A stretch of 64,000 nt of DNA from Haliscomenobacter hydrossis DSM 1100. GTDB taxonomy: Bacteria > Bacteroidota > Bacteroidia > Chitinophagales > Saprospiraceae. Positions 1 through 64,000 of the stretch are shown piece after piece. Below the pieces are notes generated by a model, which was not told the DNA's origin, did not search any database, and was given only the letters and a program-made list of their open reading frames with translations. The translations under genes were made by a program, and so were the position numbers. The DNA lies in the NCBI RefSeq assembly GCF_000212735.1, contig NC_015510.1:124001-188000 (forward strand), written 5' to 3'. Position 1 is the first letter of the stretch; each line of letters opens with the position of its first letter.

Positions 1-345
1 GATGCGCGATTCCTTAACCGAATGGACTTCAATATCCCCCCAGAAGCCTCCATTTTTGGTGATAACGCATTTGAAAACCATGATTTGGAGGACAACTCCG
101 GCCAAATGGGGCAAATCATCTGGGAGACGATGCGTAAAAAAAATACCAGCAGGGGAGATATTTACCAGATCCGTTTATGGAAAAAGGCCATTCGAAGACA
201 AATCGAGTCCGTTTTTAGTGCCATTTGTGCTGCAATGCCCAAAACCATTCATGCCGTCACCCCGGATGGATTTAACTTGAAGACCTTTATGTTCATTTTT
301 GCCTATGCCCTTTCCTTTTTGTTTAACGAGCAGGAATTCGTATAG
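1..345 (+). mobile_element. C-terminal part of a DDE transposase (cut by the window edge)
   Basis: The frame is open from the first base, so the N-terminal part lies outside the window. Visible are GDNAFENHD near residue 20 from the edge, fitting the second catalytic Asp region of DDE transposases, and RRQIESVFSAI, fitting the catalytic Glu helix, followed by a hydrophobic tail (FMFIFAYALSFLF). This arrangement is typical of IS4/IS982-type transposases; the exact family cannot be fixed from the tail. No terminal inverted repeat was confirmed downstream. It reads left to right toward the PhzF-like gene. Confidence 0.6.
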
Positions 346-406
346 GTCACAACTTGAGTTATGATACTCAATGAAAGCACTTACTATTTCAATACTTCGA
401 CCAATC

Positions 407-441
407 TTTTCAACTTTTCAACTATAAACTTTTCAACTAAA
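407..441. repeat. TTTTCAACT word repeats in the leader of the PhzF-like gene
   Basis: Three near-tandem copies of the word TTTTCAACT lie directly before the start codon. The same word, in both orientations, builds the large palindrome upstream of cmk at 53740-53857. Here only one orientation is present, so no strong hairpin is expected. It looks like a half-copy of that repeat family. Confidence 0.5.
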
Positions 442-442
442 C

Positions 443-1225
443 ATGGAATTATCAATCTATCAAGTCGACGCCTTTGCCAATGCCGTTTTTCAAGGCAACC
501 CTGCGGCAGTGGTTCCGCTGGATGCCTGGCTTCCCGATGCGGTTCTGCAAAACATCGCCACGGAAAACAATCTATCTGAAACGGCATATTTCGTGCCTGA
601 GGGTGAAGGTTATCACCTGCGTTGGTTTACACCAGCCATGGAAGTCCGTTTGTGTGGCCACGCCACGCTGGCCAGTGCGCATGTATTGTTTGCCCATTTG
701 GGGTACAACAAAGCAAGCATCAGTTTCAATACCCTGGGAGGAAACTTGTTGGTTCGCAAAGTAGCAGATCAATACGTCATGGATTTTCCTACCGACGAAC
801 CCCAGCCATTTCATGTACTCCGAAACCTCGAAGAAACCCTGGGGGTTCAGATTTTAGAAATGGCCAAAGGGACTGACGATTATTTGGCCATGATCGAATC
901 GGAGGAGATGCTGATGGCGCTGCGGCCCAATTTCCGCATGTTGTCGGAGTTAAAAACCCGGGGCTTGATCGTTACCGCGCCCGGTACAAGCACGGATATT
1001 GCTACGCGCTGTTTTTTTCCAAGCTTTGGTATCGATGAAGATCCTGTAACGGGTTCAGCCCACACCTTGCTCACTCCTTTTTGGGCAAAAAAATTGGGAA
1101 AAACGAGCATCAGTGCCATCCAGGGAGGCGCACGCAAAGGTCAACTGCACTGCGAACTCAAGGGGGATCGTGTGGAACTGATGGGCAAGGCGCAGACGTA
1201 TTTGATTGGAAAAATTTGGGTGTAA
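443..1225 (+). CDS. PhzF-family isomerase/epimerase-like protein
   Basis: 260 aa, the normal length for the PhzF family of cofactor-free isomerases with a diaminopimelate-epimerase fold. Signature stretches are VDAFANAVFQGNPAAV at residues 8-23, ENNLSETAYFV near 41-51 carrying the Glu expected to be catalytic, the MEVRLCGHATLA segment near 66-77, and DEDPVTGSAHTLL near 198. The substrate is unknown; no phenazine genes are nearby, so a phenazine role should not be assumed. The start is the ATG just after a TTTTCAACT-rich leader. The gene stands alone and converges on the rRNA methyltransferase gene. Confidence 0.88.
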   Translation: MELSIYQVDAFANAVFQGNPAAVVPLDAWLPDAVLQNIATENNLSETAYFVPEGEGYHLRWFTPAMEVRLCGHATLASAHVLFAHLGYNKASISFNTLGGNLLVRKVADQYVMDFPTDEPQPFHVLRNLEETLGVQILEMAKGTDDYLAMIESEEMLMALRPNFRMLSELKTRGLIVTAPGTSTDIATRCFFPSFGIDEDPVTGSAHTLLTPFWAKKLGKTSISAIQGGARKGQLHCELKGDRVELMGKAQTYLIGKIWV

Positions 1226-1234
1226 TTAAAACCC

Positions 1235-2179
1235 TTATACCCGCTGCATCCGAAAACAGCGGTGGATTTTTTTGTCCCGAAAATCCATTGGAATGCTGCG
1301 TTGGCTGATTTCTTCAATCTCTACCCCTTTTAAAGCTTCGGCATCCAGTTTGAACGAGCGGTAATTGGTGGAAAAATAAATGGTGCCGCCGGGGATGGTC
1401 GCGTAAATCACTTTATTGAGCAAATCCACGTGGTCGCGTTGGGTATCCAATACTTCTTTCATCATTTTGCTGTTGGAAAAAGTGGGTGGATCGATCAGCA
1501 CCAAATCAAATTGGTGTGGACGTAAGGTATCAAGGTACTGTTTCACATCGGCACGGACGAGGAAATGGGTTTTGTCGATTTGCTGACCAAAGTTGTTGAT
1601 GTTCAGGTTGGCACGTGCCCAATCGAGGTAGGTATTTGATAGATCTACTGTGGTGGTGCTCCGTGCACCGCCGGCAGCGGCATAAATGGTAAATGCCCCG
1701 GTATAGGCAAAAAGATTCAAAAAATGCTTGCCCTCGGCTTGTTCCCGGATCATTTGCCGGGTATTGCGGTGATCGAGGAATAGCCCGGTATCTACGTAAT
1801 CGCTGAGGTTGACCAAAAAATTCAGGCCATTTTCCCTAACCAGGCGCTGGTGTTTTTCGGCGTCAACCTTTTCGTATTGTTGTTGCCCTTTTTGGCGTTT
1901 GCGTTCTTTAAAAAAAATCAAATGCCGGGGCACCACCATGACCTTGCTGATGCTGTCCAGGCAATCTTCCAACCATTGCTGGTGCTGGAACTCATCCAGA
2001 TCGTGTTGTCGATGGTATTCCGCTACATGCAAGGCCTCCTCGTACCGATCAATCACCAGCGGGAAATTGGTCAGGTCATCATCATACACGCGGTAACAGG
2101 TCACGCCTTGCCTACGGGCCCATTTGCTGATGTGACGATCCACTTTTTGCAAACGGTTTTCAAACTCTTGGGTAGCCAT
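1235..2179 (-). CDS. Class I SAM-dependent methyltransferase, RlmK/RlmI-like (23S rRNA)
   Basis: 314 aa from the ATG at 2179. It resembles the C-terminal (RlmK-like) half of E. coli RlmL: an N-terminal region with VTCYRVYDDD, VDTGLFLDHRNTR before the SAM-binding domain, FLNLFAYTGAFTIYAA as motif I, VDLSNTYLDWARANL, and the catalytic-loop motif LIDPPTFSNSK. The likely reaction is methylation of a base in 23S rRNA; which base cannot be told. The start codon overlaps the stop of the upstream PLP enzyme gene by one base (TGATG), indicating translational coupling. The longer upstream frame runs into that gene and was not used. Confidence 0.8.
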   Translation of the reverse strand: MATQEFENRLQKVDRHISKWARRQGVTCYRVYDDDLTNFPLVIDRYEEALHVAEYHRQHDLDEFQHQQWLEDCLDSISKVMVVPRHLIFFKERKRQKGQQQYEKVDAEKHQRLVRENGLNFLVNLSDYVDTGLFLDHRNTRQMIREQAEGKHFLNLFAYTGAFTIYAAAGGARSTTTVDLSNTYLDWARANLNINNFGQQIDKTHFLVRADVKQYLDTLRPHQFDLVLIDPPTFSNSKMMKEVLDTQRDHVDLLNKVIYATIPGGTIYFSTNYRSFKLDAEALKGVEIEEISQRSIPMDFRDKKIHRCFRMQRV

Positions 2180-3291
2180 CAAATGCTGATTTTGCGTTTG
2201 CGGGCCACTACCTGCCAGGTATCGACCCACTCGCCGTTTTGAATCACCAGCGCTTCTTCGTACAAATTGATGGTGGGGCAGATGTGGTAGGGTACGCCAT
2301 ACAAGGCGTCTCCCACTTTCCATTTTTCCCAGTCTGCTACTTCCAGCACAAGGTGTTCCTCACTTTGGGAAACAAAACTGTATTGATCCAAATTCAGGAA
2401 TTTCACCCGCTTGTCAATCGAGTTTTCAGCGGCGATGGCTTTATGTCCCAAATCAACGGTAAGGTAACCCGGTTTGGGTTTGGAAATCACGCGGGTAAAC
2501 ACCAAGCCCGCCCATTGAAAAGGCTGATCGGGCAATCCTTCACCGTAACCCCAATCCCAGACCAGACAAGTGCCGGGACTCAGGTGTACACCTTCACGTT
2601 GAGCATGTACGTTTTGGGCCGGTGAACCACCTGCAATCACCAGAGGATCGGGTAATCCCGCCGCACTGATTTGTTGCAACAAAACACTGACCCCCTGAAA
2701 AGCCTGGTCGCTTTTGGCCTTGCGTGCCGCAAAATCTGCATCGCGAAAACTGCCGTCGTATACATGTAAGCCCAAAACCTTCAAGTAAGGATAACGAAAG
2801 AGAGATTGGTAAAACGGGAACAATTCATCGTTTAGCGGGTGCCCGGAACGATCCATGGCATTGTTGACGTCCACCAGGATGTTGGCCGTAAGCCGGTGAC
2901 TGGAAAAAACAACCTGATGAGCAGAAGCCGATTCGGCACAATCCACCAAGGAGATGAATTCAACTTTGGGAAAAGTTTGCACCAACTGCGCCAGTCGTTC
3001 AATTTTAGGCCCGACCAGCTGGTGGGCAATGATTACGGTGGAAGCACCTGCACGAGCCGTCATTTCTGCTTCGGCGATGGTGGCGCACTTGAAACGGGTG
3101 ATGCCCTGCATCAATTGCATGCGCACCAGTTCCGTCATTTTATAGGTTTTGACGTGGGGAATCAAACGCTCCGCACTGCCTGCTATCTGGAGCATGAGGT
3201 TGATGTTAGAGGCTACCCGGTCTTTGTACAAAAGTAAAGCTGGCGAATCGATTGGGGTTGTGTCTTTCAGGAGAAACCAGTTGTTGTCCAT
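2179..3291 (-). CDS. D-threonine aldolase / D-serine dehydratase-like PLP enzyme
   Basis: 370 aa with an alanine-racemase-type N-terminal barrel and a D-Ser dehydratase-like C-terminal domain. HVKTYK at residues 46-51 carries the Lys (about 48) expected to bind PLP. The C-terminal VPYHICPTINLY contains the His and Cys that bind the metal in this family. These enzymes act on D-threonine or other D-beta-hydroxy amino acids in the cytoplasm; the substrate is not known here. The gene is the first of a two-gene operon with the overlapping rRNA methyltransferase gene. Confidence 0.82.
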   Translation of the reverse strand: MDNNWFLLKDTTPIDSPALLLYKDRVASNINLMLQIAGSAERLIPHVKTYKMTELVRMQLMQGITRFKCATIAEAEMTARAGASTVIIAHQLVGPKIERLAQLVQTFPKVEFISLVDCAESASAHQVVFSSHRLTANILVDVNNAMDRSGHPLNDELFPFYQSLFRYPYLKVLGLHVYDGSFRDADFAARKAKSDQAFQGVSVLLQQISAAGLPDPLVIAGGSPAQNVHAQREGVHLSPGTCLVWDWGYGEGLPDQPFQWAGLVFTRVISKPKPGYLTVDLGHKAIAAENSIDKRVKFLNLDQYSFVSQSEEHLVLEVADWEKWKVGDALYGVPYHICPTINLYEEALVIQNGEWVDTWQVVARKRKISI

Positions 3292-3404
3292 AGTGCGATG
3301 TACTTTGTGCGAAGAAAAGAAAAATTGCGTAAATAGTTGTAGCGTTGAAACGTTTATAGTTGAAATGTATGGGTAGCAACCTTATCTTGCACAGCCATTG
3401 GCTC

Positions 3405-3460
3405 ATCAGCTTTGAGCTATCAGCACGGACATGGTTCATCGCTGAAGGCTCAAAGCTGAT
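3405..3460. repeat. Intergenic palindrome, ATCAGCTTTGAGC word
   Basis: The 20-nt arms begin ATCAGCTTTGAGC and end GCTCAAAGCTGAT, with the outer 13 nt and inner 4 nt complementary and a 16-nt loop. It lies between two divergent genes (PLP enzyme leftward, ADP-ribosylglycohydrolase rightward), so it is not a terminator for either. It would lie in the leader or promoter region of the ADP-ribosylglycohydrolase gene. Confidence 0.75.
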
Positions 3461-3487
3461 TGCTGTATACTATCTCAACTTACCTGC

Positions 3488-4444
3488 ATGAACATTGTAC
3501 GAGACGCTCTACTTGGACTAGCGGTAGCCGATGCCCTCGGGGTTCCGGTAGAATTTCAATCTCGAGAAGCCCTGGCCGAAAACCCCGTGATTGGCATGCG
3601 CGGATATGGCACCTACAGCCAACCTGCGGGTACCTGGTCGGACGATAGTTCACTCACTTTTTGCCTGGCCGAAAGCCTTTTGCAGGGGTTTGACCTGGCC
3701 AATATGGCCCAAAAATTTGTGGATTGGAGCAATGCCCGAATTTGGACACCCTACGGGACAGTATTTGACATTGGCATCACCACTCGGGAGGCCATGGAAG
3801 TGTTGGAAGACATTTTGACTACTGGAGACCATGAAGCGCTGCTCTATCTTCACCAGGAAGCCGACGAAATGAGCAATGGCAATGGGTCGCTCATGCGTAT
3901 TTTGCCGCTGCTGTTTTACCTCAAAGACCAGCCCGCCGATACCTGGTTTGAAACCACCTGGCGGGTATCAGCACTCACACACGGCCACATCCGGGCGGCT
4001 GTTGCCTGCTGGTATTACCTGCGCATGGCCTGGCACCTCTGGCAAAACAAAGACAAACGGGCGGCACATCTTGAAGTGCGTACAGAAGCCCGGGAGTTGT
4101 TTAAAAAGCACAACATCTCTTTTAGCGAGCAACGTATCTTTAGCCGAGTGGTGGAACACAACATCAGTTTTTTGCCCAGTTCCGAAATCCAATCCGCAGG
4201 TTATGTCATGCACAGCCTGGAAGCGGCTTTGTGGTGTTTGTTGCGCTACAATACTTACGAAGAAACGGTATTGGCTGCCGTCAACCTGGGTCACGATACC
4301 GATACCACTGCCGCCATCGTGGGTGGACTGGCTGGAATCCTGTATGGTGCTGATGCTATCCCCTCCGAGTGGCAAAACCAACTTGCTCGCCTGCCGGATG
4401 TGTTGCAGTTATGTGATGACGTTTATGCACGCTGGCTGAAATAA
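3488..4444 (+). CDS. ADP-ribosylglycohydrolase family protein
   Basis: 318 aa, the usual length for the DraG/ARH family that removes ADP-ribose from proteins or small molecules using two Mg ions. Metal-site motifs are visible at both ends: DALLGLAVADALGVPVEF at 6-23, DDSSLTF at about 52-58, and GHDTDTTAAIVGGLAG at about 268-283. The target is unknown, and no partner ADP-ribosyltransferase is seen in the window. The start ATG follows a palindrome at 3405-3460. Confidence 0.9.
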   Translation: MNIVRDALLGLAVADALGVPVEFQSREALAENPVIGMRGYGTYSQPAGTWSDDSSLTFCLAESLLQGFDLANMAQKFVDWSNARIWTPYGTVFDIGITTREAMEVLEDILTTGDHEALLYLHQEADEMSNGNGSLMRILPLLFYLKDQPADTWFETTWRVSALTHGHIRAAVACWYYLRMAWHLWQNKDKRAAHLEVRTEARELFKKHNISFSEQRIFSRVVEHNISFLPSSEIQSAGYVMHSLEAALWCLLRYNTYEETVLAAVNLGHDTDTTAAIVGGLAGILYGADAIPSEWQNQLARLPDVLQLCDDVYARWLK

Positions 4445-4470
4445 GGGGCTAATGACCAATCTAAAACTCC

Positions 4471-4499
4471 CTTTCGGAAAGTTTCAGACTTTCCGAAAG
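4471..4499. repeat. Hairpin 1 of a pair, CTTTCGGAAAGT arms
   Basis: Perfect 12-nt arms (CTTTCGGAAAGT and its complement) around a 5-nt loop. It lies just after the ADP-ribosylglycohydrolase stop, between two convergent genes. It shares a GAAAGT/ACTTTC core with the second hairpin 50 bases on. Confidence 0.8.
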
Positions 4500-4548
4500 T
4501 TCTTTAACGTAAAATATAGGCAACCTTCAATGATGGTACAAACTTGAA

Positions 4549-4578
4549 CTTGTCGAAAGTCTTGAAACTTTCGACAAG
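4549..4578. repeat. Hairpin 2 of a pair, CTTGTCGAAAGT arms
   Basis: Perfect 12-nt arms around a 6-nt loop, 24 bases before the end of the convergent Nudix gene. Both hairpins share the inner CGAAAGT-like core, so they look like diverged copies of one element. Neither has a clear T-run, so they are not textbook intrinsic terminators. Confidence 0.8.
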
Positions 4579-4601
4579 GGGTTTCAGCATTATTGGTTGT
4601 T

Positions 4602-5075
4602 TTATTCACTCAGTGATACACAAATGTGTTCAATGTGCAGGGGCAAATTAACCAAACCTGTTTGCAAAAAAGCAGGTTTTAAATCCAAGGATTGGATTTG
4701 GGCCAGATCCTGCCATTGGTAAATCAGTTTGGCATCTGGCTCATAACCAATGAATTCGTATTCTTTTAACAAGGGACTATTTGCACTTAAGTTGGCCTGA
4801 TAAAAAAAACAAAGTTCGTGTACTTCTCGGTCATTAAAAACATGCATGTTTTCAACCAACCATAGCAGCTTTCCAATCTCAAGCTCCTCCCCTATTTCTT
4901 CCATCATTTCCCGCTTAAGTGTATCCGCAGAAAATTCCATCATCTCGCAACGTCCACCCGGCAAAGACCAGAAATCCTCTTGCTCGCCTCGATGCACTAA
5001 TACCCTACCCTCGTTGAGGATAACTGCAGCGATCCGATAATTGAAACGTTTTTCATTGATGAGCACAGAAATCAT
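4602..5075 (-). CDS. Nudix hydrolase
   Basis: 157 aa. A complete Nudix box is visible at residues 40-62: GGRCEMMEF, then REMMEEIGEEL, with the REUxEExGU metal-binding pattern intact. It should hydrolyse a nucleoside diphosphate linked to another group; the substrate cannot be read from the sequence. It converges on the ADP-ribosylglycohydrolase gene, so a shared ADP-ribose metabolism is conceivable, but this is only suggested by position. Confidence 0.88.
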   Translation of the reverse strand: MISVLINEKRFNYRIAAVILNEGRVLVHRGEQEDFWSLPGGRCEMMEFSADTLKREMMEEIGEELEIGKLLWLVENMHVFNDREVHELCFFYQANLSANSPLLKEYEFIGYEPDAKLIYQWQDLAQIQSLDLKPAFLQTGLVNLPLHIEHICVSLSE

Positions 5076-5234
5076 GAGGTGTAGATTGAGGTGAAAGGAA
5101 TGTACTTGTAGGAAAAAGCAAAATCTTATGCCTTAGTTCCGTAGTTTTACTTTTTAAATTAAAAAATTCTAGGAAAATTCAGTCTGAGTAAAAAATATTT
5201 TTCTTTAAGACAGAGAAAGTTTTTCAAAAAATAA

Positions 5235-5265
5235 TTTTGTTTTAATCAAAAAAGTGATAATTTTG
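5235..5265 (+). promoter_or_regulatory. Bacteroidota-type promoter for the 5290 gene
   Basis: TTTTG (-33 element) is followed after 18 nt by TAATTTTG at 5258-5265, matching the TAnnTTTG -7 consensus. The start codon lies 24 bases downstream. Confidence 0.7.
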
Positions 5266-5289
5266 TAGCAACCAGATTATCAACTCGCT

Positions 5290-6000
5290 ATGAAAAAGCA
5301 ATCGGCGCATCGCCAATACAATTTTCCGGATGCAGACCTTTATCTTTTGTGTATGGAGCGCATCAGGGACGCCCATCGCGATCTGCAATACTTTGAGCAA
5401 TATGGCTATAGCCTAGATCGGTTGAAGGGATTCAAAACCTTATGTGATCAATTGAACACCCTAGCCGACGATGACGAGTTGGTAGGTGAACAAATGCTCA
5501 TGACCGAGAAAAAAGACGCTGCTGCGGAAAAACTCAAAACCGCTGTACGCAGTTTGATGACAAGGGTGGCCATGAAGTACAACAATCGCTCGGGTCGCTA
5601 CCGCAAGTTTGGCACCGCCAAGATGGGTGACATGACCGATGCTCAGCTCTTGTTTTGTGGTCGTCGGGTAGTACGCGTTGCCCGCCAGCAGATTGATTTC
5701 CTGGCCGAAGTGGGCGTCAATGAAACCCAAATCCAGCGGGTAGTAGATGCTCATCAGGAATTTGAAAATGCCCTTAACATCCAGCAAGACAAAATAGCCG
5801 ACCGCGACATTTCGGTAGAACGCCGCATTGATCAAGGCAATAAACTGTATCAGGAATTAATCGTGTTGTGTAACATTGGCAAAGACATCTGGGCAGAACG
5901 CGATGTGAGCAAATATGAAAGTTATACCATTTACGAAAGCAATAACGACCAGAAAATAGCCCGCAAGGCCAAGCTCTCACAAGAGGGTATATCATCGTAG
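5290..6000 (+). CDS. Conserved-looking helical protein of unknown function
   Basis: 236 aa, not recognised. It is rich in charged residues and predicted helix, with no signal peptide or membrane segment. It reads as a four-helix-type soluble protein: an N-terminal stretch with the aromatic pair YFEQYGYSLDRL, a basic middle (RVAMKYNNRSGRYRKFG), a GRRVVRVARQQIDFL helix, and a C-terminal charged tail. A good Bacteroidota promoter lies directly upstream and a small palindrome directly after the stop, so it is a single-gene unit. Confidence 0.75.
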   Translation: MKKQSAHRQYNFPDADLYLLCMERIRDAHRDLQYFEQYGYSLDRLKGFKTLCDQLNTLADDDELVGEQMLMTEKKDAAAEKLKTAVRSLMTRVAMKYNNRSGRYRKFGTAKMGDMTDAQLLFCGRRVVRVARQQIDFLAEVGVNETQIQRVVDAHQEFENALNIQQDKIADRDISVERRIDQGNKLYQELIVLCNIGKDIWAERDVSKYESYTIYESNNDQKIARKAKLSQEGISS

Positions 6001-6001
6001 C

Positions 6002-6021
6002 AGAGACGCAATGACGTCTCT
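6002..6021. repeat. Small palindrome AGAGACG/CGTCTCT after the 5290 gene
   Basis: Perfect 7-nt arms around a 6-nt loop, starting 2 bases after the stop codon, followed by a CT-rich stretch. It could be a weak terminator or a short intergenic repeat. Confidence 0.55.
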
Positions 6022-6174
6022 CTCTATCCTTAAAAATTCGTTAATTTTTGTTTTTTTCAAACCCTTCTCTCCTACCCTGCCGTCTAACCAGTCAGTTGTG
6101 CAGTAGCACGAACCATTTTTTATTTTTAAATCGGAGCAATACAACTACTGTATTGCGACCCAAAACCTGACGAA

Positions 6175-6606
6175 ATGAACATGTTCAAGGCATTTAAACT
6201 GAAATCCTGGGTGTTTGCAGCCTTAGTGCTTGCCACCACGATGTTGGCCTGCGACTCAAAAGATGACGCAAAGCCAGATCAAAGCAAGGTAGAAGGCAAA
6301 TGGAAACTGGAATCTATTTCTGGAGGATTTGCTGGCAATGGCTATACTGCCGATTGGAATTACCTGGAAATGAACGCAAACAAGACTTACCGTCGCTTGC
6401 AAAACGACACCCTCCGTTACCAGGGCACTTATGAGTTGCAAGAAAAAGATGGCAAGACCTACATTGATTTCAAAGTTGGTGCTACACCCAGTAATTCACC
6501 TTTTGAAGATCAGGACAAGGAAGTAGCGTTTGATAAGGATAAGCTAATCCTGAGCGATCCCTGCTGTGATTTGTACCAGTACGAGTTTTCGAAAGCAAAA
6601 AATTAG
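6175..6606 (+). CDS. Small lipocalin-like lipoprotein
   Basis: 143 aa. A signal peptide (KSWVFAALVLATTMLAC) ends in a lipobox Cys near residue 26, followed by an acidic DSKDDA linker that fits surface export in Bacteroidota. The mature part (GKWKLESISGGFAG, then YLEMNANKTYRRLQND, then YQGTYELQEKDGKTYIDF) has the strand pattern of Bacteroidota lipocalin-like proteins. No ligand can be named. Two in-frame ATGs lie two codons apart; the first is used. It converges on msrB across a terminator hairpin. Confidence 0.75.
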   Translation: MNMFKAFKLKSWVFAALVLATTMLACDSKDDAKPDQSKVEGKWKLESISGGFAGNGYTADWNYLEMNANKTYRRLQNDTLRYQGTYELQEKDGKTYIDFKVGATPSNSPFEDQDKEVAFDKDKLILSDPCCDLYQYEFSKAKN

Positions 6607-6631
6607 TGTTTAAACAGTGCTAAATTGAAAG

Positions 6632-6669
6632 GGTTGGGTACCAGTTCCTGGGTATCCAACCTCTTTTAT
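6632..6669. terminator. Terminator hairpin between lipoprotein gene and msrB
   Basis: Arms GGTTGGGTACC and GGGTATCCAACC surround a short loop, followed by TCTTTTATTT. It lies between two convergent genes and probably ends the rightward transcript. Confidence 0.65.
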
Positions 6670-7193
6670 TTCTTCTCCGCAACGAATTTCAGGGATACCG
6701 AATTGATGCAGTAACGCAAACCGGTTGGTTTGGGGCCGTCTGGAAATACATGCCCTAAATGCCCTCCACAGCGTGCACAAAACACTTCAGTACGCATCAT
6801 CCCGAGGGTATTGTCTGATTTTTTGGCGACATTCCCTTTCATGTACACTTCCCAAAAACTGGGCCAACCCGTGCCCGACTCAAATTTGGTTTCTGCATCA
6901 AAAAGAGGCAAATCACAGCCCCGACAAGTATAGACGCCTTGCTCATGGTTGTCCCACAATTTACCCGTAAAGGCTTGCTCAGTACCCGCTTGCCGCAATA
7001 CATGAAACTCCAGTTCGTCCAATTCTTTCTTCCATTCTTCATCCGTTTTAATAACAGGACCGAGAATTTCTCCCTTGAGCGATACAAATTTACCTTGGGG
7101 ATCCACTTCATTTTTGGAAGTAGGCTGTGCCCGATTGCAGGAAAAGAACACCAAGAGGGTCACAATAAACAAGAATGATGTTCGAATGATCAT
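6666..7193 (-). CDS. msrB: Peptide-methionine (R)-S-oxide reductase, lipoprotein form
   Basis: 175 aa. Repairs methionine-R-sulfoxide in proteins. The zinc-binding Cys pairs are CRGC at 90-93 and CARC at 139-142, and the catalytic Cys is in GLRYCINS (about 162). The N-terminus is a signal peptide ending in a lipobox-type FFSC (Cys 19), so the enzyme is probably anchored in the envelope, where oxidative damage is strong. It is the last gene of a possible leftward unit gldC, rimO, membrane protein, msrB. Confidence 0.92.
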
Positions 7194-7223
7194 ATAATTT
7201 ATATTTTCAATGGAAATAAGCGC

Positions 7224-7688
7224 TTACTTTCGGTTGCCTCGCCGAAAACGAGGTTGGTTCCATTCTTCCTTTTGGGCAAAAGTTACGATGCTGCGAATGG
7301 TGTTGACCAAAGCTAAAAAAACGAGGTACCCAAAGGTTACTACAATCAATATCCACCAATAAGAGCCGGCTTCACTCAAGCGCAGACCAGATAATGCCCG
7401 GGCCAAGGTTACCGAGGACAATACCAGCCCTAAAAAACAATAGATGGATTTACCCCAGTATTGTAAGGTATTGGGTGCCAATAGAGAGAGTACGGAATTG
7501 AACATGGCAAAACACAATAAAAAAGAAGCCGCAGTGAGGTAGGAGAAGCGTTCTTCCAGTACCCAAGCGCCCATCCATTCCAATGCTATAGCACTTAAAT
7601 TGACCAGCACCACACCTCCAAAAGCTATTAATGCCTGGAAAATGGGATTGGCGATATTGGCCCAAGAAGAATTAGCTGTTTCTTTCAT
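7224..7688 (-). CDS. Four-helix inner-membrane protein of unknown function
   Basis: 154 aa with four hydrophobic stretches (about residues 14-37, 49-67, 77-97 and 107-133) and a basic C-terminal tail (QPRFRRGNRK). No recognised motif. It lies 30 bases upstream of msrB on the same strand and 89 bases after rimO, so it may be co-transcribed with both. Confidence 0.65.
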   Translation of the reverse strand: MKETANSSWANIANPIFQALIAFGGVVLVNLSAIALEWMGAWVLEERFSYLTAASFLLCFAMFNSVLSLLAPNTLQYWGKSIYCFLGLVLSSVTLARALSGLRLSEAGSYWWILIVVTFGYLVFLALVNTIRSIVTFAQKEEWNQPRFRRGNRK

Positions 7689-7777
7689 TCAGATAAAATG
7701 AAATCCTGATCTCAATTGTTCAAAAGTAAACAATTAAATCCTGGAATGCCCGGTAATTCACCCGCTACACCTGTCTT

Positions 7778-9091
7778 TCAGGCAATTATTTCGCCAAAAA
7801 TATCGTATTCGCTGGCTTCAGCGATGCGTACCTGGGCAAAATCACCGATTCGTGCAAAGTTTTTCTTCGCCGGAACCAATACTTCATTGTCCACTTCGGG
7901 TGAATCCCCTTCGGTACGGCCCACAAAATACCCTCCCTCTTTGCGGTCAAACAAGGTTTTGAAGGTTTTGCCTACTTTCTCAAAATTCTTGCGGGTAGAA
8001 ATTTCCTGCTGGATTTCCATCAAGGCATTTGCACGTTCGGCTTTTACTTCAGCTGGCACATCGTCGTCTACGTCGTAGGCGCGGGTACTTTCTTCGTGTG
8101 AATACTGGAATACGCCCATCCGGTCGAATTCCATTTCCTGCACAAAATCGCACAGTTCCTGAAACTCCTGGTCTGACTCCTGGGGGTAACCGACCAACAT
8201 GGTGGTACGCAGGGTCAGGTTGGGGATTCTCAAACGCGCTTGCTGGATCAATTCCGTGGTTTCTTCTCGAGTGATCTGTCGGCGCATGCGCTCCAAAACG
8301 CTGTTGGAAGCATGCTGCAAAGGCATGTCCAGATAATTACAGATTTCGGGTCGTTCAGCAATCACATCCAGAATTTCCAGCGGGAATTTGCTGGGATAGG
8401 CATAATGCAAACGGATCCATTCGATGCCCTCTACGTCTGCCAATGCGTGCAACAGTCGAGGCAAATCACGCTTTTTGTAAATATCCAGGCCGTAATAAGT
8501 TAATTCCTGGGCGATCAACATGATCTCTTTTACCCCTCGGCGGGCCAGGCTTTGGGCCTCTTTCACCAGTTCTTCGATGGGCCGGGATACATGGCCTCCG
8601 CGCATCAAAGGAATGGCACAAAAGGAACAAGTGCGGTTGCAACCTTCGGATATTTTGAGGTAAGCGTAGTGCATTGGGGTGGTGATCAACCTTTCCCCAA
8701 TCAGCTCATGTTTGTAATCGGCATTCAGTTTGGCCAACAAACCGGGCAATTCCAGGGTACCGAAATAGGCGTCTACTTCGGGAATTTCCAGCTCCAAATC
8801 TTCCTTGTAGCGCTGAGACAAACACCCGGTGACAAAAAGTTTATCGATGCCTCCCGCTTTTTTGACCTCGGCATATTCCAAAATGGTATCGATGGATTCT
8901 TGTTTGGCGAGGTCGATGAAGCCACAGGTATTGATGATCACCACATTGGCATCTTCCTCCTGGCTGTCGTGCACCACATCAAAATCATTGCCCCGCAATT
9001 GGGTGATCAGGTTTTCAGAATCGACCAAATTTTTTGAACAGCCCAGGGTAATCACATTTACCTTATCAGCTTTGAGTGTTCTGGCTTTCAT
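7778..9091 (-). CDS. rimO: Ribosomal protein S12 methylthiotransferase
   Basis: 437 aa, standard length. A radical-SAM enzyme that adds a methylthio group to an Asp of ribosomal protein S12. The N-terminal cluster Cys are in TLGCSKN (18), NTCGF (56) and VTGC (90). The radical-SAM cluster is CNRTCSFC (151, 155, 158). A C-terminal TRAM-like domain follows. The motif NVITLGCSKNLVDSE separates it from MiaB, whose gene is also in the window at 35814. It starts 6 bases after gldC and is probably co-transcribed with it. Confidence 0.95.
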   Translation of the reverse strand: MKARTLKADKVNVITLGCSKNLVDSENLITQLRGNDFDVVHDSQEEDANVVIINTCGFIDLAKQESIDTILEYAEVKKAGGIDKLFVTGCLSQRYKEDLELEIPEVDAYFGTLELPGLLAKLNADYKHELIGERLITTPMHYAYLKISEGCNRTCSFCAIPLMRGGHVSRPIEELVKEAQSLARRGVKEIMLIAQELTYYGLDIYKKRDLPRLLHALADVEGIEWIRLHYAYPSKFPLEILDVIAERPEICNYLDMPLQHASNSVLERMRRQITREETTELIQQARLRIPNLTLRTTMLVGYPQESDQEFQELCDFVQEMEFDRMGVFQYSHEESTRAYDVDDDVPAEVKAERANALMEIQQEISTRKNFEKVGKTFKTLFDRKEGGYFVGRTEGDSPEVDNEVLVPAKKNFARIGDFAQVRIAEASEYDIFGEIIA

Positions 9092-9097
9092 CGGCGG

Positions 9098-9454
9098 TTA
9101 TGGTTGGTCTTTAGAGATGATTTGGGTCTGTTCGCCAAAATATTGTACAAACTTCTGCATGTCGCGGGCGAGATCGGAGTTTTGGGTGGCCCGAAAATAG
9201 GTGTCGGCCATGCCCCGCAAGGTTTGAAAAAAGAAACGATCCATCTCCCCTACTTGCATGTCCTTCACCCAAAGATCAATTTTTATGGTTTCGAGGTGCT
9301 CGCGGTCAAACAGGGAAATCATCATGGCTTTGCTGTCTTGCGTTTCCATTCCCGATGGGTTGTCATCGGCGTCCCAATTGATGCGCACTGGCATGTTTTT
9401 GTCGTCCAGGCCTACTTTGATGCGGATTTCTTTTTCCGTTGCTACTTGATCCAT
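9098..9454 (-). CDS. gldC: Gliding motility protein GldC
   Basis: 118 aa, matching GldC in length and features: EKEIRIKVGLDDKNMPVRINWDADD at the N-terminus (residues 7-31), AMMISLFD near 43, and the C-terminal half with LWVKDMQVGEMDRFFFQTL. GldC is a small cytoplasmic protein associated with gliding and type IX secretion gene sets in Bacteroidota; its exact action is not known. A -7 box (TAATTTTG) lies upstream on the same strand. Confidence 0.85.
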   Translation of the reverse strand: MDQVATEKEIRIKVGLDDKNMPVRINWDADDNPSGMETQDSKAMMISLFDREHLETIKIDLWVKDMQVGEMDRFFFQTLRGMADTYFRATQNSDLARDMQKFVQYFGEQTQIISKDQP

Positions 9455-9477
9455 GTGTGTTTTTTAAAAATCCGCTG

Positions 9478-9485
9478 CAAAATTA
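9478..9485 (-). promoter_or_regulatory. -7 promoter box for gldC-rimO
   Basis: On the minus strand this reads TAATTTTG, a full match to TAnnTTTG, 23 bases before the gldC start codon. No clear -33 TTG was found at the right distance. Confidence 0.5.
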
Positions 9486-9623
9486 ACAATTTAACGAGGC
9501 TTAGGAACAGAAACGAAATAAAAGTGTCCTTTACCCGGGGAACCTTATGCGTTTCTACCCGGTTGATAGAAATGCAATTGCAGCAAAGGATGCAATTAAA
9601 ATGAAAAAAAATTGAATAAACAC

Positions 9624-9655
9624 TTGCGCAAAAAATAACTTTCCCTTTATATTTG
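9624..9655 (+). promoter_or_regulatory. Promoter for the tRNA cluster
   Basis: TTG at 9624-9626, a 21-nt spacer and TATATTTG at 9648-9655 match the Bacteroidota housekeeping consensus. It lies 76 bases before tRNA-Gly(GCC). Confidence 0.7.
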
Positions 9656-9731
9656 CATCCACCAAAGGGCAACCACATAGGGTTGCCTCAACACACACTA
9701 ACTCACACACCCACACATCACACCCATTCTT

Positions 9732-9804
9732 GCGGATGTAGCTCAGCTGGTAGAGCGCAACCTTGCCAAGGTTGAGGTCGCGGGTTCGAATCTCGTCATC
9801 CGCT
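9732..9804 (+). tRNA. tRNA-Gly (anticodon GCC)
   Basis: 73 nt. Acceptor arms GCGGATG/CATCCGC pair perfectly. The anticodon stem CAACC/GGTTG closes a TTGCCAA loop, giving anticodon GCC. The T-loop TTCGAAT is present and the CCA end is not encoded. A strong terminator follows directly, so this tRNA is probably its own transcript. Confidence 0.97.
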
Positions 9805-9805
9805 C

Positions 9806-9831
9806 AAAAGCCCTCTTTTGAGGGCTTTTTT
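9806..9831 (+). terminator. Intrinsic terminator after tRNA-Gly(GCC)
   Basis: Arms AAAAGCCCTC and GAGGGCTTTT around a TTTT loop, running into a T-run. Confidence 0.88.
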
Positions 9832-9840
9832 GTTTGGAAG

Positions 9841-9871
9841 TTGAAGGAGGAATTATTTTTTCATAGATTTG
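9841..9871 (+). promoter_or_regulatory. Promoter for tRNA-Gly(CCC) and tRNA-Leu
   Basis: TTG at 9841-9843, a 20-nt spacer and TAGATTTG at 9864-9871 match the Bacteroidota consensus. No separate promoter is seen before tRNA-Leu. Confidence 0.68.
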
Positions 9872-9933
9872 TGCATACTAAAGTAACCAACAATCTTGTG
9901 CACACCTAAACCTTCACACCCACATACTATCTC

Positions 9934-10006
9934 GCGGAAGTAGCTCAGTTGGTAGAGCATTAGCTTCCCAAGCTGAGGGTCGCGAGTTCGAGTCTCGTCT
10001 TCCGCT
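9934..10006 (+). tRNA. tRNA-Gly (anticodon CCC)
   Basis: 73 nt. Acceptor arms GCGGAAG/CTTCCGC pair perfectly. The loop TTCCCAA gives anticodon CCC, and the T-loop TTCGAGT is present. The three bases after the discriminator happen to read CCA, so the CCA tail may be encoded (to 10009). The sequence is close to the upstream Gly(GCC) gene, consistent with an old duplication. Confidence 0.96.
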
Positions 10007-10020
10007 CCATTTTTTCAAAC

Positions 10021-10040
10021 GCAAAACAAAAGTGTTTTGC
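10021..10040. repeat. Hairpin between tRNA-Gly(CCC) and tRNA-Leu
   Basis: GCAAAAC and GTTTTGC form 7-nt perfect arms around a 6-nt loop with no T-run after. More likely a processing or spacing element than a terminator. Confidence 0.5.
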
Positions 10041-10048
10041 AAACCACC

Positions 10049-10363
10049 GCCCAGATGGTGGAATCGGTAGACACGCAGGACTTAAAGCAATTTGAGTGCT
10101 CAAGGGGAAATCCTTGATGTAGAATCCCTCAAATTCGGGGAAACCTTTTTCCTAATTCAGTAGGAATGGCAATCCCGAGCCAAGTTTCGATTTTGGTCGA
10201 AAAAGGTGTAGAGACTAGATGGGGGACACCTAAGGAATTTGCTCTAAGGTGAAGGGATAGTCCAGACCACAAATGCTGCTTAGGTAGCTCGCGGCGAAAG
10301 TCGTAGTTGGTAAGAAAATCCTGTGGCCATCCGGCCGTGCGGGTTCGAGTCCCGCTCCGGGCA
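10049..10363 (+). tRNA. tRNA-Leu (anticodon UAA), split by a group I intron
   Basis: Exon 1 is 10049-10083 and exon 2 is 10315-10363. Joined, they give an 84-nt class II tRNA: anticodon stem CAGGA/TCCTG closing the loop CTTAAAA (anticodon TAA), a long variable arm GGCC-ATCC-GGCC, T stem GCGGG/CCCGC and discriminator A. The split falls between the first and second anticodon bases, the position of the cyanobacterial and plastid tRNA-Leu introns. The acceptor stem GCCCAGA/TCCGGGC has one A-C mismatch at pair 5-68. CCA is not encoded. Confidence 0.95.
10084..10314 (+). ncRNA. Group I self-splicing intron in tRNA-Leu(UAA)
   Basis: 231 nt, no open reading frame. Core elements are in the right order: P region AAATTCGGGGAAACC (10131), Q region AATCCCGAGCCAAG (10171), R region GTGTAGAGACTAGATGG (10206) and S region AAGGGATAGTCC (10252). 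P4 pairs TTCGGG with CCCGAG, P5 pairs CCTTTTTCCTA with TAGGAATGG, P6 includes TTTCGA/TCGAAA, and P7 pairs GACTA with TAGTC. The 5' exon ends in T, which can form the splice-site U-G pair with GAG at 10094, and the intron ends in G. This is the subgroup IC3-like architecture. Confidence 0.92.
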
Positions 10364-10366
10364 CGA

Positions 10367-10400
10367 AACTTCTGTCATGAGAATTGGCAGAAGTTTTTTT
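10367..10400 (+). terminator. Intrinsic terminator after tRNA-Leu
   Basis: Arms AACTTCTG and CAGAAGTT, followed by a run of T. It begins 4 bases after the tRNA end. Confidence 0.85.
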
Positions 10401-10458
10401 ATTTCTCGTGGTTTTCAAAACCTTTGGCATCCTCCCTCGTTCAAATGGGAAAACTTCC

Positions 10459-11064
10459 ATGAAAAAGCCCATTCTCCTGTTTTTCTTCAGTTTGTTAGTG
10501 AGTTTTGCCTTCACCCAATCTACCCTCTTCTCCCCCATCCACGAATCCCGCCTCGACAAGCAACGCAAAGGTATGCTGGTACTCGGCAGCTGGGCACTGG
10601 GCAATATGGCCCTCGGTGCAATCCGCCTCGGGCAAACTACAGGTGAAAATCGCGCTTTTCAACAAATGCAAATCGGTTGGGGAGCGGTTAACCTGGGCAT
10701 CGCTACTTTGGGCTATCTGGGTACCATGCACACCGACTACAGCAGTTGGGACACCTACCGTAGCGTGCAGGAGCACTACAAAATACAAAAAATCCTCTTG
10801 TTCAACGCCGGATTGGATGTGGGCTACATGCTGGGGGGAGCATACTTGCTGGAACGTGGTCAGCGTGATGTTAAAAATGCCGAACGGCTGCGCGGCTTTG
10901 GGCGCTCCATCCTGATCCAGGGGGCATTTTTGTTCGTATTTGACCTTTCACTACATGCCATCCTGGCCAACGACAACCCCAAGCTCAAGTCCATTTTGAG
11001 TCAGAGCAGCATTGGGTTTTCGCCCAATCAGGTGCAACTGCACATTGCTTTGAACAAACCTTGA
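10459..11064 (+). CDS. Secreted or membrane protein of unknown function
   Basis: 201 aa from the ATG at 10459, which opens a clean signal peptide (MKKPILLFFFSLLVSFAFTQ). A longer frame begins inside the tRNA terminator and was rejected. The mature part has Gly-rich hydrophobic stretches (GSWALGNMALGAIRLG, NLGIATLGYLG, VGYMLGGAYLLERG, GAFLFVFDLSLHAIL), suggesting several membrane helices or a compact membrane domain. Small proteins of this look occur in Bacteroidota without assigned function. Confidence 0.7.
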   Translation: MKKPILLFFFSLLVSFAFTQSTLFSPIHESRLDKQRKGMLVLGSWALGNMALGAIRLGQTTGENRAFQQMQIGWGAVNLGIATLGYLGTMHTDYSSWDTYRSVQEHYKIQKILLFNAGLDVGYMLGGAYLLERGQRDVKNAERLRGFGRSILIQGAFLFVFDLSLHAILANDNPKLKSILSQSSIGFSPNQVQLHIALNKP

Positions 11065-11079
11065 TTTAGCTTACCTTTG
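11049..11079 (+). promoter_or_regulatory. Promoter for the esterase gene
   Basis: TTTG at 11049-11052, a 19-nt spacer and TACCTTTG at 11072-11079, a near-ideal Bacteroidota promoter. The -33 element lies inside the end of the upstream gene. Confidence 0.72.
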
Positions 11080-11108
11080 CGACGCCTTTTATCAACTCGA
11101 CACCAAGA

Positions 11109-11972
11109 ATGAACATCCTGCTATTGATAATTTTAAGCACCATGAGTGGCATAACTGCACGGAATAAAAAGGCTTTTGCCCAAAGTTTGGCTACTCCCCA
11201 CCATTTTCAGGAGAGTACAGCGGCGGCAAACGTCAAAATCCTTGCGACCGACTTCGAGATCCCCCAACTCCAGCGCAAACGCCGCATTTGGGTGTACCTG
11301 CCCCTCGACTACGAGCAAGGCAAAAAGCGCTACCCCGTTTTGTACATGCAGGATGGCCAAAACCTCTTTGACGCCAAAACCAGCTTTGCGGGTGAATGGC
11401 GCGTTGATGAAACCCTCAACAACCTGGCCCAAACGCAAAATAAATCCTGCATTGTGGTCGGCATCGACAACGGTTCTGAAAAACGCATGGGCGAATACGC
11501 GCCCTGGGATCACCCCCGTTTTGGCAAAGGAGAAGGTGTGGCTTACACTAAGTTTATGGTAGAAACACTCAAACCCTACATCGATAAAAACTTCAGGACT
11601 TTAAAAGGCCCGGAATCTACCGCTGTCATAGGTTCATCGATGGGGGGACTGATCGCTTTTTATGCTGCGCTGGAATACCCGGAGGTATTTGGGCGAGCCG
11701 GGGTGTTTTCTCCCTCTTTTTGGCATTCCGAAGCCGCTTTTGAATTCGCCAAAACCAAAGGGCCCGAGGCCAAAAAACTCAAAATCTATATGTTTACTGG
11801 CGCGCTGGAAGGTAAGGCTGAGATGGTTGCCCCGATGGAGCGTATGGCTAAAATTTTGAAAGAAGCCGGGTTTACCAAGCGCAGATTGTATACCGCGCTG
11901 CCTAAAGATGGCAATCACAGCGAAGCATTTTGGGCCAGAGAGTTTGAGGGGGCGTATTCTTGGCTATTTTGA
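11109..11972 (+). CDS. Exported esterase-D-type alpha/beta hydrolase
   Basis: 287 aa. Alpha/beta-hydrolase of the enterochelin-esterase/esterase D type. RRIWVYLPLDYEQGKKRYPVLYMQDGQNLFD spans residues 58-88 and is typical of the family. The nucleophile elbow is GSSMGG with Ser at about 177, the His is in DGNHSEAFW near 270, and an acidic residue lies between. An N-terminal hydrophobic stretch (MNILLLIILSTMSGITA) suggests export. The ester substrate is unknown. Confidence 0.85.
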   Translation: MNILLLIILSTMSGITARNKKAFAQSLATPHHFQESTAAANVKILATDFEIPQLQRKRRIWVYLPLDYEQGKKRYPVLYMQDGQNLFDAKTSFAGEWRVDETLNNLAQTQNKSCIVVGIDNGSEKRMGEYAPWDHPRFGKGEGVAYTKFMVETLKPYIDKNFRTLKGPESTAVIGSSMGGLIAFYAALEYPEVFGRAGVFSPSFWHSEAAFEFAKTKGPEAKKLKIYMFTGALEGKAEMVAPMERMAKILKEAGFTKRRLYTALPKDGNHSEAFWAREFEGAYSWLF

Positions 11973-11979
11973 GTTTGTT

Positions 11980-13332
11980 TCATCCCAAAAACACCTGATA
12001 TACCCCGTACACACCCACGCCCAAAATAGCCAGAATGCTGATCCAAAACAATACATCAGAGGGCCAGGACACATCAAACTTCCCGGTACTGCAGCGGTAA
12101 CGGAAGTACCAGGTGGCATATACGACCATAATCAACAATACCGACCCCGCGATGCCGCCACTGAGGACCATAATCAAGGGCAATTTGATAAAAATAAACA
12201 GCGCAGCCCAAATCAAAGGGAAGATCCAGGACAAGATGGCAATGCTGCGCTGACGTTGTTTTACATCATAAAAATCAATCCAGCCGAACTGGCTGAACAT
12301 ATCACTGAACAAACGTCCCCAGCCCGCCAGCGCTGAAAACAGGGTGGAATACAGCACAAAAAAGGCACCGACCATAAAAAATACCCGTGCCCATGGCCCC
12401 AAACTTTCCGTAAAAATACTGGACAATACCTCCAACAATTGATAACCTTCGGGAACCACCTGACGGGTATGCAAGATGGCTGCGCCCAGGATAAAAAAGG
12501 CTGCCGTAACCGTGGTATAGAGTACCATGCTGCAAATGGCATCGGTGTTCATCACCTGGATCCAGCCACGAGCTCTTGCTTCCCACTCAGCAGAATCGTC
12601 GCGTGGGCCTGTATGGGCAGCGTACCCTTTTTCCAAACACCAATAGTTGTAATAAATGATTTCTTCGCCACCGATCCCGGTAATCCCGAACGCACCAAAA
12701 GCGTAAATGACCGCCGAAGCAGGCAAACTAAAAGAAAGTCCCGTTGCCAGCTGATTCCAAGACAATGCGTAGGGGGTGTATTGCAGGAAAAATACCGCTG
12801 CAATGGCAAAGAGTGTAAAACCCGTAATCAAAATCAAAGAAGTTTTTTCAATAAATCCATAATACCCCCGATACACCAACAGCGAGGTTAAAGGCGCCAT
12901 GATCAAAGCCCATGTCGCGACCGACACCTGAGGCAGCATCATGTACATCACCAGCGCTACTCCACCAATGATGCCACCCATTTGAATCAGTTTGATCAAC
13001 ATGATGAGGAAATACAACACCACCGTCCAGCGGGCTTTGCCAATGCGCGGCCCAGGCAACATATCCAGGGTTTGCATCGCGGTTTGCCCGGTCAAAATGG
13101 TGTGTTTGGCAAATTGAACTTGCACGGCTACCTTGACCAAACAACTGAGGATAATGACCCAAAAAGCCACAAACCCGGCTTTGGCTCCCAGCGCAGTGGT
13201 GGCAATCAATTCGCCTGAACCAACAATGGCAGCGGAAAGTATAAAGCCTGGCCCCAAGTGTTTCAAACGCTGCGCGAATGAAACTGGAGGCTCCTGAATG
13301 GCATCAACACGGAGTAGGTATGGATCTGACAT
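11980..13332 (-). CDS. Nramp-superfamily transporter with atypical substrate-site motifs
   Basis: 450 aa with about 11 membrane helices, clearly of the Nramp/LeuT fold family (GPGFILSAAIVGSGELIATT in helix 1). Classical Mn/Fe Nramps carry DPGN in helix 1 and an Ala-x-x-Met motif in helix 6. Here helix 1 has VGSGELI at 37-43 and helix 6 has GIGGEEIIYY at 219-228, so the usual metal ligands Asp, Asn and Met are missing and a Glu pair appears instead. The substrate is therefore probably not the usual Mn/Fe, or is bound differently. It ends 7 bases from the convergent esterase gene. Confidence 0.85.
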   Translation of the reverse strand: MSDPYLLRVDAIQEPPVSFAQRLKHLGPGFILSAAIVGSGELIATTALGAKAGFVAFWVIILSCLVKVAVQVQFAKHTILTGQTAMQTLDMLPGPRIGKARWTVVLYFLIMLIKLIQMGGIIGGVALVMYMMLPQVSVATWALIMAPLTSLLVYRGYYGFIEKTSLILITGFTLFAIAAVFFLQYTPYALSWNQLATGLSFSLPASAVIYAFGAFGITGIGGEEIIYYNYWCLEKGYAAHTGPRDDSAEWEARARGWIQVMNTDAICSMVLYTTVTAAFFILGAAILHTRQVVPEGYQLLEVLSSIFTESLGPWARVFFMVGAFFVLYSTLFSALAGWGRLFSDMFSQFGWIDFYDVKQRQRSIAILSWIFPLIWAALFIFIKLPLIMVLSGGIAGSVLLIMVVYATWYFRYRCSTGKFDVSWPSDVLFWISILAILGVGVYGVYQVFLG

Positions 13333-13377
13333 GCCTTAAAAATAAATAAAATCAACAGGCTTTTGAAAAATGCTTTC

Positions 13378-13385
13378 TATGTTTG
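13378..13385 (+). promoter_or_regulatory. -7 box for the cyclophilin gene
   Basis: TATGTTTG, a full TAnnTTTG match 17 bases before ATG 13403. It lies inside a possible 5' extension of the reading frame and so argues for the downstream start. Confidence 0.55.
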
Positions 13386-13402
13386 CAAAAAATATCCGCT
13401 TT

Positions 13403-13882
13403 ATGCAACAATGGTCTACTCCACCTGCCATGCAGATCGACACAACGAAATCTTACGTGGCCACCCTCAGTACCGATAAAGGCGACATCGTGATTCAACT
13501 TTTCCCTGAACATGCCCCCAAAACGGTCAACAATTTTGTTTTTTTGGCCAGCCAAGGATTTTATGATGGCATCACGTTTCACCGCGTGATCAGCAATTTT
13601 ATGATCCAGGGCGGCGACCCAACCGGGACTGGCCGTGGCGGTGCTGGTTACAAATTTGCGGATGAATTCGCCGGAAACCCTTTGACCCACACTGCTGGTG
13701 CCTTGTCGATGGCCAATGCTGGCCCGAACAGCAACGGCAGCCAATTTTTCATCACCCACTCGCCTCAGCCCCACCTCAATGGCAAACACACCGTGTTTGG
13801 CCAGGTCAAGGAAGGCCAGGAAGTGGTGGATACCATCCGCCAGGGAGATAAGATTGTAAAAGTGAGCATTGTGGAAGGGTGA
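13403..13882 (+). CDS. Cyclophilin-type peptidyl-prolyl isomerase
   Basis: 159 aa. Cytoplasmic cyclophilin that interconverts cis and trans proline bonds. Conserved active-site segments are [17 protein letters not shown] (Arg and Phe), [19 protein letters not shown] and [12 protein letters not shown]. The start at 13403 ([13 protein letters not shown]) matches the usual N-terminus of this bacterial group; an ATG at 13370 lies upstream of a promoter box and is less likely. No signal peptide. Confidence 0.93.
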
Positions 13883-13894
13883 TTCCAATATTTG

Positions 13895-13980
13895 AATGAC
13901 GAATTTCTCGAATGACGAGTGACGAATAATCGCCTGTGTATAGCATTATTCGTAACTCGTTATTCGAAAAATTCGTCATT
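13895..13980. repeat. Large intergenic palindrome, AATGACGAATTT word
   Basis: 86 bp between two convergent genes. Outer arms AATGACGAATTT and AAATTCGTCATT pair, and the inner parts (TCGAAT-ACGAGT-ACGAATAAT and complements) pair with single mismatches. The arms are built from repeats of the word GACGAAT/GACGAGT. It may end both transcripts. Confidence 0.82.
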
Positions 13981-13985
13981 ATCAT

Positions 13986-14678
13986 TTATTTCTTTTTCCT
14001 CAACAGTCTTTCCTCTACTGCATCCCGATATGCTGCGGCCAGTGGTACCGTATGTTTACCCAAAGTCAATTGGTGCTTTTCAATTTTTTGAACCGCTTCG
14101 AGGGCAACAATGTAAGACTTATGAACTCTGACAAAACGCTCGGGTGGCAGGATGGAGAGCATTTCTGCTACCGTCATACGGGTGGTAATTCGACGTTGAT
14201 GTTCATGGATAAATAAAAGATTGGTATCCGACTGGATGTACAGCACTTCATCCAGGTTTACCCGCACCCAATCGTATCCTTCTTTGACAAAAATACTGGA
14301 CTCCTCCTCGTTTGGTTTGTTAGCCACCAGTTCCAGTACTCGATTACAAGCTTGCAAAAAGCGACCAAAACCAAAAGGTTTGAGCAAATAATCCAGTGCC
14401 TTCAGGTCAAATCCTTCCAGGGCAAATTCGGCGTGGGCGGTCGTAAAAATGACCTGTACTTTTTCAAGTTGAATCAAGCGGGCGAAATCCGTACCCAGCA
14501 TATCGGGCATTTGGATGTCTAAAAAAATCAACTGGATAGGTTCCGCATGCAAATATGCCAGGGCATCCGCAGTGCTATAAAATACCTTTTTAAGCTGCAC
14601 AAAAGGCACTTTAGCGGCATAACGTTCCAGTACTTCGAGTGCAGAAGGTTCATCGTCGATCGCGATGGCATTGATCAT
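13986..14678 (-). CDS. LytTR-family response regulator
   Basis: 230 aa. Receiver domain at the N-terminus with the acidic pair DD at 8-9 and phospho-acceptor Asp about 54 in LIFLDIQMPD, then a LytTR DNA-binding domain (VRVNLDEVLYIQSD, then FVRVHKSYIVAL). It should be phosphorylated by the histidine kinase encoded just upstream, with which it shares a 4-bp ATGA overlap. The target genes are unknown; the operon also encodes two secreted proteins, which may be its sensed or controlled partners. Confidence 0.93.
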   Translation of the reverse strand: MINAIAIDDEPSALEVLERYAAKVPFVQLKKVFYSTADALAYLHAEPIQLIFLDIQMPDMLGTDFARLIQLEKVQVIFTTAHAEFALEGFDLKALDYLLKPFGFGRFLQACNRVLELVANKPNEEESSIFVKEGYDWVRVNLDEVLYIQSDTNLLFIHEHQRRITTRMTVAEMLSILPPERFVRVHKSYIVALEAVQKIEKHQLTLGKHTVPLAAAYRDAVEERLLRKKK

Positions 14679-15724
14679 GGTGTCGGGTTTTCTGGACTTA
14701 AATCCAGGGTCAGTTCAACTTGAAATACTTTTTCATCCGCCTGAATGTGCAAACTATGGCGCTGTGGGTACAACAAGGCCAAGCGCTCGCGGGTATTGTG
14801 GATTCCGGTCCCCAAACCACTTTTAGCGCTGGCATTGGGTGAAATGCTATTGCGTACATGCAGGGAAAGTAGTTTGTTTTGAACCATTAAATCCACATGA
14901 ATGAAACAAGGCTCATTCATACTGACGCCGTACTGAAAGGCATTTTCAACAAAAGGAATCAACAACAATGGGGCGATTTGTCCTTCATTGAAAGCACCCT
15001 CCAGCTTGATCTGGATGTCAACATTGCTTTTCTGGGGCAAACGCAAGCGTTGAAAATGAATGTAGCGCTCCAAAAAGGAAACTTCACTTTGCAAACTGGT
15101 GTATGCTTGCGTGGCTTCCTGGATACTGAAACGCAACAGCTGTGACAATTCCAGAATCAACTGTGCTGTCTCCTCGTCGTCGTGTTTTTGGGCAGAATTA
15201 TAAATGATATTCAGGGTATTGAACAAAAAATGGGGTTTAATTTGAGCCTTGAGTACGTTCAGTTCTGCTTCTTTTTTTTCTTTCAGCAAAGTCAGTTGTA
15301 GCCTTCGGGTGCGAAAATAATCGGCGCTATAGGCATAACCAATGACAAAAGCTGTAAGTAAAAAAGTCAGCAACACGTTTTCATCGGCGTAGTTGGGCTC
15401 ATAAAAAGTTCGCCATTCCAGTAGTGCAAACCACAACAAGGCCAATAGTGCAATCCAAACCCAATACAGCCCGCGAATGGAGGAAGCATTGTGGCTAAAA
15501 AATTTCAAAAAAACCAGCCGAAAATTAAGGTGTGCAATGCCCCATACTAAAAACAGTTCGATTAACACGCCCAATAAATACCGCATCAATCTATAAATTG
15601 CTACAGAATCTTGATCAAATTCAGCGATGAACACTTGCAAAAAACGCCAGCTCAAATAACCAAGTACAAGGGTAATGAATAATGCAGAAAATAATCCCAA
15701 GGCAATTTTGCAATATTCCTTCAT
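14675..15724 (-). CDS. LytS-type sensor histidine kinase
   Basis: 349 aa from the ATG at 15724, which follows the upstream stop by one base. About four membrane helices in residues 8-135, a short coiled linker (RRLQLTLLKEKKEAELNVLKAQ), then the His_kinase domain with KPHFLFNTLNIIYN (His about 165) and an ATPase domain (LLLIPFVENAFQYGV and GTGIHNTRERL). No periplasmic sensor domain is visible, so the membrane helices themselves probably sense. Confidence 0.92.
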   Translation of the reverse strand: MKEYCKIALGLFSALFITLVLGYLSWRFLQVFIAEFDQDSVAIYRLMRYLLGVLIELFLVWGIAHLNFRLVFLKFFSHNASSIRGLYWVWIALLALLWFALLEWRTFYEPNYADENVLLTFLLTAFVIGYAYSADYFRTRRLQLTLLKEKKEAELNVLKAQIKPHFLFNTLNIIYNSAQKHDDEETAQLILELSQLLRFSIQEATQAYTSLQSEVSFLERYIHFQRLRLPQKSNVDIQIKLEGAFNEGQIAPLLLIPFVENAFQYGVSMNEPCFIHVDLMVQNKLLSLHVRNSISPNASAKSGLGTGIHNTRERLALLYPQRHSLHIQADEKVFQVELTLDLSPENPTP

Positions 15725-15725
15725 G

Positions 15726-16121
15726 TTAATCTGGTTGTTTCGCAACTTTAATTTCTAGGCATTTTTTTACCTCTTTTTTGGCTTTTTCCGCATCCATTAA
15801 ATGCATGACAAGATAATGATCCCAAAAATCTATTTCTTCATAGGCTTTGACAAAATAAACCTGACCAGCTTCTGCAGTTACCGTAAGCGTCTTTTTAGTT
15901 CCACGAAAGGCCGAAGCTTCAATGTTGATTTTTCCAGGAGTGATGACTACTTCAATAAATGAATTGGTTTCAATAGTGGCCACTAAATGGTTGTTGAATT
16001 TTATCTCGTAAGCATGACCCAAAAATTCTCTTCCACGGTACAATACAAAGGTAGCTTTTTCAGCATTTTCACCAGCTGAAAAAAGAAGCAATAACCCAAC
16101 AAAAAAGCTGTATTTCAACAT
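15726..16121 (-). CDS. DUF2846-like secreted protein
   Basis: 131 aa with a signal peptide (MLKYSFFVGLLLLFSAG). The mature part, FVLYRGREFLGHAYEIKFNNHLVATIETNSF then VVITPGKINIEA, matches the pattern of DUF2846: a beta-sandwich of unknown role with a conserved PGK turn. It lies 4 bases after the 16126 gene and 1 base before the kinase gene, hence the same operon. AT-richer than most neighbours. Confidence 0.7.
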   Translation of the reverse strand: MLKYSFFVGLLLLFSAGENAEKATFVLYRGREFLGHAYEIKFNNHLVATIETNSFIEVVITPGKINIEASAFRGTKKTLTVTAEAGQVYFVKAYEEIDFWDHYLVMHLMDAEKAKKEVKKCLEIKVAKQPD

Positions 16122-16125
16122 GGGC

Positions 16126-16830
16126 TTATTTGTTTCGGGAGATCGAAATCATGTACTGAAAATAGACCATATCTAGTTGATCCATAGGTGCATCCAGGAG
16201 TTGGAAGTAGTCGGTCTTCCATGAATAAGCTTTAAATCCTTTGCGGTATCCCACACGCACGTAGTCTGCAATCGCGATTTTTCTTTTTTCTCGGTGCATA
16301 TACGAAATAAAAAAGTCATAGGCTCCACCTGTGTTCCGCAACCTTGGAGAGGTATTAAAATTGCTATACAATAAATCATCAAAATCAACTTGGCGGGTAG
16401 GCTCTTTTTGAGTAAAGGCAATAGAGTAATCAAATTGTGAAACGCCAAGTCCCACATTAAATCGGTAATTTCTGGTTTTAATCACACTCCTTTCTACAAA
16501 GAGTGCACGAATGTTCAACTTGTTCTCCAGTCTTTCAAAATCATAAGTAGGGACTTCTATTTTAAACCCTGCAAACCAATTATTTAAACGAAATCCACCC
16601 TCAAAAGGGATAGTGAAGGGATTGTTGAACAAGCCCTCAAAATCATTTTTTTTCAAAAAAGAATGCATGTGGTTCATCCAAATACAATTAAAAGTGCTGC
16701 CAAAAAAGCCAATTCTAGCAAAACTTCCCTTTTTGATTTCAAGAGGAATGCTTTGGATGGAATCGACCTGAGCTTTTAGTGACGAAAATGTTAGTAGAAG
16801 AAAGCCAGTCAAACAGAGCAATTTTTTCAT
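16126..16830 (-). CDS. Secreted protein of unknown function, possibly an outer-membrane barrel
   Basis: 234 aa with a signal peptide (MKKLLCLTGFLLLTFSSLKAQ). The rest alternates hydrophobic and polar residues (FNVGLGVSQFDYSIAF, IAIADYVRVGYRKGFKAYSW) and ends VYFQYMISISRNK, resembling a small outer-membrane beta-barrel, though the last residue is not aromatic. Not recognised as a known family. It is the first gene of the leftward four-gene kinase/regulator operon. Confidence 0.65.
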   Translation of the reverse strand: MKKLLCLTGFLLLTFSSLKAQVDSIQSIPLEIKKGSFARIGFFGSTFNCIWMNHMHSFLKKNDFEGLFNNPFTIPFEGGFRLNNWFAGFKIEVPTYDFERLENKLNIRALFVERSVIKTRNYRFNVGLGVSQFDYSIAFTQKEPTRQVDFDDLLYSNFNTSPRLRNTGGAYDFFISYMHREKRKIAIADYVRVGYRKGFKAYSWKTDYFQLLDAPMDQLDMVYFQYMISISRNK

Positions 16831-17052
16831 AGATTTGATTTATGTGTCTTTTTATGTGCTCAAATCTAGGACTTGTGTTGTCTAAAAAAAACAAAGTGTG
16901 CTAATGTCCTGTTTTGGTGTGCTTAAACCCCGGAAATATGAGTTTTCCAGGATATTTGAACCCCTCATTTGACCATGCATGCCTTAAATATTTATAAATT
17001 TGCCCGCTTGAATACTTAAAGCTAAAACTTCGTCCCGCAAAAAAATACCTTT

Positions 17053-18192
17053 ATGCAAGAAACACCTTTTCGCCTGGAACCCTTCCGCGATGATGAAATT
17101 GAAGCCGCCATTGATGAGTTGTTCAGTTACCCCGGTTTTCTGGATGGCATGAAACTCTTTCTGCCTGAGCCCTTGCTGCAACACATTCTACAAGCGAAAG
17201 AAGAGATCCACACCGCTGCGGATTTTCAAACCAAAATTGTCGCACCTTTTCTCAAAGTCATCCAAAAAGCCAGCATTTCCGAGCTCAGTGCCAGCGGATT
17301 TGAACACCTCAACCCCAATGAGCGTTACCTGTTCATTTCCAATCACCGCGACATCGTGCTGGATTCCGCATTTTTGAACATGGTTTTGTTCGAAAATGGT
17401 TTTGACACCAGCCAAATTGCCATCGGTGATAACTTGATGATGCACCGCATCTCGGAGTTGTTGTTCCGCATCAACAAAAGTTTTGTGGTGAAAAGAACCG
17501 GGACGCCCCGTGAACTCTATGGCTATTCCATGCAACTGTCCACGTACATCCACGACCTCATCAACAATAAAATTGCCTCGGTTTGGATTGCCCAGCGGGA
17601 AGGCCGAGCCAAAGATGGCAACGACCGCACCCAAGTGGGTTTGTTGACCATGTTGGGCTTGAGTGGCAAAAAACACCTGGTACAACATTTTCAAAAACTG
17701 AACATCGTTCCCGTATCGATTTCTTACGAATACGATCCCTGCGGCCTGCTCAAAACCCAGGAGTATCTCAATAAACTGGCTGACCCAGATTTCAAAAAGA
17801 ATTTCCAACAGGATGTGGAATACATGCTCTTAGGCATCAAAGGACAAAAAGGACGAGTCCATTTTCACTTTGGGGAAGTACTCAACGATACTTTGGAAGA
17901 ACTGAAGGAGGAAAGCAACAGCAAAAAACAATTGGAGACTTTGGCTGAGATGATTGACAAGTCTGTCCACTTACATTATGAATTGCGTCCGGTCAATTAC
18001 ATTGCTTATGATTTATTGAACGAGTCCAGAACCTACATTCAACATTATACGCTGGAAGAGTTGGAATGGCATACCCATTTCTTTGAGGATCAGATCAAGT
18101 TGTTGAAAAATGATGCTGATGATGATGCCGGAAGGAAGTACTTACTGGAGATGTACGCCAATCCGCTGATCAATGCGAATAGCTATGTTTAA
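17053..18192 (+). CDS. Glycerophospholipid acyltransferase-family protein (PlsC/PlsB-like)
   Basis: 379 aa. Acyltransferase domain: YLFISNHRDIVLDSAF near 92-107 holds the His motif, and SVWIAQREGRAKDGNDRT near 177-194 corresponds to the EGxRS substrate motif. The His-to-Asp spacing reads H-x5-D rather than the usual H-x4-D, which may be a subfamily feature. No clear membrane helix. A role in phospholipid or ornithine-lipid acylation is likely; the acceptor is unknown. It ends at a large palindrome shared with the convergent thioredoxin gene. Confidence 0.8.
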   Translation: MQETPFRLEPFRDDEIEAAIDELFSYPGFLDGMKLFLPEPLLQHILQAKEEIHTAADFQTKIVAPFLKVIQKASISELSASGFEHLNPNERYLFISNHRDIVLDSAFLNMVLFENGFDTSQIAIGDNLMMHRISELLFRINKSFVVKRTGTPRELYGYSMQLSTYIHDLINNKIASVWIAQREGRAKDGNDRTQVGLLTMLGLSGKKHLVQHFQKLNIVPVSISYEYDPCGLLKTQEYLNKLADPDFKKNFQQDVEYMLLGIKGQKGRVHFHFGEVLNDTLEELKEESNSKKQLETLAEMIDKSVHLHYELRPVNYIAYDLLNESRTYIQHYTLEELEWHTHFFEDQIKLLKNDADDDAGRKYLLEMYANPLINANSYV

Positions 18193-18209
18193 TTACGCTG
18201 AGCATATGC

Positions 18210-18306
18210 TTTTTTAACACCAAGGCCACAAAGGAGGACACAAAGTTCACTATATTAGCTCCTTGTGATCCTTGTGCTTCCCTTGGTGGCCTTTGTGTTA
18301 AAAAAA
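18210..18306. repeat. Large palindrome, family A (AACACMAAGGCCAC word), copy 1
   Basis: Outer arms TTTTTTAACAC and GTGTTAAAAAAA, inner parts AAGGCCAC-AAGG and complement, with some mismatches. It lies between convergent genes. The T-run is on the 5' side and the A-run on the 3' side, the reverse of a plain terminator. Its right flank AAAAAAATGTCGCT recurs at the second copy (25469-25563). Confidence 0.85.
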
Positions 18307-18323
18307 TGTCGCTTTTGCAAACA

Positions 18324-18776
18324 TCACAACGCCCTTTTGGCCGCTTTGATGAACTTCCCTGCGCTATGCAAGCCCTCTCTTTTGACCACTTCTCCATCCT
18401 TGTCGATAAAAACCAGCGTGGGATAAACCTCCACGTCGTAGGCTTTGGCCAAAGCTATTCCTTCTCCTTTTTCGGCATTAATTTTGAGGGAAATAAACTC
18501 CTTATTGAGTAAATTTGCTACATCTTGATCTGTAAACGTTTCACGATCCATCAGCTTACAGGGCCCACACCAGGAGGTGTAAAAATCAAGAAAAACCGGA
18601 CGTTTGTTCAGCCGGGCACTGTCTAGTTTAGCTTGAAATGCTGCCGTCTGAAAAGCCACCACTCCATTGTGGGGCGTTTTTTGCCAGGGAGGGCTGAGGG
18701 CGATCTGGTATTTGCAACTTCCACAAAGGAACAAAACGAATAAACTGGAAACAAGAATCCGCATATTTTTACCCAT
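18324..18776 (-). CDS. Thioredoxin-family lipoprotein (thiol:disulfide oxidoreductase)
   Basis: 150 aa. A signal peptide ends in FLCGSC (lipobox Cys about 21), then a thioredoxin fold with active site SWCGPCK (about 69-75) and cis-Pro segment VEVYPTLVFID. It should reduce or oxidise disulfides in the envelope. Two possible starts, MGKN and the inner MRIL four codons later, do not change the signal. Converges on the acyltransferase gene. Confidence 0.88.
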   Translation of the reverse strand: MGKNMRILVSSLFVLFLCGSCKYQIALSPPWQKTPHNGVVAFQTAAFQAKLDSARLNKRPVFLDFYTSWCGPCKLMDRETFTDQDVANLLNKEFISLKINAEKGEGIALAKAYDVEVYPTLVFIDKDGEVVKREGLHSAGKFIKAAKRAL

Positions 18777-18871
18777 AATAACTACCGCAGGTTAACAATT
18801 TATTGCCAGCACTTGAAGTTTAACAGCATATCGGTTAACATTAATTAAACAAGCGCTGAAACCTATACCCA

Positions 18872-21229
18872 GTGGCCGACAATCAACACACCCTCCAGCA
18901 ATTGCTCGAAAAATTGAATGCCCTTTTGCAAAAGCAGGAAAGCTTTGCAAAAGAAATTGAGGCATTGCGTACGGAAATTGAAGCTTTAAAACGTAATCCT
19001 GGAAACAAAGAAACCTATCAGGCAAATTTATCCTCGCACATCATTCCACCCTCTCCTGTTCCAAAAATACACCGCAGTGTTCCCGCCATAGATGATCCGG
19101 TTGTAACCGAGACCAATTCTACCCAACAAAAAACGGATGCCAAACCACTGGTTGACTTCAACCTGGAGTCCTTCATTGGTGAAAACCTGTCCAATAAAAT
19201 TGGCATCATCATCATTGTGTTGGGCGTTGGTATTGGGTTAAAATATGCCATCGACCATCACTTGATCAGCCCACTTTTTCGCATTATCCTCAGTTATTTG
19301 GCCGGACTTACTCTGATGGGATTTGCCATTCGATTCAAAAACAAGTACGTAGAATACAGTGCAGTGCTCTTGAGTGGAGCCATGTGCATTCTGTATTTTA
19401 CAACTTATGCGGCCTACAGTTTTTTCCACCTATTTTCTTTTCCTGTAGCGTTTAGCACGATGTGTTTATTTACGGTGTTTACTGTCCTGGCAGCAATGTA
19501 CTACAATCGTTCAATCATTGCACTTTTGGGATTGGTGGGTGCTTATGCTGTACCTTTTTTACTAGGATTTCATCCCAATCAGTATACTTTTCTTTTTTCC
19601 TACATCGCCGTCATCAACCTGGGAATTCTCGCGCTAGCCGTAAGCCGAGACTGGTGGGTATTAAAGCTGGTTACTTTTGCTTGGACCTGGGTGATTTTTA
19701 TCTATTGGTATGCTGTATACTATTTCAGGCAAGATGATTTTGGCCTTTTTTGGTTCTTTTTGTTGGTCTTTTTCTGCACTTTTTATGCCACTATCTTGGC
19801 CAATACCTTGGTCAAACGGGGGAAGTTTGGGGCACTCAACATATTCCTCCTGCTCTTTAATTCTATTGCCTTTTTTTGGATGGGTTACGCGGCTTGTATT
19901 CCTCATCCCCTTGCTCAACATCTATTGGGTTTGTTGACTTTAGGCAATGCGCTGATTCATTTTATCGTAGGTTACAACCTGTATCAACAAAACCCGGATG
20001 AAAAAGGCAATCATCGCTTCATCCTGGCTATGGGATTGGCCTTTTTTACCCTGGCAATTCCCATTCAGTTTGATGCGCCCTGGGTAAGTATCTTATGGGT
20101 GTTGGAAGCCGGCTTTTTGTTTGGCATGGGGCGCATCAAAGCATGGTCTTTTTGGGAAAAAACTGCTTATGTCCTGATGGGTCTGGCTTGCATCAGCATG
20201 GCGCAGGATTGGCTCTATTTGTACAATACCTATTCGTCCAAATCGCCTGAAACCAGAATTCCGTTATTTCTAAACTCCATTTTTTTGAGTAGCCTGATGT
20301 TTTGTGGGTCTTTGGGGTTCATCAATTCCCTGCAACACCACAAATTGTACCGCAGTCCCTGGCAACATGATCAAGATAAAAACGAGTTATTGTCGTTCTT
20401 GCTGGCTACGGCGTTGATTTTGGGGATCTACTTTACTTTTTTCTGTGAAATTTCTACCTATTGGTCTCAAGCGTATAAAGATACTTATAGCCAACACCGT
20501 GCGCCAGGCCAAACCCTGCCCATCATTTACAGTCGACTTGATTTGGAGCGTTTTCGCGGCGTTTGGTTGATCAACTATACCCTGTTTTTTGTATCTGTTT
20601 TGGCTTTGGTTAATCTGCAAAAAATCAAAAGTGCAGCCTTGGGCGTGGTCAGTGTGGGCCTAAACATTGCAGTGCTCCTGTTGTTTTTGACATTAGGTTT
20701 AACCTTATTGCACCAACTGCAAGACAGTTATTTGAATCAAGCTGTACATTCCTATTTTTACCATGGCCCGTTTAACCTCGGCATCCGTTATGTTTCACTG
20801 GGCTTTTTGGCCTTGTTGTTGGTGACTGGCGGGCTTTTGTTGCGAAAAAGCGGGCTGTCCAAAGACCTTGTGGTTGCGTATGAGTTGTGCATTTACGGCG
20901 CGGTCATCTGGTGGTGCAGCGATGAGTTGATCCTTTGGATGAGTAAACTCAATGTTGATAAGGCTTATAAATTATCACTCAGCATCTTGTGGGGTTCATA
21001 CGCGCTGTTTATGGTGGTGATGGGTATCTGGAAAAGAAAGCCCCACTTGCGCATTAGTGCCATTTTCCTTTTTTCTATCACACTGCTGAAGCTCTTTTTG
21101 TACGACATCGCGCATTTGAATACCATTCCGAAGACGATCATTTTTATCGCCTTGGGGATACTGCTGCTGATTGTCTCGTTTTTGTACATCAAGTATAAGG
21201 ATTGGATAGAACAAGATTTACTGAAATAA
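18872..21229 (+). CDS. DUF2339 multi-pass membrane protein
   Basis: 785 aa beginning at a GTG codon; no in-frame ATG occurs in the coiled-coil start region. An N-terminal coiled coil (QQLLEKLNALLQKQESFAKEIEALRTEIEAL, residues 8-38) is followed by VDFNLESFIGENLSNKIGIII, the hallmark start of the DUF2339 membrane region, and over 20 hydrophobic helices. The function of this family is unknown. It converges on the FtsE-like gene. Confidence 0.85.
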   Translation: MADNQHTLQQLLEKLNALLQKQESFAKEIEALRTEIEALKRNPGNKETYQANLSSHIIPPSPVPKIHRSVPAIDDPVVTETNSTQQKTDAKPLVDFNLESFIGENLSNKIGIIIIVLGVGIGLKYAIDHHLISPLFRIILSYLAGLTLMGFAIRFKNKYVEYSAVLLSGAMCILYFTTYAAYSFFHLFSFPVAFSTMCLFTVFTVLAAMYYNRSIIALLGLVGAYAVPFLLGFHPNQYTFLFSYIAVINLGILALAVSRDWWVLKLVTFAWTWVIFIYWYAVYYFRQDDFGLFWFFLLVFFCTFYATILANTLVKRGKFGALNIFLLLFNSIAFFWMGYAACIPHPLAQHLLGLLTLGNALIHFIVGYNLYQQNPDEKGNHRFILAMGLAFFTLAIPIQFDAPWVSILWVLEAGFLFGMGRIKAWSFWEKTAYVLMGLACISMAQDWLYLYNTYSSKSPETRIPLFLNSIFLSSLMFCGSLGFINSLQHHKLYRSPWQHDQDKNELLSFLLATALILGIYFTFFCEISTYWSQAYKDTYSQHRAPGQTLPIIYSRLDLERFRGVWLINYTLFFVSVLALVNLQKIKSAALGVVSVGLNIAVLLLFLTLGLTLLHQLQDSYLNQAVHSYFYHGPFNLGIRYVSLGFLALLLVTGGLLLRKSGLSKDLVVAYELCIYGAVIWWCSDELILWMSKLNVDKAYKLSLSILWGSYALFMVVMGIWKRKPHLRISAIFLFSITLLKLFLYDIAHLNTIPKTIIFIALGILLLIVSFLYIKYKDWIEQDLLK

Positions 21230-21231
21230 TC

Positions 21232-21918
21232 CTACAAACTGATCTCCTGATCATCAAAAATCTTCCCATTCAGACAACGAATGATCCGCGCCGGGAAATT
21301 TTCCAAAATCCGGTAATCATGCGTCGCAAAAAGTACCGCTGCGTTGTTTTGTTTGGAAAGGTGGCGCATCAGGAGCAGAATTTCATCCGAAGTTTCGGGA
21401 TCGAGGTTTCCGGTAGGTTCGTCCGCGATGATGAGTGCGGGCGTGTTGAGCAGGGCCCGGGCGATGACCACGCGTTGTTGTTCGCCGCCGGAGAGTTGGT
21501 GCGGCATCTTGGGGCCTTGCCCTGCTAAGCCCACTTGCTGGAGTACTTCATCGATACGCGCCTGGATTTCCTGGCGTTTGCTCCAACCAGTAGCTTTAAG
21601 GGTAAAAAGCAGGTTGTTGTACACGCTGCGGTCGTTAAGTAAATTGAAATCCTGAAACACAATGCCCAACTTACGGCGCAACAGCGGAATGGTGTTGCGA
21701 TTGAGTTGGTTCAAATCAAAACCGGCCACTTCGCCCTGGCCTTGCACCAGTGGAAGTGCACCGTAAAGCGCTTTGAGCAAACTGGATTTACCACTGCCCG
21801 TTTTTCCAATCAGGTACGTAAACTCGCCCTCATTGACCCTCAGGTTGACTCCACCGAGTACTTCCTGGTCTCCCTGTTTGATGACAACGTCTTGTAGCCT
21901 TACGATTAACTTGCTCAT
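21232..21918 (-). CDS. ftsE: FtsE-like ABC-transporter ATPase
   Basis: 228 aa. Walker [10 protein letters not shown], signature [16 protein letters not shown], Walker [17 protein letters not shown] and His-loop ATHDYRI are all intact. Length and EPTGNLDP pattern fit FtsE, which works with FtsX in cell division signalling; no ftsX is adjacent, so the partner lies elsewhere or this serves another exporter. The start is ATG 21918; a 13-codon extension upstream runs through the promoter box. Confidence 0.82.
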
Positions 21919-21924
21919 AGTTGG

Positions 21925-21932
21925 CAAAGTTA
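21925..21932 (-). promoter_or_regulatory. -7 box directly before ftsE
   Basis: Minus strand TAACTTTG, only 6 bases before the ATG, with TTTTG about 22 nt upstream. The transcript would have almost no leader. Confidence 0.5.
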
Positions 21933-22067
21933 ATTTTTTACTTTTTCTTATGTACAAAATATTTCAAGCTTATTTAGAATCAATCAATTTTACAAAAACC
22001 AGACACTACTCAAGACCTATTGCCAGAATTTGGTGTTTTAAAAGTGAAAAAGCAGGGGAAAGGAACT

Positions 22068-22075
22068 TACCTTTG
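22068..22075 (+). promoter_or_regulatory. -7 box for ccmE-ccmF
   Basis: TACCTTTG, a full consensus match about 80 bases before the ccmE start. No good -33 element was seen. Confidence 0.45.
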
Positions 22076-22157
22076 CCGAATTGGTCGTTCATGCAACAAA
22101 TAACGCTGCAGGTGCGTCTGATAGGAAATTCAATCGCCTTTTTTAATACGCAAGATT

Positions 22158-22556
22158 ATGAAGCGGATCTATCTCATCGCGGGAGTAATGGTGGCCATCG
22201 CCATCGCGCTCCTGGTCAACTCAGCCAAGGACATGAGTACCTATGGCTCTTTTGCCGACGCGAATACCAGCAGCAAAAAGATCAAAATTGCTGGGAAATT
22301 GGCCAAAAACAAACCGATGGTTTACGACCCGGTCAAAGACCCCAACCATTTCAGTTTTTTCATCAAAGACAGTGCCGGGGAAGAGCACAAAGTGGTACTG
22401 CTGAAGGCCAAGCCCCAAGACTTTGAAATGTCGGAGCAAATTGTCGTAACCGGCCGCATGAAAGATGGCGTATTTGTAGCGACGGATTTATTGATGAAAT
22501 GTCCTTCCAAATACAAGGACGAAGAAATCGCCATCAAGAGTAAACAGAACGGGTAA
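22158..22556 (+). CDS. ccmE: Cytochrome c maturation haem chaperone CcmE, Cys-type
   Basis: 132 aa. One N-terminal membrane anchor (residues 4-20), then an OB-fold domain (KIKIAGKLAKNKPMVYDP, FFIKDSAGEEHKVVL, EQIVVTGRMKDGVFVATDLLMKC). Classical CcmE binds haem through a His in HxxxY. Here the motif reads CPSKY (Cys 115, Tyr 119), the CxxxY variant known from some archaea and sulfate reducers. One base separates its stop from the ccmF start, so the two are co-expressed. Confidence 0.9.
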   Translation: MKRIYLIAGVMVAIAIALLVNSAKDMSTYGSFADANTSSKKIKIAGKLAKNKPMVYDPVKDPNHFSFFIKDSAGEEHKVVLLKAKPQDFEMSEQIVVTGRMKDGVFVATDLLMKCPSKYKDEEIAIKSKQNG

Positions 22557-22557
22557 A

Positions 22558-25434
22558 ATGGAAAAAATCCAATACATTGGCGAAACCCTGCTGCCAGGGC
22601 AGATCGGGCAGTTGGGCGTTTTGCTGGGATTCGTAGGTGCATTATTATCGATGGTGGCTTATTGGTTTGCCACCCAACGCCAGGAAACACTAGAATACGA
22701 AGGCTGGCGAAAAATTGGGAGAATTGCTTTTTTGGCCCACGGTGTGGGCATTTTCGCGGTCATTGGCTCCTTATTGTACGCCATGACCCACCAATTGTAC
22801 GAGTATCAATACGTACAAGGACACGTTTCGGAAGAATTGCCGATGAAGTTCATTTTTTCCGCACTTTGGGAAGGACAAGAGGGCAGTTTTTTGCTCTGGA
22901 TGTTCTGGCACATCGTGTTGGGTTGTATTTTATTGGTCAAAGGCAAATCCTGGGAGACCTCGACCTTGACTGTTCTTGCGGCCATTCAAGCGGTGCTTGG
23001 CTCCATGATCTTGGGCGTTTATTTGGGCTTTGGGGACGAAGCTTCCAAAATTGGCAGTAACCCCATGTTGTTGTTGCGCCAAACGATTGACGCGCCCATT
23101 TTTGCGCAGGCAGATTACGTAAAATTGATCAAAGGGAACGGCTTGTCACCAGCTTTGCAAAACTACTGGATGACCATCCACCCTCCTACCCTGTTCCTAG
23201 GCTTTGCTTCCACCGCCATTCCATTTGCGTATGCTATTGCGGGTTTGTGGACCAAACGGCACACCGAATGGTTGAAACCCGCTTTGCCCTGGGCACTGTT
23301 TTGTGGTTCCATCCTGGGTACGGGCATTTTGATGGGTTCAGCCTGGGCTTACGAAGCCCTCAACTTTGGGGGTTATTGGGCTTGGGATCCCGTGGAAAAC
23401 ACCTCACTGGTACCCTGGTTGATCATCATCGCCGGCGTCCATACCAACCTGATTTCTAAAGCTACCGGACATTCGGTGCGCAGTTCCTATATTTTTTACC
23501 TCCTGAGTTTCCTGTTGGTGGTGTATTCCACCTTCCTTACGCGCAGTGGGGTGCTGGGCGAAACATCGGTACATGCTTTTACCGGGTCAGGTTTGGGCAA
23601 CCAGCTGATCTTTTTTATCGCCGCTTTTACGCTACCTAGTTTGATCATGATGATCTGGCGCTGGCGGCAAATTCCGAGCCCCAAAACGGAGGAGGCCACA
23701 ACTTCCAAAGAATTTTGGATGTTCATCGGTACCCTGATTTTGTTGTTTTCGGCGGTACTCATTACTGGGTCAACTTCGTTGCCCGTTTTTAATAAAATTG
23801 TACAGTACTTTAATCCAGCATACCAGGGACGGGTCATCACCGAGCCGGTGATTCACTTCAATAAGTACCAGCTCTGGATTGGGGTGTTTATTGGTTATTT
23901 TTCGGGTTTTGCGCAATACCTGCGCTTTCGGGAGCACAATTGGAGCAAAAATGCCCAACGTTTTGCCATCCACGTCGGTGCAGCGCTGGCCATTGCCGGG
24001 GTACTGACCTACCTCAGCAGTTTATTGATCCAATTGCCCACCTGGCAATACGTACTGTTGACCTTTAGTGGCTATTTCACGATTGTGACCAACCTGGATT
24101 ACCTGATCAATTACCTGAAAGGGAATTTGAAAGCGGCGGGGTCGGTTTTTGCCCACATTGGGTTTGGACTCATGCTGGTGGGCATCATGGCTTCGGGGGT
24201 CAACCGCAAAATCATTTCCTCCAACGCCTTTTTGATGGATGGTTTGATTGAAGGTGGAGACGAGGAAATGAGCAAAAAGAACATCTCCCTGTTCAAAAAC
24301 GTGCCCACCCTGATGCAGGATTACATGGTGACTTACGTAAAAGATACCCTGGTCGACTTCACCAGAACCTATACTGTAAACTACCAGCGCAAAAACAAGG
24401 CGGGTAAAGTCATTGAGGATTTCAACCTTTATCCGACCATTTTGTACGAAAAAACCTTCACCAAAATTGCCACTTCCAACCCGGATACGCGGCATTATTG
24501 GACCAAAGACGTGTTCACCCACATCAGCGCACTGCCAGAGGTAGAACAAAACTTTGAGCTCAAAAAACAACGGGAAGAGGAACTGAAATACCAGCCGCTG
24601 GAATTGGCTCAAGGCCGTACGGTCTTGTTGCTCGATACACTGGAAGTAGAAAACCGGGATACCGTCTTCACCCGTACGTTTCAGATCAGTCTGGAGTCGA
24701 TCAGCCGCAATCCCGCACACAAGGATTACAAACCCGAACCGGGTGACCTGGCCTTCAGCACCAAACTAAAAATTCGCCGCAGCGACGACGATAGTGTGTA
24801 CTACGCCAATCCCGCCATCCTGCTGCGAGGACAGCTAATTTACACGTATCCCGATCAAATTGACGACCTGAGCAGCAAGTTCAAAATCAGCCAGGAAGCC
24901 ATCGAAAAGGTCTTTGCGTTTGACAACCAGCTCAAATACGAGGACCTCAATCTGCGTCAAGGCGATGTAGGTACCTGGCAAGACCTGAAGATCAGTTTCA
25001 CTGGTTTCAATAAAAATCCCGAGCACCCGGATTACACCCGCAAGGAAGGAGACTTGGCTGTAGGCGCCATGCTCGACATCAGCGCGCCCGATGGCAAGGT
25101 ATACCACGCCGAGCCCATCTTCCTGATTCGGGATGGACAACCCTTGAATGTGAAGGTTGAGGTTGGCGAATTGGGTTTGCACCTGCGCTTCCCATTGCTC
25201 AATCCGGGCAATGAAACCATTCAACTGATGTTGGCCAAATCCAGTGCACCCAGCAGCATTCCCATCGAAGTGGCTACAGATGCCTTGCCTTCGAACTACA
25301 TCGTGTTGGAGGCGATGGAATTCCCGGGCATCAATGTATTCTGGTTGGGCACGCTGCTGATGATGTTTGGCTTGGGTTTCAGCATTTGGAATCGGATGAG
25401 TACGCGGCGTACTGCTGAAGTTGCAGCAGCTTAA
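22558..25434 (+). CDS. ccmF: Cytochrome c haem lyase CcmF
   Basis: 958 aa, longer than typical CcmF (about 650) because of a large periplasmic region near residues 570-910 before the last helix. The tryptophan-rich haem-binding WWD segment GGYWAWDPVENTSLVPWL lies near 272-289, and HPPTLFLGFAS near 209 holds a conserved His. CcmF takes haem from CcmE and attaches it to apocytochrome c at the outer face of the inner membrane. No other ccm genes are in the window. Confidence 0.92.
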   Translation: MEKIQYIGETLLPGQIGQLGVLLGFVGALLSMVAYWFATQRQETLEYEGWRKIGRIAFLAHGVGIFAVIGSLLYAMTHQLYEYQYVQGHVSEELPMKFIFSALWEGQEGSFLLWMFWHIVLGCILLVKGKSWETSTLTVLAAIQAVLGSMILGVYLGFGDEASKIGSNPMLLLRQTIDAPIFAQADYVKLIKGNGLSPALQNYWMTIHPPTLFLGFASTAIPFAYAIAGLWTKRHTEWLKPALPWALFCGSILGTGILMGSAWAYEALNFGGYWAWDPVENTSLVPWLIIIAGVHTNLISKATGHSVRSSYIFYLLSFLLVVYSTFLTRSGVLGETSVHAFTGSGLGNQLIFFIAAFTLPSLIMMIWRWRQIPSPKTEEATTSKEFWMFIGTLILLFSAVLITGSTSLPVFNKIVQYFNPAYQGRVITEPVIHFNKYQLWIGVFIGYFSGFAQYLRFREHNWSKNAQRFAIHVGAALAIAGVLTYLSSLLIQLPTWQYVLLTFSGYFTIVTNLDYLINYLKGNLKAAGSVFAHIGFGLMLVGIMASGVNRKIISSNAFLMDGLIEGGDEEMSKKNISLFKNVPTLMQDYMVTYVKDTLVDFTRTYTVNYQRKNKAGKVIEDFNLYPTILYEKTFTKIATSNPDTRHYWTKDVFTHISALPEVEQNFELKKQREEELKYQPLELAQGRTVLLLDTLEVENRDTVFTRTFQISLESISRNPAHKDYKPEPGDLAFSTKLKIRRSDDDSVYYANPAILLRGQLIYTYPDQIDDLSSKFKISQEAIEKVFAFDNQLKYEDLNLRQGDVGTWQDLKISFTGFNKNPEHPDYTRKEGDLAVGAMLDISAPDGKVYHAEPIFLIRDGQPLNVKVEVGELGLHLRFPLLNPGNETIQLMLAKSSAPSSIPIEVATDALPSNYIVLEAMEFPGINVFWLGTLLMMFGLGFSIWNRMSTRRTAEVAAA

Positions 25435-25468
25435 GTCAAATGGATAAAACGTCCAAAGCGACAAAAAA

Positions 25469-25563
25469 TAACACAAAGGACACCAAGGAAAGCACAAGGA
25501 ACACAAGGCGTAACATTGTCTCGCTTTGTGTTCCTTGTGCTTTCCTTGGTGTTCCTTGTGTTA
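25469..25563. repeat. Large palindrome, family A, copy 2
   Basis: Arms of about 41 nt starting TAACACAAAGGACACCAAGG and ending CCTTGGTGTTCCTTGTGTTA, nearly fully complementary, with an 11-nt loop. It shares words (CACCAAGG, AAGCACAAGG) and the right flank AAAAAAATGCCGCT with copy 1 at 18210. Lies between two genes of the same direction (ccmF and the DUF2520 gene). Confidence 0.9.
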
Positions 25564-25600
25564 AAAAAATGCCGCTCCATGTACAAATAAAACCTCAATC

Positions 25601-26368
25601 GTGACCATCAACATCATCGGTTCCGGCAAAGTAGCCTTCCACCTCAGTAAAAGGCTCCATGCCTGTGGCCTCACTATCCGTCAAATCTACAGTCGCCAAT
25701 TGGACCCAGCGCTTCAGTTGGCGACTGCTATTAATGCCCAGGGCATCAGCCGCTGGAAAGATGTACAGGCAGATGGGGTGGATTTGATCATCATCGCGGT
25801 AAGTGATCAGGCGATTCCTGAAGTGGCCAAAGCCTTGGCCAAACACCTCCCTAATCCGCCACTGGTGGTACACACCTCCGGGAGTAGTCCCTTGCACTGG
25901 CTGAGTGATGTTTTGCCCCGTACGGGAATTTTTTATCCGCTGCAAAGTTTTTCCTGGGGGCGCGAGCCCAATTTTGCGGAAATCCCGATGTGTATCGAAG
26001 CCCAGCACCCTGCCGATGAAAAACTTCTGCTTGAACTCGGACAGCGCATCAGTCAAAAAGTACAACTGACCACCGAAGCCGACCGCAAAACCTTGCACCT
26101 CGCGGCGGTATTTGTCAACAATTTCGTGAATGAATTGTACCAGATCGGCGCAGCAATCCTGGCTGAAAAACAGCTGCCTTTTGATCTCTTGTTGCCCCTG
26201 ATCCAAGAGACAGCAGCAAAGGTGCAAGCGCAAGCTCCTGCCGAAATGCAAACCGGCCCGGCACTACGGGGCGATTTGGCCACAATTGAACGACAGCTGG
26301 ATTTGTTGGAGGCTCATCCCGAATGGCGGGAATTGTATGGCTTGATGACGGGATTGATCCGGGGCTGA
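25601..26368 (+). CDS. DUF2520 / Rossmann-like oxidoreductase-like protein
   Basis: 255 aa starting at GTG. The N-terminal Rossmann domain with GSGKVAFHLSKRL (residues 7-19) resembles NADP-binding ketopantoate or pyrroline-carboxylate reductase domains. The C-terminal helical DUF2520 domain contains LAAVFVNNFVNELYQIGA near 167-184. HTSGSSPLHWL and GIFYPLQSFS are typical of the family. The substrate is unknown. The gene ends 12 bases before the palindrome that holds the group II intron. Confidence 0.85.
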   Translation: MTINIIGSGKVAFHLSKRLHACGLTIRQIYSRQLDPALQLATAINAQGISRWKDVQADGVDLIIIAVSDQAIPEVAKALAKHLPNPPLVVHTSGSSPLHWLSDVLPRTGIFYPLQSFSWGREPNFAEIPMCIEAQHPADEKLLLELGQRISQKVQLTTEADRKTLHLAAVFVNNFVNELYQIGAAILAEKQLPFDLLLPLIQETAAKVQAQAPAEMQTGPALRGDLATIERQLDLLEAHPEWRELYGLMTGLIRG

Positions 26369-26396
26369 GGCGACAGGGGGTTCACCACGGATTCCA

Positions 26397-26435
26397 GTAG
26401 AGTAGAGAGAAGCGGCGCTGCCGCTTCTCCCCCTC
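26397..26435 (-). ncRNA. Group II intron domain VI
   Basis: Minus strand hairpin GAGAAGCGGC/GCCGCTTCTC followed by CTCTACTCTAC, the 3' end of the intron with terminal AC. The branch-point A is expected in this helix or its 3' side. Confidence 0.75.
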
Positions 26436-26438
26436 GTC

Positions 26439-26470
26439 AATCCGTACGTGCGGTTTTCCCGCATACGGCT
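26439..26470 (-). ncRNA. Group II intron domain V
   Basis: Minus strand AGCCGTATGCGG, GAAA tetraloop, then ACCGCACGTACGG. It carries the AGC catalytic triad at its base and the expected bulged two-stem shape. Confidence 0.85.
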
Positions 26471-26495
26471 TTCCTATGAACTTCTTCATGAGCTT

Positions 26496-27911
26496 TCACA
26501 GGCGAACTCCTCCGGAAGAGTATTTCGTCGGGTCGATTAGTCCATACTTTTCGACTAATGCCTCAAAGGCTCTTTGTCCATAAAGCCTACACTTCCGTTG
26601 ACTCTTGCGGTTATAGTAACGGTTCAGTCGCTCTTGCAGGTAGTGCCGTAACCGTCTTTTGCTCACCGCTGGATAGCTCACCCCTTTGATGTCAAAGTAG
26701 TTCAACCATCCCCGTAATAGCTTATTCAGGTCTTCGCTCACTTGTTCTCCCTTGTAGTGACCATGTGCTTCAAGATATGTATCAATCTTGTCTCGGATCT
26801 TTTGCTCCGATTTCTGACTTGGAATGATGTTCCAGTAGCGTTTGTTACGATCCCATAAATCCTTGTCGTAGCGGATGGTGAACCCTAAAAAGTCAAAGCT
26901 CTCCGCTTTTGCTTCAACCGTTCGGGTTTTCTGCTCATTCAAGCTTAATCCCATTCGACTTAGCAAGCTTTTGAGCTGCTCCTTCACCTGTTCTCCGATC
27001 TGTTTGCCCATTAACACAAAATCATCTGCATACCGTACTATCTTCACTCCACCTTGGTAAAACAAACTCTTCGGATTGTTCACGATCCGATCTAATAGGT
27101 TCAGGTATATATTGGCCAGTAAGGGCGAGATCACGCCCCCTTGTGGTGTCCCTACTTTGTTCTTCTTACCCCCTTTAAACTGTCCATCCTCGTATATCGG
27201 CGCTTTCAACCATTGACCGATTAAGTCCAATATCCGTCCGTCACTGATCCGCTCTTTTAGCCCAATCAGCAGTTTATCGTGTGGTATCGTATCAAAGTAT
27301 TTACTCAAGTCCGCATCCAATACTTCACTCTTCCCTTCCTGTAGATAACCCTTGATCGCTCCTAGTGCATCCCCAGAACTGCGTTCTGGCCGGAACCCAT
27401 AGGAACTTTCCTCAAAGTCCGCTTCAAAGATCGGTTCTATTAGTAGTTTACATGCTGTCTGTACTATCCGGTCTCTAACTGTCGGTATCCCTAATGGCCG
27501 TTCTCCTCCGTTCGCTTTCGGGATCATTACCCGTTTTACTGCTTGCGCCCGGTAGCGTTTCGTCCTTAGTTCTTCCCCTAGTTCCTCCAAATAGTTCTCC
27601 ACGCCGCCTTGCTCAATATCATTTATGCTGATCCCGTCTATGCCGGGGGAGCCTTGGTTGGCTTTTACTGCCTTCCACGCAACGCTCAACATATGTTTTT
27701 GAAACACCTTGTCGTATAGCACGTAAAACTTATACCCCTTGTCCTGCTTGGCTTTTTGGTATAGCTTGCATTGTAACGAAAATACCCTTTCCGCATCGCT
27801 CATCTCCCATTTCTTCTTCCCGAATAGTGGCAGTTCTCCCTCCGCTCCGTCTTTCTGATGATACTTGTTTCTCAATTTTGACTGGTCTTCCATTTTGCAA
27901 GTTTTGTTCAT
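26496..27911 (-). CDS. ltrA: Group II intron reverse transcriptase/maturase
   Basis: 471 aa, intact. Encoded in intron domain IV. RT motifs: GIDGISI near 90, RPLGIPTVRDRIVQ near 138-151, YGFRPERSS at 171-179, DADLSKYFDTI near 199-209, GTPQGGVISPLLANIYL near 254-270 and catalytic YADD at 294-297. The maturase (X) domain GIIM follows (LRGWLNYFDIKG), and the protein ends YGLIDPTKYSSGG without an HNH endonuclease domain. It splices and mobilises the host intron. Endonuclease-free types favour single-stranded or hairpin targets, matching the insertion site. Confidence 0.95.
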   Translation of the reverse strand: MNKTCKMEDQSKLRNKYHQKDGAEGELPLFGKKKWEMSDAERVFSLQCKLYQKAKQDKGYKFYVLYDKVFQKHMLSVAWKAVKANQGSPGIDGISINDIEQGGVENYLEELGEELRTKRYRAQAVKRVMIPKANGGERPLGIPTVRDRIVQTACKLLIEPIFEADFEESSYGFRPERSSGDALGAIKGYLQEGKSEVLDADLSKYFDTIPHDKLLIGLKERISDGRILDLIGQWLKAPIYEDGQFKGGKKNKVGTPQGGVISPLLANIYLNLLDRIVNNPKSLFYQGGVKIVRYADDFVLMGKQIGEQVKEQLKSLLSRMGLSLNEQKTRTVEAKAESFDFLGFTIRYDKDLWDRNKRYWNIIPSQKSEQKIRDKIDTYLEAHGHYKGEQVSEDLNKLLRGWLNYFDIKGVSYPAVSKRRLRHYLQERLNRYYNRKSQRKCRLYGQRAFEALVEKYGLIDPTKYSSGGVRL

Positions 27912-28322
27912 AGTAATGCCCCTTCGCTCCTCCCGCTTTTACCTTTTCGGGGATCAGCACTAATATGGGCATCTCCGACTCCCTCGGCAGGGTTGGATAT
28001 CCCTCCGTTAGGGTCTCCCACGTTCATGCGGCACCTTTGATGGACACGCAACATTATTTTTACCCCGGGTAGCCCCCTTTGTGCACTTTGCCGATGCTTC
28101 CATTGGGGTGGCAGGTTTCATCCAATCTGGCAGACTGACCACTACCAACAGTGTAACGAGGCCTAACTAATGCAGCTTATCCATCTCGTTAGTGCGAGCT
28201 CTTGTCATTTCGTTTCCTCCACAACAATCGCACCTCCTTCAAGCTGATCGGCATCTTGGCTCGTGTGGTTCTTGCATCCACATAGGTTTTATTTTATATT
28301 TACCGCACGCCTCGTGGCGCAC

Positions 28323-28470
28323 CAGATTTACACAGATTTTTTCGTCATATCCAAAAAATCTGTGCAAATCTGTGGAATCTGTGGTGAAATTATCTTTATC
28401 AATTTCCGCTGCAGGCGGGTGCTAAACAGACACAAAATCTGAGTGAATCTGAGTAAATCCGTGGTGAACA
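28323..28470. repeat. Palindrome/tandem repeat interrupted by the group II intron
   Basis: Words CAGATTTACACAGATTT and complement. Bases 28323-28342 and 28353-28388 are the remaining arm parts; the missing 16 nt lie across the intron at 26381-26396. A second, more degenerate unit (AATCTGAGTGAATCTGAGTAAATCC) follows at about 28435-28470. Flanks the 3' end of the 28477 gene. Confidence 0.88.
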
Positions 28471-28476
28471 ATACCC

Positions 28477-29910
28477 TCACTCCCGCCTCGCCTTCCAGAT
28501 CAATCGCCCGCCCACCGACATCACCTCCCACATCTCATCAAGCAACGCACTTGGTTTATTGCCCATGCTTTTGATAGTCAAATCCTGGCTGAGGGTAAAG
28601 GAAATGGGCAGTTCAGGCCGAAAAAAATAAGGTTTTAGCGCAGCAAGATCAGCGGGTTTTTCCAAAATACAATGTTGCACCGAGTACGTATTCGGAATTT
28701 CCGCAATCTTGCGCTTCCAAAGTTCTTTATCCCCTCCACACTGCACCCAGATGTAGCGCATGGTTCCAAGAGGTTTGATGGGGCTTTCGCGTTGAAAATA
28801 TTTCAATGCGGCCACACTTTCCGGGACATTGACATCCCAAAACACCACCAGTGTTTGTTGATCGGCGGATGTGTTGAGTTGAAAAACTTGCCCCTCGGGC
28901 GTTAGCCAATTGGCAGTGGGCAGTTTTCCAAGCTGGTATATGATTTCTTTTTTTCGGTAGGTTTGTTGCATCAATTTGTACAAAGAAACATATCCTTCCT
29001 CCTTTTTAAGGCGTGCCAATCCACTGGCGGCGTCCGCCAATTGTTCCACATTTTTGATCATTTGAATTTGATAAACGATCTCTTGTAATTCAAAATACTG
29101 CTTTAACTGCGGATAGGCCGACAAACGCTCTTTCACATGACCCTGAAACACCTCTGTATACCCAATTGGGTAAGTATGTTGACCAATTTCCTGGGGTTCT
29201 AATTCTTGTCCCATGATCTTGAGTGTCTCCATGGTAAACAGCGTGTGCAAGGTATTGATGTATGCTTCTGCACGAATTTCATCGACCAAAGGCACCGAGC
29301 GGATCTGTCTACTTAAGCGATCCATCAGGTTTCCTTCCAGGCCTTCTCTGACCAGGGTATTGTAGATTTTGATTTTATCATTCAAATATCGATCATACAC
29401 TTTTGCCAAATACAGCGGCACAAAATCGGCATTGGGCTGATCAGCTTCGTAATGTGCCAAGCCTTGCATTTGCGCACTGTAAAAGGTATCAATCATTTGG
29501 GAAAAAAGTAACGGATCTTCGGCAGTCTCCAAGGGAATAAAAGGGCGATTGTGCACCTGCATCAATAGCGTATTTTCTCCTGCTGCTGTTCCAGCAAAAC
29601 TTACATTCCGGGCATTGATCATTTCCACCCACAAACTATCACCAGGACGCAGGTACAATTCGATAAAATCGTTTTGTGAAAAGCGAATGATGCTGGGTTT
29701 GTCCAATTGCAGGCTGACTTTAAAATGGCCATTGGCATCACTGGTATCCGCAATTTTGCCCCATTCATCAATCAGGATGATTTGATTGGAAATGAATTCC
29801 ACCGAAAAAGGGACATTGCGCTGATAAGGAAATTTACCCGCGACAATGGTATTTTGAGCCTGGAGTGTGTTGCTCAACAGGACGATCAAGGGGAAAAATC
29901 TTTTAAGCAT
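28477..29910 (-). CDS. Secreted thioredoxin-fold-like protein lacking the CxxC site
   Basis: 477 aa with a signal peptide (MLKRFFPLIVLLSNTLQAQ). An N-terminal beta domain (residues 20-105, with YLRPGDSLWVEM) and a helical middle resemble the DUF4369/TlpA-like thiol-disulfide proteins of Bacteroidota. The C-terminal region LVVFWDVNVPESVAALKYF stands where the redox WCxxC would be, and no Cys pair is present, so it is probably not a redox enzyme. Last gene of a three-gene leftward operon. Confidence 0.7.
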   Translation of the reverse strand: MLKRFFPLIVLLSNTLQAQNTIVAGKFPYQRNVPFSVEFISNQIILIDEWGKIADTSDANGHFKVSLQLDKPSIIRFSQNDFIELYLRPGDSLWVEMINARNVSFAGTAAGENTLLMQVHNRPFIPLETAEDPLLFSQMIDTFYSAQMQGLAHYEADQPNADFVPLYLAKVYDRYLNDKIKIYNTLVREGLEGNLMDRLSRQIRSVPLVDEIRAEAYINTLHTLFTMETLKIMGQELEPQEIGQHTYPIGYTEVFQGHVKERLSAYPQLKQYFELQEIVYQIQMIKNVEQLADAASGLARLKKEEGYVSLYKLMQQTYRKKEIIYQLGKLPTANWLTPEGQVFQLNTSADQQTLVVFWDVNVPESVAALKYFQRESPIKPLGTMRYIWVQCGGDKELWKRKIAEIPNTYSVQHCILEKPADLAALKPYFFRPELPISFTLSQDLTIKSMGNKPSALLDEMWEVMSVGGRLIWKARRE

Positions 29911-29940
29911 ATGGAAAGGGTTTTGTTATAAACATGTTAA

Positions 29941-30429
29941 TTAAGCCTCCTTATCTTTTTTGGAAACATTGATGAAAAACCAGACCATGGCCAGCATCGT
30001 TCCCCCCAAAAATCCATACACCACCCGGATATCAAGCTGATAGTGACCCCCTAAACCCACCTGAATGATACCCCAGAGCATATACGCGAATAGTGCCCCG
30101 ATCAACATGCGCAAAATGTGCACAAATTGAACTCCGGTTCGATACACCCTATCTCGGTTTTCATCCGAAATCTTCACGGGGTGGTTCATGGCTTGCGGGT
30201 TTCGCCCAATTACCGTGAGCAAGATAAAAAGACCAATGCCAATTGCTGGCAACAAAAACAAACTCAGCTTATTTCCAAACCGATCAGGATCCCCTCTAAA
30301 ATTAAAATGAACTGGCAAGCGCTCTGGCAATTGGTCCCAATACAATACCGGAAGTATGATTTGGATCAAAAGGAAAGCCAACGCCAAAAAGCCGATCAAG
30401 TAATCAAACGGAGTTTTTTGCCCAAACAT
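29941..30429 (-). CDS. DUF1648-type membrane protein
   Basis: 162 aa from ATG 30429. Four hydrophobic helices; the loop after the first contains LPERLPVHFNFRGDPDRFG, the signature of DUF1648, a domain found in SdpI-like immunity and related membrane proteins. A nine-codon extension upstream exists but adds nothing recognisable. Lies between two genes of the same direction with 30-40 base gaps. Role unknown. Confidence 0.78.
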   Translation of the reverse strand: MFGQKTPFDYLIGFLALAFLLIQIILPVLYWDQLPERLPVHFNFRGDPDRFGNKLSLFLLPAIGIGLFILLTVIGRNPQAMNHPVKISDENRDRVYRTGVQFVHILRMLIGALFAYMLWGIIQVGLGGHYQLDIRVVYGFLGGTMLAMVWFFINVSKKDKEA

Positions 30430-30468
30430 GGTTGTGGATTTTGATACGAAAAACAATTTACAACAATT

Positions 30469-31329
30469 CTAATACGCCACTTTAATCACCATCGGCGTCG
30501 ACATATTCGGAAACTTGCGCCAGGCATTCTGACTACCAAACTGGTAAAAATGAGTTGAGCCAACTGCTGGAAAAACAATGGGTAAACTCAATCGGCGCCC
30601 CGCCGGAGCATGATCAATCCATTCCAGACCAATGGCTACATCTTCATCAACAATCAAATCGTAGGGTTTTAAATTGACTTCAATCCAGCCCGTTTGGCCT
30701 TTTTTAACTTCTACGATGACATTTTCATTCAGCAACGTTTCTCCAGGCTGACCTTTGTCCAAACGGTAAGCCATCACCCGCAGTTTGGCCCAATCGTAGT
30801 CACAATACGCCAGGTAAAACTTGAGGGCATCAATACGGCAGGTTTTACTTTTGCTGCGTTGAATGTATTTCTTCATTTTGAACTTGCGGGCAATCTCCCC
30901 TCCCAGATTTTGACGGGGAAAAGAGGAGATGGAAAAATTGACATTGCGATTGCTGCTCGTGCGTTCAAAGCCAAATTCTTCAAAAGTTAGGGGTTTGATG
31001 GTCACTTCAGCCAGATCATATTTGATGGCTTCCAGGGTAAGTTCGGTGTTGTTTTCCAACAACTTGCGCAGATTTTGCAATTGAAACACCCGACTACTGA
31101 AGCCAATCGCTGAAATTTTGACGGTATCACCGGGGTTGATTTTGTCTACTACCAATTCGAAGCGACCATTTTCATTGCTGACCGTACCGATTGTAGTGTT
31201 CAACACCCCAATATTGACATAAGGAATAGCGTTTTTGCTTTGATCCAGGATGATCCCTTTGACAACATCTTGGGCGTTGAGAATAAGGAAGCTGCAAAAA
31301 CAAAGTAGGGAAGAAAGTATTTTTTTCAT
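30469..31329 (-). CDS. Secreted CarboxypepD_reg-like domain protein
   Basis: 286 aa. A signal peptide (MKKILSSLLCFCSFLILNAQ) is followed by a carboxypeptidase-regulatory-like beta domain (VVKGIILDQSKNAIPYVNIGVLNTT, then GTVSNENGRFEL) at residues 22-62. The remainder (about 110-286) is a beta-rich domain with no recognised family. Such N-terminal domains are common on TonB-linked receptors, but no barrel is present here. First gene of the operon, transcribed divergently from the hydroxylase gene. Confidence 0.75.
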   Translation of the reverse strand: MKKILSSLLCFCSFLILNAQDVVKGIILDQSKNAIPYVNIGVLNTTIGTVSNENGRFELVVDKINPGDTVKISAIGFSSRVFQLQNLRKLLENNTELTLEAIKYDLAEVTIKPLTFEEFGFERTSSNRNVNFSISSFPRQNLGGEIARKFKMKKYIQRSKSKTCRIDALKFYLAYCDYDWAKLRVMAYRLDKGQPGETLLNENVIVEVKKGQTGWIEVNLKPYDLIVDEDVAIGLEWIDHAPAGRRLSLPIVFPAVGSTHFYQFGSQNAWRKFPNMSTPMVIKVAY

Positions 31330-31340
31330 GTGTCCTGTTT

Positions 31341-31358
31341 ATAGCGAATATTCGCTAT
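31341..31358. promoter_or_regulatory. 18-bp perfect palindrome in a divergent promoter region
   Basis: ATAGCGAATATTCGCTAT is fully self-complementary with no loop, as expected for a dimeric repressor or activator site rather than an RNA hairpin. It lies 12 bases before the start codon of the leftward secreted-protein gene and 95 bases before the rightward hydroxylase gene. Confidence 0.55.
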
Positions 31359-31452
31359 TTTTTTAAGAATGTTGTTTCTGAAAAGCAAAATAATTTAATT
31401 TAGCGTGTTTTTTATCGCCTACAAAGATTTTTTGTACATCAATCAGATCGCT

Positions 31453-32721
31453 ATGGAAGCCTACGGAGCAATTCTCAACATTGTTATGCCCATTTTTGTC
31501 CTCCTCTTTTTGGTCGAAAAAGTAGTGGAATGGTATCGGGGCGCGCAAGTCATCCGGGGATTGGACAGTGTATCCAGTTTTTCTTCCGGCATTACCAACG
31601 TGGTGAAGGATGTATTGGGCGTTGGGATCAGCGTGATCACCTACGAGTGGTTGGTTCAGCGTGTAGCGCTCACCCATATGCCCGCCAATTCCATATGGGC
31701 TTTTGCCATCGGGTTTTTAGTGGTCGATTTTCAAGGCTACTGGGTGCATCGTTGGTCGCATGAGATCAATTTCTTGTGGAACCGCCACATCATTCACCAC
31801 AGCAGCGAGGAGTTCAACTTGTCCTGCGCCCTGCGGCAGTCGGTTTCTTCCTTCATCAACTACTTCACCATCCTGCTTTTGCCCGCTGCCCTTTTGGGTG
31901 TGCCTACAATGGTGGTGGCGGTGATTGGCCCTTTGCACTTGTTTTTGCAATACTGGTATCACACCCAACTCATCAACAAAATGGGCGTTTTGGAATATAT
32001 CCTGGTCACCCCTTCTCACCACCGCGTACACCACGCCATGAACAAGGAGTATTTGGACAAAAACTACGGCCAAATTTTCATTTTTTGGGACAAATGGTTT
32101 GGTTCTTTTCAGGAAGAACTGCCCGAAGTGAAGCCTGTCTACGGTGTAACCCGTCCGGTGCGCACCTGGAATCCCATCAAAATCAACTTCCAACACCTTT
32201 GGCTCTTGATGCAAGATGCCTGGCGCACCCGCAACTGGTGGGACAAAGTGCGGGTATGGTTCATGCCTACGGGCTGGCGGCCTGCGGATGTGGTGGAAAA
32301 ATATCCGGTGGACAGCATCAAAGATGTGTACCACTTTGAAAAATACGACACCAAAGCTTCGCGGGCGTTGATTGCCTGGAGTTGGGTGCAGATGTTTTTT
32401 AACTATTTCCTGCTGGCTTATTTCTTTGCCAACCTGGTCAACATCGGTAGTCCTGGCATTTTTTATTACGGAGGGTTCTTGTTCCTGGCCATTTTTGCTT
32501 ACACCGAGTTGATGGATCGCAATCCCTATGCCGTGTATTTTGAAACCATCAAATCGGCCCTGGGTTTGTACCTCATTTACCAATCGGGCGGCGATTGGTT
32601 TGGAGCAAACCAAAACTGGGGTGCGTGGATGACCTACCTCGTCACTGCGTATTTTGTTTTATCGGTAATCACGACCGTATTTTTTGTGGAAAAAGAAATC
32701 AAGTTAACCGTAGCAAACTAA
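31453..32721 (+). CDS. Sterol desaturase / fatty-acid hydroxylase family membrane enzyme
   Basis: 422 aa from ATG 31453 (MEAYGAILNIVMP), which matches the usual N-terminus of this group. The di-iron His motifs are HRWSH, HIIHHSS and HRVHH, spaced as in fatty-acid hydroxylases. About seven membrane helices lie around them and in the C-terminal 120 residues. The length and layout resemble alkylglycerol-monooxygenase-like proteins. It would insert oxygen in a lipid chain or ether lipid at the membrane. Its stop overlaps the convergent regulator gene by 4 bases. Confidence 0.88.
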   Translation: MEAYGAILNIVMPIFVLLFLVEKVVEWYRGAQVIRGLDSVSSFSSGITNVVKDVLGVGISVITYEWLVQRVALTHMPANSIWAFAIGFLVVDFQGYWVHRWSHEINFLWNRHIIHHSSEEFNLSCALRQSVSSFINYFTILLLPAALLGVPTMVVAVIGPLHLFLQYWYHTQLINKMGVLEYILVTPSHHRVHHAMNKEYLDKNYGQIFIFWDKWFGSFQEELPEVKPVYGVTRPVRTWNPIKINFQHLWLLMQDAWRTRNWWDKVRVWFMPTGWRPADVVEKYPVDSIKDVYHFEKYDTKASRALIAWSWVQMFFNYFLLAYFFANLVNIGSPGIFYYGGFLFLAIFAYTELMDRNPYAVYFETIKSALGLYLIYQSGGDWFGANQNWGAWMTYLVTAYFVLSVITTVFFVEKEIKLTVAN

Positions 32722-33689
32722 ACTTCCTTGTTGTACTTGTTCCGGTACTCAATCGGGGTGAGGCCCGTCAGTTTTTTAAAAACGGTGCGGAAGGCCTTGG
32801 TATCCGTGTATCCCACAGCGTACATTACCTCATTGATGTTCTTACGACTGGATTCAAAACTGCGTTTAGCCGCTTCGATTTTGACCCGTTGCAAGTACTC
32901 CACCACGGTGTTGCCCGTGGCCTGTTTAAAGCGGCGTTCAAAACTCCGGCGGCTTACCGCTACCGAATCTGCTAATTGATCTACACTGATTTTATCCTGG
33001 TAATTGGCCTCAATAAAGTCTTGAGTCTGTTTAATTTCCTTGTCCTTGTGGTCTTTTTGTCCTTTGAACATGGCGAAAGCCGACTGGTTGTTGCGGTCAA
33101 TGTCGATGGCAAAATACTTGGCCGCTAGTATTGCCGTATCGCGATCGGTGTATTTTTCCAAAAGATACAACAACAGGTTCCAGTAAGAATTGGCTCCTCC
33201 ACTTGAATACAAGCCGTGTTCATCGGTGATGATGCTGCCGTCGGTCACTTCCACCTGGGGGAAAGTTTCCCGGAATTCGTTGTAAAAAGCCCAATGGGTA
33301 GAACATTTTTTACCATCCAACAACCCCGTCGAAGCCAGTAAAAAAGCCCCTACACAAAGTGAAGCTACCTCGGCGCCCTTTTGATGCTGTTGAACAATCC
33401 AGGGGATGATGGCCTGGTTTTTTTCGATGGCCTGCTGCATGTCCCCAAATAAAGCAGGAATGACGACCAAGTCTGTACGTTTGACTTCTTCCAAAACTTT
33501 GTCGGCATGTACCGAAAACACCCCATCGTGTAACCTGACCTCTTTGTTTTGGCCTACCAGTTGCACCTCAAACAAGGGTGCCTTACCCGCGGACACTAAA
33601 AATTGATTGGCCGCAGTAAACATGTACCGAGGGTCGGCCACCGCCTCCATCACAGCAGATTCTGGAACTAATATGGATACCTGTTTCAT
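32718..33689 (-). CDS. GlxA-type transcriptional regulator (DJ-1/PfpI plus AraC)
   Basis: 323 aa. An N-terminal DJ-1/PfpI-like domain (residues 3-190) has the elbow VASLCVGAFLLASTGLLDG with a Cys, and a C-terminal AraC-type HTH domain (about 220-320) has VSRRSFERRFKQATG and the second helix pair DTKAFRTVFKKLTGLTPIEYR. It should bind DNA as an activator and sense a small molecule in the first domain. Converges on the hydroxylase gene; no clear target is seen. Confidence 0.9.
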   Translation of the reverse strand: MKQVSILVPESAVMEAVADPRYMFTAANQFLVSAGKAPLFEVQLVGQNKEVRLHDGVFSVHADKVLEEVKRTDLVVIPALFGDMQQAIEKNQAIIPWIVQQHQKGAEVASLCVGAFLLASTGLLDGKKCSTHWAFYNEFRETFPQVEVTDGSIITDEHGLYSSGGANSYWNLLLYLLEKYTDRDTAILAAKYFAIDIDRNNQSAFAMFKGQKDHKDKEIKQTQDFIEANYQDKISVDQLADSVAVSRRSFERRFKQATGNTVVEYLQRVKIEAAKRSFESSRKNINEVMYAVGYTDTKAFRTVFKKLTGLTPIEYRNKYNKEV

Positions 33690-33770
33690 AGGGTAAAGAT
33701 AGGCATTCCTCTTGGCGCAATCAACCCCCCAAACCGTCGTTTTTGCACCCGATTAAATCCAAATTGTGCC

Positions 33771-33780
33771 TGCATCTTTG
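33771..33780 (+). promoter_or_regulatory. TGCATCTTTG decamer before the VOC gene
   Basis: A variant of the -7 box with CA in place of TA. The same 10 bases occur at 51692-51701 and 58262-58271, each time upstream of a start codon. Confidence 0.4.
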
Positions 33781-33801
33781 TAGTGGAACAAATGCAATGT
33801 C

Positions 33802-34242
33802 ATGAATCAACTGATCATCTACCTCACTTTTAATGGCAATTGCCGGGAAGCCATGAGTTTTTACCAGGCTTGCCTGGGTGGTGAACTGGAGTTCCAAACC
33901 ATCGGCGAATCACCCATGGCCGAGCAATTGCCCGAAAAAATCAAAGATTTCATCCTGCATGCCACCTTGCGCAATGAACACTTGCTGTTGATGGGCACCG
34001 ATATGGTGGGCGAACAAGGTTTGGTCAAGGGCAACGCCATGTCTATTTTGATTGAATGCCAAAACGAAGCTGAAATTCAGGTCTATTACCAACTACTTTC
34101 CCGAGGTGGTCGTACCACCCATCCCATCGAAAGTACATTTTGGGGGGCATTGTTTGGCGGTCTGACGGATAAATACGGCAACAATTGGCTGTTGCATTGT
34201 GCAAAAAACCAAAGATTAACACAAGTGGAAGCAGCAAATTGA
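33802..34242 (+). CDS. PhnB-like VOC-family protein
   Basis: 146 aa. Glyoxalase/VOC fold of the PhnB-like (YjdN) type: LTFNGNCREAMSFYQACLGGELEFQTIGESP at the start and FWGALFGGLTDKYGNNWLLHC at the end, with MSILIECQNEAEIQVYY in the middle. The family includes metal-binding resistance proteins and others of unknown function; no substrate can be named. The following lipoprotein gene starts 45 bases later on the same strand. Confidence 0.85.
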   Translation: MNQLIIYLTFNGNCREAMSFYQACLGGELEFQTIGESPMAEQLPEKIKDFILHATLRNEHLLLMGTDMVGEQGLVKGNAMSILIECQNEAEIQVYYQLLSRGGRTTHPIESTFWGALFGGLTDKYGNNWLLHCAKNQRLTQVEAAN

Positions 34243-34286
34243 GGCTTTTATGCCTATATTTAAAATCCAAAAAGCTGCCTTTCATC

Positions 34287-35651
34287 ATGCTGATCAAGAA
34301 CTACATCATTTTCTGCACTTTCGTTGTTTTTTTAGCCCAATGTAAAACCCCATCATCTCATACTGATGCCATTACTTCGATCGAACGCGCCAAACTTGCC
34401 GATACCCTCGAGCATTTGCTCAAATCCAATCTGGTTGACACCTGGTATCCCGCTGCAATTGATACCCAATACGGAGGGTACCTTTCTACCTTCAACGCCA
34501 CCTTTAAACCCGTAGGCAATCAGGATAAAATGATTGTTTCTCAGGCCCGGCACCTTTGGAACAATGCCAAAGCTTCCCAACATTGGCCGGGAGAAAAAAA
34601 ATACCGCGACTTCGCCCGCCACGGCTTTGTTTTTTTACAAGAAAAAATGTGGGACAAAGAATACGGTGGTTTTTTCTGGCAAGTAGACCGAGCCGGCAAG
34701 CCACGCGGTGATTCTTCAAAAACCGCTTATGGAAATGCCTTTGGATTGTATGCGGTGTCGGCATATTATCTGGCGAGCAAGGATCCAGCGGCTCTGGCTT
34801 TGGCCCAAAAATCCTTCCGCTGGTTGGAACAACATAGCCATGACCCCATCCACGGTGGATATTACCAGCACCTCAGCAAAACCGGCACCATCCAAAAAAG
34901 GCTCAGTACTACGCCTTCTACTTCGGATCTGGGCTATAAAGATCAAAACAGTTCGATCCACTTGTTGGAGGCCTTTACGGAGTTGTACCAAATCTGGCCT
35001 GACCCCCTGGTCAAAACCCGACTGGAAGAAATGATCTACCTCATTCGGGATAAAATCGTCAACGAAAAAGGCAACCTGGTTTTATTTTTCCAACCCGACT
35101 GGACTCCAGTGAGTTTTCGCGATTCCAGTCGCGCCAGTATCCTGCGCCATCACGCCCTTGATCACATATCCTGGGGCCACGATATCGAAACTGCTTACCT
35201 GCTGATGGAGGCATCTCATGTGGCTTGCTGGCACAACGATACCATCACCTGGCGCATCGCCAAAAAAATGACCGATCAATGCCTGATCCTGGGCTGGGAT
35301 GATGCCAAAGGAGGTTTTTACGATGAAGGCTATTTTTTTACCCCCGATAAAATCACGGTAACCCAGGATACCAAAAACTGGTGGACCCAGGCCGAAGCAC
35401 TCAATACCTTGCTCATCATGTCCGATCTGTATCCCCGTGACCCCTTGAACTATTATGCAAAATTCAAAAAGCAGTGGGCCTACATCAACCAGTACCTCAT
35501 TGACCACCAAAACGGGGAATGGTACGACAGTGGACTGGATAAAGACCCTCGCAGTGCCCAACGCAATAAAGGGCATATCTGGAAGGCCGGGTATCATCAG
35601 TATCGAACCTTGGAAAATTGTATCCTGCGCTTGAGAGAAAAACACAAGTGA
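34287..35651 (+). CDS. Exported N-acylglucosamine 2-epimerase (AGE)-family protein
   Basis: 454 aa from ATG 34287. A signal sequence ends FLAQC (Cys about 19, with an unusual Gln before it), so it may be a lipoprotein. The mature part is an (alpha/alpha)6 barrel of the AGE / cellobiose 2-epimerase type: DTQYGGYLSTF, RHLWNNAKASQHWP, YGGFFWQVDRAGKP, SIHLLEAFTELYQIWPDPLV, HDIETAYLLMEA, NWWTQAEALNTLLIM. AGE proteins normally work in the cytoplasm on free sugars, so an exported copy is notable. A longer frame overlapping the VOC gene was rejected. Confidence 0.85.
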   Translation: MLIKNYIIFCTFVVFLAQCKTPSSHTDAITSIERAKLADTLEHLLKSNLVDTWYPAAIDTQYGGYLSTFNATFKPVGNQDKMIVSQARHLWNNAKASQHWPGEKKYRDFARHGFVFLQEKMWDKEYGGFFWQVDRAGKPRGDSSKTAYGNAFGLYAVSAYYLASKDPAALALAQKSFRWLEQHSHDPIHGGYYQHLSKTGTIQKRLSTTPSTSDLGYKDQNSSIHLLEAFTELYQIWPDPLVKTRLEEMIYLIRDKIVNEKGNLVLFFQPDWTPVSFRDSSRASILRHHALDHISWGHDIETAYLLMEASHVACWHNDTITWRIAKKMTDQCLILGWDDAKGGFYDEGYFFTPDKITVTQDTKNWWTQAEALNTLLIMSDLYPRDPLNYYAKFKKQWAYINQYLIDHQNGEWYDSGLDKDPRSAQRNKGHIWKAGYHQYRTLENCILRLREKHK

Positions 35652-35770
35652 GCGGATTCGTTCCTTGCTGACAAAAGGACCAAAACACCAATGAATCCAA
35701 TGTAAAAATGAGAAAGTTAAAATCGCCCGATTTTTTCTGCCAAATTGGCACACCAATCCGAAATATCCCT

Positions 35771-35778
35771 TACTTTTG
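35771..35778 (+). promoter_or_regulatory. -7 box for miaB
   Basis: TACTTTTG, a full TAnnTTTG match, 35 bases before ATG 35814, with TTG about 22 nt upstream. It shows that the reading-frame extension to 35745 is not translated. Confidence 0.55.
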
Positions 35779-35813
35779 TAGCCCGCAAAACCTGCGAGGC
35801 AAAACATGTGACC

Positions 35814-37259
35814 ATGCATTTGTACAATGACAATCCGACCTTGCTAGATGTGCAGCACCAGATGAATGAGGAGCAGCAAGGGGAAGTCTTTTATAAAAAT
35901 ACTCCTGAACAACCGGATAGTGAAGCTGGAAAACACTTCTACATCGAGAGTTATGGTTGCCAGATGAACTTCAGCGACAGTGAAATTGTGGCTTCCATTT
36001 TGGCAGAAGTAGGCTTCAAACCTACCCGCAACCTGGAGTTAGCCGATTTGATCCTCGTCAATACCTGTTCGATTCGTGAAAAAGCCGAAGAAACCGTGCG
36101 CAAACGCCTGCGGATATTCGACGCGATCAAACGCCAAAAACCCGGCACCCTGGTGGGTGTATTGGGTTGTATGGCCGAACGCCTAAAATCCAAGTTTTTG
36201 GAGGAAGAACGTTTGGTTGACCTCGTGGTTGGCCCTGATGCCTACCGCGATCTGCCCAAACTTGTTGCCACCGCCGAAGACGGCGACAAAGGGGTCAATG
36301 TTTTCCTCTCACGGGAAGAAACGTATGCCGACATTAGTCCTTTGCGCTTGGATTCCAAGGGCGTAAGTGCCTTTATCTCCATCATGCGGGGCTGCGACAA
36401 CATGTGTTCCTTCTGTGTAGTGCCTTTCACCCGTGGCCGCGAACGCAGCCGTGACGCCTTCAGCATTTTGGCCGAAGCACAAGAATTGTACGAACGTGGA
36501 TACCGCGAAGTAACCCTTCTGGGGCAAAACGTGGATTCCTACAAATGGACCAACCCGGAGACCGAAACCCTGGTAAATTTCGCCCATTTGTTGGAAATGG
36601 TGGCGCTGGTTGCCCCCGATTTGCGGGTGCGTTTTTCCACCTCGCACCCCAAAGACATCACCAACGAGGTACTGCATACCATCGCCAAATACCCGAATAT
36701 TTGCAAGTACATCCACTTGCCCGTACAATCGGGCAACAGCAATGTTTTGGAGCGCATGAACCGTACCTACGACCGCGAATGGTACATGGAACGCATTGAG
36801 GCCATCCGGCAAATTATCCCCGATTGCGCCATTTCATCCGACATCATTGCGGGCTTTTGCAGCGAAACCGAAGCAGAACACCAGGATACCTTGAGCATGA
36901 TTGAATTTGCGGACTACAGTATGTCCTATATGTTCTTTTACTCCGAACGCCCCGGTACCCTGGCAGCGCGCAAGTATCCCGACGACATTACTTTGGAGGT
37001 CAAAAAACGGCGTTTGCAAGAAATCATCAACTTACAAAGCCAAGTGAGCTATCGCCACAACCAACGCGACGTTGGTAAGGTTTATGAAGTATTGATTGAG
37101 GGAGATTCCCGCAAATCCGAGCAGGATTTTTGTGGCCGCAACTCCCAGAACAAGATGATTGTGTTTCCTAAAGTTCCTGGTTATCAGCCTGGGCAATACA
37201 TTAATGTCCTCATTAAAGCTGCCAGTAGTGCAACTTTGATTGGGGAAGCAAAAATTTAA
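35814..37259 (+). CDS. miaB: tRNA-2-methylthio-N6-dimethylallyladenosine synthase
   Basis: 481 aa. Radical-SAM methylthiotransferase acting on i6A37 of tRNAs that read UNN codons, which include the tRNA-Leu(UAA) in this window. Auxiliary cluster Cys: SYGCQMN (49), [10 protein letters not shown] (85), LGCMAE (119). Radical-SAM cluster: CDNMCSFC (194, 198, 201). A TRAM domain is at the C-terminus. The N-terminus is about 35 residues longer than E. coli MiaB, as in other Bacteroidota. It is followed by the sigma-54 activator gene. Confidence 0.95.
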
Positions 37260-37274
37260 AGGGTTAGAGCGTTC

Positions 37275-37347
37275 GTGGGTTCGAAGTTCGAGGGTTCAGC
37301 CCTCCGCTACCTGGAACCCTGGAACCCTCGAACCTTCGAACCCTCAC
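37275..37347. repeat. Palindrome, family B (GGGTTCGAAGTTCGA word), copy 1
   Basis: Arms GGGTTCGAAGTTCGAGGG-TTCAG and CTGG-AACCCTCGAACCTTCGAA, with an extra AACCCTGG unit in the right arm. It lies between miaB and the sigma-54 activator, ending 2 bases before the latter's ATG, so the leader of that gene would be folded. Confidence 0.8.
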
Positions 37348-37349
37348 AT

Positions 37350-38666
37350 ATGGACAACCTTCTTTCCGTAAAACAACGCTTTGGCATCATTGGCCATTCG
37401 CCCTTATTAGATCGGGCGCTGAGCACCGCGGTACGTGTAGCCAACACCGACCTGACGGTACTCATCACGGGTGAAAGCGGCGTGGGAAAAGAGGTGTTTT
37501 CAAAAATCATCCACGCGCTTAGTGCCCGCAAGCACAACCAGTTCATCGCCATCAACTGCGGCGCGATCCCCGAAGGCACCATCAATTCAGAATTGTTTGG
37601 TCACGAAAAAGGCTCATTTACTGGTGCTACTTCTGAACGCAAGGGATACTTTGAATCCTACGACGGCGGCACCATTTTTTTGGATGAAATTGCGGAAATG
37701 CCCATGGATACGCAGGCTTATCTCTTGCGCATTCTGGAGAGCGGCGAATTCATTCGGGTGGGTTCCAACAAAACCGTGCGCACGGATGTACGCATCATTG
37801 CGGCCACCAACGTAGACCTGGAAGACCGCATCAAAAAAGGAAAATTTCGGGAAGACCTGTACTTCCGCCTCAATACGGTATCGATCACCGTTCCTGCCTT
37901 GCGTGACCGCGCTGACGATGTATACCTTTTGTTTCGCAAGTTTGCGTCCGATTTTGCCGAGCGCCACCGCTCCGCCACGGTGCAATTGGATGAGCGGGCA
38001 CAAATGCTGATCAAAACCTACACCTGGCCGGGCAATGTTCGCGAACTCAAAAACGTGGCGGAACGGGTCTCCGTGCTTTCGGAGGAACGAGTGATTACCG
38101 CTGAGGCCTTGATGGAAATCGAACCGCGCATCTCAACCCGCAATCTGCCTGCCTTGGTGGGCAATGGTACCGATGCACCAGGAAATATGCAGGAAAGGGA
38201 CATCTTGTACAAGTTTCTCTTTGAAATGAAACAAGACTTGAATGACCTCAAATCGCTGGTTTTTGAGTTGATCAAAAGCAATGACTTACGGGTTACTGAT
38301 TTGCGGCCTTTTCGCTCGCTGGAACCACCCCGCTCGATGATGCCCTCCCCCGAATCACGGTTTAATTATCCCAGCAACAAGGAAACTGTCCCCTTGCACA
38401 ATGGCCTGGCCGATGAAGAAGATTACGCTGAAGATCTCAATCCTCAAGTGATCATTCCCCAGGTCATGCCCGAACACAAAACAGCTGCAAGCAGCGCTTT
38501 TGGAAGTGTGGAGATCCTGGATGACAACTACCGCATCGAAGATCACGAAAAGAATTTGATCCAAAAGGCCTTGCGCAAATACAAGGGTCGCCGCAAAGAA
38601 GCCGCTAAAGAACTGGGTATCTCGGAGCGCACCCTTTACCGCAAGATCAAACAATACGATTTATGA
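37350..38666 (+). CDS. Sigma-54-dependent transcriptional activator, no receiver domain
   Basis: 438 aa from ATG 37350. The AAA+ domain starts at once: Walker A GESGVGKE at 41-48, sigma-54 contact loop GSFTGA at 88-93 (consensus GAFTGA), Walker B GGTIFLDE at 106-113, and R-finger region FREDLYFRLN. A linker of about 100 residues with low conservation precedes a Fis-type HTH (EAAKELGISERTLYRKIKQ) at the end. The missing N-terminal sensor suggests control by amount or by binding partners. The order miaB, this activator, lptE is common in Bacteroidota. Confidence 0.9.
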   Translation: MDNLLSVKQRFGIIGHSPLLDRALSTAVRVANTDLTVLITGESGVGKEVFSKIIHALSARKHNQFIAINCGAIPEGTINSELFGHEKGSFTGATSERKGYFESYDGGTIFLDEIAEMPMDTQAYLLRILESGEFIRVGSNKTVRTDVRIIAATNVDLEDRIKKGKFREDLYFRLNTVSITVPALRDRADDVYLLFRKFASDFAERHRSATVQLDERAQMLIKTYTWPGNVRELKNVAERVSVLSEERVITAEALMEIEPRISTRNLPALVGNGTDAPGNMQERDILYKFLFEMKQDLNDLKSLVFELIKSNDLRVTDLRPFRSLEPPRSMMPSPESRFNYPSNKETVPLHNGLADEEDYAEDLNPQVIIPQVMPEHKTAASSAFGSVEILDDNYRIEDHEKNLIQKALRKYKGRRKEAAKELGISERTLYRKIKQYDL

Positions 38667-39184
38667 CCTCAGTATCCAGCATCATTCATTGCCATGCGTT
38701 TAAGTTTGGAGTAATCTTGTTTTTATTCTTGCTCAATGCTTGTAGCATCAAGTTCAATCCAGCGGATACGGGCGAACTCAAGTCTTATTACATCCCACAG
38801 TTCATCAACAACGCGGACAATACCCTGCCGAACTTGCCCATCCAGCTATCGGAAGCATTGAAAGACAAAATCCGGCTGCAATCGACCCTGAAATACACCG
38901 ACGAAGACCCGGATATCGAACTTCGCGGAACCCTCGTGGATTTCCGGATTACTTCGGAAGCACCACGGGTGGGGGAAACAACCGCGATCAACCGCCTGAC
39001 CATCACCCTCGCAGTAGAGTATTTCAACAACCGCACCCAAAAAGAGGTCTGGAAGCGCAACTTCTCGTTCTTTTACAACTACCCGTCCGATCAGGATTTT
39101 TCGACGGTACAGGAAATAGCCATCCGCACCATCAGCAACCAGTTGATGGAGGATATTTTTAACGCGGCGTTTTCGGATTGGTAA
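38663..39184 (+). CDS. lptE: LptE-family outer-membrane lipoprotein
   Basis: 173 aa. Signal peptide with lipobox LLNAC (Cys 27), then CSIKFNPADTGELKSYYIPQFINNA, DKIRLQSTLKYTDEDPDIELRGTLVDFRI and IRTISNQLMEDIFNAAFSDW, matching the Bacteroidota LptE family, which plugs LptD in LPS transport. It overlaps the activator stop by 4 bases (ATGA). The next gene in many relatives is secG; here an AT-rich cassette follows instead. Confidence 0.85.
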   Translation: MTSVSSIIHCHAFKFGVILFLFLLNACSIKFNPADTGELKSYYIPQFINNADNTLPNLPIQLSEALKDKIRLQSTLKYTDEDPDIELRGTLVDFRITSEAPRVGETTAINRLTITLAVEYFNNRTQKEVWKRNFSFFYNYPSDQDFSTVQEIAIRTISNQLMEDIFNAAFSDW

Positions 39185-39204
39185 CACCTTAATATTCAAA
39201 CCAT

Positions 39205-40398
39205 ATGTTATCTCAGCAAGAATTAAATGACCTATTGACAGATTTGGAATCAGATCGAGTTGAACGTACTGTTTCAGTAAACAATACAGATAAATTCTCA
39301 GAAGCTATTTGTGCTTTTTCAAATGATTTCCCAAATCACAAACAAGCTGGCTATCTAATTATTGGTGTAGATGATAAAAATGGAAAACCTACTGGACTAA
39401 CAGTTACCGATCAATTGTTAAAAGACTTGGCAGCTATCAGAAATAATGGGCAAGTGCTGCCCCAACCTTCCATTACCATTCAAAAATATTCACTTCATGG
39501 CGGCGAAGTAGCTGTTGTGGAAGTATTCCCTAGCCCATCTCCTCCAGTGAGATACAAAGGAAGAGTATGGATACGCAACGGCCCTACCAAGGCGATTGCA
39601 AATGAAGCAGAGGAACTAAGACTGAGTGAAAAACGTACAGCAAGTGCCAAAACTTACGATGCAACACCCGCTTTTGATAGTAATTTAGGGGATTTAAATC
39701 TTGAATTATTCAAAACAACTTATCTCCCTAATTCGATTGATAGAGAAATACTTGCAGCCAATCATCGAGATATCAAGCAGCAATTGGCATCCTTAAGATT
39801 GTATGACATTGTTAGAGATTGCCCTACTCATGCGGGTTTATTAACTTTAGGGAATAATCCAGCATTTTTTATACCTGGTTCATACGTTCAATATGTTCGA
39901 TTTGCAGGTAAAGGCTTAGAAAGCGAAATTCTTAATGAAGAGCGATTTTCTGGAGATATCTTATCTCTAATGCAACAGTTAGACATGTTTGTTCGGAACA
40001 ATATCGAACAACGTCCCGTTGCAATAACTGCATTAAAAGAGGAGATTGTAAAAGAGTATCCCTATCGAGCCATTCGTGAATTGTTGAATAATGCGATTAT
40101 GCATCGAAATTATGAATCGAACGCTCCTGTCAAGTTTTACGAATTTTCGGATCGGATTGAGATTGCCAACCCTGGAGGGTTATATGGAGCCGCACGCCCG
40201 GATAACTTTCCTCATCAAAATGACTATCGAAACCCCATTATAGCAGAAGCCATGAAAATAATGGGGTATGTAAATAAATTCAATCGCGGAATTGAAACAG
40301 CTAAACAAGAATTGGCTGCAAATGGAAATCCAGAACCCGTTTTTGAATATACGTTACCTTTACACTTTGGTGTGACCATTTACAAAAAGGTACTGTGA
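39205..40398 (+). CDS. AlbA_2-domain/HATPase protein (Schlafen-AlbA_2-like ATP-binding)
   Basis: 397 aa. The N-terminal AlbA_2 DNA- or RNA-binding domain (VERTVSVNNTDKFSEAICAFSNDF, GYLIIGVDD) spans about 15-130. A C-terminal GHKL-type ATPase-like domain (HATPase_c_4) has N-box RELLNNAIMHRNY at 291-303 and G-box EIANPGGLYG at 319-328. Clearly lower GC than the neighbours. The stop overlaps the start of the ParA-like gene (TGATG), so both proteins are made together. Function unknown; similar proteins occur in genomic islands. Confidence 0.85.
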   Translation: MLSQQELNDLLTDLESDRVERTVSVNNTDKFSEAICAFSNDFPNHKQAGYLIIGVDDKNGKPTGLTVTDQLLKDLAAIRNNGQVLPQPSITIQKYSLHGGEVAVVEVFPSPSPPVRYKGRVWIRNGPTKAIANEAEELRLSEKRTASAKTYDATPAFDSNLGDLNLELFKTTYLPNSIDREILAANHRDIKQQLASLRLYDIVRDCPTHAGLLTLGNNPAFFIPGSYVQYVRFAGKGLESEILNEERFSGDILSLMQQLDMFVRNNIEQRPVAITALKEEIVKEYPYRAIRELLNNAIMHRNYESNAPVKFYEFSDRIEIANPGGLYGAARPDNFPHQNDYRNPIIAEAMKIMGYVNKFNRGIETAKQELAANGNPEPVFEYTLPLHFGVTIYKKVL

Positions 40399-41378
40399 TG
40401 AAATCAATCGCTTTTTTCAACAATAAAGGTGGGGTAGGCAAAACTACAACGGTATACCATTTGGCCTGGATGCTTTCAGAAATGGGCCATCAGGTTTTGG
40501 CCATAGATTTGGATCCTCAGTCCAATCTTTCTTCCATGTTTTTGTCTGAAGATCGTATGGAAGAGGTAGTTTTGGATGAAACCTATTCCTACACAGTACT
40601 AGATGCAATTCTTCCTTTAAGTGAGGGAGAAGGCTATCAACCAGTACATATTGAACAAATTAGTGAACGTATTTCCCTATTGATCGGTGATCTTGCACTA
40701 TCTGCTTTTGAAGATAAACTGAGCGATGCTTGGAATAAATGCCTGGCCGGAGATGTTTTCGGATTTAAGGTAAGTAGCGTTTTTAAAACACTGATTGATG
40801 ATGCTGTTGCACGGAGCGGTGCATCATGGGTGTTAATTGATGTAGGCCCCAATCTAGGCGCAATTAATCGAGCCGTTTTAATTGCAACTCAATTTATTGC
40901 AATGCCTGTTGCTTCTGACTTATTTTCATTACAAGGAATTAAAAACTTAGGTCAAACCCTCCAAGAATGGCGCGAACAATGGAAAAAAAGAGTAAATGAA
41001 TACCCACCAAGAAGCAATAAATCTAATATTCCTGATGGAGAGATGAGCCCCATTGGTTACATTTTGATGCAATACACTGCCAGGCAAAGTCGCCCTGTCA
41101 AGTCATATATTCGTTGGGCTGAAAAAATTCCGGGAGTTTATCAAGAATTTGTACTTAATGAAGAACCCTCACCCAATACTTCGATCAAAGATGATCCTCA
41201 TTGTCTTGCACAATTAAAACATTATCATAGCCTTGCTCCCATGTCGATGGAAGCACACAAGCCAATGTTTTTACTCAAACCAGCAGATGGTGCAATTGGT
41301 GCTCATGTTCAAGCTGTAATGAGGAGCTACGATGATTTTCTTAATTTAACCGAACATATCATAGCAGTTTGCATGTAG
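40398..41378 (+). CDS. ParA-like ATPase paired with the AlbA_2 protein
   Basis: 326 aa from the ATG at 40398 (one codon after a GTG that lies in the upstream stop overlap). Deviant Walker A KGGVGKTT at 10-17 with the signature Lys, LAIDLDPQSNLSSMF (motif 2, about 36-50) and VLIDVGPNLGAINRAVL (Walker B). These features fit ParA/MinD-type ATPases that form dimers on DNA or membrane. No parB-like gene or parS site is seen nearby, and the AT-rich composition matches the partner gene, pointing to joint transfer. Confidence 0.88.
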   Translation: MKSIAFFNNKGGVGKTTTVYHLAWMLSEMGHQVLAIDLDPQSNLSSMFLSEDRMEEVVLDETYSYTVLDAILPLSEGEGYQPVHIEQISERISLLIGDLALSAFEDKLSDAWNKCLAGDVFGFKVSSVFKTLIDDAVARSGASWVLIDVGPNLGAINRAVLIATQFIAMPVASDLFSLQGIKNLGQTLQEWREQWKKRVNEYPPRSNKSNIPDGEMSPIGYILMQYTARQSRPVKSYIRWAEKIPGVYQEFVLNEEPSPNTSIKDDPHCLAQLKHYHSLAPMSMEAHKPMFLLKPADGAIGAHVQAVMRSYDDFLNLTEHIIAVCM

Positions 41379-41401
41379 AAAATGATCAGACTTATTAATT
41401 A

Positions 41402-41875
41402 ATGCTTACAGATATGCCTTTCACTCCCATCACCATCTCCCCCGTTTCTCCTGCGGATGAGCAAGTGCAAAAGCTCATCACCAAGCTCGATCAATTCCAG
41501 ATTGCCTTGTACGGTCGGGAAAACTGTCACCTGGATTCCATTGAAGTGCTGCTGCAAAGTGGGGCACATATGCTGGGTGCCTTCTCTGGGGATATCTTAG
41601 TTGGCATGGGCGCCATAAAAATCATGGATGGCTACGCCGAAGTCAAACGCATGTACGTGGAAGAATTGCACCGTGGAATGGGCATTGCCGAAAATATCCT
41701 GGGTCGTTTAGAGGCATACGCCATGGAACAAGAGGTAAACCGGATTTGCCTGGAAACGGGTGTTTACCACGAGGCAGCGATGCGTTTGTATCGAAAGTTG
41801 GGTTATCGGGTGATTGAACAGTTCGGAGAGTATAAAGTGAATGGCTTGAGCGTGTTTTTTGAGAAGCAGATTTGA
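41402..41875 (+). CDS. GNAT-family N-acetyltransferase
   Basis: 157 aa. Acetyl-CoA binding motif A reads VKRMYVEELHRGMGIAENILGRLEAYA (about 81-107), followed by the motif B region AAMRLYRKLGYRVIEQFGEY. The acceptor, possibly an amino acid or peptide amine, is not known. Two starts five codons apart are possible. GC content returns to the chromosomal level, marking the right edge of the AT-rich cassette. Confidence 0.85.
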   Translation: MLTDMPFTPITISPVSPADEQVQKLITKLDQFQIALYGRENCHLDSIEVLLQSGAHMLGAFSGDILVGMGAIKIMDGYAEVKRMYVEELHRGMGIAENILGRLEAYAMEQEVNRICLETGVYHEAAMRLYRKLGYRVIEQFGEYKVNGLSVFFEKQI

Positions 41876-41878
41876 AAC

Positions 41879-41909
41879 TTGACTGGTTTTTTCCAAAGAA
41901 ATATATTTG
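41879..41909 (+). promoter_or_regulatory. Promoter for the 41931 gene
   Basis: TTG at 41879-41881, a 20-nt spacer and TATATTTG at 41902-41909. One of the best consensus matches in the window; the upstream TTG at 41907 that could be read as a start lies inside this box. Confidence 0.75.
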
Positions 41910-41930
41910 CAACAAAATACATTCGTAGCC

Positions 41931-42665
41931 ATGAAACGACCCAAGTATTTCCTCTCGATCAACACTCCTTGCAATCAAAACTGGGCAGCGATGGAAAATG
42001 TCGAGGCTGGTAAATATTGCCAAAATTGCGCAAAAAACGTCATTGACTTCACTAAACTTACTGATCGGGAGGTTGTGCAAATTATTGAACAATCAAAAGG
42101 AAAATTGTGTGGGAGGTTTAAAGCAGAGCAGTTGGATCGTGACTATTCCATAGCCATTCCACCAAGGCCCAAACCTTGGTTATATAAGTTATTGGCGGGA
42201 CTATTTTTTCTTGGCACTGCTACAAAAGGCTCAGCATTAGGATTCAAACCAATACAAAACAAGGTGGCCATTTATGTCCACAACATTCCTTCCCAATTTA
42301 TACAAACCTCAGCATCAGACTCTATTCCGCCCTTATCCTCCAATAACTTGGTAAAAGGAAAAATTATTGATGTTGACACCAAAGAGTCATTGACTAATGT
42401 AGCGGTACAAATTAAAGGCACTACACTTGGTAATGTAACTGATGATCAAGGAAATTTCAGTTTAGCTATACCGGATGAATTTTTGAGTAGACAACTTGTA
42501 CTTTCCATTTCCTATCTCGGCTACGATACCATTGAGCTAGCAGTTGAAAACAAACGGTTTCCATTCTCTTTTTCTAAAGCCATAACCATGACGCCCTCCG
42601 AAAACGGCTTAACGGGCGAAGTCTGTATCGTAAAAAAGCGATGGCGACCATTCAAGAAAAATTAG
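41931..42665 (+). CDS. CarboxypepD_reg-like protein with an N-terminal Cys motif and one membrane helix
   Basis: 244 aa from ATG 41931. The first 70 residues hold NTPCNQNWAAM, KYCQNCAKNVIDFTKL and GKLCGRF: a CxxC-type Cys cluster that looks like a small cytoplasmic zinc module. One membrane helix (LYKLLAGLFFLGTATKG) follows, then a CarboxypepD_reg domain (LVKGKIIDVDTKESLTNVAVQIKGTTLGNV). The topology would put the Cys module inside and the beta domain outside the inner membrane, an anti-sigma-factor-like layout. Function unknown. Confidence 0.72.
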   Translation: MKRPKYFLSINTPCNQNWAAMENVEAGKYCQNCAKNVIDFTKLTDREVVQIIEQSKGKLCGRFKAEQLDRDYSIAIPPRPKPWLYKLLAGLFFLGTATKGSALGFKPIQNKVAIYVHNIPSQFIQTSASDSIPPLSSNNLVKGKIIDVDTKESLTNVAVQIKGTTLGNVTDDQGNFSLAIPDEFLSRQLVLSISYLGYDTIELAVENKRFPFSFSKAITMTPSENGLTGEVCIVKKRWRPFKKN

Positions 42666-42693
42666 GTTTTATAAACATATAAACCCTAATTTT
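42657..42693. terminator. Hairpin overlapping the stop of the 41931 gene
   Basis: Arms AAAATTAGGTTTTATA and TATAAACCCTAATTTT with one mismatch. The stop codon TAG sits inside the left arm. The A/T-rich ends fit an intrinsic terminator. Confidence 0.6.
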
Positions 42694-42729
42694 GAAAGAG
42701 AGAAGCTGCCCCTCAAAACCCGAACCACC

Positions 42730-44064
42730 ATGTCTACTCCCGTCAACCAAGGCGAAAACATCCGTTCCCTGCGCGCCGAAACGACCAGTTCTGACTTCAC
42801 AAACGAACTCATTGCCAGAGACAGCAGCGTTTTTTTCCACCAAACCCTTTCCTCCCCCGTTTTTAATGTCGTGACCAAAGCCGAAGGCGCTTACATCTAC
42901 GACGGGGAAGGCAAAAAATACCTCGACCTGCACGGCAACGGCGTACACACCGCAGGGTACAACAATCCCCAGGTCATTGCGGCCATCCAAAAACAAATTA
43001 CCGAATCCTTGACCTTTGCGCCCCGACGTTTTACCAATTTGCCCGCCGTAGCATTGGCCGAAAAATTGGTCGAGATCGCGCCAGAGGGACTCAATCGGGT
43101 GCTGTTTTGCCCTGGAGGATCGGAAGCCATTGAAATGGCGGTGATGCTCGCCAAGCTGTACACCGGAAAATGGAAAACCCTGTCTTATTACGGTTCTTTT
43201 CACGGGGCGGGGTTCCAGGCGGTTTCAATTGGAGCCGATGCGCATTTTCGCGAAGGACTAGGTCCCATGATGCCCGGTGCCATTCACCTGGAACTACCCG
43301 ATTATTACCGCAACCCCTGGGGTTGGACCGATCAGCAGCAAATTGACGACGAATACCTGCGGCAATTGAGCACCCAAATTGCACACAATCCGGAAATTGC
43401 CGCCCTGATCACTGAACCAATCTTTTACAATTCCACCGTGCCTACGCGGTATTACTGGGAACAGGTAAAGGCCATTTGTAAAGTGCAGGGCATTCTGCTC
43501 ATTTTTGATGAAATTTATACGGCCTTTGGCCGAACGGGAAAGATGTTTGCGGCTGAACATTTTATCCCCCCCGACATCATCGTAATTGGCAAAGGTTTTG
43601 GCGGTGGAATTGTCCCTTTTGCTGGTATCATTGGCCGGGAGGAATTAAATGTATTGGAACACAAATCCATTGGACACTATACGCACGAAAAAAATCCGCT
43701 GTGTGCAGCCGTCGCCAAGGCGGTAATTGACTACGTTGAAACCGAACAATTAGTGGCTCACGCGCAGAAATTGGGCCAGTATTTTCGCTCGGGCCTCGAA
43801 GCCTTGCAACATGAATTTGCGCTCATCGGCAACATCAGTGGGCTTGGGCTAAATCTTGCTGTTGATTTGGTCAAAGACCGCCAAAGCAAAGCCCGGGCTA
43901 CCGAGGAAGCTCAGCAACTCATGGCCTTCTGTATGAATCGGGGCATCTCATTTAAGTTGATTCAGGGAAACATTTTGAACCTGAAGCCCGCTTTAGTGAT
44001 TACGCAGCAAGAGATAGATCTTGTGCTGGAGACTTTGCGAGAAGGATTAAGAGCGTTGAACTAG
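42730..44064 (+). CDS. Class III PLP aminotransferase-family enzyme
   Basis: 444 aa. Class III (ornithine/acetylornithine-type) fold: YIYDGEGKKYLDLHGNGVHTAGYNNPQVIAAI near 55-86, PGGSEAIEMAVMLAK, LIFDEIYTAFGRTG near 257-270 and the PLP Lys in VIGKGFGGGIVP near 280-291. Substrates range widely in this class (amino acids, omega-amines, amino-phosphonates); none can be chosen. It is a single gene facing a convergent lipoprotein gene. Confidence 0.88.
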   Translation: MSTPVNQGENIRSLRAETTSSDFTNELIARDSSVFFHQTLSSPVFNVVTKAEGAYIYDGEGKKYLDLHGNGVHTAGYNNPQVIAAIQKQITESLTFAPRRFTNLPAVALAEKLVEIAPEGLNRVLFCPGGSEAIEMAVMLAKLYTGKWKTLSYYGSFHGAGFQAVSIGADAHFREGLGPMMPGAIHLELPDYYRNPWGWTDQQQIDDEYLRQLSTQIAHNPEIAALITEPIFYNSTVPTRYYWEQVKAICKVQGILLIFDEIYTAFGRTGKMFAAEHFIPPDIIVIGKGFGGGIVPFAGIIGREELNVLEHKSIGHYTHEKNPLCAAVAKAVIDYVETEQLVAHAQKLGQYFRSGLEALQHEFALIGNISGLGLNLAVDLVKDRQSKARATEEAQQLMAFCMNRGISFKLIQGNILNLKPALVITQQEIDLVLETLREGLRALN

Positions 44065-44068
44065 CCCA

Positions 44069-44575
44069 TTACTTGGTCAGTAGGGTATCCGGGAAATAAT
44101 GGTACCCCAGATAGGCAATTTTCCACTCCCCATTTTCCTTTTCCAGAACACGCGTTTCGAGTGATTTGCCCAGCAGTTTTCGGGTATCTTTTTCGTATGA
44201 AAACTGTTCAAAGGTGTACCAGGCCATTTCGGGTGTGATCCTGAAATTCTCATTGGCACGCTCTTCGGTGGAGCCTTTCCAAAGGGTTGCATCCGCTTCG
44301 AACTGGGACTTTTTCTCTTGTTTTAAGGATTCAAATCCGTTGTTGAAGGTTACTTTTTCTGGGAAGCCTTCCCAGTAAGCGTATTTTCGGAAAGCGGGCG
44401 ATTCGAGGTAGGTGCTTTTCCAGGCTTCGAAATCCTGCTTGTAATAAGATTCCGTTTCCTTGGCAATGACCGCCTGGATGGCGGCCTTTTCTTTTTCAAA
44501 ATCGACTGGTTTTGTTTGTTGTTGGCAGGCGGGCAGCAGGAGACCGAGGATCAAGGGCAACATGGTGTTTTTCAT
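44069..44575 (-). CDS. NTF2/SnoaL-like lipoprotein
   Basis: 168 aa. Signal peptide with lipobox LLPAC (Cys 17). Mature part: EKAAIQAVIAKETESYYKQDFEAWKSTYLES and then a WYTFEQFSYEKDT to EWKIAYLGYHYFP pattern, typical of the nuclear-transport-factor-2-like cone fold often seen in small exported proteins. It ends 5 bases from the convergent aminotransferase gene. No catalytic residues can be assigned. Confidence 0.75.
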   Translation of the reverse strand: MKNTMLPLILGLLLPACQQQTKPVDFEKEKAAIQAVIAKETESYYKQDFEAWKSTYLESPAFRKYAYWEGFPEKVTFNNGFESLKQEKKSQFEADATLWKGSTEERANENFRITPEMAWYTFEQFSYEKDTRKLLGKSLETRVLEKENGEWKIAYLGYHYFPDTLLTK

Positions 44576-44666
44576 TGGACTGGTTATTTGAAGGTGATGT
44601 TTGGCTTGGATGGTACTAAAATAAGGTAAACCATTGTGTTTAGATGCCGTTGTTCTGTTCCTGAAA

Positions 44667-45722
44667 TTAAATAAAAAAATTCCTCACCCGCGCCGCGCTC
44701 TCCATTCCACTCACCACCGCCCCGTCCATATACCCAGGAAACACACTCGCCGTTTCCGTCCCGGCAATGATGAAATTACCTTCAAAATAATTCGCTCTGA
44801 AAATCGGATCGCCATTGTGCTGATGGGGCAAAATATAACCGCCATAAGGCGCAAAAGTATCTGGTTCGTGCTGCCAGACACAATCAAAATACGTGGTATA
44901 CGCGCGGGCCACCTCCCCAAAATATTTGGCCAATTGATCGATTGCCAATGCCTTTCGCTGCTCTTGAGTAGCGCCGTGGAGCGCAGCACTCATGAATCCC
45001 TTCAGGGCAAAAAGCGATTGTTCCACATTAGAATGGTCATACAATTCTGAAATGGGGCCAACGTTGCTAAAAACAGATCCCGAATAGTTTTTTTCGCGCC
45101 AAAAAGCCCTTGGGTAAGTAATGGCCACTTTGATGGATTCACCCATCCAGGTGTGGGTATGTTGGGCTTTTTGCACCAATTCCGGGGGCAATTTCGGAGT
45201 AAATTCAAGCCGTTCAACCAATATTTTTGGCGGAATGGTCGAAATCAGGAGGTTACAGGAAAAACGTCGATCTGCACTTTCCAACACAAAAACGCCATCC
45301 TGGTATTCAACTTTTTGAATACGTTGTCCCAAAATTACTTGTGCGGGATCCAGTTGGCTCAATAGTTTGGTGATCAAGGCACTGCTCCCGTCAGCAATCC
45401 GGTAATTGGGTGCTTGATCGGGCAACAGAAACACTTGGGGCGGGGAGGTTGAAATGGGCTCGTAAAAGGTGTATCCTTGCAGATATTGCTCAAAAACGGG
45501 TAATTCAAGTTCGTTCAATAAGGCCCGCAAAGACTCGTGCTTTTCACCCAACCAGGTTGCACCCATTTCCAGCGGCGCTTCTCCTTCATTGCAGAGCGTA
45601 TGGATACGGCCACCGGAGCGGTTGCGGGCTTCGATCAGTGTAGCTGCTATTCCGGCTTTTTTGAGCTGATAGGCCAGCGTCAACCCAGTCAAACCTGCGC
45701 CAAGTATAATTACATTTTTCAT
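44667..45722 (-). CDS. Flavin-containing amine oxidase family protein
   Basis: 351 aa, somewhat short for the family. FAD-binding dinucleotide motif GAGLTGLTLAYQLKKAG at 8-24, the GG doublet RSGGRIHT at 36-43 and the C-terminal FAD segment NFIIAGTETASVFPGYMDGAVVSG near 315-338. It may oxidise an amine, or be a desaturase-like relative. No signal peptide. Lies alone between a lipoprotein gene and a divergent secreted-protein gene. Confidence 0.87.
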   Translation of the reverse strand: MKNVIILGAGLTGLTLAYQLKKAGIAATLIEARNRSGGRIHTLCNEGEAPLEMGATWLGEKHESLRALLNELELPVFEQYLQGYTFYEPISTSPPQVFLLPDQAPNYRIADGSSALITKLLSQLDPAQVILGQRIQKVEYQDGVFVLESADRRFSCNLLISTIPPKILVERLEFTPKLPPELVQKAQHTHTWMGESIKVAITYPRAFWREKNYSGSVFSNVGPISELYDHSNVEQSLFALKGFMSAALHGATQEQRKALAIDQLAKYFGEVARAYTTYFDCVWQHEPDTFAPYGGYILPHQHNGDPIFRANYFEGNFIIAGTETASVFPGYMDGAVVSGMESAARVRNFFI

Positions 45723-45815
45723 GGCTACAATATTATAAAATTCTTGCCAAAAGAAAGCTGAAGCTACTGGCTATGAACCTGTTTTCTCGTACTTTAGTGC
45801 TCAAACTTAGGCACC

Positions 45816-46661
45816 ATGAAATACATGCTGTACATCATCCTTTTCCTAATGAGCGGGGTCCACACTTTTGCTCAGGATATTTTTGCCCAAAATAACCTCA
45901 CGGCCTGGTGTATCGTGCCCTTTGACAAGGTCAAACGTGGCCCCGAAGAACGGGTGATGATGCTGGAAAAACTGGGCTTCAAGCAGTATGTCTACGATTG
46001 GCGCAGTGAGCACATCCCCACTTTTGACCAGGAAATCAAACTGGCCAAACAGCACAACATTGTGATGGAAGGGGTATGGCTTTGGGTCAACAGCAATGTA
46101 GACAAAACCGGACAATTGAGCGCCGACAACCTCAAAGTGATCGATATTGTGGCAAAAAACAACCTGAAAACCACCTTCTGGGTAGGTTTTGACAACGGAT
46201 TTTTTGACGGATTAAGCCATCATGAAAAGGTCGCCAAGGGTGCCGCTTTTTTGACCTATTTGCACTCGGTATTGGCGCCACTAAAATGCAAAATGGCGTT
46301 GTACAACCACGGTGGCTGGTTTGGCGAACCAGAAAACGAAATTGAAATCATCAAAAAATCGGGTTTAAAAGGCATCGGAATCGTGTACAGTTTTCACCAC
46401 GGCCATCATCAAATTAACCGCTTTCACAGCATGTTGAAAAACATGTTGCCCTATCTGGTGGCCATCAACCTGGACGGCATGGATCTAAACAAAGGCCAGA
46501 TACTCCCCATTGGCACCGGGAAAAGTGAAAAGGAGATGATCCACCTGATCCGCGAAAGTGGGTTTAAAGGGCGTATCGGAATCCTTGGCCACCGGGATGA
46601 TCAAGACGTAGAAATGATTTTGCAAGAGAATTTAGCGGGACTTAAAGGGATTTTGAAGTAA
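45816..46661 (+). CDS. Secreted TIM-barrel-like protein (sugar isomerase/endonuclease-2 fold)
   Basis: 281 aa. Signal peptide (MKYMLYIILFLMSGVHTFAQ). The rest reads as a TIM barrel of the xylose-isomerase-like / AP endonuclease 2 superfamily: RVMMLEKLGFKQYVYDWR, AKQHNIVMEGVWLWVN, KMALYNHGGWFGEPEN, KGIGIVYSFHHGHHQINRF, YLVAINLDGMD, KGRIGILGHRD. Exported copies are often linked to carbohydrate use, and the convergent gene is a rhamnosidase. Substrate unknown. Confidence 0.75.
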   Translation: MKYMLYIILFLMSGVHTFAQDIFAQNNLTAWCIVPFDKVKRGPEERVMMLEKLGFKQYVYDWRSEHIPTFDQEIKLAKQHNIVMEGVWLWVNSNVDKTGQLSADNLKVIDIVAKNNLKTTFWVGFDNGFFDGLSHHEKVAKGAAFLTYLHSVLAPLKCKMALYNHGGWFGEPENEIEIIKKSGLKGIGIVYSFHHGHHQINRFHSMLKNMLPYLVAINLDGMDLNKGQILPIGTGKSEKEMIHLIRESGFKGRIGILGHRDDQDVEMILQENLAGLKGILK

Positions 46662-46689
46662 ACAAGCAGGACACCCTGCTTTTGTTTAC
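46658..46689. terminator. Shared bidirectional terminator
   Basis: GTAAACAAGCAGG and CCTGCTTTTGTTTAC form a hairpin. The stop codons of both convergent genes (46661 and 46686) are inside its arms. Confidence 0.8.
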
Positions 46690-49361
46690 TTGATCAACAG
46701 CTCATAATGCCCGGCCTTCAAATTCCGAACAAAGCTAGTTTTCGCCTCGCTCGGCCACACCTGACCTTTGTGGGAAACCGTTTGCCCTGCCTGCACATCC
46801 AGCCTCAAGGTAGCACTGCTATTGGGTGGCACAGTAAGCACATAACGGATACCCGCCGCCGTTTTTTCCCAATTGGATACCAATTCTCCCTGCGGCGTTT
46901 TGAAGCTAGCTTTGAACTCCTCCAAACCCGCTACAAAATGCGGATGCAAGAGAATGTTTTTGAACCCCGGCATGGCCGGATCGGGCTTGATACCCCCCAA
47001 GGCTTTGTAATACCAGGCTCCGATTTCCCCAAACATGATGTGGTTCATGGAAATATCGGATTTGGCGTCGATTGGCCAGTTTTCGAAGAGTGTAGTTGCT
47101 CCGTTTTTGATCCACCAGCCCCAGGATGGAAAATCTTCCTGGGCCGCGATTTGGTAAGCCAGGTCGGCGTAGCCGTTGTCGCTAAGGGCGTTGAGGATGG
47201 TTTTGGTGCCCAATAGACCTACGTCCAGGTGGGCATTATCCGCTTTGACACGCTGCGCCAGGTTGGCTGCTACTTTGGCTTTGAGTATGGGCGGTACGAG
47301 CCCCCAATGTAAGGGTGCACTCAATTCGGTTTGGGTGCCACTCCCATAGATCCCCGTCTCGGCATTGAGGTATTTGGCATTGATGGCGTTTTGAATTTTT
47401 TGCGCCAGCGCAGTGTATTTTTCGTAATCGGCGGGCTTTTTTAAAAGCTTCGCTGCCTTGGCTAAAATCGTTGCATCAACGAAATAGTAAATCGAGGAAG
47501 TGAGTTCTACTGGGGCTTTGGATTTTACCGGAACCCAGTCGCCGAGTCCCCAGGTGGTCAAGCCATCCGTGCTTTGGGCAGTAATGGCATCCACGTACCG
47601 TTTGATGTTGTCGTAACAATCGCTCAACAGTTTGGCATCGCCATAAAACAGGTAAATGTTCCAGGGAATGATGGCAATCGTACTGGTCCAGTCCGGGCCA
47701 TTGCCCCATTCGTAGCCCCAACCACTGGTGGGAATGATCGAAGGCAACACGCCGTTGGGTTGTTGTTCATCACGGTGGTCGGCCAGCCATTTTTCGTACA
47801 CCGTGATGCCGTCATAGTTGTACAATCCCGTTTCACTGGCGATGTGGGCGTCTCCCGTCCAGCCGTTTTTTTCACGTTGGGGACAGTCTGTCGGGTAACC
47901 AAAGAGGTTGGAGAGATAGGCATTGTTGGTGGCCCACCAGATTTTGTCCAGCGTAGGGTTGGAAGAACTGACCTGACCCAACTGCGGCAGATCAGTATGC
48001 ATGAAATACCCTTTTAAACTGCTTGCAGAGAGGCTGATGGGCTGGTTGGCGCTCACTTCTACATACTGAAAACCCTTGTAATTGAAGCGGGGCATAAAAC
48101 TTTCTTCCCCTCCACCTTTGAGGATAAAAATGTCGGTTTGAAAAGGGTCGGAGTTATCCGTAGGGCGGTAGTGTACATCGATGTTGGACATGTCTGCCCT
48201 ACCCTGATCGTTCAATCTTTCGGTGTGTCGCAGGCGAATTTGTGTTCCCGCCCCTCCCCTCACCCGCAGGCTGCTCACGCCGGAGATGTTGCGCCCCAGA
48301 TCGAACAAATAAGTAGTATCGTTGATTTTGCTCATTTTTTTCACCGCAATCTCCTCCACATTGCGGATGGGGTGCATGAGTTGAGAAACTACGTTGCTGG
48401 AGGGAGCCGCCCGAAAAATCACCGATTTCCACTTTGTGTCATCAAAATCTGCGGTATTCCAGCCCACTTGTTCCAGACGGGCATCGTAGTGTTCGGCGGT
48501 ATAAATGCTGTTAAAAATGACCGGACTCAGGGCCGTTTTCCAGTCTTTGCCCGAACTAATGGTCTCCACCGACCCATCGGTGTAAACAATGCGTAAATCC
48601 ATACAAAAGGTAGGTCGATTGCGCCAGGGAGCTTCGTGAAAATACCAAACTGCCGTAGACTGGTGGTTGTACCAACCATTCCCCAGCAGTACCCCGATGG
48701 CATTTTTGCCCTGCTGCAACTGCGCCGTCACATCGTGGGTTACGTACAAAGTGCGCCGATCGAAGCGGGTATACATTGGATCGAGGCGATGATTACCGAT
48801 AATTTGCCCGTTGATGGACAATTCGTACAAACCCGCTACCGCGATATATGCTCGTGCCGATTTGATTTTTTTGCTCAGCCCGAATGCCTTGCGGAAATAA
48901 GGCGCAGGTTTAATTTTGACGTCGCGGGTATCCGAAATCCAGGCACCTTTCCAATTGGAAGCATGCATCACTCCGGTTTCGAAATGGGCTGTCGTGGACA
49001 GCGATCGTTGCCCATCATTGCCCCAGGCCGCTACTGCCCAAAAATACTTGCTGAATGCTGGTAGTGGTTTCCCAGCGTAGGCAACAAGTGTCTGGCTGGA
49101 TAAAACCTTACCCGAAGTCCAGGCCAAACCTTTGCCTTGTAACAATCCAACTGAATCGGTACCCACCCAGAGTTGGTAAGCGCTTTGTGTTGCGCCCGGC
49201 CGCGCATCATCAAGCCGCCAACTGAATCGAGGAGCGGAAACATCTACACCCAGCGGGTTTTGGAGGTATTCGCAGCGCAGGTCGATGGGTTTGGCAAAAC
49301 TGTCAACTTGAAGCAAGATATTGGTAAAAAGGAGTAGCAGTGAAAAGAGTGTAAACTTCAT
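46686..49361 (-). CDS. Secreted alpha-L-rhamnosidase, GH78
   Basis: 891 aa with a signal peptide (MKFTLFSLLLLFTNILLQVDSFA). Domains in order: N-terminal Fn3-like region (LRCEYLQNPLGVDVSAPRFSWRL), the GH78 N domain (ARAYIAVAGLYELSINGQIIGNHRLDP, GVLLGNGWYNH), the beta-sandwich, then the (alpha/alpha)6 barrel with DCPQREKNGWTGDAHI, which carries the acidic catalytic residues, and the C-terminal domain. It should release terminal L-rhamnose from plant-type glycans. In an operon with the CBM9-like protein gene 32 bases upstream. Confidence 0.93.
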   Translation of the reverse strand: MKFTLFSLLLLFTNILLQVDSFAKPIDLRCEYLQNPLGVDVSAPRFSWRLDDARPGATQSAYQLWVGTDSVGLLQGKGLAWTSGKVLSSQTLVAYAGKPLPAFSKYFWAVAAWGNDGQRSLSTTAHFETGVMHASNWKGAWISDTRDVKIKPAPYFRKAFGLSKKIKSARAYIAVAGLYELSINGQIIGNHRLDPMYTRFDRRTLYVTHDVTAQLQQGKNAIGVLLGNGWYNHQSTAVWYFHEAPWRNRPTFCMDLRIVYTDGSVETISSGKDWKTALSPVIFNSIYTAEHYDARLEQVGWNTADFDDTKWKSVIFRAAPSSNVVSQLMHPIRNVEEIAVKKMSKINDTTYLFDLGRNISGVSSLRVRGGAGTQIRLRHTERLNDQGRADMSNIDVHYRPTDNSDPFQTDIFILKGGGEESFMPRFNYKGFQYVEVSANQPISLSASSLKGYFMHTDLPQLGQVSSSNPTLDKIWWATNNAYLSNLFGYPTDCPQREKNGWTGDAHIASETGLYNYDGITVYEKWLADHRDEQQPNGVLPSIIPTSGWGYEWGNGPDWTSTIAIIPWNIYLFYGDAKLLSDCYDNIKRYVDAITAQSTDGLTTWGLGDWVPVKSKAPVELTSSIYYFVDATILAKAAKLLKKPADYEKYTALAQKIQNAINAKYLNAETGIYGSGTQTELSAPLHWGLVPPILKAKVAANLAQRVKADNAHLDVGLLGTKTILNALSDNGYADLAYQIAAQEDFPSWGWWIKNGATTLFENWPIDAKSDISMNHIMFGEIGAWYYKALGGIKPDPAMPGFKNILLHPHFVAGLEEFKASFKTPQGELVSNWEKTAAGIRYVLTVPPNSSATLRLDVQAGQTVSHKGQVWPSEAKTSFVRNLKAGHYELLIK

Positions 49362-49393
49362 GAGCGAAAAGTGAAAAGTGAAAAAACGAACGA

Positions 49394-50080
49394 CTATTTT
49401 TCAAGGATGGTCAGCAGGCCAAAACGCCTAGGCCGATGAAAAGCAGGTTTTTTGCCGCTCATGGTCGAATTCCAACATAAAAAGGCGCAATTGTCGACAT
49501 TGCACTTCCAGTCTTTTTGGGTCTGAGACTGGGTAGAAACGATGCGGTAAAAATTGATGCGGTACTGCGTAGCTTTTTCTGCCGAGATCAAAGTCCAGGG
49601 AATGGACAAAGTTCCCGACCAGGATTTTTTGCCTTTTTTGGCGCTGTGAAGGATCTTGCTGTTGGAGGGTTCTACCATTTCTGCGCTGATGCCACTTTGA
49701 TCCCCCCGCGAGGGATTGCTGATTTGACCTACCCAAATGGCGTTATTCGGGTTGATCTCCAATTCGAGATATTGATCGGGATCAGCGGTTCCGGGAGCAA
49801 TAAACACCTCAAAAACCTCCTGATTGTACAAGGGCTGGTTGTGTTCAACATAGAAGTTCTGTTCTACGTAGGTGTCTTTTTCACAAACAAAAGAAACGTG
49901 CAGAAACTCCTCATCCGCTTTCAATTTTACCACGGTAGGAAAATCCGCAGCAGCACCATCAGTAGCGTGAAAAAAACGGGTAGATTCCAGTGGAGTCCAG
50001 TGGCCTTGCTGGATGATGATGGCCTGATTGCTTGGTTGGTCCATAACAAGTGAAAGTAAGAGTAGAAAAAGGTATTGCAT
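49394..50080 (-). CDS. Secreted CBM9-like carbohydrate-binding protein
   Basis: 228 aa. A short N-terminal hydrophobic stretch (MQYLFLLLLSLVM) is followed by the CBM9-like/DOMON fold: TVVKLKADEEFLHVSFVCEKD, NQEVFEVFIAPGTADPDQYLELEINPNNAIWVGQI, WSGTLSIPWTLI, YRINFYRI and a final GLLTILEK. These proteins are common beside glycoside hydrolases in Bacteroidota and probably bind the sugar substrate or product. First gene of the rhamnosidase operon. Confidence 0.85.
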   Translation of the reverse strand: MQYLFLLLLSLVMDQPSNQAIIIQQGHWTPLESTRFFHATDGAAADFPTVVKLKADEEFLHVSFVCEKDTYVEQNFYVEHNQPLYNQEVFEVFIAPGTADPDQYLELEINPNNAIWVGQISNPSRGDQSGISAEMVEPSNSKILHSAKKGKKSWSGTLSIPWTLISAEKATQYRINFYRIVSTQSQTQKDWKCNVDNCAFLCWNSTMSGKKPAFHRPRRFGLLTILEK

Positions 50081-50403
50081 CCCTGATGGTTAAAAGTGTG
50101 GTAACAAATATAATCAGCATGGCCGGTATTTTTGCCGCCAAAAACAAAAACCAACACTATACCATAAAAAAACCGTATCTTTGTAGCGATTTTGAAATCC
50201 TTGATGTTGATTTGTACCTCAAGATACGGAAGAGCCACTGTTACATTAGTTTTTCCGGCTCGGTATTATTGCCTTGCTCACCTTGCGTTTCATTCAATTT
50301 CAGGCTATTGTTTTGCAGTGCTGTGGAGTAAACAATCTCCTTGGCTGCATCATTATTTGCTACTGAAGCAATGTGTCCAAAGTAGCAGCATTAAACTCAA
50401 AAA
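50081..50403. promoter_or_regulatory. 323-base gene-free stretch with promoter and long leader of the first DEAD-box gene
   Basis: A -7 box TATCTTTG lies at 50176-50183, about 220 bases before the helicase start. The leader contains TTTTTCCGGCTCGG and several short self-complementary parts but no coding frame with a good start. Long structured leaders are known for cold-induced helicase genes in other bacteria; that link is an inference here. Confidence 0.5.
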
Positions 50404-51546
50404 ATGACTTTTAAGGAATTAAATTTAATTGATCCTATTCTTCATGCCCTCGAAAGTGAGGGCTACACCATTCCAACCCCGATTCAGCAAAAAGCCATCC
50501 CCGTGCTTTTAGAAAGAAAAGACCTCCTGGGTTGTGCACAGACGGGTACTGGAAAAACCGCCGCTTTTGCGATTCCTATTTTACAATTGCTTTACCAAGA
50601 TAAAGGCCTTTCCAAAGGGCCTCGACAACTCAAAGCGCTCATCCTCACCCCTACCCGCGAATTAGCCATCCAAATCAGCGAAAGTTTTGGTGCCTATGGC
50701 CGCAATTGTGGTTTGAAGCACGCTGTCATTTTTGGCGGTGTCAATCAATCCAAACAAGTGGAAGCCATCCGGGGAGGTTTAGACATTTTGGTAGCTACTC
50801 CAGGGCGTTTGTTGGACTTGATGAACCAACAATTACTGAGTTTGCAGCACATCAATACCTTTGTGCTGGACGAAGCAGACCGCATGCTGGACATGGGCTT
50901 TGTACACGATGTTAAACGCATCATTACCCGCTTGCCGCAGCGCAGGCAGTCGCTTTTCTTTTCCGCAACCATGCCCCCGGAAATTCAAAAACTGGCCAAT
51001 ACAATTCTCTCTAACCCCGTAAAAGTAGAAGTTTCCCCCATTTCTTCCACTACGGAGATGGTGGAGCAAATGGTTTATTTTGTGGAAAAAAGAGACAAAC
51101 GCAATTTGCTGATCCAACTTTTGAGAAGCCCTAATGTGAAATCGGCGCTGGTGTTTACCCGTACCAAACATGGCGCAGATAAAATCAATCGCGACATCGT
51201 AAAGGCTGGTATACGTTCCAACGCCATCCACGGCAATAAGTCGCAGAATGCGCGCCAGAGCGCCCTGAATGGTTTCAAAGAAGGTAAGCTTAGGGTCCTG
51301 GTCGCTACCGATATTGCCGCAAGAGGAATCGACGTAGACAACCTGAGTCACGTAATCAATTACGATTTGCCCAATATCCCCGAAACCTACGTACACCGCA
51401 TTGGGCGTACCGGACGTGCCGGAGCCAGTGGTATTGCGCTGTCTTTTTGTGATTCAGAAGAAAGGGCATATTTACGCGACATCAGCAAACTGATCGCCAA
51501 AAATATACCAAGTGTTAACTACCATCCAGAAATGGAATTGAAATAA
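50404..51546 (+). CDS. DEAD-box RNA helicase, short form
   Basis: 380 aa, the bare two-domain core of the RhlE/DeaD type. Q motif TPIQQKAIP, motif I AQTGTGKT, motif Ia PTRELAIQ, motif II DEAD, motif III SAT, motif V DIAARGID and motif VI HRIGRTGRAG are all present. It lacks the long basic tail seen in the second helicase at 58312, ending soon after motif VI (NYHPEMELK). It should remodel rRNA or mRNA structure. A long leader suggests post-transcriptional control. Confidence 0.93.
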   Translation: MTFKELNLIDPILHALESEGYTIPTPIQQKAIPVLLERKDLLGCAQTGTGKTAAFAIPILQLLYQDKGLSKGPRQLKALILTPTRELAIQISESFGAYGRNCGLKHAVIFGGVNQSKQVEAIRGGLDILVATPGRLLDLMNQQLLSLQHINTFVLDEADRMLDMGFVHDVKRIITRLPQRRQSLFFSATMPPEIQKLANTILSNPVKVEVSPISSTTEMVEQMVYFVEKRDKRNLLIQLLRSPNVKSALVFTRTKHGADKINRDIVKAGIRSNAIHGNKSQNARQSALNGFKEGKLRVLVATDIAARGIDVDNLSHVINYDLPNIPETYVHRIGRTGRAGASGIALSFCDSEERAYLRDISKLIAKNIPSVNYHPEMELK

Positions 51547-51605
51547 CTTGTGAAGAAATAAATCGAAAAGCCAGTAATCTGGTTATATTTTTATTTTAAA
51601 ATACT

Positions 51606-51643
51606 AAAGGATAGATTTTTACATAAAAGTCTATCCTTTTTTT
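51606..51643 (+). terminator. Intrinsic terminator after the first DEAD-box gene
   Basis: Arms AAAGGATAGATTTTT and AAAAGTCTATCCTTT (with G-T pairs) followed by a run of T. Confidence 0.85.
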
Positions 51644-51910
51644 ATTTCCAAGTTTGCAAAAAAAATGTACTTCCTAGTCCTTCGGGCTCGCTGCATCTTT
51701 GTATCATCATTACAAGGCAATGATTATTGGGACTCATTTAAACAAAAACCTGGTTACCCCAGTTTTCTTTTTTTCTTTCGTACACTCCAACCGCAAGGTT
51801 GTTCATTTGGTTTTTCCAAGTTTTATGTAGTTCTTTGCGCAATTGAACCATTTTCCTGCATGGTTGTTTGGTGCTAATAACATCAAGAGGGAAGTTAAAG
51901 AAGGCCCGGT
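51644..51910 (+). promoter_or_regulatory. Gene-free stretch: variant promoter box and long leader of the Nudix-like gene
   Basis: TGCATCTTTG at 51692-51701 is a variant -7 box, giving a leader of about 205 bases. It contains the hairpin-prone GGTTACCCC and TTTTTCC segments. No coding frame is supported. Confidence 0.4.
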
Positions 51911-52330
51911 ATGAGCTTAGCGAAAAAAGTAAACTTGATCATCTACCGCTTCCGTGAACGGGGGTTGGAAATTTTTTTGGTGAATTCTCCGGATAGTGAG
52001 GAGTGGGCCATTCCTCAGAAACACGCTGAGGAGAACAATCCACTCAAAACGGATGTAGACCGCTTCATAGAGTTAGATCCGGTACAACCAGAAAATGGTG
52101 CCCCCGAAGAAGCCTTTGCAGTGGAAGGAGAATGGCATGATATCCCCTCGCTCAAATCCATGTTATTCGAAGACGCGGTGTACCTCAAAGACAAGCTCAA
52201 AAACGAGATGGATCAAGGCGCTTTTGTGGTTTTTAAAGAAGCGTTTAAGAAGGTGATGCCACACCAGTATGCTTTTCTCAAGGAGTTAAAGGATATATTG
52301 ACGGATCGAAATTCGGTGAAGGATTTGTAG
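51911..52330 (+). CDS. Degenerate Nudix-like protein of unknown function
   Basis: 139 aa. The start KVNLIIYRFRERGLEIFLVNSPDSEEWAIP follows the first strands of Nudix proteins including the W-x-(L/I)-P before the box. The Nudix box itself (GG then RExxEE) is replaced by QKHAEENNPLKTDVDRFIELDP, so no hydrolase activity is expected. The C-terminal half is helical and acidic. It may be a binding protein derived from a Nudix enzyme. Translated after a long leader. Confidence 0.65.
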   Translation: MSLAKKVNLIIYRFRERGLEIFLVNSPDSEEWAIPQKHAEENNPLKTDVDRFIELDPVQPENGAPEEAFAVEGEWHDIPSLKSMLFEDAVYLKDKLKNEMDQGAFVVFKEAFKKVMPHQYAFLKELKDILTDRNSVKDL

Positions 52331-52346
52331 TACCTGTCCTTAAGAA

Positions 52347-53045
52347 TTATTTTGTGAATTTGGAAAGCTGCCGCGCCTCAAACGCTACACTCCGGCACCA
52401 GGCCAGATAATCTTTCATATAAAAGCAAGCGCGATTGATTTTTTTGTACAGTACCTTAGTTTTTTCCACCGTTATTTGACTACCATCCAGCTGTTTGCTT
52501 AGGGCACCTCTCAAAAAAGTCACACTTGCAATGTGCTGCAAAACAGCAGAATCGCATCGAGAGGCCTCGGGTGATGCCAGTTTTTGTCTTGCTTGTCGAT
52601 AATATTGCGGTGCTTGATCCAGGTATTTTTCCAGCATTTCCACCTTAGCTGTCTCCAACTTTTGGTCATGACCGTACAATGTATACAGGCGCAAGCCTAG
52701 ATTGTATATACTGGGATCGTTTTGCTGAAGTTTCAAGCGGGTTTGAGCGCGCTTCAAGCGGCGGTCCAGGTTTTCAATGTTCTTTTTGATGGCAGGATTC
52801 AAGGGTTTGCCCACCCAGGCCACAGCCTGCTCCTGGCTCATGCTCAAAAACTGCAATTGATTATTCAAAGAATGAGCGTCTAAGGTTTCCAACCATGCTG
52901 GTTGTTTTTTCTCCAGCTTGACCCATTGGCGCTCCGTTTTCCGCACCCAGTTTTGCGCATTGCGATCGGGAGAACAAGCAAAAAAATTGACAAGAACAAA
53001 TGAGAGGAGTGCAACTATAAAATGGGAGGACTTGACAGGGAGCAT
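52347..53045 (-). CDS. Helical lipoprotein of unknown function
   Basis: 232 aa from ATG 53045, which opens a signal peptide with lipobox NFFAC (Cys about 24). The mature part is highly charged and helical (NLDRRLKRAQTRLKLQQ, LDQAPQYYRQARQKL), with Trp-rich start WVRKTERQWVKLEKKQPAWLE. No family is recognised. The longer frame to 53099 overlaps the cmk gene and was rejected. It follows cmk by 14 bases, so the two are co-transcribed. Confidence 0.7.
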   Translation of the reverse strand: MLPVKSSHFIVALLSFVLVNFFACSPDRNAQNWVRKTERQWVKLEKKQPAWLETLDAHSLNNQLQFLSMSQEQAVAWVGKPLNPAIKKNIENLDRRLKRAQTRLKLQQNDPSIYNLGLRLYTLYGHDQKLETAKVEMLEKYLDQAPQYYRQARQKLASPEASRCDSAVLQHIASVTFLRGALSKQLDGSQITVEKTKVLYKKINRACFYMKDYLAWCRSVAFEARQLSKFTK

Positions 53046-53059
53046 TGGTATGTTGTTTA

Positions 53060-53731
53060 TCAAACATGGAAAAGGCGGTGTCGAGCCAACAAGGCACATA
53101 TGGCGAGTTGCTCCTCCGGACTCAGGTTGCTGTTGTCTATCACTATAGCATCGGGGGCTTTCATCAGGGGGCTATCCGAGCGAGTGGAATCGATGTAATC
53201 GCGTTCGTAAAGATTGTGTAAAATGTCTTCATAATCAATTACATGACCTTGTTCAAGGAGCTGCCGTTGGCGGCGTTCTACCCGACGATCAACGGTCGCA
53301 GTAAGGAATATTTTCAGGGCCGCTTTGGGAAAAACTACGCTCCCAATATCTCGCCCATCCATGACTACGCCCTGGTTTTGAGCCAGTTCGCGTTGCCGTT
53401 TCACCATTTTGCGTCGCACTTCAGGGATGGTGGCTACGGGGCTTACTTTTGCCGCGACATCCATTTCACGAATGCGATCTTCTACATCCCGTCCGTTGAG
53501 TAAGGTGCGGTTGCCTGCTTCAGCAAGCACAAAACTCACTTCAAGTTTGTGCAAATTATCCATGATCTGCTGCTGGTCGTAAAGGTCGACGCGATTTTCC
53601 AAAAAAAACAAGGTGACAGCACGGTACATTGCCCCAGAGTCGATGTAAATATAGCCAAGCTCACGAGCGAGCGCCCGAGCCAGGGTACTTTTTCCGCAGG
53701 AGGAATGGCCATCGATGGCAATTTGGAACAT
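53060..53731 (-). CDS. cmk: Cytidylate kinase
   Basis: 223 aa from ATG 53731. Phosphorylates CMP and dCMP. P-loop GHSSCGKST at 8-16, IDSGAMYRAVTLFFLE at about 30-45, LNGRDVEDRIREMDVAAKVS, and GVVMDGRDIGSVVFPKAALKIFLTA. All family hallmarks are present and the length is normal. The longer frame that begins upstream runs through the TTGAAAAG palindrome and was rejected. Confidence 0.95.
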   Translation of the reverse strand: MFQIAIDGHSSCGKSTLARALARELGYIYIDSGAMYRAVTLFFLENRVDLYDQQQIMDNLHKLEVSFVLAEAGNRTLLNGRDVEDRIREMDVAAKVSPVATIPEVRRKMVKRQRELAQNQGVVMDGRDIGSVVFPKAALKIFLTATVDRRVERRQRQLLEQGHVIDYEDILHNLYERDYIDSTRSDSPLMKAPDAIVIDNSNLSPEEQLAICALLARHRLFHV

Positions 53732-53739
53732 GGCATGTA

Positions 53740-53857
53740 AAAGTTGAAAAGTTGAAAAGTTGAAGGGTTGAAAAGTTGAAGGGTTGAAAAGAAAGCCTCG
53801 GTCACCGAGCGGAGTCGAGGTGCGGAGCTTTCTTTTCAACCCTTCAACCCTTCAACT
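53740..53857. repeat. Large palindrome, GGGTTGAAAAGTTGAA word, before cmk
   Basis: The left arm has six near-tandem units of AGTTGAA(AA/GGG), the right arm three complementary units, and AAAGCCTCG/CGAGG-GCTTTC closes the stem. On the minus strand it lies 8 bases before the cmk start, so cmk mRNA would carry or follow this structure. Confidence 0.85.
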
Positions 53858-53930
53858 CAAAAAAACACACAAAAAAGCCCTGCTGGTGGGCAGGGCCTCT
53901 ATGTCGTGGTTGAATTGGGCTAAGCCCAGG

Positions 53931-54155
53931 TCAATACTCGTCATCGTTGAAGAGAAAGTCATCCTTTTTAGGATAATCGGGCCAAATGTCCTCAATACTT
54001 TCGTACTCTTCTTCCCCATCATCTTCCATTGCTTGCAAATTCTCGATGACCTCCTTTGGAGAGCCAGAGCGGATCGCGTAGTCAATCAGCTCGTCTCGAG
54101 TTGCCGGATATGGTGCGTCTTCAAGGTGAGACGCAAGGTCTAACGTCCAGTACAT
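53931..54155 (-). CDS. Small acidic DUF2795-like protein
   Basis: 74 aa, 22 of them Asp or Glu. MYWTLDLASHLEDAPYPATRDELIDYAIRSG and SIEDIWPDYPKKDDFLFNDDEY match a small protein very widespread in Bacteroidota and annotated as DUF2795. Strong acidity and a conserved WPDYP motif suggest a protein partner, possibly nucleic-acid-binding machinery. Its function is not known. Lies between the transglutaminase-like gene and cmk on the same strand. Confidence 0.85.
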   Translation of the reverse strand: MYWTLDLASHLEDAPYPATRDELIDYAIRSGSPKEVIENLQAMEDDGEEEYESIEDIWPDYPKKDDFLFNDDEY

Positions 54156-54247
54156 ATTGATTACAGAATTTAAATGAATGCCACTTTAAGCGAATAATCC
54201 TGGAATACGATTAAAAGTTGCGCAAAACAACTAAAAATTTTGCAGGA

Positions 54248-55417
54248 TTAATTGAATTGCCCTAAAATTTCGTATTCCTGGCCAATAAATTCTTCAGGAA
54301 GCCGTCCAATCTCGTAAGAATTAGCAGGCCCCGTCGGGTCACAAAAGTAATATTTTCGTCCCTGATATTCAATAGCATCGCCATTGAAATCTGGAATAGA
54401 TACAGCAATGGTCAAATGATCCGGAAAACCAATGATCAACATGGGCCAACCCAGAAGTTCTTTCACCAAAGCATAGTACAAAGCCGAGCGATCTTCACAA
54501 TCAGAATACGGGTAGTGAAATACTTCATCTGGTATCATCGGTTTACTACGGCCAAAGAATTCTTTGTCTTCTTTGTATTTAAAACAAGACCGCGTAAATG
54601 CAGTAATGAGTTCTAGCGCTTCCGTACTGCTTTTCCCTTTGATCAATACAGTCAATTGGGGCAGTAAACTACTGCGCAAGACCTCCGACATTGGCGCCTT
54701 GAGGTACTCCCGTTCGTCAATCAGCGGATGGCGTTCCATAATCCGCACCCAATTGCGATCGAAGTTAACCTCTAACGGAAATTGTTGTTCTTTAAACCTA
54801 AAGTTCAAGGTTTTTTTTTCAAGTAAAGGTTTAATTCCCGGAAAAGTTCCCAATTGAAAAGAAAACGCTCGTCCATTCGGTTTAGCGGCAAAGTCTAGTA
54901 AAAAAACACCTTCTTCATCTGCTTTGATTTGGGCAATCGCACTGAGGTTAACAAAAGTGCGGCCACGGTCTTCGATGAGTGGTGCTTCGTAAATTTCGTC
55001 TTTGGTAAACACACATACAAAGACGCGTTGATCTCTAAAAGTCACGCGGGTATCAAAACCACTCTCGGAAAGGCAAAACCAAATCAAGAGATTTTTTTCA
55101 GCATTAGAGCGTCCACTTAAAATTTGATCTACTGTTCCACGCACCAATTCAGCATACAACCAATCACTAAGGGCAAAAGCTTCGCGTTGTAATTTGAGGT
55201 CGGTAAGTAAACTTTGATGCGTAGTACGTTGCAACGACAAATAATGATTCTTGATGCTTTTTCCTTCAATACTTGGTTTAACGACCTGAAGAATGTCGGT
55301 ATTGAAATTGATGCGTATTTTTTCGGTATAAAAAATGAATTCCACCGTACGGGTTTCCGCCTGGGCAAGGTTGCCAAAAAACAGCAACAAAGTAAATAGG
55401 TGGAGGAAAATCTGCAC
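54248..55417 (-). CDS. Secreted transglutaminase-like protein
   Basis: 389 aa starting at GTG, directly opening a signal peptide (QIFLHLFTLLLFFGNLAQA). The C-terminal part shows the papain-like transglutaminase triad in order: Cys in YSDCEDRSALYYAL, His in GFPDHLTIAVSI and Asp in YYFCDPTGPANSYEIG. The N-terminal 250 residues are beta-rich with no recognised family. It may be a protease or crosslinker in the periplasm, or an inactive binding domain. The gene follows queA across a palindrome. Confidence 0.8.
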   Translation of the reverse strand: MQIFLHLFTLLLFFGNLAQAETRTVEFIFYTEKIRINFNTDILQVVKPSIEGKSIKNHYLSLQRTTHQSLLTDLKLQREAFALSDWLYAELVRGTVDQILSGRSNAEKNLLIWFCLSESGFDTRVTFRDQRVFVCVFTKDEIYEAPLIEDRGRTFVNLSAIAQIKADEEGVFLLDFAAKPNGRAFSFQLGTFPGIKPLLEKKTLNFRFKEQQFPLEVNFDRNWVRIMERHPLIDEREYLKAPMSEVLRSSLLPQLTVLIKGKSSTEALELITAFTRSCFKYKEDKEFFGRSKPMIPDEVFHYPYSDCEDRSALYYALVKELLGWPMLIIGFPDHLTIAVSIPDFNGDAIEYQGRKYYFCDPTGPANSYEIGRLPEEFIGQEYEILGQFN

Positions 55418-55425
55418 TCTTCATG

Positions 55426-55510
55426 AGTTTTAGGGTCTTAAGGTTTTAGGGTCTTAGGGTTTTGGGGTTCATGTAACCCTAAGACCTTATAACCCTAAAA
55501 CCCCAAAACT
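55426..55510. repeat. Large palindrome, TTTTAGGGTCTTA word
   Basis: Left arm has AGTTTTAGGGTCTTAAGG and TTTTAGGGTCTTAGGGTT, right arm AACCCTAAGACCTTATAACC and CTAAAACCCCAAAACT. Lies between queA and the transglutaminase-like gene, both leftward, ending 9 bases before the GTG start of the latter. Confidence 0.85.
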
Positions 55511-55511
55511 T

Positions 55512-56576
55512 TTATATAATGAGCATTGAGTCTCCATAAGAAAAGAAACGATATTCTTCCTTAACGGCTTCTTCGTAGGCCTGCATGATGAGTTCATAGC
55601 CACCAAAAGCACAAATCATGATCAGTAAACTGGATTTTGGCAAATGGAAGTTGGTAATCATCGAATCTGCGATACTGAATTCATAAGGCGGGTAGATGAA
55701 TTTATTGGTCCATCCTTCAGCAGGTTTGAGCAAACCTTCAGCCGATACTGCCGATTCAATGGCCCGCATCGAAGTAGTACCCACGGCACAAATGCGGTGG
55801 TTTCGCTCTTTTGCACTGTTGACCAGGTCCACCGAAACAGCAGGGATCCGGAAATACTCGGCATCCATTTTGTGCTTGGACAAATCTTCTACATCGATGC
55901 TCCGGAAAGTCCCCAGTCCGACATGAAGCGTGAGTTCCGCAAAGTCAATTCCTTTGAGTTCCAAACGTTTCATCAGCTCCCGACTGAAGTGCAAGCCGGC
56001 AGTCGGTGCTGCAACTGCACCAATTTCCTTGGCGTAAACCGTTTGGTAACGATCGCGGTCAACGTCTTCGGCTGGTCGTATAATGTACTTGGGCAGTGGG
56101 GTATTACCCAGGGTGGCCAGTTCTCGTTGGAACTCATCATCAGTACCATCGTACAGAAAACGGATCGTCCGGCCGCGGGAAGTGGTATTGTCTACTACTT
56201 CGGCTACCAAAATATCGTTGTCGTTGTCGTCGCTGAAATAAAGTTTGTTGCCTACCCGAATTTTACGTGCGGGGTCAACCAATACATCCCAGAGCCGGGA
56301 TTCGTTGTTGAGTTCACGCAGTAAAAAAACTTCGATTTTTGCCCCGGTTTTTTCTTTGCGCCCGTACAAGCGCGCAGGAAAAACTTTGGTATTGTTGAAG
56401 ACCATTACATCGCCCTCACTAAAAATATTCAGAACGTCTTTGAATACTTTATGCTCAATTGTGCCAGTTTGCCGATTGACCACCATCATTCGGGCTTCGT
56501 GTCGGCTATCTGCGGGGTATTGTGCAATGAGTTTTTTGGGTAGTTCGTACGTAAATTGAGAAAGTTTGGTCCTCAT
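55512..56576 (-). CDS. queA: S-adenosylmethionine:tRNA ribosyltransferase-isomerase
   Basis: 354 aa, standard length. Transfers the ribosyl part of SAM to preQ1 at tRNA position 34 in queuosine synthesis. Signatures: [22 protein letters not shown] at the start, [61 protein letters not shown] and [20 protein letters not shown]. Cytoplasmic. RBS AGGAGA is visible before the ATG, with two -7 boxes upstream. Confidence 0.96.
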
Positions 56577-56605
56577 CTCTCCTGTTTGGTTTTCCTTTTA
56601 ATGGT

Positions 56606-56629
56606 CAAAGATAAAAAGCACAAAGATAG
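56606..56629 (-). promoter_or_regulatory. Two tandem -7 boxes before queA
   Basis: On the minus strand TATCTTTG occurs twice, at 56613-56606 and about 16 bases upstream. Either could start the queA transcript, 30-50 bases before the start codon. Confidence 0.5.
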
Positions 56630-56764
56630 AAACATTGTTGGCATTTAGCATGTTTGCGTTTTTTTTTACATTGCTCAACAAGCGTCAAAACGCCACTTGT
56701 GAAACGTTCAACAGGAAAAAATAGTTGTTGATCGATTGAAAATGAAGCTTTGAAGTGCTTTATT

Positions 56765-56772
56765 TATGTTTG
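56765..56772 (+). promoter_or_regulatory. -7 box for the ABC permease gene
   Basis: TATGTTTG, a full consensus match 24 bases before ATG 56797. An upstream GTG at 56755 precedes this box and was not used as start. Confidence 0.5.
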
Positions 56773-56796
56773 CAGCATTATCTCCTACCACAATTT

Positions 56797-58059
56797 ATGA
56801 CTATGGGCATTGTTTTACGGATCATTTACGAAAGTATTGTTCAAGCTTTGGGCCAACTCAACGCCAATCGTCTGCGCAGTTTTTTGTCCTTGCTGGGCAT
56901 CACCATCGGGATATTTTGCATCATTGGGGTGTTTTCCGCCGTTGATTCTCTCGAAGACAACGTAAGGGGCAGTTTGGCCAAATTGGGGGATGATGTCATT
57001 TACATTCAAAAAATTTCCTGGGCGGAGAATCCCGACAATTGGTTCAAATATTTGCGGCGGCCAAATGTGGATTACGAAGATTACGAAGTCATCAAAGAAA
57101 AGGTTCGTTCAGCACAATTGACTACTTTTTATGTAGGTATTGGTCAAAAAACCGTGAAATACTTCCAAAGTAGTGCTGAAAGAGCCTATATGCTGGGGGT
57201 TACCCAGGAATTTTCGGAGATGTTTAAACTAAATTATGAGCAGGGTCGCTTTTTTTCTCCCAATGAATACCATCGTGGTGCCAATAAATGTGTACTGGGC
57301 TTCAAGGTTTCGGAGGCCGTATTTGGAAGCCTTGATCCGATCGGTAAATCGGTTAAAATCAATGGCCGAAGTTATGAGGTCATCGGTGTCTTGGAAAAAT
57401 CAGGGGAAAGCATCATCAATGTCATGAATTTTGATGAGGTCGTTTTGGTGTCTTATGAATTGGCACGCAAAATTGCCAATCTGAAATCGAATAGCCTATT
57501 TGGAGATGTTTCCATTTGTGTAAAGGCAGCAGAAGGGGTTTCTGTTGAGCAAATGAAAGACGAAATCACTGGAAAATTACGCGCCCACCGTCGCTTGAAG
57601 CCCAAACAAGACGATAATTTTTCACTCAACCAATTGTCCATCATTTCAAATTTCCTGAGTGGTTTTTTCAACGTACTCAATGTACTGGGCGTTTTTATTG
57701 GCGGCTTTGCCATTTTGGTCGGGATGTTTAGCGTAGCCAACATCATGTTCGTTTCCGTAAAAGAACGCACCCGCCTGATTGGCATCAAAAAAGCCCTGGG
57801 GGCAAAGAGATACATCATCTTGTTGGAATTTTTGATTGAATCCATCATTCTTTGTATCCTGGGCGGGTTGGCTGGCCTGGCACTGGTTATGGTAGCTATG
57901 GCCGGGTTGTCACAGATAACCGACTCATTCCAGATGTACCTTTCCTTCAACAACGCCGCACTGGGCATTATCCTGTCTACTGTCATTGGCGTTCTGGCAG
58001 GAATGATTCCGGCCATGCAAGCCTCGAGGATGGATCCAGTGGAGGCGATGAGGAAGTAG
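56797..58059 (+). CDS. MacB/FtsX-type ABC transporter permease
   Basis: 420 aa from ATG 56797. One N-terminal helix (RSFLSLLGITIGIFCIIGVFSAVDSL), a long periplasmic MacB_PCD domain (about 45-290), then three helices forming the FtsX domain (NVLNVLGVFIGGFAILVGMFSVANIMFVSVKERTRLIGIKKALGA, LLEFLIESIILCILGGLAG, and the last segment VIGVLAGMIPAMQASRMDPVEAMRK). No ATPase gene is adjacent. Ends directly in a family B palindrome. Confidence 0.92.
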   Translation: MTMGIVLRIIYESIVQALGQLNANRLRSFLSLLGITIGIFCIIGVFSAVDSLEDNVRGSLAKLGDDVIYIQKISWAENPDNWFKYLRRPNVDYEDYEVIKEKVRSAQLTTFYVGIGQKTVKYFQSSAERAYMLGVTQEFSEMFKLNYEQGRFFSPNEYHRGANKCVLGFKVSEAVFGSLDPIGKSVKINGRSYEVIGVLEKSGESIINVMNFDEVVLVSYELARKIANLKSNSLFGDVSICVKAAEGVSVEQMKDEITGKLRAHRRLKPKQDDNFSLNQLSIISNFLSGFFNVLNVLGVFIGGFAILVGMFSVANIMFVSVKERTRLIGIKKALGAKRYIILLEFLIESIILCILGGLAGLALVMVAMAGLSQITDSFQMYLSFNNAALGIILSTVIGVLAGMIPAMQASRMDPVEAMRK

Positions 58060-58229
58060 GGTTCGAAGTTCGAGGGTTCGAAGTTCGGGGGTTCGAGGGT
58101 TCGAAGTTCGGGGGTTCGAAGTTCGAGGGTTGAGCTTTCCATTCTTTGATATTTATTGTAAACATAAAGGAATGAAAGACCATCCAGCCCTTGAACCCTC
58201 GAACTTCGAACCCGCGAACCCCCGAACCC
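58059..58229. repeat. Large palindrome, family B, copy 2 (tandem GGGTTCGAAGTTCGA units)
   Basis: The left part holds about five near-tandem 15-17 nt units, the right part (58183-58229) about three complementary ones, with an unrelated 45-base middle. The first unit overlaps the permease stop codon. Same word as 37275-37347. Confidence 0.88.
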
Positions 58230-58261
58230 AAAAAAGAATTCTGTTCCTAATCTAAAAAAAC

Positions 58262-58271
58262 TGCATCTTTG
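58262..58271 (+). promoter_or_regulatory. TGCATCTTTG decamer before the second DEAD-box gene
   Basis: Identical to the boxes at 33771 and 51692; 40 bases before the start codon. Confidence 0.4.
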
Positions 58272-58311
58272 CACTGAATTTTGATTTTTTTTCCAAGTAA
58301 ATATATTTACG

Positions 58312-59667
58312 TTGAATTTCACTGAATTTGGCCTACATCCCGACCTGTTAGATGGCGTTGACGCGATGAATTACAAAACGGCCACCCCGATACAAGAAAA
58401 AGCAATCCCCATTATCTTAGAGGGGAAAGACCTTATTGGCATAGCCCAGACAGGCACAGGCAAAACGGCGGCTTTTATTTTACCCGTTTTGAATGAAATC
58501 ATTGAATCTGGCGAAGCCAATTTCATTCAAACCTTGGTTATCGTACCTACCCGCGAATTGGCCGTACAAATCGATCAAGTCATTGAGGCATATTCCTACT
58601 TTACTGGAGTATCCTCTATTGCCATCTATGGTGGTGGCGACGGCAAAGAATTTGCCCAGGAAAAAAATGCACTGGTCAGTGGGGTTGATATTGTCATTGC
58701 TACGCCAGGACGCCTGATTTCCCACCTCAACATGGGGTACGTCAATTTTTCCAAACTGCGCTTCCTCGTACTGGATGAAGCCGACCGCATGATGGATATG
58801 GGTTTTCAACCCGACCTCATGCGCATCATTGGAAAAATTCCGCAAAAACGTCAAACCTTGCTGTTTTCGGCAACCATGCCCGAATCGGTCATGAAACTGG
58901 CGCGCCAGTTGACCCACAATGCGGAATCGGTCAGCATTGCCTTATCCAAACCCGCCGAAGGCGTTACCCAACGTGCTTATGTGGTGTACGAAGAACAAAA
59001 ACTCCAGTTGGTGACCGAGCTCCTCAAAGATCGCAAAGGCCAACGAATCGTGGTTTTTTGTTCCTCCAAGGCATCGGTTAGTTCGCTGTACAGCAAACTG
59101 CACCGCAAAAACCTGTCTGTGGGTCAAATGAGCAGCGATGTCGAACAGGACCAGCGCGAAGAGACCATGCTGGCTTTCCGCAACAGCAAAATTGACATCA
59201 TTGTAGCTACCGACGTCATCAGCCGGGGTATTGATGTGGATGGAATCGATCTGGTGGTCAACTATGACGTACCACGCGACCCTGAAGATTATGTCCACCG
59301 CGTAGGTCGTACCGCCAGAGCAGAGCGCAAAGGCGAAGCCATTACGCTGGTTTCACCGGGTGATCAACTGCGTTTTCGGAGAATTGAAAAACTCATCGAT
59401 AAAGACATCGAAAAACTGGGACCACCGCAAAACCTGGGTCCTGGGCCGGAATACGCGCCCAACGCGCGTCGAGGCAAAACTTTTGGCCCTCCACACCGTC
59501 AGGCCAATGCCCAGGGGAAAGGTGGCAACAACCAACATTCCAACCGTTCCAATAGCGGCGGTGGTGGAGGTGGCCCACACAAGAAAAAATCCGGCTCGGG
59601 TTCTTCCCGCTGGAACAACAAACCGAAACCTAGCGGAGAAAGAACGGAACCGAGAAGAGATGTATAA
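58312..59667 (+). CDS. DEAD-box RNA helicase with Gly/basic tail, TTG start
   Basis: 451 aa. The N-terminus NFTEFGLHPDLLDGVDAMNYKTATPIQEKAIP is the standard start of this family, so the rare TTG at 58312 is the likely initiator; the next in-frame ATG would remove the first helix and part of the Q motif region. Motifs AQTGTGKT, PTRELAVQ, DEAD, SAT, DVISRGID and HRVGRTARAE are intact. A C-terminal tail of about 80 residues is rich in Gly, Lys and Arg (GGGGGGPHKKKSGSG), as in RhlE-type helicases, and should bind RNA. Confidence 0.92.
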   Translation: MNFTEFGLHPDLLDGVDAMNYKTATPIQEKAIPIILEGKDLIGIAQTGTGKTAAFILPVLNEIIESGEANFIQTLVIVPTRELAVQIDQVIEAYSYFTGVSSIAIYGGGDGKEFAQEKNALVSGVDIVIATPGRLISHLNMGYVNFSKLRFLVLDEADRMMDMGFQPDLMRIIGKIPQKRQTLLFSATMPESVMKLARQLTHNAESVSIALSKPAEGVTQRAYVVYEEQKLQLVTELLKDRKGQRIVVFCSSKASVSSLYSKLHRKNLSVGQMSSDVEQDQREETMLAFRNSKIDIIVATDVISRGIDVDGIDLVVNYDVPRDPEDYVHRVGRTARAERKGEAITLVSPGDQLRFRRIEKLIDKDIEKLGPPQNLGPGPEYAPNARRGKTFGPPHRQANAQGKGGNNQHSNRSNSGGGGGGPHKKKSGSGSSRWNNKPKPSGERTEPRRDV

Positions 59668-59745
59668 TGAGGTGAAACGTGGTTGGGAAACGGGGCTTTG
59701 AGCATTCTGTCTACAATCCCATGAATTGGTTTGGTGCGACCAACT

Positions 59746-60714
59746 ATGAAACCAAAAATTGATAAATTTGTCCTCGCCATAATCGGGGTAGTTTTACTTG
59801 CTTACTTCGTACCGCAATGGGGAAGCAGCGCAAGCCGTATCCCCCTCAACCAGATCGGGAGCATCGGCATATCGATGATCTTCTTTTTTTATGGGTTAAA
59901 ACTGAGCCCTGAACAGATCAAAACCGGGTTAAAAAACTGGAAGTTGCACCTCCTGGTACAGTCCTCTACGTTTTTGATTTTCCCCTTAATCGTCCTCTTA
60001 TTTTACCCATTTATGCAGTCAGCGCAGGGGCAGACGGTGTGGCTGGCCTTTCTATTCCTGGCGGCCTTGCCTTCTACGGTGTCTTCTTCGGTGGTGATGG
60101 TCTCCATTGCCAAGGGCAATCTACCTGCGGCTATTTTTAATGCCAGTATTTCCGGGTTGATCGGAATCGTCATCACCCCACTTTGGATGGGTTTGTTTAT
60201 GCAGCACAGCGCTGGCGATTTTAATCTAGGAGGCATTTACCTCAAGCTGATCACCGAAATCCTCTTGCCGGTTACCATCGGGGTCATCTTGCAGCGGTAT
60301 TGGGGAAAATTTGCGCGGGAATACAGTCGTTATTTGACCTTGTTTGACAAGACAATCATTTTGCTGATCATCTACAAAAGTTTTGCTGAATCCTTTTCCG
60401 AAAATGTATTCAGCTCAGTTGATGCAATGGATTTATTGCTGATTTCGGTCGCCGCAACTGTGCTATTTTATGTGGTTTATTTCCTGACAGGATACTTATC
60501 GGATCGGCTGGGATTCAGCGAGGAAGACCGCATTACGGTCCAGTTTTGCGGCTCTAAAAAATCACTCGTGCACGGGACAGTCTTCTCCAAGATTCTATTT
60601 CAACATATGGCCTCAGTGGGAATCATGCTGCTCCCGTTAATGTTGTTTCACGCCATCCAGATCTTCATTGTTAGTGTTGTCGCTGCGAAGTTGTCTGCGC
60701 GAAAAAAAACGTGA
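59746..60714 (+). CDS. SBF-like (bile acid:sodium symporter family) transporter
   Basis: 322 aa from ATG 59746. About nine to ten helices; GISMIFFFYGLKLSPEQIKTGLKNWKLH and LAALPSTVSSSVVMVSIAKGNLPAAIFNASISGLIGI match the SBF-like (YfeH) group, with late motif VQFCGSKKSLVHGTVFSKILF. The substrate is probably an organic anion; not known. TTG and GTG codons upstream are unlikely starts. Confidence 0.88.
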   Translation: MKPKIDKFVLAIIGVVLLAYFVPQWGSSASRIPLNQIGSIGISMIFFFYGLKLSPEQIKTGLKNWKLHLLVQSSTFLIFPLIVLLFYPFMQSAQGQTVWLAFLFLAALPSTVSSSVVMVSIAKGNLPAAIFNASISGLIGIVITPLWMGLFMQHSAGDFNLGGIYLKLITEILLPVTIGVILQRYWGKFAREYSRYLTLFDKTIILLIIYKSFAESFSENVFSSVDAMDLLLISVAATVLFYVVYFLTGYLSDRLGFSEEDRITVQFCGSKKSLVHGTVFSKILFQHMASVGIMLLPLMLFHAIQIFIVSVVAAKLSARKKT

Positions 60715-60815
60715 CCACTCACCCCATTAAAAAGCCAAGCGCCATTACTCCTAGTCTGATTTTTATTTATAGATTTGACCATTATCCTTTTGGTACCATC
60801 CTAACCATTTTTAGT

Positions 60816-63800
60816 ATGAAAAAACTGCTTTTGACACTTTGTGGCCTGGCCTTGCTCGGCGCATTACAGGCCCAAAATCCTACAACATTCACCAATCCCT
60901 ACGAAGCCAAATACTTCGAAAAATTCAAATGGCGCAACATCGGTCCAATGCGCGGAGGGCGTTCTCTAGGTTGCACCGGCAGCCCTGGCCGCACCAATGA
61001 GTACTACTTCGGCGCGACGGGCGGTGGACTTTGGAAAACTACCGACGGCGGCCAGGAATGGTTCCCGGTCACCGACGGCCAAATCACTTGTTCCTCTATT
61101 GGGGCCGTGGCCGTAGCCGAAACCAATCCCGACATCGTCTACATTGGCGGCGGTGAAGTCCAGTTGCGCGGCAGCATTACCCAGGGTGATGGCGTATATA
61201 AATCCACCGACGGAGGCAAAACCTGGCGGCACATCGGCCTCAAAGAAACCCAGGCCATTGCCCGCATTCGGGTTCACCCCACCAATCCTGATATTGTCTA
61301 CGTCAGTGCCCTCGGACACCCTTATGGCGACAACGAAGAGCGGGGCGTATTCCGCTCCACCGATGGCGGCAACACCTGGAAAAAGGTGCTGTACGTTAGC
61401 CCCAAAACCGGTAGTGTCGACTTGATCATCGACCGCGTCAACCCCAAAATCATTTACGCAACTACCTGGCAAGTGTACCGCAAAACCTGGAAAATGTGGG
61501 GTGGTGGTCCCGAATGCAAACTCTGGAAATCGGTCGACGGCGGTGATACCTGGATCGATTTGAGCAAAAATCCCGGTATGCCCACCGGAACCCTCGGTAA
61601 AATTGGCATCACCGTTTCTCCGGTGGACAACAATCGCCTTTGGGCCATCGTGGAAGCCAATGAGGGGGGTGTTTATCGCTCTGACGACGGTGGTTGGTCC
61701 TGGAAAAAAGTCAACGAAGAGCGCAAGTTGCGCCAGCGCGCCTTTTATTATTCCCGCATTTACGCCGATCCTTTTGACAAAAACACCGTGTACGGCCTCA
61801 ACGTCGATTTTTACAAATCAACCGATGGTGGAGTCACTTTTGACAAAGAAATTACCGGACAACACGGTGATTACCACGACCTCTGGATTGACCCCAACAA
61901 TCCCCAACGCATGATCGTATCGGACGATGGCGGCGGCAGTGTATCCGTCAATGGCGGCCAAAGCTGGACCGAGCAGGATTATTGCACCACCCAGCTCTAC
62001 CACGTCACCGTTACCAGTGATGTGCCTTACCACGTAGCGGGTGCGCAACAAGACAACAGCACCCTAGCTATCCCCAGCGATGGATGGGATCACATGCTGG
62101 CTGGCGGCCCCAATCACGGCTGGTACTACGAGGTGGGCGGTGGCGAAAGTGGCTACATCACCCAGCACCCGGTCAACAAAGACATTTTTTACGCCGGAAG
62201 TCAAGGTGCGTTGCTGACGCGTTACGACCGCAGCAATGGCCAAAACCGCGACATTCAGGTATATCCGCGCTTTTTTTCCGGCGAACCTTCCAGTGCCTTA
62301 CCCGAACGTTGGCAGTGGACTTACCCAATCGTTTTTTCACCCAAGGATCCCAATCAGCTCTTTACCTGCTCGCAGCACGTCTGGCGCACCAAAGACGATG
62401 GACAAAGTTGGGAAAAAATCAGCCCTGACCTGACTTACGCTGACCCCGAAACCCTCGGACCAACCGGCGGCGAAATCACCAAGGACATGAACGGGCCCGA
62501 GATTTATGCCACCGTTTACGCCCTTGCCCCTTCCAACCACGATGTGAACACCATCTGGGCGGGTTCGGACGATGGTCGCATCCACATCACCCGCGACGGG
62601 GGCAAGTCCTGGCAAGAAATTACGCCCAAAGACCTGCCCAAACACTCGGTAGTAAGCATCATCGACGAATCAAAACACCAGTCGGGAACGGCTTATGTGG
62701 CCGTGTACCGCTATCAAGTGGACGACCGCCAGCCTTATGTATACCGCACCCGGGATTTCGGCAAAACCTGGACCAAAATCATCACGGGTATCGCCAACGG
62801 GCATTTTGCGCGAGCCGTGCGTGAAGACCATGTGCGTCCGGGATTGTTGTTTCTGGGCACCGAGCACGGCGTATATGTCTCCTTTGATGCGGGCGATCAC
62901 TGGCAAGCCTTGCAACTCAATTTGCCGGATACCCCCATTCGCGACCTGGTCATCAAAGACAATGACGTAGTTTTGGGCACCCATGGTAGGGGTTTTTGGA
63001 TTCTGGACGACATCCACCCTTTCCGCCAACTGAGCCCCGAAAATTTGAAACAACCTGCAACCTTGTTCAAACCCGCGGATGCCATTAGAGGAGTCACTAC
63101 GGCCATGTTTCAGTATTATTTACAGGAAAAAGTAGATTCCGTAAAAATTGAAGTACTGGATGCCAAAGGCGCAACGGTAATTAGTTACAAAGGAGACAAT
63201 ACCCCTGCTCAGCGTGGCGCTGGCGGTGGCCCCAAACCCAGTACCACTGCTGGATTGAACACCTTTTCCTGGAATTTGCGTTACCCTGGGGCTACCGTTT
63301 TTGATGGCATGATCCTCTGGGGAGCACGGCCTCAAAACGGCCCAAAAGCACCTTTGGGCAAGTACCAGGTGAAGTTTACGGCGGGAACCTACAGCCAAAC
63401 TTACCCTTTCCAAATCCTAATGAATCCCAACTTGAAGGGAATCAATGCAGCAGATTTACAGGAGCAGTTTGAGGTAGCCATGAAAATCCGCGACAAAGAA
63501 AGTGCAGGTAATGAGGCGGTGATCCGCATCCGCAATTTGCGCAAACAAATGGAGGCGCGGATGAAAGAAACCACCGATGCCAGCTTTACCACCGCTGCTA
63601 AAGACCTGAATACCAAGTTGACCGTCATCGAGGAAGATTTGTACCAAACCAAAAACCAAAGTGGGCAGGATCCGCTCAACTTCCCGATCAAATTGGGTAA
63701 CCGCATTTCAGCGGTGCGCCGCAGTCTGGAGTCGGGTGATGCCAAACCAACTGCTGGAGTCCACAAGGTTTTTGCCGAACTGAGCAAGGAACTGGAAGGA

Positions 63801-63896
63801 CATTTAACCAAATTGGATGCCACCATTTCCGGGGCATTGCCGGGTTTGAACAAACAGTTGCTGGCTTTGCAATTGAAGGAAATTAAGGATAAATAA
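60816..63896 (+). CDS. Secreted Asp-box beta-propeller protein (VPS10/sortilin-like)
   Basis: 1026 aa from ATG 60816, opening a signal peptide (MKKLLLTLCGLALLGALQAQ). Many Asp-box motifs are visible: TTDGGQEW, STDGGKTW, STDGGNTW, SVDGGDTW, SDDGGWSW, STDGGVTF, SVNGGQSW, TKDDGQSW, TRDGGKSW, TRDFGKTW. These fit two beta-propellers as in VPS10/sialidase-like proteins, often called glycosyl hydrolase though no catalytic residues can be assigned. A helical C-terminal part (about 870-1020) follows. Exported; role unknown. Confidence 0.9.
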   Translation: MKKLLLTLCGLALLGALQAQNPTTFTNPYEAKYFEKFKWRNIGPMRGGRSLGCTGSPGRTNEYYFGATGGGLWKTTDGGQEWFPVTDGQITCSSIGAVAVAETNPDIVYIGGGEVQLRGSITQGDGVYKSTDGGKTWRHIGLKETQAIARIRVHPTNPDIVYVSALGHPYGDNEERGVFRSTDGGNTWKKVLYVSPKTGSVDLIIDRVNPKIIYATTWQVYRKTWKMWGGGPECKLWKSVDGGDTWIDLSKNPGMPTGTLGKIGITVSPVDNNRLWAIVEANEGGVYRSDDGGWSWKKVNEERKLRQRAFYYSRIYADPFDKNTVYGLNVDFYKSTDGGVTFDKEITGQHGDYHDLWIDPNNPQRMIVSDDGGGSVSVNGGQSWTEQDYCTTQLYHVTVTSDVPYHVAGAQQDNSTLAIPSDGWDHMLAGGPNHGWYYEVGGGESGYITQHPVNKDIFYAGSQGALLTRYDRSNGQNRDIQVYPRFFSGEPSSALPERWQWTYPIVFSPKDPNQLFTCSQHVWRTKDDGQSWEKISPDLTYADPETLGPTGGEITKDMNGPEIYATVYALAPSNHDVNTIWAGSDDGRIHITRDGGKSWQEITPKDLPKHSVVSIIDESKHQSGTAYVAVYRYQVDDRQPYVYRTRDFGKTWTKIITGIANGHFARAVREDHVRPGLLFLGTEHGVYVSFDAGDHWQALQLNLPDTPIRDLVIKDNDVVLGTHGRGFWILDDIHPFRQLSPENLKQPATLFKPADAIRGVTTAMFQYYLQEKVDSVKIEVLDAKGATVISYKGDNTPAQRGAGGGPKPSTTAGLNTFSWNLRYPGATVFDGMILWGARPQNGPKAPLGKYQVKFTAGTYSQTYPFQILMNPNLKGINAADLQEQFEVAMKIRDKESAGNEAVIRIRNLRKQMEARMKETTDASFTTAAKDLNTKLTVIEEDLYQTKNQSGQDPLNFPIKLGNRISAVRRSLESGDAKPTAGVHKVFAELSKELEGHLTKLDATISGALPGLNKQLLALQLKEIKDK

Positions 63897-63897
63897 A

Positions 63898-64000
63898 GTT
63901 GATGAAGGTTGATAAAAGTTGATGAAGGTTGATACTTAATAAACCATAAAAAGAACCTTCATCAACCCTCATCAACCCTCATCAACCCTCATCAACTTTT
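63898..64000. repeat. Palindrome/tandem repeat, AAGGTTGATGAAGG word (runs to the window end)
   Basis: Four GTTGAT(GAAG/AAAA) units in the left part and four complementary CATCAACC units in the right, with an unrelated middle. It starts directly after the stop of the propeller gene and may continue beyond the window. Confidence 0.8.

Follow-up and report, generated by a model that had tools for sequence, protein, structure and literature searches.

A group I intron of self-splicing type in the sole tRNA-Leu(UAA) gene found in Haliscomenobacter hydrossis, from an intron family spread over many bacterial phyla

The window analysed here is a stretch of 64,000 nucleotides from Haliscomenobacter hydrossis DSM 1100 (NC_015510.1). 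It contains a tRNA cluster on the + strand, which opens with tRNA-Gly(GCC) at 9732..9805 and continues with tRNA-Gly(CCC) at 9934..10009, both found by ARAGORN and cmscan. The tRNA-Leu(UAA) gene follows at 10049-10363 and is split after U34 by a group I intron. The 5' exon (10049..10083) terminates at U34, the intron (10084..10314) is 231 nt long and has G as its final base, and the 3' exon (10315..10363) runs to the discriminator base, with CCA not encoded; ARAGORN puts the 3' end of the gene one base further, at 10364. Immediately downstream, a terminator-like hairpin with a T run (10365..10397, + strand) is recognised as a consensus match only, and near the gene such consensus sites number four in 1 kb against 1.2 expected.

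Run without its intron option, ARAGORN finds only the two tRNA-Gly genes in the window and skips the split tRNA-Leu. When the exons are joined, the same program calls tRNA-Leu(taa), whose acceptor stem contains a single A.C mismatch. The Rfam family Intron_gpI (RF00028) matches 10074-10285 on the + strand in cmscan with 71.6 bits (E 3.5e-16, gathering score 50), and this is the sole match to the family in the H. hydrossis genome at E 0.001. The pattern of the 3' junction occurs once in the window and never in 100 shuffles. An earlier note, made from the letters of this DNA alone, had proposed these exons, the 231-nt insert with its terminal G, and an insertion point equal to that of cyanobacterial tRNA-Leu(UAA) introns; the searches agree with it, and the position between U34 and A35 is also the one found in the cyanobacterial loci that we fetched.

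The window also holds an intron of another type, a group II intron on the - strand (26397-27938). Its domain V (RF00029, 47.9 bits, 26397-26473) immediately follows an ORF that encodes reverse transcriptase and maturase domains.

The group I core (P3, P4, P6, the P7 pseudoknot and P8), the U.G wobble of P1 and the terminal G are all present in the tRNA-Leu intron, and the P, Q, R and S elements can be read by eye. All helices are on the + strand. P1 pairs 10080-10086 with 10091-10097, and its wobble U10083.G10094, the 5' splice site, is found in 54 out of 54 aligned introns. P2 (10098..10120) carries a GAAA loop at 10107-10110. P3 is formed by 10125-10130 with 10221-10226, P4 by 10135-10140 with 10173-10178, P5 by 10144-10145 with 10168-10169, P6 by 10179-10181 with 10205-10207, P6a by 10185-10190 with 10197-10202, and P8 by 10227-10230 with 10248-10251 together with 10235-10236 with 10243-10244. 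The P7 pseudoknot pairs GACUA (10213-10217) with UAGUC (10258-10262). The P9 region (10266..10311) has an outer helix (10266-10270 with 10306-10311) and two hairpins, one GAAA-capped at 10292-10303 and a second at about 10275-10288. P3 to P8 come from the alignment of the 54 introns, P1, P2 and the P9 region from folding and this alignment. Alignment columns 248-252 are locally misaligned and fit the window sequence poorly, and there the hairpin of the P9 region was taken from single-sequence folding instead.

The alignment contains tRNA-Leu(UAA) introns from Bacteroidota, Alpha- and Gammaproteobacteria, Binatota and phages, with cyanobacterial introns left out. The 54 members were drawn from a larger set by group and by length (at most 262 nt), near copies and outliers being omitted by hand. 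P1 and P7 were added to the RNAalifold structure before the pairs were counted, giving 64 pairs from P1 to P9 including the P7 pseudoknot. A predicted pair of alignment columns 42 and 67 was dropped because it clashes with P1. RNAalifold also paired GGACU of the 5' exon with the S element; this pairing competes with P7, all five of its pairs are invariant, and it was set aside.

Standard pairs fill 95.9% of the 3417 cells of this structure, compared with 79.4% in shuffles. Sliding the structure by 1-3 columns lowers the pairing to 28-44% (maximum 43.9%), a control against which it is favoured because it was partly drawn from the same alignment. Both sides change in 43 of the 64 pairs, the covariation is 0.469 against 0.165 for shuffles, and none of 500 shuffles reaches the real structure on any of five measures, although the kinship of the aligned introns inflates this result. 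In P3, P4, basal P6, P7 and P8, 99-100% of the cells are paired (100% in P3, where six out of six pairs change on both sides), and in P6a 90.5%. Four pairs of P7 are invariant; the fifth switches between A-U (38 of the 54 introns) and U-A (16). The pairings P4, P5, P6 and P7 named in the earlier note are thereby borne out, as P1 and P3 to P8 covary over the alignment. The folding energy of the gene alone is a modest signal (z -2.04, with 3 out of 100 shuffles folding equally well).

Of 199 genomes of the family Saprospiraceae, 15 contain the split junction and 98 the intact pattern, with no genome containing both. The other 86 match neither, a consequence of using exact patterns and of some genomes being incomplete; patterns read backward gave zero matches in both searches of the 199 genomes. 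Both exons and the intron were recovered directly in 14 of the 15 split-junction genomes, and in the fifteenth (G450) via an identical stretch, L145. The split gene is found in G515, a genome of the genus Haliscomenobacter, and in L144, from a MAG named Saprospiraceae, and in each of the two 7 out of 11 tested neighbouring proteins match (rimO 93.8%, gldC 86.3%). Two contigs of G515 each carry a split tRNA-Leu, one of them ending inside the gene, which points to two copies of the gene or to a bin that mixes strains.

A further genome of the genus, G411, has an intact tRNA-Leu(UAA) in the order Gly-Gly-Leu, identical to the joined H. hydrossis exons at 70 of 84 positions. We considered it as a possible empty site. 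The tRNA cluster is the same, but none of the 11 tested neighbouring proteins matches within the 11 kb fetched and the identity of the locus is unproven. With the gene split in G515 and intact in G411, a gain or loss of the intron inside the genus is likely, in either direction.

The H. hydrossis intron is 88.5% and 88.0% identical to its two nearest Saprospiraceae introns and at most 78.5% identical to the other Bacteroidota introns compared. Other introns of Saprospiraceae and Cytophagales share its site and core, the values of 88.0-88.5% belonging to the Haliscomenobacter group. Proteobacterial tRNA-Leu(UAA) introns lie in the same gene of another host phylum; those that we fetched share the site, with up to 76.9% identity in Alphaproteobacteria. 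A gammaproteobacterial tRNA-Leu(UAA) intron was reportedly described in 2002. Split tRNA-Leu-TAA genes are given for Beggiatoa and Thiomargarita in one paper (PMC4853749), and we liken these two by description.

In a tree of 103 introns, the window intron groups with the two Saprospiraceae introns (99/100). This tree is a poor optimum, as trees with forced groups, including Haliscomenobacter with the cyanobacterial introns, score up to 41 log units higher. For a second tree, 13 rows were dropped (11 with long end branches, plus the pair L237 and L243 on a common long branch), leaving 90, and near-identical rows were collapsed to give 83. The backbone of the 83-row tree is without resolution, and for the rows kept neither a single Bacteroidota clade (p 0.069) nor a single Saprospiraceae clade (p 0.137) is rejected. 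Support labels on its re-rooted path may be off by one branch and were not used there. Judging from the sequences, the intron is inherited within part of Haliscomenobacter and has its kin in Saprospiraceae.

In a sample of 395 Bacteroidota genomes, a group I intron was found in 30 at E 0.001, and 24 of these exceed the cut-off. One locus was fetched per genome, further matches in the same genomes being left out. Splicing these 30 loci by brute force in ARAGORN gave mostly ambiguous anticodons or nothing, and an exon-pair rule was used instead. It asks for the exon 1 motif, at least 4 of 5 pairs in the anticodon stem, the G|AAAATC junction and two loose core motifs, and counts identical introns once. 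A split tRNA-Leu(UAA) is present in 7 of the 30 (7 of the 395 sampled genomes), one of them, L012, doubtful. Positions 1401-1856 of L012, which hold the split gene, are 99.8% identical over 456 bases to positions 1125-1580 of L194, from an alphaproteobacterial bin. Outside this stretch, which lies at the end of the L012 contig, the two pieces do not match, and L012 may reflect contamination, misassembly or recent transfer.

The remaining group I loci of the 30 genomes were read by eye and lie in other tRNAs or rRNA. By eye, eight Bacteroidota loci carry group I introns in tRNA-Arg(UCU), mostly from one genome group, and three in initiator tRNA-fMet, one of these in the family of the window. 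Six others are group I-like matches in 23S rRNA, of which L007 is 754 nt and L026 651 nt long.

The TTCGA form of the junction pattern, searched in species genomes, gave at least 119 loci. Both exons and a distinct intron of at most 900 nt were recovered in 73 of the 119 listed. Among the matches listed, these 73 comprise 25 loci from Bacteroidota, 25 from Alphaproteobacteria, 6 from Acidobacteria, 5 from Gammaproteobacteria, 3 each from Chloroflexi and Betaproteobacteria, 2 from unassigned Proteobacteria, and 1 each from Cyanobacteria, Binatota, Planctomycetes and Firmicutes. The phylum labels were taken from record titles, and single assignments may be wrong, many of the records being metagenome bins. 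The pattern was meant to miss most cyanobacteria, a choice based on what we take to be the exon sequence, so the counts do not compare phyla. The other 46 loci were left out because exon 1 was missing or outside the fetched piece, the intron exceeded 900 nt (as in L219), the loose motifs were unmet (as in L247, from Phormidium, with both exons present), the intron was a duplicate (as in L194), or the match was due to chance or to something else. The junction pattern is found in 8 of 59 genomes of the cyanobacterial phylum. Searched with the family model, ten genomes of named loci all contain a group I intron, above the cut-off in 7. One locus from Kiritimatiellaeota (L234) shows an apparently intact tRNA-Leu(UAA) and a second 3' half about 150 nt further on.

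The same gene is split in phages. The junction pattern matched 68 IMG/VR contigs, and both exons were recovered in 16 of them. The other 52 viral loci were left out for reasons similar to those above, a candidate of more than 900 nt (L115) included, and many of them end like group I introns by eye. Of 14 phage loci scanned with Rfam, the split tRNA-Leu intron is above the gathering score in three (L091, L118, L133); the other 11, L297 and L298 among them, are below it and are supported by their exon pairing and core motifs. A BLAST search of the window gene against phage records found a 735-kb uncultured phage whose alignment spans 92% of the query with 69.2% identity (E 2e-22), and the isolated Agrobacterium phage Atu_ph07 has a split tRNA-Leu in a stretch without annotated tRNA. 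According to a 2014 review, every phage intron seen until then lay in a protein-coding gene (PMC3984707). One phage contig, L097 (987-1411, 5822-6158), combines its split tRNA-Leu with a large tRNA array, a tmRNA, a match to OLE RNA at 109.1 bits and a tRNA-Sec match near the cut-off.

These loci raise a phage source, in which the intron came to the Haliscomenobacter lineage from a phage whose tRNA array includes a split tRNA-Leu(UAA). Related HNH ORFs in phage and Saprospiraceae introns also point that way, as does the grouping of Sediminibacterium introns with phage introns in the 83-row tree (95.2/99, nine rows). We nevertheless regard such a source as rather improbable for H. hydrossis, since none of the 10 phage introns compared exceeds 73.6% identity to its intron, the supported tree partners of that intron are Saprospiraceae, and no more than 3 of the 14 scanned phage loci exceed the Rfam gathering score.

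Recent acquisition across phyla from a cyanobacterium is hardly credible. The tRNA and the insertion point are the same, and the core can be aligned end to end with that of cyanobacterial tRNA-Leu(UAA) introns, plastid introns being left out of the alignment and trees. The 3' junction G|AAAATCC is shared too, but it belonged to the search pattern. We take tRNA-Leu(UAA) introns to be of subgroup IC3. A group of Haliscomenobacter with cyanobacteria is not rejected in the 83-row tree (AU p 0.455) and outscored the free tree in the first, poorly searched one. However, the 8 cyanobacterial introns compared are at most 65.8% identical to that of H. hydrossis, lower than the best values for Saprospiraceae and Alphaproteobacteria, and they form a group of their own in the 103-intron tree (96/93). 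Nor do the exons and flanking genes stand out from those usual in the family. An identity of 88% within Saprospiraceae against at most 66% to these cyanobacterial introns makes a recent cyanobacterial transfer unlikely.

According to the earlier note, introns of this kind are seldom found beyond cyanobacteria, plastids and a few Proteobacteria. This claim fails, as the split gene is present in several phyla (the 73 of 119 loci listed) and in the 16 of 68 IMG/VR loci. The note had left a choice between transfer and an unexpectedly wide distribution, with a phylogeny against cyanobacterial and proteobacterial introns as a way to decide. Wide distribution is favoured, by the many phyla, the phage contigs, the 15 of 199 family genomes and the 7 of 395 in the phylum sample, one of them doubtful. 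In the 103-intron tree the Saprospiraceae partners are supported and the 8 cyanobacterial introns group together; recent cyanobacterial transfer is unsupported, while a deep join with cyanobacteria is not rejected.

Scanning the H. hydrossis genome with RF00005 gave 45 matches. ARAGORN calls on these matches and their surroundings contain the Leu anticodons CAA, CAG, GAG and UAG (two) and no UAA, in a scan that is incomplete, as Ala(UGC) and Ile(GAU) are not in its list. An exact pattern for the 3' half of an intact tRNA-Leu(UAA) has zero matches in the genome. A second intact copy, one of the findings that the earlier note had named as fatal to its reading, was therefore found by neither method. 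TTA accounts for 18 of the 300 Leu codons in ten window ORFs. As UUA codons are used and no intact tRNA-Leu(UAA) was found, a working tRNA is expected from the split locus, which is real, well defined and very probably functional. That it is instead a decayed pseudogene, with another tRNA reading UUA, is close to inconceivable: the acceptor-stem mismatch and the non-exhaustive tRNA scan speak for it, but the core pairings are intact, two methods found no other tRNA-Leu(UAA), relatives keep the split gene in the same place and UUA codons are in use.

We are almost certain that this is a group I intron of self-splicing type in the sole tRNA-Leu(UAA) gene found in H. hydrossis, an inherited copy without ORF in one Haliscomenobacter sublineage, and a member of a tRNA-Leu(UAA) intron family spread over many bacterial phyla. 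In the precursor, ACUU at the end of the 5' exon would pair with the internal guide of P1. The first attack, by a guanosine bound at P7, would then fall after the U.G wobble (U10083), and the freed 5' exon would attack after the terminal G10314, so that U34 is joined to A35 and the UAA anticodon restored. This order of steps follows established group I chemistry. That splicing occurs, that it is autocatalytic and that its steps come in this order is what we infer from the letters rather than observe in RNA.

The longest stop-free frame within the 231-nt intron has 61 codons, and an encoded homing endonuclease was not found in it. The intron is too small for one, so its own mobility is unproven. 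Four related Saprospiraceae introns (L203, L238, L260, L267) differ from it in carrying an HNH-like ORF. They are 715-743 nt long with frames of 156-162 codons from stop to stop, and similar frames are found in L200 and L202, Flavobacteriales by record title. In L203, L260 and L267 the frame stops just short of the motif read as the 3' strand of P1, which places it in the P1 loop; in L238 this motif was not found, and the frame occupies the same span. Three products were compared with Pfam. The L238 product matches HNH at 2.3e-4 (21.7 bits, cut-off 21.4), the product of phage L097 does so at 9e-5, and the L260 product has zero matches at 1e-3. The products of L260 and L097 match the HNH family phrog_10822 at 5.6e-28 and 1.4e-29, respectively, and the four Saprospiraceae products share 31-43% identity with that of L097. 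The frame of the phage intron L080 sits instead between P4 and the R element, so related endonucleases occupy different places in the tRNA-Leu(UAA) intron. L092 and L185 have HNH-like frames, by eye, on the strand opposite the intron.

An intron in the Synechocystis fMet gene is said in one paper to contain an ORF of 150 codons (PMC5733544). Both it and the present family are group I introns of bacterial tRNAs that occur in an ORF-bearing form; the Synechocystis intron lies in a different tRNA and is set beside ours by description. We presume that its ORF encodes a homing endonuclease. With an HNH-like ORF in four related introns, homing is plausible, and it would be the likely way in which the family moves, through the HNH endonucleases of some of its members. 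A wider reading is possible, though we hold it only tentatively. The tRNA-Leu(UAA) intron may be not mainly an ancient cyanobacterial heirloom but one lineage of a mobile family found throughout bacteria, which HNH endonucleases, settling repeatedly in different loops, and phage tRNA arrays would have carried between phyla, with copies without ORF as a resting stage.

In the literature, tRNAs in general are described as often invaded by group I introns (PMC8172020), and a 2014 review places tRNA group I introns in cyanobacteria, alpha- and betaproteobacteria and plastids (PMC4033280). The word "intron" is absent from the accessible text of the H. hydrossis genome paper (PMC3156403), and in the open-licence literature, most subscription papers being outside this scope, a description of a tRNA-Leu(UAA) group I intron in Bacteroidota was not found. 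A needed tRNA can look missing from a genome in such cases, as ARAGORN run without introns skips the split gene. tRNAscan-SE 2.0 was not built to detect group I introns in tRNAs, according to its paper, which also counts 36 genomes without an fMet or Ile2 tRNA gene owing to group I introns (PMC8450103).

The interest of the H. hydrossis gene lies in the breadth of its intron family, the presence of the family in phage contigs and its HNH-bearing relatives. Records of many phyla and phage contigs share the split gene, some copies with endonuclease-like ORFs, which extends the distribution beyond the list of the 2014 review. Many more lineages are now at hand for testing whether the intron is an ancient element passed on vertically or a mobile one.
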